From contig JACRDV010000159.1 in assembly GCA_024860865.1 (NCBI GenBank), positions 1-9,376 on the forward strand: a stretch of DNA of 9,376 bases. The letters are read 5' to 3'. The position numbers and the translations under genes were made by a program. Of the stretch, positions 1-9,376 are shown one piece after another. The notes beneath the pieces are model-generated. The model saw only the letters and a list, made by a program, of their open reading frames with translations, made no database searches and had not been told where the DNA came from. Source of the DNA: JACRDV01 sp024860865 [NCBI: Methanobacteriota archaeon]. GTDB taxonomy: Archaea > JACRDV01. Position 1 is the first letter of the stretch. Each line of letters opens with the position of its first letter.

Positions 1-135
1 CAAATACTTAAAGTTATCGGAGACTACCCCCCATCTAAAGAAAATATTCATGCACGCGTAACATCAGACGGCCATGAAGTGTTAGATGTTATCAATGAAA
101 GGGATAGCTTCAGAATTTTCATAAAAAAGAAATGA
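1..135 (+). CDS. TusA/SirA-family sulfur (or selenium) carrier protein, C-terminal part
   Basis: Only the last 44 residues are in the window; the start and the expected CPxP active-site motif lie upstream. The visible part (Q-I-L-K-V-I-G-D-Y-P-P-S-K-E-N-I, then a G-H-E-V-L-D-V helix-strand and F-R-I-F-I-K-K-K at the end) resembles the second half of the TusA/SirA/YedF fold, in which the acidic 'D-x-P-x-x-x-x-x-I' turn is followed by a G-H/Y-E-V strand and a basic tail. TusA-like proteins carry persulfide sulfur on a cysteine. The YedF subgroup is linked to selenium metabolism and is often next to selD, as here. The stop TGA (133-135) is 21 bases before the selD GTG and in the same frame. The tail is short, so the family assignment is probable rather than certain, and a sulfur role cannot be separated from a selenium role. 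Confidence 0.7.
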   Translation, partial: QILKVIGDYPPSKENIHARVTSDGHEVLDVINERDSFRIFIKKK

Positions 136-143
136 ATAAATTT

Positions 144-152
144 TAGGAGGGA
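144..152 (+). promoter_or_regulatory. Strong Shine-Dalgarno site that fixes the selD start
   Basis: TAGGAGGGA lies just upstream of GTG 157, with the AGGAGG core at 145-150 and about six bases of spacing. It matches the archaeal anti-SD tail. No comparable site precedes TTG 238, the first start codon after the in-frame TGA. This is direct evidence that translation begins upstream of the TGA at 202-204. Confidence 0.8.
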
Positions 153-156
153 TTTA

Positions 157-1182
157 GTGGGAGACAAGCTTAGATTGACACAGATGGTAGCTTTACATGG
201 ATGAGCTTGTAAAGTAAGGGAAAGAGAGCTAGACAAGTTGCTCAGCGGTGCAGGTATAATAGTTCCAGAAATGGGCAAAATTTTACTCGGACCAGGTGAT
301 GATGCAGGGGCAATAAAGATTACAGAAGACCTTGCTTACGTTACACACCTCGATTTCTTCACTCCAATTATAGATGATCCTTATCTCTTTGGTAAAATAG
401 CTGTTTGCAATGCTATGAGCGATATCTTTGCAAAAGGTGCAGTAGAGAACCTTGGAATCTTGATAATAATGGGCTTTCCAATTAAAGTTCCTATAGAAAT
501 AATGCAACAAGCATTAAAAGGAATTCAGGATTTTTGTTCAGAAGTTAATGCTGCAATCTTAGGCGGCCATACAATAATTAACCCCTGGCCAATTGTTGGA
601 GCTGCAGTCGTAGGTACAATAAATCCTAGCAAAATAATCAAAAATTCTACCGCAAAACCCGGTGATGCTTTGATTTTAACTAAACCTCTTGGAACTCAAC
701 CAGCGATGGCTGCACATAGAGCGATTGGAACTGATGCCGAAAAGGAAATAACAGCTATACTATCAAAAGCAGAAATTGAAAAAATGATTAATGCTGCAGT
801 CGAAATTATGATAACCTCAAACAAAGCTGCTGCTGAAGCAATTATAGAAATTGGGGCTAGTGCAGCAACGGATATAACTGGATTTGGAATTCTAGGACAT
901 GGCGGCGAGATGGCAAAACGGAGCAAAGTTGACATTGAGATCCATACTCTTCCAGTAATAAAAGGAACGCTTCAAATATCGAAACTCTTTGGTTATGGTT
1001 TAAAAGAAGGAAGATCTGCAGAGACTTCAGGTGGACTCTTAATTTCAGTTTCAAAATTAAAAAAAGAAGAACTTATTCAACAACTAAAAAAGCAAAATAT
1101 TCCAGCATTTGAAATTGGCCAAGTTAAAAGTGGAATTGGAAAAATCTCTTTACAAAAGGATCTTAGTATAATTGAAATCTAA
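157..1182 (+). CDS. selD: Selenide, water dikinase (selenophosphate synthetase), Sec-containing, in-frame TGA at 202-204
   Basis: SelD makes selenophosphate from selenide and ATP, the selenium donor for Sec-tRNA synthesis. Read from GTG 157 the protein is 341 residues, close to the usual length. The N-terminus reads L-R-L-T-Q-M-V-A-L-H-G-U-A-C-K, with the TGA as residue 16, Cys18 and Lys19. This is the glycine-rich G-(U/C)-x-C-K catalytic loop, where E. coli has Cys17 and several organisms have Sec. Later motifs match the family: G-P-G-D-D (ATP/Mg) at about 45-49, T-H-L-D-F-F-T-P-I-I-D-D-P, N-A-M-S-D-I-F-A, L-G-G-H-T-I, K-P-L-G-T, T-D-I-T-G-F-G-I-L-G-H and E-T-S-G-G-L-L. A call starting at TTG 238 would delete the catalytic Sec and Lys. 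The gene follows a TusA-like gene and is followed by a SECIS-like hairpin. The family is near certain. Decoding of TGA as Sec is inferred, but supported by position, RBS and hairpin. Confidence 0.93.
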
Positions 1183-1192
1183 TGGTCAATGA

Positions 1193-1223
1193 AAAACTAG
1201 TAAACCTTTTAGGAACTAGTTTT
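1193..1223 (+). promoter_or_regulatory. Putative archaeal-type SECIS element in the selD 3' UTR
   Basis: Starting 10 bases after the selD stop, AAAACTAGT (1193-1201) pairs perfectly with ACTAGTTTT (1215-1223) in a 9-bp stem. Inside, AAA (1202-1204) faces a single A (1214). A 3-bp stem CCT/AGG (1205-1207 with 1211-1213) then closes a UUU apical loop (1208-1210). Known archaeal SECIS elements sit in the 3' UTR and have a lower helix, an asymmetric internal loop described as GAA on the 5' side and A on the 3' side, a short GC-rich helix of about three pairs, and a small U-containing loop. The geometry matches closely; the first internal-loop base is A rather than G. An outer TGGTC/GACCA pairing (1183-1187 with 1243-1247) and a small hairpin CTGCT-GCAA-AGCAG (1230-1243) flank it. 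Function is inferred. Confidence 0.78.
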
Positions 1224-1263
1224 GAGTTACTGCTGCAAAGCAGACCACTAATAAAAATTTTGG

Positions 1264-1276
1264 TATATAAAATATA
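1264..1276 (+). promoter_or_regulatory. TATA-like AT tract downstream of selD
   Basis: TATATAAAATATA lies in the spacer between the selD 3' UTR and the structured RNA. It looks like an archaeal TATA box, but no gene starts at the expected distance of 25-40 bases, so it may simply be AT-rich UTR. A second TATA-like tract at 1348-1358 is better placed for the RNA that follows. Confidence 0.25.
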
Positions 1277-1347
1277 ACGTAAAGAGTATAAATGCGAGTA
1301 TAAATCCTTTAGAGAAAAATTTTATAGAGCTAAGAATGAAACTAAAC

Positions 1348-1358
1348 TTTATTTAAAA
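1348..1358 (+). promoter_or_regulatory. Probable TATA box of the 1394-1524 RNA
   Basis: TTTATTTAAAA is an archaeal TATA-like element. Its centre predicts transcription starting near 1378-1382, about 12-16 bases before the closing helix of the RNA at 1394. With the downstream T-run at 1528-1537 it frames a short independent transcription unit. Inferred from spacing only. Confidence 0.4.
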
Positions 1359-1393
1359 ACAAAATACCTTGTGACTTTAATGAAGTTAGAAGG

Positions 1394-1524
1394 AAAGTGG
1401 CGGCGGCCACGGGGATTTTCGAGTTAGCACTTATCGAACCCCAAGCCCTACTGGGCTTACCGAATCTCTCCTAGAGATCTGAAGTTCGGTGTGAAGCACC
1501 AGCTACACTGATAGCCACCACTTT
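1394..1524 (+). ncRNA. Putative structured non-coding RNA, family not recognised
   Basis: No reading frame explains this G+C-rich stretch in an AT-rich spacer. It folds by eye into a closed multi-branch structure. The closing helix is AAAGTGG/CCACTTT (1394-1400 with 1518-1524), continued after one mismatch by GGC/GCC (1402-1404 with 1514-1516). Inside are GGGG..TTCGA/TCGAA..CCCC (1411-1442), AAGCCC-TACT-GGGCTT (1443-1458), CCGAA with ATCTC/GAGAT and TTCGG (1460-1489), GGTG-TGAAG-CACC (1488-1500) and GCTA/TAGC (1502-1515). Neighbouring helices abut or share a base or two, so some may be alternatives. A TATA-like element lies upstream and a T-run follows. It does not match 5S rRNA, SRP RNA, RNase P RNA or tRNA as I know them: there is no T-loop, no CCGAAC...GAAGUUAAGC order and no SRP GGAAG/GCAG loop. 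Confidence 0.55.
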
Positions 1525-1527
1525 AAG

Positions 1528-1537
1528 TTTTGTTTTT
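1528..1537 (+). terminator. Oligo-T terminator after the structured RNA
   Basis: TTTTGTTTTT begins four bases after the 3' end of the closing helix of the RNA. Archaeal RNA polymerase terminates in such T-runs, so this is a reasonable 3' boundary for the transcript. Confidence 0.45.
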
Positions 1538-1611
1538 ATGAAATGAAAGATAACTTTTTAGATAATATGTTCTCAACTATTTATTTTAAATTTCCTAAGC
1601 CAATTTAGGGG

Positions 1612-2181
1612 GTAGAATCGATAAACTTTACAGAATTCTTCGATAAAGTCCAGAAAACCAGTTTCTATAGAAAAATGCCCATTGATTTTCTTAAATTTTG
1701 TCGGACCTAGACCTAAACCTAACATGTCTGCTCTAGGATGTACGCTGCTGTCCTAGAGCTTTAACAATCGAGCTAGCTAAAAAAACAAAATTGTTATAGG
1801 GATAGATCATTCTGAAGATATAATAAAGAGAGCTAAGGAAATGCAATTTCAGCTAAGATGTTATAACGTAGTATCTAGAGCGGGAGATGCCGAGAATATT
1901 CCTTTTCAGATGGAAGTTTTGACTTGGTAATAGCAACCTCTGTGCTGTATCTCTTACTAGATCCTCTAAAAGGGCTAAAGAGATGATCAGAGTGGCAAAG
2001 TTTGGAGGTAGAGTAGCAACTCCTCACCTTTCGGATAAGATAAATGGGGAGAATGTTGAAAGGTACAGCGAGCACTATGCGCTAAAAGGTTTTGAACTCG
2101 AGGCTATCTATGGGTTGGGTGCGGCAGAATCCAATCACAGATTCTAAGATTGTCCTTGGAAGAGTTGCATGGAAAATGTGA
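1612..2181 (+). pseudogene. Decayed class I SAM-dependent methyltransferase
   Basis: Joining frames gives a roughly 190-residue UbiE-like methyltransferase. The pieces are an N-terminal segment F-F-D-K-V-Q-K-T-S-F-Y-R-K-M-P (1612-1698), P-R-P-K-P-N-M-S-A-L-G-C (motif I remnant, to 1741), an A-A-V-L-E-L piece with stops TAA 1762 and TAG 1774, K-I-V-I-G-I-D-H-S-E-D-I-I (motif II, from about 1787), G-D-A-E-N-I-P-F (motif III region), S-D-G-S-F-D-L-V-I-A-T-S-V-L-Y-L-L, E-M-I-R-V-A-K-F-G-G-R-V, and a C-terminal D-S-K-I-V-L-G-R-V-A-W-K-M ending at TGA 2179-2181. Frames change near 1696, 1742, 1765-1785, 1903, 1977 and 2130-2140. Several changes are single-base homopolymer indels, but the ruined motif I and two in-frame stops indicate real decay. 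An SD-like TTAGGGGG (1605-1612) survives, but GTA sits where the start codon should be. The methylation substrate cannot be told. Confidence 0.75.
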
Positions 2182-2356
2182 GCTATTAAACATTGAACTT
2201 TTTAAAACGATGGATGGGGGGCGCTCTTCTCTAAGGGGGAAAATGAAAAATGAAAACTTATTTTCTAAGTATCTTTGTTTTAAAACAATCTAATGTTTGG
2301 TTCAAATTTAAAGCGCTTTTTTCTCATTTTGGTTATTTGTTGAGCAAGTCCTTACA
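2182..2356. other. AT-rich spacer with no recognised gene
   Basis: Between the methyltransferase remnant and the hdrC promoter I see no conserved reading frame, tRNA or obvious stable RNA. The only irregularity is a G-rich patch near 2211-2246 in otherwise AT-rich sequence. Confidence 0.4.
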
Positions 2357-2367
2357 AAATATTTATA
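2357..2367 (+). promoter_or_regulatory. Probable TATA box of the hdrC operon
   Basis: AAATATTTATA, preceded by a purine-rich BRE-like ACA, lies about 58 bases upstream of the hdrC start. It predicts transcription from about 2387-2392 and a leader of 30-40 bases that contains the GGTG ribosome-binding site. Confidence 0.5.
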
Positions 2368-2424
2368 GTTCCAGTTTCATACTGAAGCGGCATTAAATCA
2401 AAGTCCTTTGTTTAGGTGCTCTCT

Positions 2425-2907
2425 TTGAAGCTAAATCCGAAATTCAAGGATGAAATCACAAAGATTCACGGTGGCGAGAAAATAAAGCTTTGCTATCAAT
2501 GCGGTACTTGTTCTGGCAGTTGCCCAATTACTTTCATAACCAAAGCTTATAACCCTAGGGGATTCATCCAAATGGCTTTGCTAGGTTTAAAAGAAGAAGT
2601 TCTTACTAACAAAAATATTTGGTTATGCACCGGTTGCTACTCGTGCTACGAGCGATGTCCACAAGGAGTTGAGCCAGCCTATGTTATTAGGGTTCTCTGC
2701 AGTTTAGCCGCAAAAACTGGTAATATCCCAGCAGCGACTAAAGCTGGCGCACAAACGATCCTTAAGCAAGGGCTTCTTGCTCAAGTGACTGATTTTGTTC
2801 AAAAGCAACGCGAGAAACTTGGTTTGTCAAGGATCGGCCAAACTGGTGTTGAGGAAGTACAAAAAATTGCAAAAAAAACTGGCTTTGACAAATTGGTTGG
2901 GTTATAG
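2425..2907 (+). CDS. hdrC: Heterodisulfide reductase subunit C-like iron-sulfur protein
   Basis: HdrC is the small ferredoxin-like subunit that passes electrons between HdrA and HdrB. Two complete [4Fe-4S] motifs are visible: C-Y-Q-C-G-T-C-S-G-S-C-P (Cys 23, 26, 29, 33) and C-T-G-C-Y-S-C-Y-E-R-C-P (Cys 68, 71, 74, 78). They are followed by an alpha-helical C-terminal domain of about 80 residues. Length is 160 residues. I place the start at TTG 2425: GGTG at 2415-2418 is then a Shine-Dalgarno site with a six-base spacer, the same layout as hdrB and gcvH. GTG 2416 is inside that site and has no RBS of its own, though it would add only three residues. The stop TAG overlaps the hdrB Shine-Dalgarno site. 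No hdrA is present, so the flavin partner must be elsewhere or differ. Confidence 0.9.
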   Translation: MKLNPKFKDEITKIHGGEKIKLCYQCGTCSGSCPITFITKAYNPRGFIQMALLGLKEEVLTNKNIWLCTGCYSCYERCPQGVEPAYVIRVLCSLAAKTGNIPAATKAGAQTILKQGLLAQVTDFVQKQREKLGLSRIGQTGVEEVQKIAKKTGFDKLVGL

Positions 2908-2915
2908 GTGACTTA

Positions 2916-3797
2916 ATGGCCCTAGACTACGCTCTTTTTTTAGGTTGTGTAATCCCAACTAGAGAGTTTGGATTGGAAGTTTCAGCTAAAAAAGTTCTTG
3001 AAGCATTTGATGTAAAGTTTCATGAAATGATTGGTGCAGGTTGCTGTGGAACTGCCGGTCCAATTGCTGCAGTTGATTTTTTAACAATGGCTGCTATTGC
3101 AGCTAGAAACATATGTATCGCAGAAGAAATGGGCATGGATATAATTACATTTTGTACTGGTTGTGCAGGAACTCTTGGAAAATATAACAAACTTTTAAAA
3201 GAAGATGAACATCTCAGAGAGCAAGTAAATGAAATTTTAAAAGACATTAACAAAGAGTTTAAAGGAAAGATAGAAGTTAAACACTCTCTTGATGTTTTGG
3301 TAAATGATATTGGATTAGATAAAATAAAAAATTCCATTAAAAAGAAATTCAATGGATTAAATGTTGCTGCCCATATAGGTTGTCATGCTGTTAGACCAAG
3401 TGATATTCGGAAATTTGATTCACCCGAGCGCCCGATTCTCTTTGATCAATTGATAGAATTAACAGGTGCAAAGAGCATCAACTTCCTTGGGAAAAACCTT
3501 TGTTGCGGTGCGGGTTTAATAGGTGTTGCAGATGACTATTCACTAGCATTAGTGCGGGAAAAATTAATTAAAGTTAAAGCAGCTGGAGCAGATTGTATGT
3601 GCACGATTTGTGCGGCTTGTCATCTCCAGTATGAAATGAGCCAACTTTCATTAAAAACAAAGTTTAAGGAAGATTATAATATTCCGGTTTTACATTATTA
3701 CCAGCTACTTGGTCTTTCAATGGGCGTGAAGCCTGAGGAGATAGCTCTTCAAACCGTAAAGATTAAAGCCGATAATGTATTAGCAAAACTGAAATAG
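2916..3797 (+). CDS. hdrB: Heterodisulfide reductase subunit B-like protein, two CCG domains
   Basis: HdrB carries the non-cubane [4Fe-4S] clusters that cleave or form disulfides in heterodisulfide reductase. Two cysteine-rich CCG domains are present. Domain 1 has Cys11, Cys43-Cys44, Cys80 and Cys83 (C-x31-CC-x35-C-x2-C, the canonical spacing). Domain 2 has Cys156, Cys196-Cys197, Cys232 and Cys235 (C-x39-CC-x34-C-A-A-C-H). All cluster ligands are kept, so catalytic competence is expected. Length is 293 residues, normal for HdrB. The ATG is preceded by GGTG (2907-2910) whose first G is the last base of the hdrC stop, so the two genes are translationally coupled. Downstream lie a GcvH-like protein and two lipoyl synthase proteins. 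The substrate disulfide may therefore be lipoamide or a lipoyl-bound sulfur species rather than CoM-S-S-CoB; that part is inference. Confidence 0.93.
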   Translation: MALDYALFLGCVIPTREFGLEVSAKKVLEAFDVKFHEMIGAGCCGTAGPIAAVDFLTMAAIAARNICIAEEMGMDIITFCTGCAGTLGKYNKLLKEDEHLREQVNEILKDINKEFKGKIEVKHSLDVLVNDIGLDKIKNSIKKKFNGLNVAAHIGCHAVRPSDIRKFDSPERPILFDQLIELTGAKSINFLGKNLCCGAGLIGVADDYSLALVREKLIKVKAAGADCMCTICAACHLQYEMSQLSLKTKFKEDYNIPVLHYYQLLGLSMGVKPEEIALQTVKIKADNVLAKLK

Positions 3798-3806
3798 GTG
3801 AGAAAT

Positions 3807-4229
3807 ATGGCTAAAGCGGGAGAATACGAGGTTCCTGAGGATTTATACTACAGTGAGGATTTAATATGGGCTAAAGTTGAGCCAGATAAAAAAGTAAAGT
3901 GTGGTCTTACTGACTATGGTGCAAAAATTTCTCAAAATATTGTATACATTGAATTGCCAATTGTGGGTACAGCTGTTACTAAAGGAGAAGTAATTGGTAC
4001 TGCTGAAACTGTAAAAGCAGTTGGAGAAATTAAGGCACCATTGAGTGGAACTGTAACAGCCGTAAATGAAGATGCAATAAATGACCCATCGTTGATCACT
4101 TCAGATCCCTATGGCAAGGGGTGGTTTGTAGTGATTCAGCCCTCTAATTTAGATGCCGATGTAAAGGAATTGATGGATGGAAGAGCAGCTATTGAGTGGT
4201 TCAAAAAGAAAATAGCTGAATCTAGCTAA
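3807..4229 (+). CDS. gcvH: GcvH/LbpA-like lipoate-binding protein
   Basis: This is a single lipoyl-domain protein of the glycine cleavage H-protein family, 140 residues long. It starts with a Y-x-V-P-E-D-L-Y-Y-S-E-D-L-I-W segment. The fold core I-V-Y-I-E-L-P-x-V-G-T follows, then V-I-G-T-A-E-T-V-K-A-V-G-E-I-K-A-P-L-S-G, in which Lys70 is the predicted lipoylated lysine. The C-terminal D-P-Y-G-K-G-W-F-V motif is typical. The start is ATG 3807, six bases after GGTG (3797-3800); GTG 3798 overlaps that site and is unlikely. No glycine decarboxylase (GcvP) or T-protein is nearby. Instead it sits between hdrB and the lipS pair, the context seen for LbpA, the lipoate-binding protein of the sHdr sulfur-oxidation system. 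GcvH of a conventional glycine cleavage system encoded elsewhere remains possible. Confidence 0.92.
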   Translation: MAKAGEYEVPEDLYYSEDLIWAKVEPDKKVKCGLTDYGAKISQNIVYIELPIVGTAVTKGEVIGTAETVKAVGEIKAPLSGTVTAVNEDAINDPSLITSDPYGKGWFVVIQPSNLDADVKELMDGRAAIEWFKKKIAESS

Positions 4230-4237
4230 CTACTATT

Positions 4238-4252
4238 TTTTTCTCTTTTTTT
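4238..4252 (+). terminator. T-rich stretch between gcvH and lipS1
   Basis: TTTTTTCTCTTTTTT-type sequence fills the 32-base gap between gcvH and lipS1. It could give partial termination in an archaeon and lower lipS expression relative to hdrCB-gcvH. There is no strong Shine-Dalgarno site before lipS1, only TTTGGT. It may be no more than a pyrimidine-rich spacer. Confidence 0.3.
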
Positions 4253-4261
4253 GGTCATTCT

Positions 4262-5305
4262 ATGGATTTTGAACAAGCTTTAGCTCTAGCGATCAAATCT
4301 CAAATTAGCAGTCAAGTTATTGAATATCTTTTTAGCGCAGATGATAATCAACTCGAGACTTTGTTGAATGCCGCTCGAAATGTTTCAACGCCGGATGTGA
4401 TTTACTTCTTTTATACGTCTAGTTTGTTTCCAACAATTTCGCTTACTGCAACATATTGTGAATTAAACTGTAAACATTGCGGTAGAAACTTGTTAAAGAA
4501 ATTAGTTCCAACTTTTTCACCTGAAGAATTAGTGAATATTTGCCAGCGATTCAATAGAAATGGTGCAACGGGAGTCTTGTTAAGCGGTGGATGTAATTTT
4601 GATGGTGTAGTTTGTTTTGAAGAATTTTATGATGCAATCAAGACAATAAAGAAAACTACTGATTTGATTTTGGTGGCACATCCTGGGGTTATTGATTATC
4701 AACAAGCAAAACTATTGAAAGAAGCAGGGATTGATGGTGTTTTTGTTGATGTAGTTGGTGATGAAGATACTGTGCAAGAGATATATGGTAAAGAGTCCAA
4801 ATTAGATGATTATCGAAATATGTTGAAAGGGCTCACAAAAGCTGAAATAGAAATTATTTCTCCACATGTATGTGTTGGTCTTTATTACGGCCAAGTGAAA
4901 GGTGAGCTAAAGGCTTTAGAAATAATTTCAGAATTTAAACCAGCAGTTGTAGTTATTACAGCTCTTATGCCAATAAAGGGCACTCCGCTAGAAAATTGTA
5001 AAGTGAAACCCATAGAAGTTGGAAAAATTATAGCTATTGCAAAACTAATGATGCCAAATGTACCGATAGCACTTGGCTGTGCGCGTTCAAAAGGAATAGA
5101 CCGTAGCAAAATCGATGAGCTGGCAATTAAAGCAGGTGTAAATCAAATTGCAATTCCAACTACAGTTGCATTTAAAATTGCTCAGAGGTCAGGAATTAAA
5201 ACTCGATCTTTAAATTCGTGCTGTGCAGTACCAGCAAATTATTTGCTTAACTTGAATAACCCAAATGTTTTTACGGACCAAACAAGGATGTTAGGAGAAA
5301 TTTAA
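4262..5305 (+). CDS. lipS1: Radical SAM lipoyl synthase component, LipS1-like
   Basis: This radical SAM enzyme has the CxxxCxxC cluster motif at Cys66, Cys70 and Cys73 (Y-C-E-L-N-C-K-H-C-G). Further cysteines at Cys273 (L-G-C-A-R) and Cys320-Cys321 (N-S-C-C-A-V-P) could bind the auxiliary cluster that donates sulfur. The barrel shows L-L-S-G-G-C-N-F-D-G and H-P-G-V-I-D. Length is 347 residues. In Thermococcus kodakarensis and in sHdr sulfur oxidisers, two such proteins (LipS1 and LipS2, often annotated as biotin synthase-like) together insert two sulfurs into octanoyl groups to make lipoyl, replacing LipA. Location next to gcvH and to a second radical SAM gene supports this. Assignment as LipS1 rather than LipS2 rests on gene order and the second protein's C-terminal motif, and is tentative. 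The stop overlaps the next ATG (TAATG). Confidence 0.82.
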   Translation: MDFEQALALAIKSQISSQVIEYLFSADDNQLETLLNAARNVSTPDVIYFFYTSSLFPTISLTATYCELNCKHCGRNLLKKLVPTFSPEELVNICQRFNRNGATGVLLSGGCNFDGVVCFEEFYDAIKTIKKTTDLILVAHPGVIDYQQAKLLKEAGIDGVFVDVVGDEDTVQEIYGKESKLDDYRNMLKGLTKAEIEIISPHVCVGLYYGQVKGELKALEIISEFKPAVVVITALMPIKGTPLENCKVKPIEVGKIIAIAKLMMPNVPIALGCARSKGIDRSKIDELAIKAGVNQIAIPTTVAFKIAQRSGIKTRSLNSCCAVPANYLLNLNNPNVFTDQTRMLGEI

Positions 5306-6294
5306 TGCGAATAGAAAAAATTAGAATGTCAGTTGGAACTGCAGCTGTTCTTGGTTTCATAAAGATGGAGATGTTTGCTACTCCAACAACTGCTTATCTT
5401 CTCACTTATTACCCTGGAAAGTGTACTGCTAATTGTCAGTTCTGCGCTCAAGCTCGGGAAAGTAAGGCAAGCGGTGAGATAATTGCTAGAGCTATTTATC
5501 CCGTTTATTCATTAATTGAAACAATACCAAGAATTAAGGCTACTTTTGAAAGTGGAATTTTAAAAAGAGTTTGCATTCAAACTATTAACTATCCCAATAT
5601 GCACGAAGATGTATTAGAGTTAGTTCGAGCAATCAAAGAATGTAGTGAGGTCCCTATCACTGTTTCGAGACACCCGTGTACAAAGGAAGAATTGGAACAA
5701 TTAGCTCAAGTTGGAGTAGACCGGATAGTAATTCCACTTGATGCTGCGAGTGAGAGAGTATTTGATAAAATAAAAGGAAGGAGTGCAGGTACCTCATATT
5801 ATTGGGAAAAACATTTTAAAGCTTTAAAGCTAGCAAAAGAAATTTTTAAGGGGGAAGTTGGAACTCATTTAATTATTGGTTTGGGCGAAACGGAAAAAGA
5901 AGCTGTTGAAATCATTCAAGAATTGAGTAGTTTAAAAATTAAGTGTAGTTTGTTCGCATTTACTCCTATAAAGGGAACTCGATTAGAAAAAAACCCAAGA
6001 CCAAATATTGGGTCATATCGACGAATTCAGCTTGCCCAATGTTTAATCGAATCCGGCGTAAGTTCAGTAAATAACATGCTGTTTGGGGAAGATGGGACCA
6101 TCTTAAATTTTGGTGTTGATGAAAAAGTGCTTGAGAGAGTAATTAAAAGTGGGGCTCCATTCATTCCATATGGTTGCCCAGGTTGCAATAGACCATTCGC
6201 AACCGAAAAGCCTAGCGGAGTACTTTACAATTTCCCACAACTGCCAACAGAGTTTGAAATTGAAAGAATTGAAAAAGAATTGAATTTGTCTTAA
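5305..6294 (+). CDS. lipS2: Radical SAM lipoyl synthase component, LipS2-like (biotin synthase-like)
   Basis: The radical SAM motif is at Cys40, Cys44 and Cys47 in Y-Y-P-G-K-C-T-A-N-C-Q-F-C-A-Q, a biotin-synthase-like signature. The C-terminal P-Y-G-C-P-G-C-N-R-P-F-A-T-E-K-P-S-G (Cys291, Cys294) is a likely auxiliary-cluster site and is typical of the LipS2-type proteins I know. Other barrel elements are V-P-I-T-V-S-R-H-P and G-T-H-L-I-I-G-L-G-E-T-E-K-E. Length is 329 residues. The ATG overlaps the lipS1 stop by one base and has TTAGGAGA (5290-5297) as Shine-Dalgarno site, so equal, coupled expression with its partner is expected. No biotin genes are nearby, and gcvH upstream supplies the obvious substrate. 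The ligase or octanoyltransferase that loads octanoate is not in the window. Confidence 0.83.
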   Translation: MRIEKIRMSVGTAAVLGFIKMEMFATPTTAYLLTYYPGKCTANCQFCAQARESKASGEIIARAIYPVYSLIETIPRIKATFESGILKRVCIQTINYPNMHEDVLELVRAIKECSEVPITVSRHPCTKEELEQLAQVGVDRIVIPLDAASERVFDKIKGRSAGTSYYWEKHFKALKLAKEIFKGEVGTHLIIGLGETEKEAVEIIQELSSLKIKCSLFAFTPIKGTRLEKNPRPNIGSYRRIQLAQCLIESGVSSVNNMLFGEDGTILNFGVDEKVLERVIKSGAPFIPYGCPGCNRPFATEKPSGVLYNFPQLPTEFEIERIEKELNLS

Positions 6295-6310
6295 TATTAA
6301 TATTAATAAC

Positions 6311-6350
6311 AAAAAATCTTTTTTAAAATATAGATTGGTGCAATTTTTTT
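6311..6350 (+). terminator. Probable terminator of the hdr-lip operon
   Basis: AAAAAATCTTTTTT (6311-6324, self-complementary) and a second T-run at 6344-6350 follow lipS2 after a TTAATA repeat (6291-6307). Consecutive T-runs are usual archaeal termination signals, and no plus-strand gene follows until 6872. Confidence 0.45.
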
Positions 6351-6640
6351 AGGTTATATTTTGATACGAAAAAAATTTAGAAACACGATTTGGTTGCTAT
6401 TAGCTTCAATTTGCCTGAACGGAGCAATTTTGCTTGGTTTGAAGCTCAGCTCGCTTACTATTTCGCTTAATTTTTAAATTGAGTAGTTTTGGCTTTCGCT
6501 TCGTTCAAAAGCTCAATTTTTTTCATTCTTGACTGAAGGAAGCGATTTTGCTTTATGGCGTTTCAATTGTTTCATTTTTGAACTTTTGGTAATTGGTAAT
6601 TTGTAATTTGTATTTGGAAAAAATTAAAAAGCAGAAAATG
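6351..6640. other. AT-rich spacer, degenerate short repeats, no gene seen
   Basis: I found no conserved reading frame or tRNA here. The stretch holds scattered small inverted repeats, such as AGCAA-TT-TTGCT at 6423-6434. The related string AAGCGATTTTGCTT recurs about 110 bases later (from 6540). A tandem repeat at 6586-6616 is listed separately. It may be worn-down coding sequence, but nothing recognisable remains. Confidence 0.4.
6586..6616 (+). repeat. Degenerate tandem repeat of TTGGTAAT / TTTGTAAT units
   Basis: The units TTGGTAA, TTGGTAATTTG, TAATTTG and TATTTGG follow each other in near-tandem fashion with a 7-8 base period. Only about four units are present. This looks like slippage-type low complexity rather than a CRISPR or iteron array. 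Confidence 0.5.
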
Positions 6641-6653
6641 TGAAATTAACTCA

Positions 6654-6800
6654 GGCGCAGGTGAGCTCGAGGGAAATAGCGGGCCTTCTGTAGGAAGACA
6701 GCATTCGAGTTGTTCTTTCCTACGGAGTGTGGATGCAAGCCTGAGGCACGCCCAAGGTGTTATCACCGCTAAGATGTGCTCCATAGTGAGCCCCTGCGCC
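6654..6800 (+). ncRNA. Putative structured RNA upstream of the 6872 gene, family not recognised
   Basis: This stretch is clearly richer in G+C than the spacer before it and is closed by a perfect helix GGCGCAGG/CCTGCGCC (6654-6661 with 6793-6800). After a TGA/C internal loop the helix continues with GCTC/GAGC (6665-6668 with 6788-6791). Inside are GTAGGAA/TTCCTAC (6690-6696 with 6717-6723, extendable with bulges), GGAG/CTCC (6724-6727 with 6779-6782), GCC-TGA-GGC (6739-6747) and GGTG-TTAT-CACC (6756-6767). It ends 71 bases before the start of the next gene, so it could be a leader (cis-regulatory) RNA or an independent RNA. It has no tRNA T-arm and I could not fit it to RNase P, SRP RNA or a riboswitch class. 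The RNase-P-like strings GAGGGAAATAGC and AAGATG are too weak to claim. Confidence 0.5.
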
Positions 6801-6871
6801 CACTTTGTCCAGATGCATCAGGAAGCCTTTTGAACATGGATATAGGTAACTCTTGAAGGAAGGTTAGAGAA

Positions 6872-7282
6872 ATGCCGAGAAAACAGTGGATATTTATCGG
6901 CAGCGACATACCTGAGGACACTCGCAGAGTCTTGAAAGAGCGTATAGAAAGGCATGCTGTAAAGAAGTGGCAAGGACGCTACCGTGAAATTTCCCTGCGC
7001 TTTCGCGGCAAATTCGCTTATATCGATGTCTTCGAGCCCCTAAGCAAGTACACTAAATCCTATGTGAAGGATAAAGAAAGGTTAAAAGTCATAGAAGCCA
7101 CACCGACTAAGCTATGCCGTCTGCGCTATTCCGGAGACCCTGACAAATGGGAATTTGCCTTCTACAAATACAGCGATGGATGCTACGAGCTCTGCTACTT
7201 GCCATCTGGTAGCTTTTTCGGCAGGCCTGAAGAATGTTTCGATACCGCCGCAAAGGTGTATTTGGATCACAAAAAAATTTAA
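6872..7282 (+). CDS. Small conserved protein of unknown function
   Basis: The 136-residue soluble protein has no signal peptide or membrane segment. It is rich in Arg/Lys and aromatic residues: N-terminal P-R-K-Q-W-I-F-I-G-S-D-I-P-E-D, a middle R-F-R-G-K-F-A-Y-I-D-V-F-E, then P-T-K-L-C-R-L-R-Y and W-E-F-A-F-Y-K-Y-S-D, and a C-terminal S-G-S-F-F-G-R-P-E-E-C-F-D-T-A-A. I recall similar 120-140 residue proteins, uncharacterised, in Chloroflexota and other bacteria; that is memory, not a search. Compared with the lip and hdr genes its codons use more G and C, as does the RNA-like stretch just upstream. This suggests later arrival by transfer. GGAAGG about 10 bases before ATG 6872 is a plausible RBS. 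The gene ends head-on against the vapC gene on the other strand. I cannot assign a function. Confidence 0.8.
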   Translation: MPRKQWIFIGSDIPEDTRRVLKERIERHAVKKWQGRYREISLRFRGKFAYIDVFEPLSKYTKSYVKDKERLKVIEATPTKLCRLRYSGDPDKWEFAFYKYSDGCYELCYLPSGSFFGRPEECFDTAAKVYLDHKKI

Positions 7283-7650
7283 ATTAACTCAACATCTTCT
7301 AATTGCTTAAAATGTTTATCCTTTGTCATTAGCTTTTGTTTAATACTTCTTGCACTTGTTAAAATAAGACCATCCATTAAGCCAAAACTTTTATCTTTCT
7401 TTTTCATTTCAAAAGCAATTTTAGCTCCAACTTTATACATTTCTTCATTTAGATCTAAAATCTCAACAATTTCTCTGATTTCTTTAAAACGCCGAGTTAC
7501 ATCTTCTTTTTCTCTACAGCACCATAGAGCTATCTCAGCTAAGCTAATTTCAGAGATAAAACACGACTCTGTTTTTAATTTTTCTTTTACCTTTTCCCCT
7601 CTTTTTGAACCTAAAAAATGCTCTATGATGGCATTGCTGTCAAAAAACAT
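7279..7650 (-). CDS. vapC: VapC-like PIN-domain ribonuclease toxin
   Basis: The 123-residue PIN-domain protein is the probable toxin of a type II toxin-antitoxin pair, a Mg-dependent RNase. The acidic active-site residues are visible: Asp4 (F-F-D-S-N), Glu39 (S-L-A-E-I), Asp93 (G-L-M-D-G) and Asp111 (T-K-D-K-H-F). The start is ATG at 7650, which overlaps the antitoxin stop as TGATG; a TTG one codon upstream is less likely. Expression therefore depends on translation of the antitoxin gene. The RNA target is unknown. The 3' end overlaps the end of the convergent 6872 gene by four bases. Confidence 0.9.
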   Translation of the reverse strand: MFFDSNAIIEHFLGSKRGEKVKEKLKTESCFISEISLAEIALWCCREKEDVTRRFKEIREIVEILDLNEEMYKVGAKIAFEMKKKDKSFGLMDGLILTSARSIKQKLMTKDKHFKQLEDVELI

Positions 7651-7868
7651 CAAATATCCCTATTCAAATTGTCAAGCCTTATGAAACCTTTTTTACCCTT
7701 TGCCGAACCAAACGTTCTTTCAATAGCTTTTAATTTTTCCCTGCTCACAATCGCCAATTTAATTGGTTCTCCTATGGTTATCTTTTCTTTTTCAACTAAT
7801 TCCTTTGGAATTAAAACGCCAATTGAATTTCCAATCTTCAAAGTTTTCGATTCAAAAACCTCGGACAT
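7650..7868 (-). CDS. vapB: VapB-like antitoxin, AbrB/SpoVT DNA-binding fold
   Basis: The 72-residue protein has an N-terminal swapped-hairpin AbrB domain (K-T-L-K-I-G-N-S-I-G-V-L-I-P-K-E-L-V, residues 8-25, then I-T-I-G-E-P-I-K-L-A-I). The C-terminal tail, R-T-F-G-S-A-K-G-K-K-G-F, is the expected toxin-binding segment. It lies immediately upstream of vapC with overlapping stop and start. A 14-base perfect palindrome (7889-7902) upstream is a likely operator for autorepression by the VapBC complex. Confidence 0.88.
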   Translation of the reverse strand: MSEVFESKTLKIGNSIGVLIPKELVEKEKITIGEPIKLAIVSREKLKAIERTFGSAKGKKGFIRLDNLNRDI

Positions 7869-7888
7869 TTTTATTCACTAAAAGAATG

Positions 7889-7902
7889 GTTTAACGTTAA
7901 AC
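7889..7902 (-). promoter_or_regulatory. Palindromic operator of vapBC
   Basis: GTTTAACGTTAAAC is a perfect 14-base palindrome beginning 21 bases upstream of the vapB start. It sits directly between the TATA box (7903-7910) and the predicted transcription start, where binding by VapB dimers would block initiation. Operator function is inferred from position and symmetry. Confidence 0.55.
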
Positions 7903-7910
7903 TATTTAAA
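7903..7910 (-). promoter_or_regulatory. TATA box of vapBC
   Basis: On the minus strand TTTAAATA lies about 35-42 bases upstream of the vapB ATG. It predicts transcription from roughly 7880 and a leader of about a dozen bases. It abuts the palindromic operator. Confidence 0.5.
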
Positions 7911-7920
7911 CTTTCTTAAT

Positions 7921-8086
7921 AAGGTAATAGTAGAGCGATGGATAAATTTCCTCTGCTTCAGGGTAAGAGCAAGAGTGAAGTTACCTCCACCGCGAATGAA
8001 GGAGTAGCATAGCAAAGTACGATGGAACAAATTTGTAGAACTTACAGATATACTTAGAAAATCTTTGCGTTTAGCTAATAGCCCAA
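7921..8086. other. Spacer between vapBC promoter and proline dehydrogenase, small inverted repeats
   Basis: AGGTAA (7922-7927) and TTACCT (7981-7986) form an inverted repeat about 50 bases apart. They enclose a bulged hairpin, CTCTGCTT with AAGAGCAAGAG (about 7951-7975). It could be a small RNA or part of the 3' end region of the minus-strand proline dehydrogenase transcript. No reading frame or recognised element was found. Confidence 0.3.
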
Positions 8087-8928
8087 TTAAGGGTAAATAA
8101 TTGATCTTGCAATAAGCAGGATGTTTCGTTTTCTTTCACGAATTCTACGGATAGAGTAAGGCAGCCAATCCCTGCCATAAGGAATATACTCACTTACTCT
8201 GTAGCCGCTATGAGTCAGCTTCGATTTAGGTCATCTCTTATTCCCATAAGCATCTGAAATTCGAAATCCTTAGGGTATATGCGATTGAGCTCTAGGGCCT
8301 CATTAATAAGATCATTATCATGAGTGGCAATTGCAAATTCTTTCCCTTCCATAAATAGCAGTTTCAATAACTTAGCGAAATTAGAGCTTATCTCTTGTTT
8401 AGTTTTGAAAGCTATCTTTGCGCTCTCTCTGTATGCGCCTTTGCACAGCCTTATCTTGCCATTTTTTAGAATAAGGTTTCTTATGTCATCTTCACTTCTC
8501 CTAAGGTATGCTTGAATTGCCACTCCAACATTCTTATGTTTGTTCAATAGTGAAAAGTATAAGTCGATCGTAGTTTGAGTGTACTGCGAGCTTTCCATAT
8601 CTATCCAAACGAAGTTTCCTAAGGCTTCCGCTTCTTGAACTATATGCTCAACATTAGCATAGCAGAAGCTATCATTTATACTTAGACCTAGCTGTGTTAG
8701 TTTGACAGATATGCAGCTCTGTATTTTATCTCTCTCAATACGCCTGAGAATATTCAGATATTCTTTAACTGTTGCTTGAACTTCCTTCTCTAATTCGATG
8801 TGCTCGCCTAGCTTGTTAATTATTCCTCTTATGTTGCGGGCATTAGCTAATTTAGCCATTCTAATTGCATCATCTGCTGTCTGTCCAGCTATCCATTGTT
8901 TTGAAAGGCGAAGTAAGATTTCGCTCAT
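8087..8928 (-). pseudogene. Proline dehydrogenase (PRODH), one-base frameshift near the C-terminus
   Basis: PRODH oxidises proline to pyrroline-5-carboxylate with FAD. From ATG 8928 the sequence matches the archaeal/bacterial monofunctional family along its length: M-S-E-I-L-L-R-L-S-K-Q-W-I-A-G-Q, S-V-K-L-T-Q-L-G (Lys76), F-V-W-I-D-M-E-S-S-Q-Y-T, A-I-Q-A-Y-L-R-R-S, L-C-K-G-A-Y-R-E, A-T-H-D-N and F-E-F-Q-M-L-M-G-I-R-D-D-L. The frame then hits TGA at 8215-8217. In the next frame the missing tail continues as Y-R-V-S-E-Y-I-P-Y-G-R-D-W-L-P-Y-S-I-R-R and ends at TAA 8087-8089. One base is missing near 8218-8224, in a short homopolymer. Restored, the protein is 280 residues, near normal size. A 40-residue upstream extension (to 9048) is rejected because a TATA box (8961-8970) lies inside it. 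The break may be a sequencing error or recent inactivation. Confidence 0.85.
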
Positions 8929-8960
8929 CTTTTTGCCCAGAATTTGATTTTTAACGTGAA

Positions 8961-8970
8961 TATTTATACT
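8961..8970 (-). promoter_or_regulatory. TATA box of proline dehydrogenase
   Basis: On the minus strand AGTATAAATA, preceded by purine-rich GGA, lies 33-42 bases upstream of ATG 8928. Transcription would begin near 8940 with a leader of about 10 bases. This fixes the start at 8928 rather than further upstream. Confidence 0.6.
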
Positions 8971-9035
8971 TCCAAAAACTAAATGAATTATTTGAAATTT
9001 TGAGAGATTAAATAAAAACTTTGTTAAGTGATTGT

Positions 9036-9376
9036 ATGGCAACTTCAAGTATTTTAGAAGAGGGGAATGAAATTGTGAAATGGATTAAAAATAAAAAAGT
9101 TTAACGCAGTAGCCACAATTCTTTTTGGGTCTGCAGCTAGAGGGTGGAAAGAAGCTGAAGACTTAGATGTTTTAGTAGTTGTAGATGGAACTGATGAGGA
9201 TGTGAATAAATTACTTGTAGAATTTAATAAAGAAAGTAAATGGATAGAAAAGTAGGTCTTTATCCAGAACTAACTATATTGAAGAAAAACTCAATAGGAA
9301 AAGGCAATCCTTCATTTTATTATAGTATAATCCGCGATGGAATAAATCTTGCAGGAGACAAAAGTTTATTTATAAA
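9036..9376 (+). pseudogene. Nucleotidyltransferase (MNT/pol-beta type), partial, two frameshifts
   Basis: The N-terminus M-A-T-S-S-I-L-E-E-G-N-E-I-V-K-W-I-K-N-K-K runs from ATG 9036 to a six-A run (9093-9098). One base too many there shifts the frame. It then continues F-N-A-V-A-T-I-L-F-G-S-A-A-R-G-W-K-E-A-E-D-L-D-V-L-V-V-V. The G-S...D-x-D pattern is the minimal nucleotidyltransferase signature. A second shift at AAAA 9248-9251, one base short, leads to V-G-L-Y-P-E-L-T-I-L-K-K-N-S-I-G-K-G-N-P and the gene runs off the window. Such proteins often act as MNT antitoxins beside HEPN toxins; any partner would be beyond the right edge. It is divergent from proline dehydrogenase. Both shifts are homopolymer indels, so error versus decay is open. 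Confidence 0.72.

What the first reader, a model, noticed from the sequence alone, without database searches (positions are those of the whole stretch)
157..1182. selD read through an in-frame TGA: an archaeal selenoprotein that standard gene calling truncates
Seen directly: from GTG 157, with an AGGAGG site six bases upstream, the frame is open to 1182 except for TGA 202-204. That codon falls at the catalytic position of SelD (H-G-U-A-C-K, Lys19 conserved). Known: SelD has Cys or Sec at this site, and archaeal Sec use is rare, reported mainly in Methanococcales, Methanopyrus and Lokiarchaeota-type Asgard archaea. Inferred: this organism decodes UGA as Sec, and SelD is itself Sec-dependent. 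The call from TTG 238 would be a dead enzyme.
Basis: partly seen in the sequence, partly recalled or inferred. Interest (0 to 1): 0.9.

Follow-up and report, generated by a model that had tools for sequence, protein, structure and literature searches.

The report
Archaeal selD reads UGA as selenocysteine
An archaeon from a poorly sampled deep lineage makes its selenium-activating enzyme by reading a stop codon as the rare amino acid selenocysteine, and the dedicated transfer RNA gene, broken by two short introns that hide it from standard gene finders, lies right beside it.

Summary
Window 157-1182 is a full-length SelD with one in-frame TGA (202-204) at the catalytic HG-U-AC-K site. (1) An archaeal SECIS hairpin at 1193-1223, ten bases after the stop, is the window's best match to a model built only from methanogen SECIS elements. 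(2) A tRNA-Sec gene lies on the minus strand at 1519-1401 (anticodon UCA, 9/4 fold, G73), interrupted by a 13-nt anticodon-loop and a 17-nt T-loop insert with bulge-helix-bulge splice geometry; ARAGORN and Rfam's cut-off miss it. (3) The same genome encodes SelB, PSTK and six further genes (three hdrA, three mvhD) with nine UGAs at Sec-type positions, while UGA also ends ordinary genes. SepSecS was not found in this 92%-complete draft; SelB runs off a contig end. None of the 109 relatives whose kinship was listed shares the host's phylum, and its SelD is a separate deep archaeal branch.

The parts
145..150 (+). Shine-Dalgarno AGGAGG, six bases before GTG 157
   Evidence: sequence
157..1182 (+). 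selD, 341 aa, selenophosphate synthetase with Sec at residue 16
   Evidence: NF010705 381 bits (cut-off 291), TIGR00476 268 bits (cut-off 125)
202..204 (+). in-frame TGA read as Sec at the catalytic position
1193..1223 (+). SECIS: AAAACUAGU-AAA-CC-UUUUA-GG-A-ACUAGUUUU, AAA/A kink-turn-like motif
   Evidence: independent model R2, filters off, 19.3 bits, E 0.0013, next best 8.1 bits; only descriptor hit in window; fold z -3.1 (63-nt stretch)
1184..1246 (+). wider 3'-UTR fold: GGUC/GACC closes over the SECIS and a second small hairpin (1231-1242)
   Evidence: fold of 1183-1270, z -3.4; function of the second hairpin unknown
1401..1519 (-). tRNA-Sec gene (pre-tRNA 119 nt, predicted mature 89 nt), G73 at 1401
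   Evidence: (55.0 bits, E 2.1e-9 with model R3)
1480..1482 (-). anticodon UCA
   Evidence: sequence, alignment
1466..1478 (-). 13-nt predicted intron at 37/38, AG|A bulges, central helix CUUC/GGAG
   Evidence: inferred from geometry, no RNA data
1416..1432 (-). 17-nt predicted intron in T loop (59/60), AU|A and AA|U bulges, central helix UUCG/CGAA
   Evidence: inferred from geometry, no RNA data
1398..1400 (-). CCA encoded after G73

Best explanation
This is a genuine selenoprotein gene. The ribosome starts at GTG 157 and, at UGA 202-204, inserts selenocysteine instead of stopping, directed by the SECIS hairpin in the 3' UTR. The Sec-tRNA comes from the adjacent convergent tRNA-Sec gene, whose transcript must first lose two short introns, presumably by the archaeal tRNA splicing endonuclease. 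It would be charged with serine, phosphorylated by PSTK, converted to Sec with selenophosphate (the product of SelD itself) and delivered by SelB. Shown by sequence: gene, UGA position, SECIS, tRNA-Sec, PSTK, SelB and other UGA genes. Inferred: splicing, charging, the Ser-to-Sec step (SepSecS not found) and the protein itself.
For: SelD conserved on both sides of the UGA, catalytic neighbours invariant. SelD in 39 of 394 archaea, each with a TGA copy. SECIS found by a model without any own-genome sequence; the same model finds a canonical GAA/A SECIS after mvhD on own contig C68 (25.3 bits, E 2.3e-4). AAA/A was shown active at reduced level in Methanococcus (PMC11881835, passages). tRNA-Sec 55.0 bits against 36.6 and 24.9 for the two tRNA-Ser in the own stretches searched; removing the inserts gives loops CUUCAGA and UUCGAUU, identical to Methanococcales tRNA-Sec. 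SelB 297.5 bits, over cut-off, as in exactly the 8 UGA-SelD genomes of 15 searched; best solved relative archaeal SelB 4ac9 309 bits against 159 for the best EF-Tu. PSTK: best relative L-seryl-tRNA(Sec) kinase 3a4l, E 8e-39. Nine UGAs in six hdrA/mvhD genes, with Cys-bearing paralogues in the same genome at matching positions. Window tetranucleotides correlate 0.74-0.91 with 9 own stretches; best of 48 foreign stretches 0.73, median 0.355.
Against: No SepSecS in the draft genome: the only PF05889 match (48 bits) is SepCysS, whereas 7 of 7 other UGA-SelD genomes in that search score 377.9 bits or more. No SECIS was found for the C132 hdrA-mvhD pair, and only a non-canonical hairpin for C147. 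PSTK is below its curated cut-off (195 of 290.5 bits; the two Asgard PSTKs in the same search score 145 and 127). With default filters model R2 missed the window SECIS, and the whole-genome RF01852 and R1 searches missed the window's tRNA-Sec and SECIS. Low RF01852 scores are not specific: all 14 control genomes ring at E 0.001, 5 over cut-off. No reads, RNA or protein data.
Confidence: 0.95

Rival explanations
1. The TGA is a sequencing or assembly error in a Cys-type SelD.
For: Draft of 160 contigs; reads not available.
Against: Nine further UGAs at Sec-type positions on three other contigs, SECIS and tRNA-Sec next to the gene, SelB and PSTK in the genome.
Confidence: 0.01
2. UGA is generally reassigned in this organism (for example to Trp or Cys).
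For: UGA falls inside several genes.
Against: 19 of 76 long ORFs end in TGA; the in-frame UGAs counted here sit where paralogues or relatives have Cys or UGA; Sec machinery is present.
Confidence: 0.01
3. selD is a decaying pseudogene, or only the TTG-238 product is made.
For: Standard calling gives the 238-1182 ORF.
Against: The residues before the UGA are conserved, ribosome-binding site at GTG 157, SECIS present, single copy with otherwise intact frame.
Confidence: 0.02
4. The UGA is decoded through tRNA-Sec, PSTK and SelB, but the synthase step is done by the SepCysS-type enzyme, giving Sec (from selenophosphate) or Cys (from sulfide).
For: SepCysS found, SepSecS not; SepCysS is reported to accept Sep-tRNA-Sec in vivo (PMC8762117, passage).
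Against: Genome 92% complete and SelB, a neighbour of SepSecS in Asgard-type G053, runs off the end of own contig C153, so a gap is the simpler reason; SepCysS normally serves tRNA-Cys.
Confidence: 0.05

Closest known systems
Archaeal Sec-containing SelD/SPS (Methanococcales, Methanopyrus, Asgard)
   Same: UGA at the HG-U-[AS]CK site; SECIS after the stop in L004-L010; 35-52% identity
   Different: Separate deep branch of the archaeal SelD tree, outside all three groups, place unsure
Euryarchaeal SECIS element (eaSECIS, GAA/A kink-turn-like motif)
   Same: 9-bp stem, NAA opposite A, CC/GG inner pairs
   Different: AAA/A and A+U-rich in selD; canonical GAA/A in the same genome's C68 mvhD
Lokiarchaeota tRNA-Sec with a T-arm intron
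   Same: Insert in the T arm (PMC9499178 passage: 31 nt)
   Different: Two inserts, 17 nt in the T loop and 13 nt after the anticodon; both short
AK8/W8A-19, Bathyarchaeota and Archaeoglobi Sec systems (Mukai 2017, 2022; passages)
   Same: Sec outside methanogens and Asgard; AK8/W8A-19 is reported with SelD, HdrA and VhuD as selenoproteins; SepCysS in the same cell
   Different: SelD not split, PSTK and SelB not fused here; the one NiFe-hydrogenase large subunit found has no UGA inside its matched parts. Whether this host is one of these lineages could not be tested

Membership tests
Selenophosphate synthetase (SelD), Sec type | SelD family over curated cut-off | tested here: met
   NF010705 381/291 bits, TIGR00476 268/125 bits
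Selenophosphate synthetase (SelD), Sec type | Sec or Cys at the catalytic site followed by conserved Lys | tested here: met
Selenophosphate synthetase (SelD), Sec type | makes selenophosphate | not testable with these tools
   needs enzyme assay
Archaeal SECIS | 3'-UTR stem, two invariant A opposite A, GC clamp | tested here: met
   definition from PMC11881835 passages
Archaeal SECIS | directs UGA recoding | not testable with these tools
   reporter assay needed
Archaeal tRNA-Sec | 9/4 fold, long D stem with 4-nt loop, UCA, long variable arm, G73 | tested here: met
   D stem 7 positions with one U.U mismatch
Archaeal tRNA-Sec | Rfam RF01852 gathering score | tested here: not met
   35.5 of 47 bits with the two inserts in place; inserts are penalised, so this lowers the automatic call, not the structural one
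BHB tRNA introns | 4-bp central helix between two 3-nt bulges at each junction | tested here: met
   no outer intron helix worth the name in the 13-nt one
BHB tRNA introns | spliced out in vivo | not testable with these tools
   tRNA sequencing needed
Archaeal Sec-decoding trait | SelB (EFSec) | tested here: met
   C-terminal part cut by contig end
Archaeal Sec-decoding trait | PSTK | tested here: met
   below NCBIfam cut-off, above the two Asgard PSTKs searched
Archaeal Sec-decoding trait | SepSecS | tested here: inconclusive
   none in a 92%-complete genome
Archaeal Sec-decoding trait | further selenoproteins | tested here: met
   3 hdrA and 3 mvhD with 9 UGAs

The most novel reading that the evidence does not exclude
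The lineage decodes UGA with tRNA-Sec, PSTK and SelB but has no SepSecS; its SepCysS-type enzyme converts Sep-tRNA-Sec, using selenophosphate to make Sec (or sulfide to make Cys), so that the cysteine and selenocysteine pathways are merged.
Probability: 0.05. Interest if true: 0.88.

Novelty: new member of a known kind. Interest (0 to 1): 0.56.

Why it matters
A 2026 review (PMC13188914, passages) names only Methanococcales, Methanopyrales and Asgard as Sec-using archaea. A further, deep-branching host with a euryarchaeal-type SECIS helps to test whether Sec decoding is ancestral in archaea or was passed between lineages. It also shows how such systems can escape annotation: selD is truncated by standard ORF calling, and the intron-split tRNA-Sec is missed by ARAGORN as run here and by Rfam's cut-off, so presence/absence surveys may undercount Sec users.

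Tried and rejected
EF-2 trees place it as a long isolated branch without firm position. An AU test does not reject sisterhood with Methanococcales (p 0.115); the Methanopyrus test did not finish and was not rerun; own plus Asgard rows plus G010 was already one side of a branch at support 79, not starred, so nothing is shown there either. IQ-TREE runs failed or timed out; FastTree and treekit were used instead.

SECIS: MAFFT misaligned unpadded elements; no SECIS found for C132 hdrA-mvhD, an unsure hairpin for C147. Weak R2 hits in Asgard and haloarchaeal loci (best E 0.098) were not used. In the R1 genome search one non-Sec control had no match and the other five weak ones (best 15.3 bits, E 2.4). 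A UGA in the NiFe-hydrogenase large subunit was looked for and not seen inside its matched parts. T-loop-intron tRNA-Sec was looked for in 13 Asgard-type genomes: 8 have an intronless-sized one over cut-off, 5 have none over cut-off (an intron-bearing gene could be missed by that search, as in the own genome).

Rejected: sequencing error, general code change and pseudogene (see rivals).

Full report
Observation. The frame from GTG 157 to TAA 1182, the AGGAGG site and TGA 202-204 are as described. The product is SelD over two curated cut-offs, and its best matches among solved structures are selenide, water dikinases. Residues HG-U-.C-K are invariant among eight aligned archaeal proteins, with UGA at position 16 in all eight.

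Comparison with other archaea. In 81 genomes (own plus 80) ten have a SelD-level hit (E 2.7e-69 or better), and all ten carry one TGA. In 394 genomes (own plus 393) 39 pass E 1e-40; all 39 have a copy with one TGA, and one (G243) has a second match without. The other 355 have no match at that threshold. The 39 fall in seven families by the tool's codes: the own one; f10, which I take for Methanopyrus (inferred from GC-rich sequence and tree place; unnamed); f23 and f42, which group with named Methanothermococcus and Methanocaldococcaceae loci; and f38, f53 and f121, with large genomes, which form one side with named Sigynarchaeum and Lokiarchaeota. Cys-type SelD does occur in haloarchaea (L035, L036).

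SECIS. Ten bases after the stop lies a 9-bp stem with AAA opposite A and a CC/GG clamp (1193-1223). The 63-nt stretch holding it folds with z -3.1. A covariance model from six Methanococcales/Methanopyrus-type elements only (R2) puts its best window hit exactly there when run without filters (19.3 bits, E 0.0013; next 8.1 bits). With default filters it was missed. A strict descriptor has this one hit on both strands of the window, and 2 hits in 4 Mb of one-strand simulated sequence. Seven of seven other SelD loci examined (L004-L010) have a GAA/A hairpin within about 50 bases of the stop; the two Asgard-type loci L011 and L012 gave no hit with that descriptor or with R2. Peiter et al. 2025 (PMC11881835, passages) found AAA/A active at reduced level and the two following A residues indispensable. 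R2 also finds a canonical GAA/A element right after the own-genome mvhD on contig C68 (25.3 bits, E 2.3e-4). The pair count is not independent evidence, because elements were chosen for pairing.

tRNA-Sec. Rfam at relaxed threshold finds tRNA-Sec at 1519-1402, minus strand, 35.5 bits, under its cut-off of 47; ARAGORN finds nothing. Such a score alone proves little: an own tRNA-Ser also scores 35.5 and all 14 control genomes ring. A model from 15 of the 17 over-cut-off archaeal tRNA-Sec genes found, without the window (R3), gives 55.0 bits, E 2.1e-9, against 36.6 and 24.9 bits for the two tRNA-Ser in the own stretches. Run without filters on 1000-2000 it gives 33.0 bits for the inner part. The inserts are 13 and 17 nt. 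Both show the same splice geometry: a 4-bp central helix between two 3-nt bulges, cut after the second bulge base. At this fixed geometry a random insert of the same composition would pair by chance in about 3.6% and 2.6%. Removing both leaves an 89-nt cloverleaf with a 9/4 fold, loops CUUCAGA and UUCGAUU as in Methanococcales, and G73 followed by an encoded CCA. Nine of nine other UGA-SelD genomes searched have a tRNA-Sec over cut-off of intronless size.

Rest of the machinery. SelB (300 aa, cut by the contig end) and PSTK lie on contig C153, separate genes about 10 kb apart. SelB is over its cut-off in 8 of 15 genomes searched, exactly those with UGA-SelD. SepSecS: 7 of 15 genomes score 377.9 bits or more; the own genome has only a 48-bit match, identified as SepCysS. 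In Asgard-type G053, PSTK, tRNA-Sec, SepSecS and SelB are neighbours, so a gap beyond the truncated own selB is plausible but unproven.

Other selenoprotein genes. PF02662 finds eight matches in the own genome, three with TGA. Reading the stretches gives, from the likely starts: C132 hdrA (1 UGA) and mvhD (1); C68 hdrA (1) and mvhD (2); C147 hdrA (2) and mvhD (2): six genes, nine UGAs. HdrA UGAs lie in FPTD[DE]CA.U and, once, in an N-terminal ICKUG; mvhD UGAs in FAC.KUGYAAAD and in VGUKKGEC or IGUTKGDC. The first mvhD place also bears TGA in two Methanococcales-type genomes (L158, L159). Paralogues in the same genome have Cys at the matching place, for example FPTNDCSMC and FLCSWCGY. C68 mvhD has a SECIS, C147 mvhD a non-canonical hairpin over its stop, C132 none found.

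Is it one organism? GC of the window is 36.5%, of ten other own stretches 35.6-39.7%. Tetranucleotide correlation is 0.74-0.91 with nine own stretches and at most 0.73, median 0.355, with 48 foreign stretches; the lowest own and highest foreign values nearly touch. The window is contig C124 of the genome as held.

Where does it sit? All 109 relatives whose kinship was listed share only the domain (80, 29 more; 335 others were not listed one by one). In an EF-2 tree of 56 rows (61 genomes searched; three not fetched, two named Lokiarchaeota rows left out) the host is a long isolated branch, at most 47% identical to any. In that tree it lies outside the Methanococcales, Methanopyrus and Asgard clades, but a place next to Methanococcales is not rejected (p 0.115) and long branches make its place unsure. 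In a SelD tree of 62 rows (28 of the 80 scan loci used) archaeal SelDs form one side (support 100) and the own SelD is a separate deep branch of unsure place.

Known work. PMC13188914 (review, 2026; passages) names three Sec-using archaeal groups. Mukai 2017 and 2022 (PMC5424206, PMC8762117; passages) add AK8/W8A-19, Bathyarchaeota and Archaeoglobi. Huang 2024 (PMC11227280; abstract and Results) covers Asgard. Santesmasses 2017 and a 2022 review (PMC5330540, PMC9499178; passages) report a T-arm intron in Lokiarchaeota tRNA-Sec as the only archaeal case. A 2024 study (PMC11291895; passages) finds tRNA introns in 92-95% of tRNA genes, over half with several, in three genomes of two Sec-using Asgard lineages, so a two-intron tRNA-Sec may exist there unremarked. 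Searches for tRNASec with intron and archaea (53 papers, 20 listed; 2) and with bulge-helix-bulge (1) listed no paper on a two-intron tRNA-Sec by title or abstract start; most of these papers were not opened.

Verdict. A real selenoprotein gene with its own SECIS and tRNA-Sec in a new host lineage; a known kind, very well supported, with an unusual tRNA-Sec and one open question, the missing SepSecS.

Noticed in passing
window 6654-6800 (+): GC-rich island closed by GGCGCAGG/CCUGCGCC before an ORF without Pfam match (6872-7282); the stretch 6640-6850 folds better than shuffles (z -2.25), no credible Rfam match. Possible unknown structured RNA.
   Followed up: partly
L171:8911-10887 (own contig C147): HdrA with two UGAs, one at the second Cys of the N-terminal CxCG motif (ICKUGVNIG), besides the FPTDDCAMU site.
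   Followed up: partly
L212:9003-10943 and L212:11970-14546 (own contig C134): Intein-like insertions in ribosomal protein S12 and in the RNA polymerase A'' subunit (seen in the translations; not searched as inteins).
   Followed up: no
window 1398-1401 and 16 other tRNA-Sec genes: CCA is encoded after G73 in the window gene and in 10 of 16 compared archaeal tRNA-Sec genes, against a review statement that archaeal tRNA-Sec CCA is not encoded (PMC9499178, passage).
   Followed up: partly
window 2416-6294: Genes that look like hdrC, hdrB, gcvH and two radical SAM enzymes (one with a BATS domain), perhaps lipoate synthesis, in a row (domains; gene names inferred).
   Followed up: no
window 1560-2200 (+): Broken methyltransferase-like reading frames, seen by eye only; probable gene remnant.
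   Followed up: no
L139:6637-10044 and L172:1787-3064 (own genome): Cytochrome c assembly genes including CcmF, and a multihaem cytochrome: suggests an anaerobic respirer (inference).
   Followed up: partly
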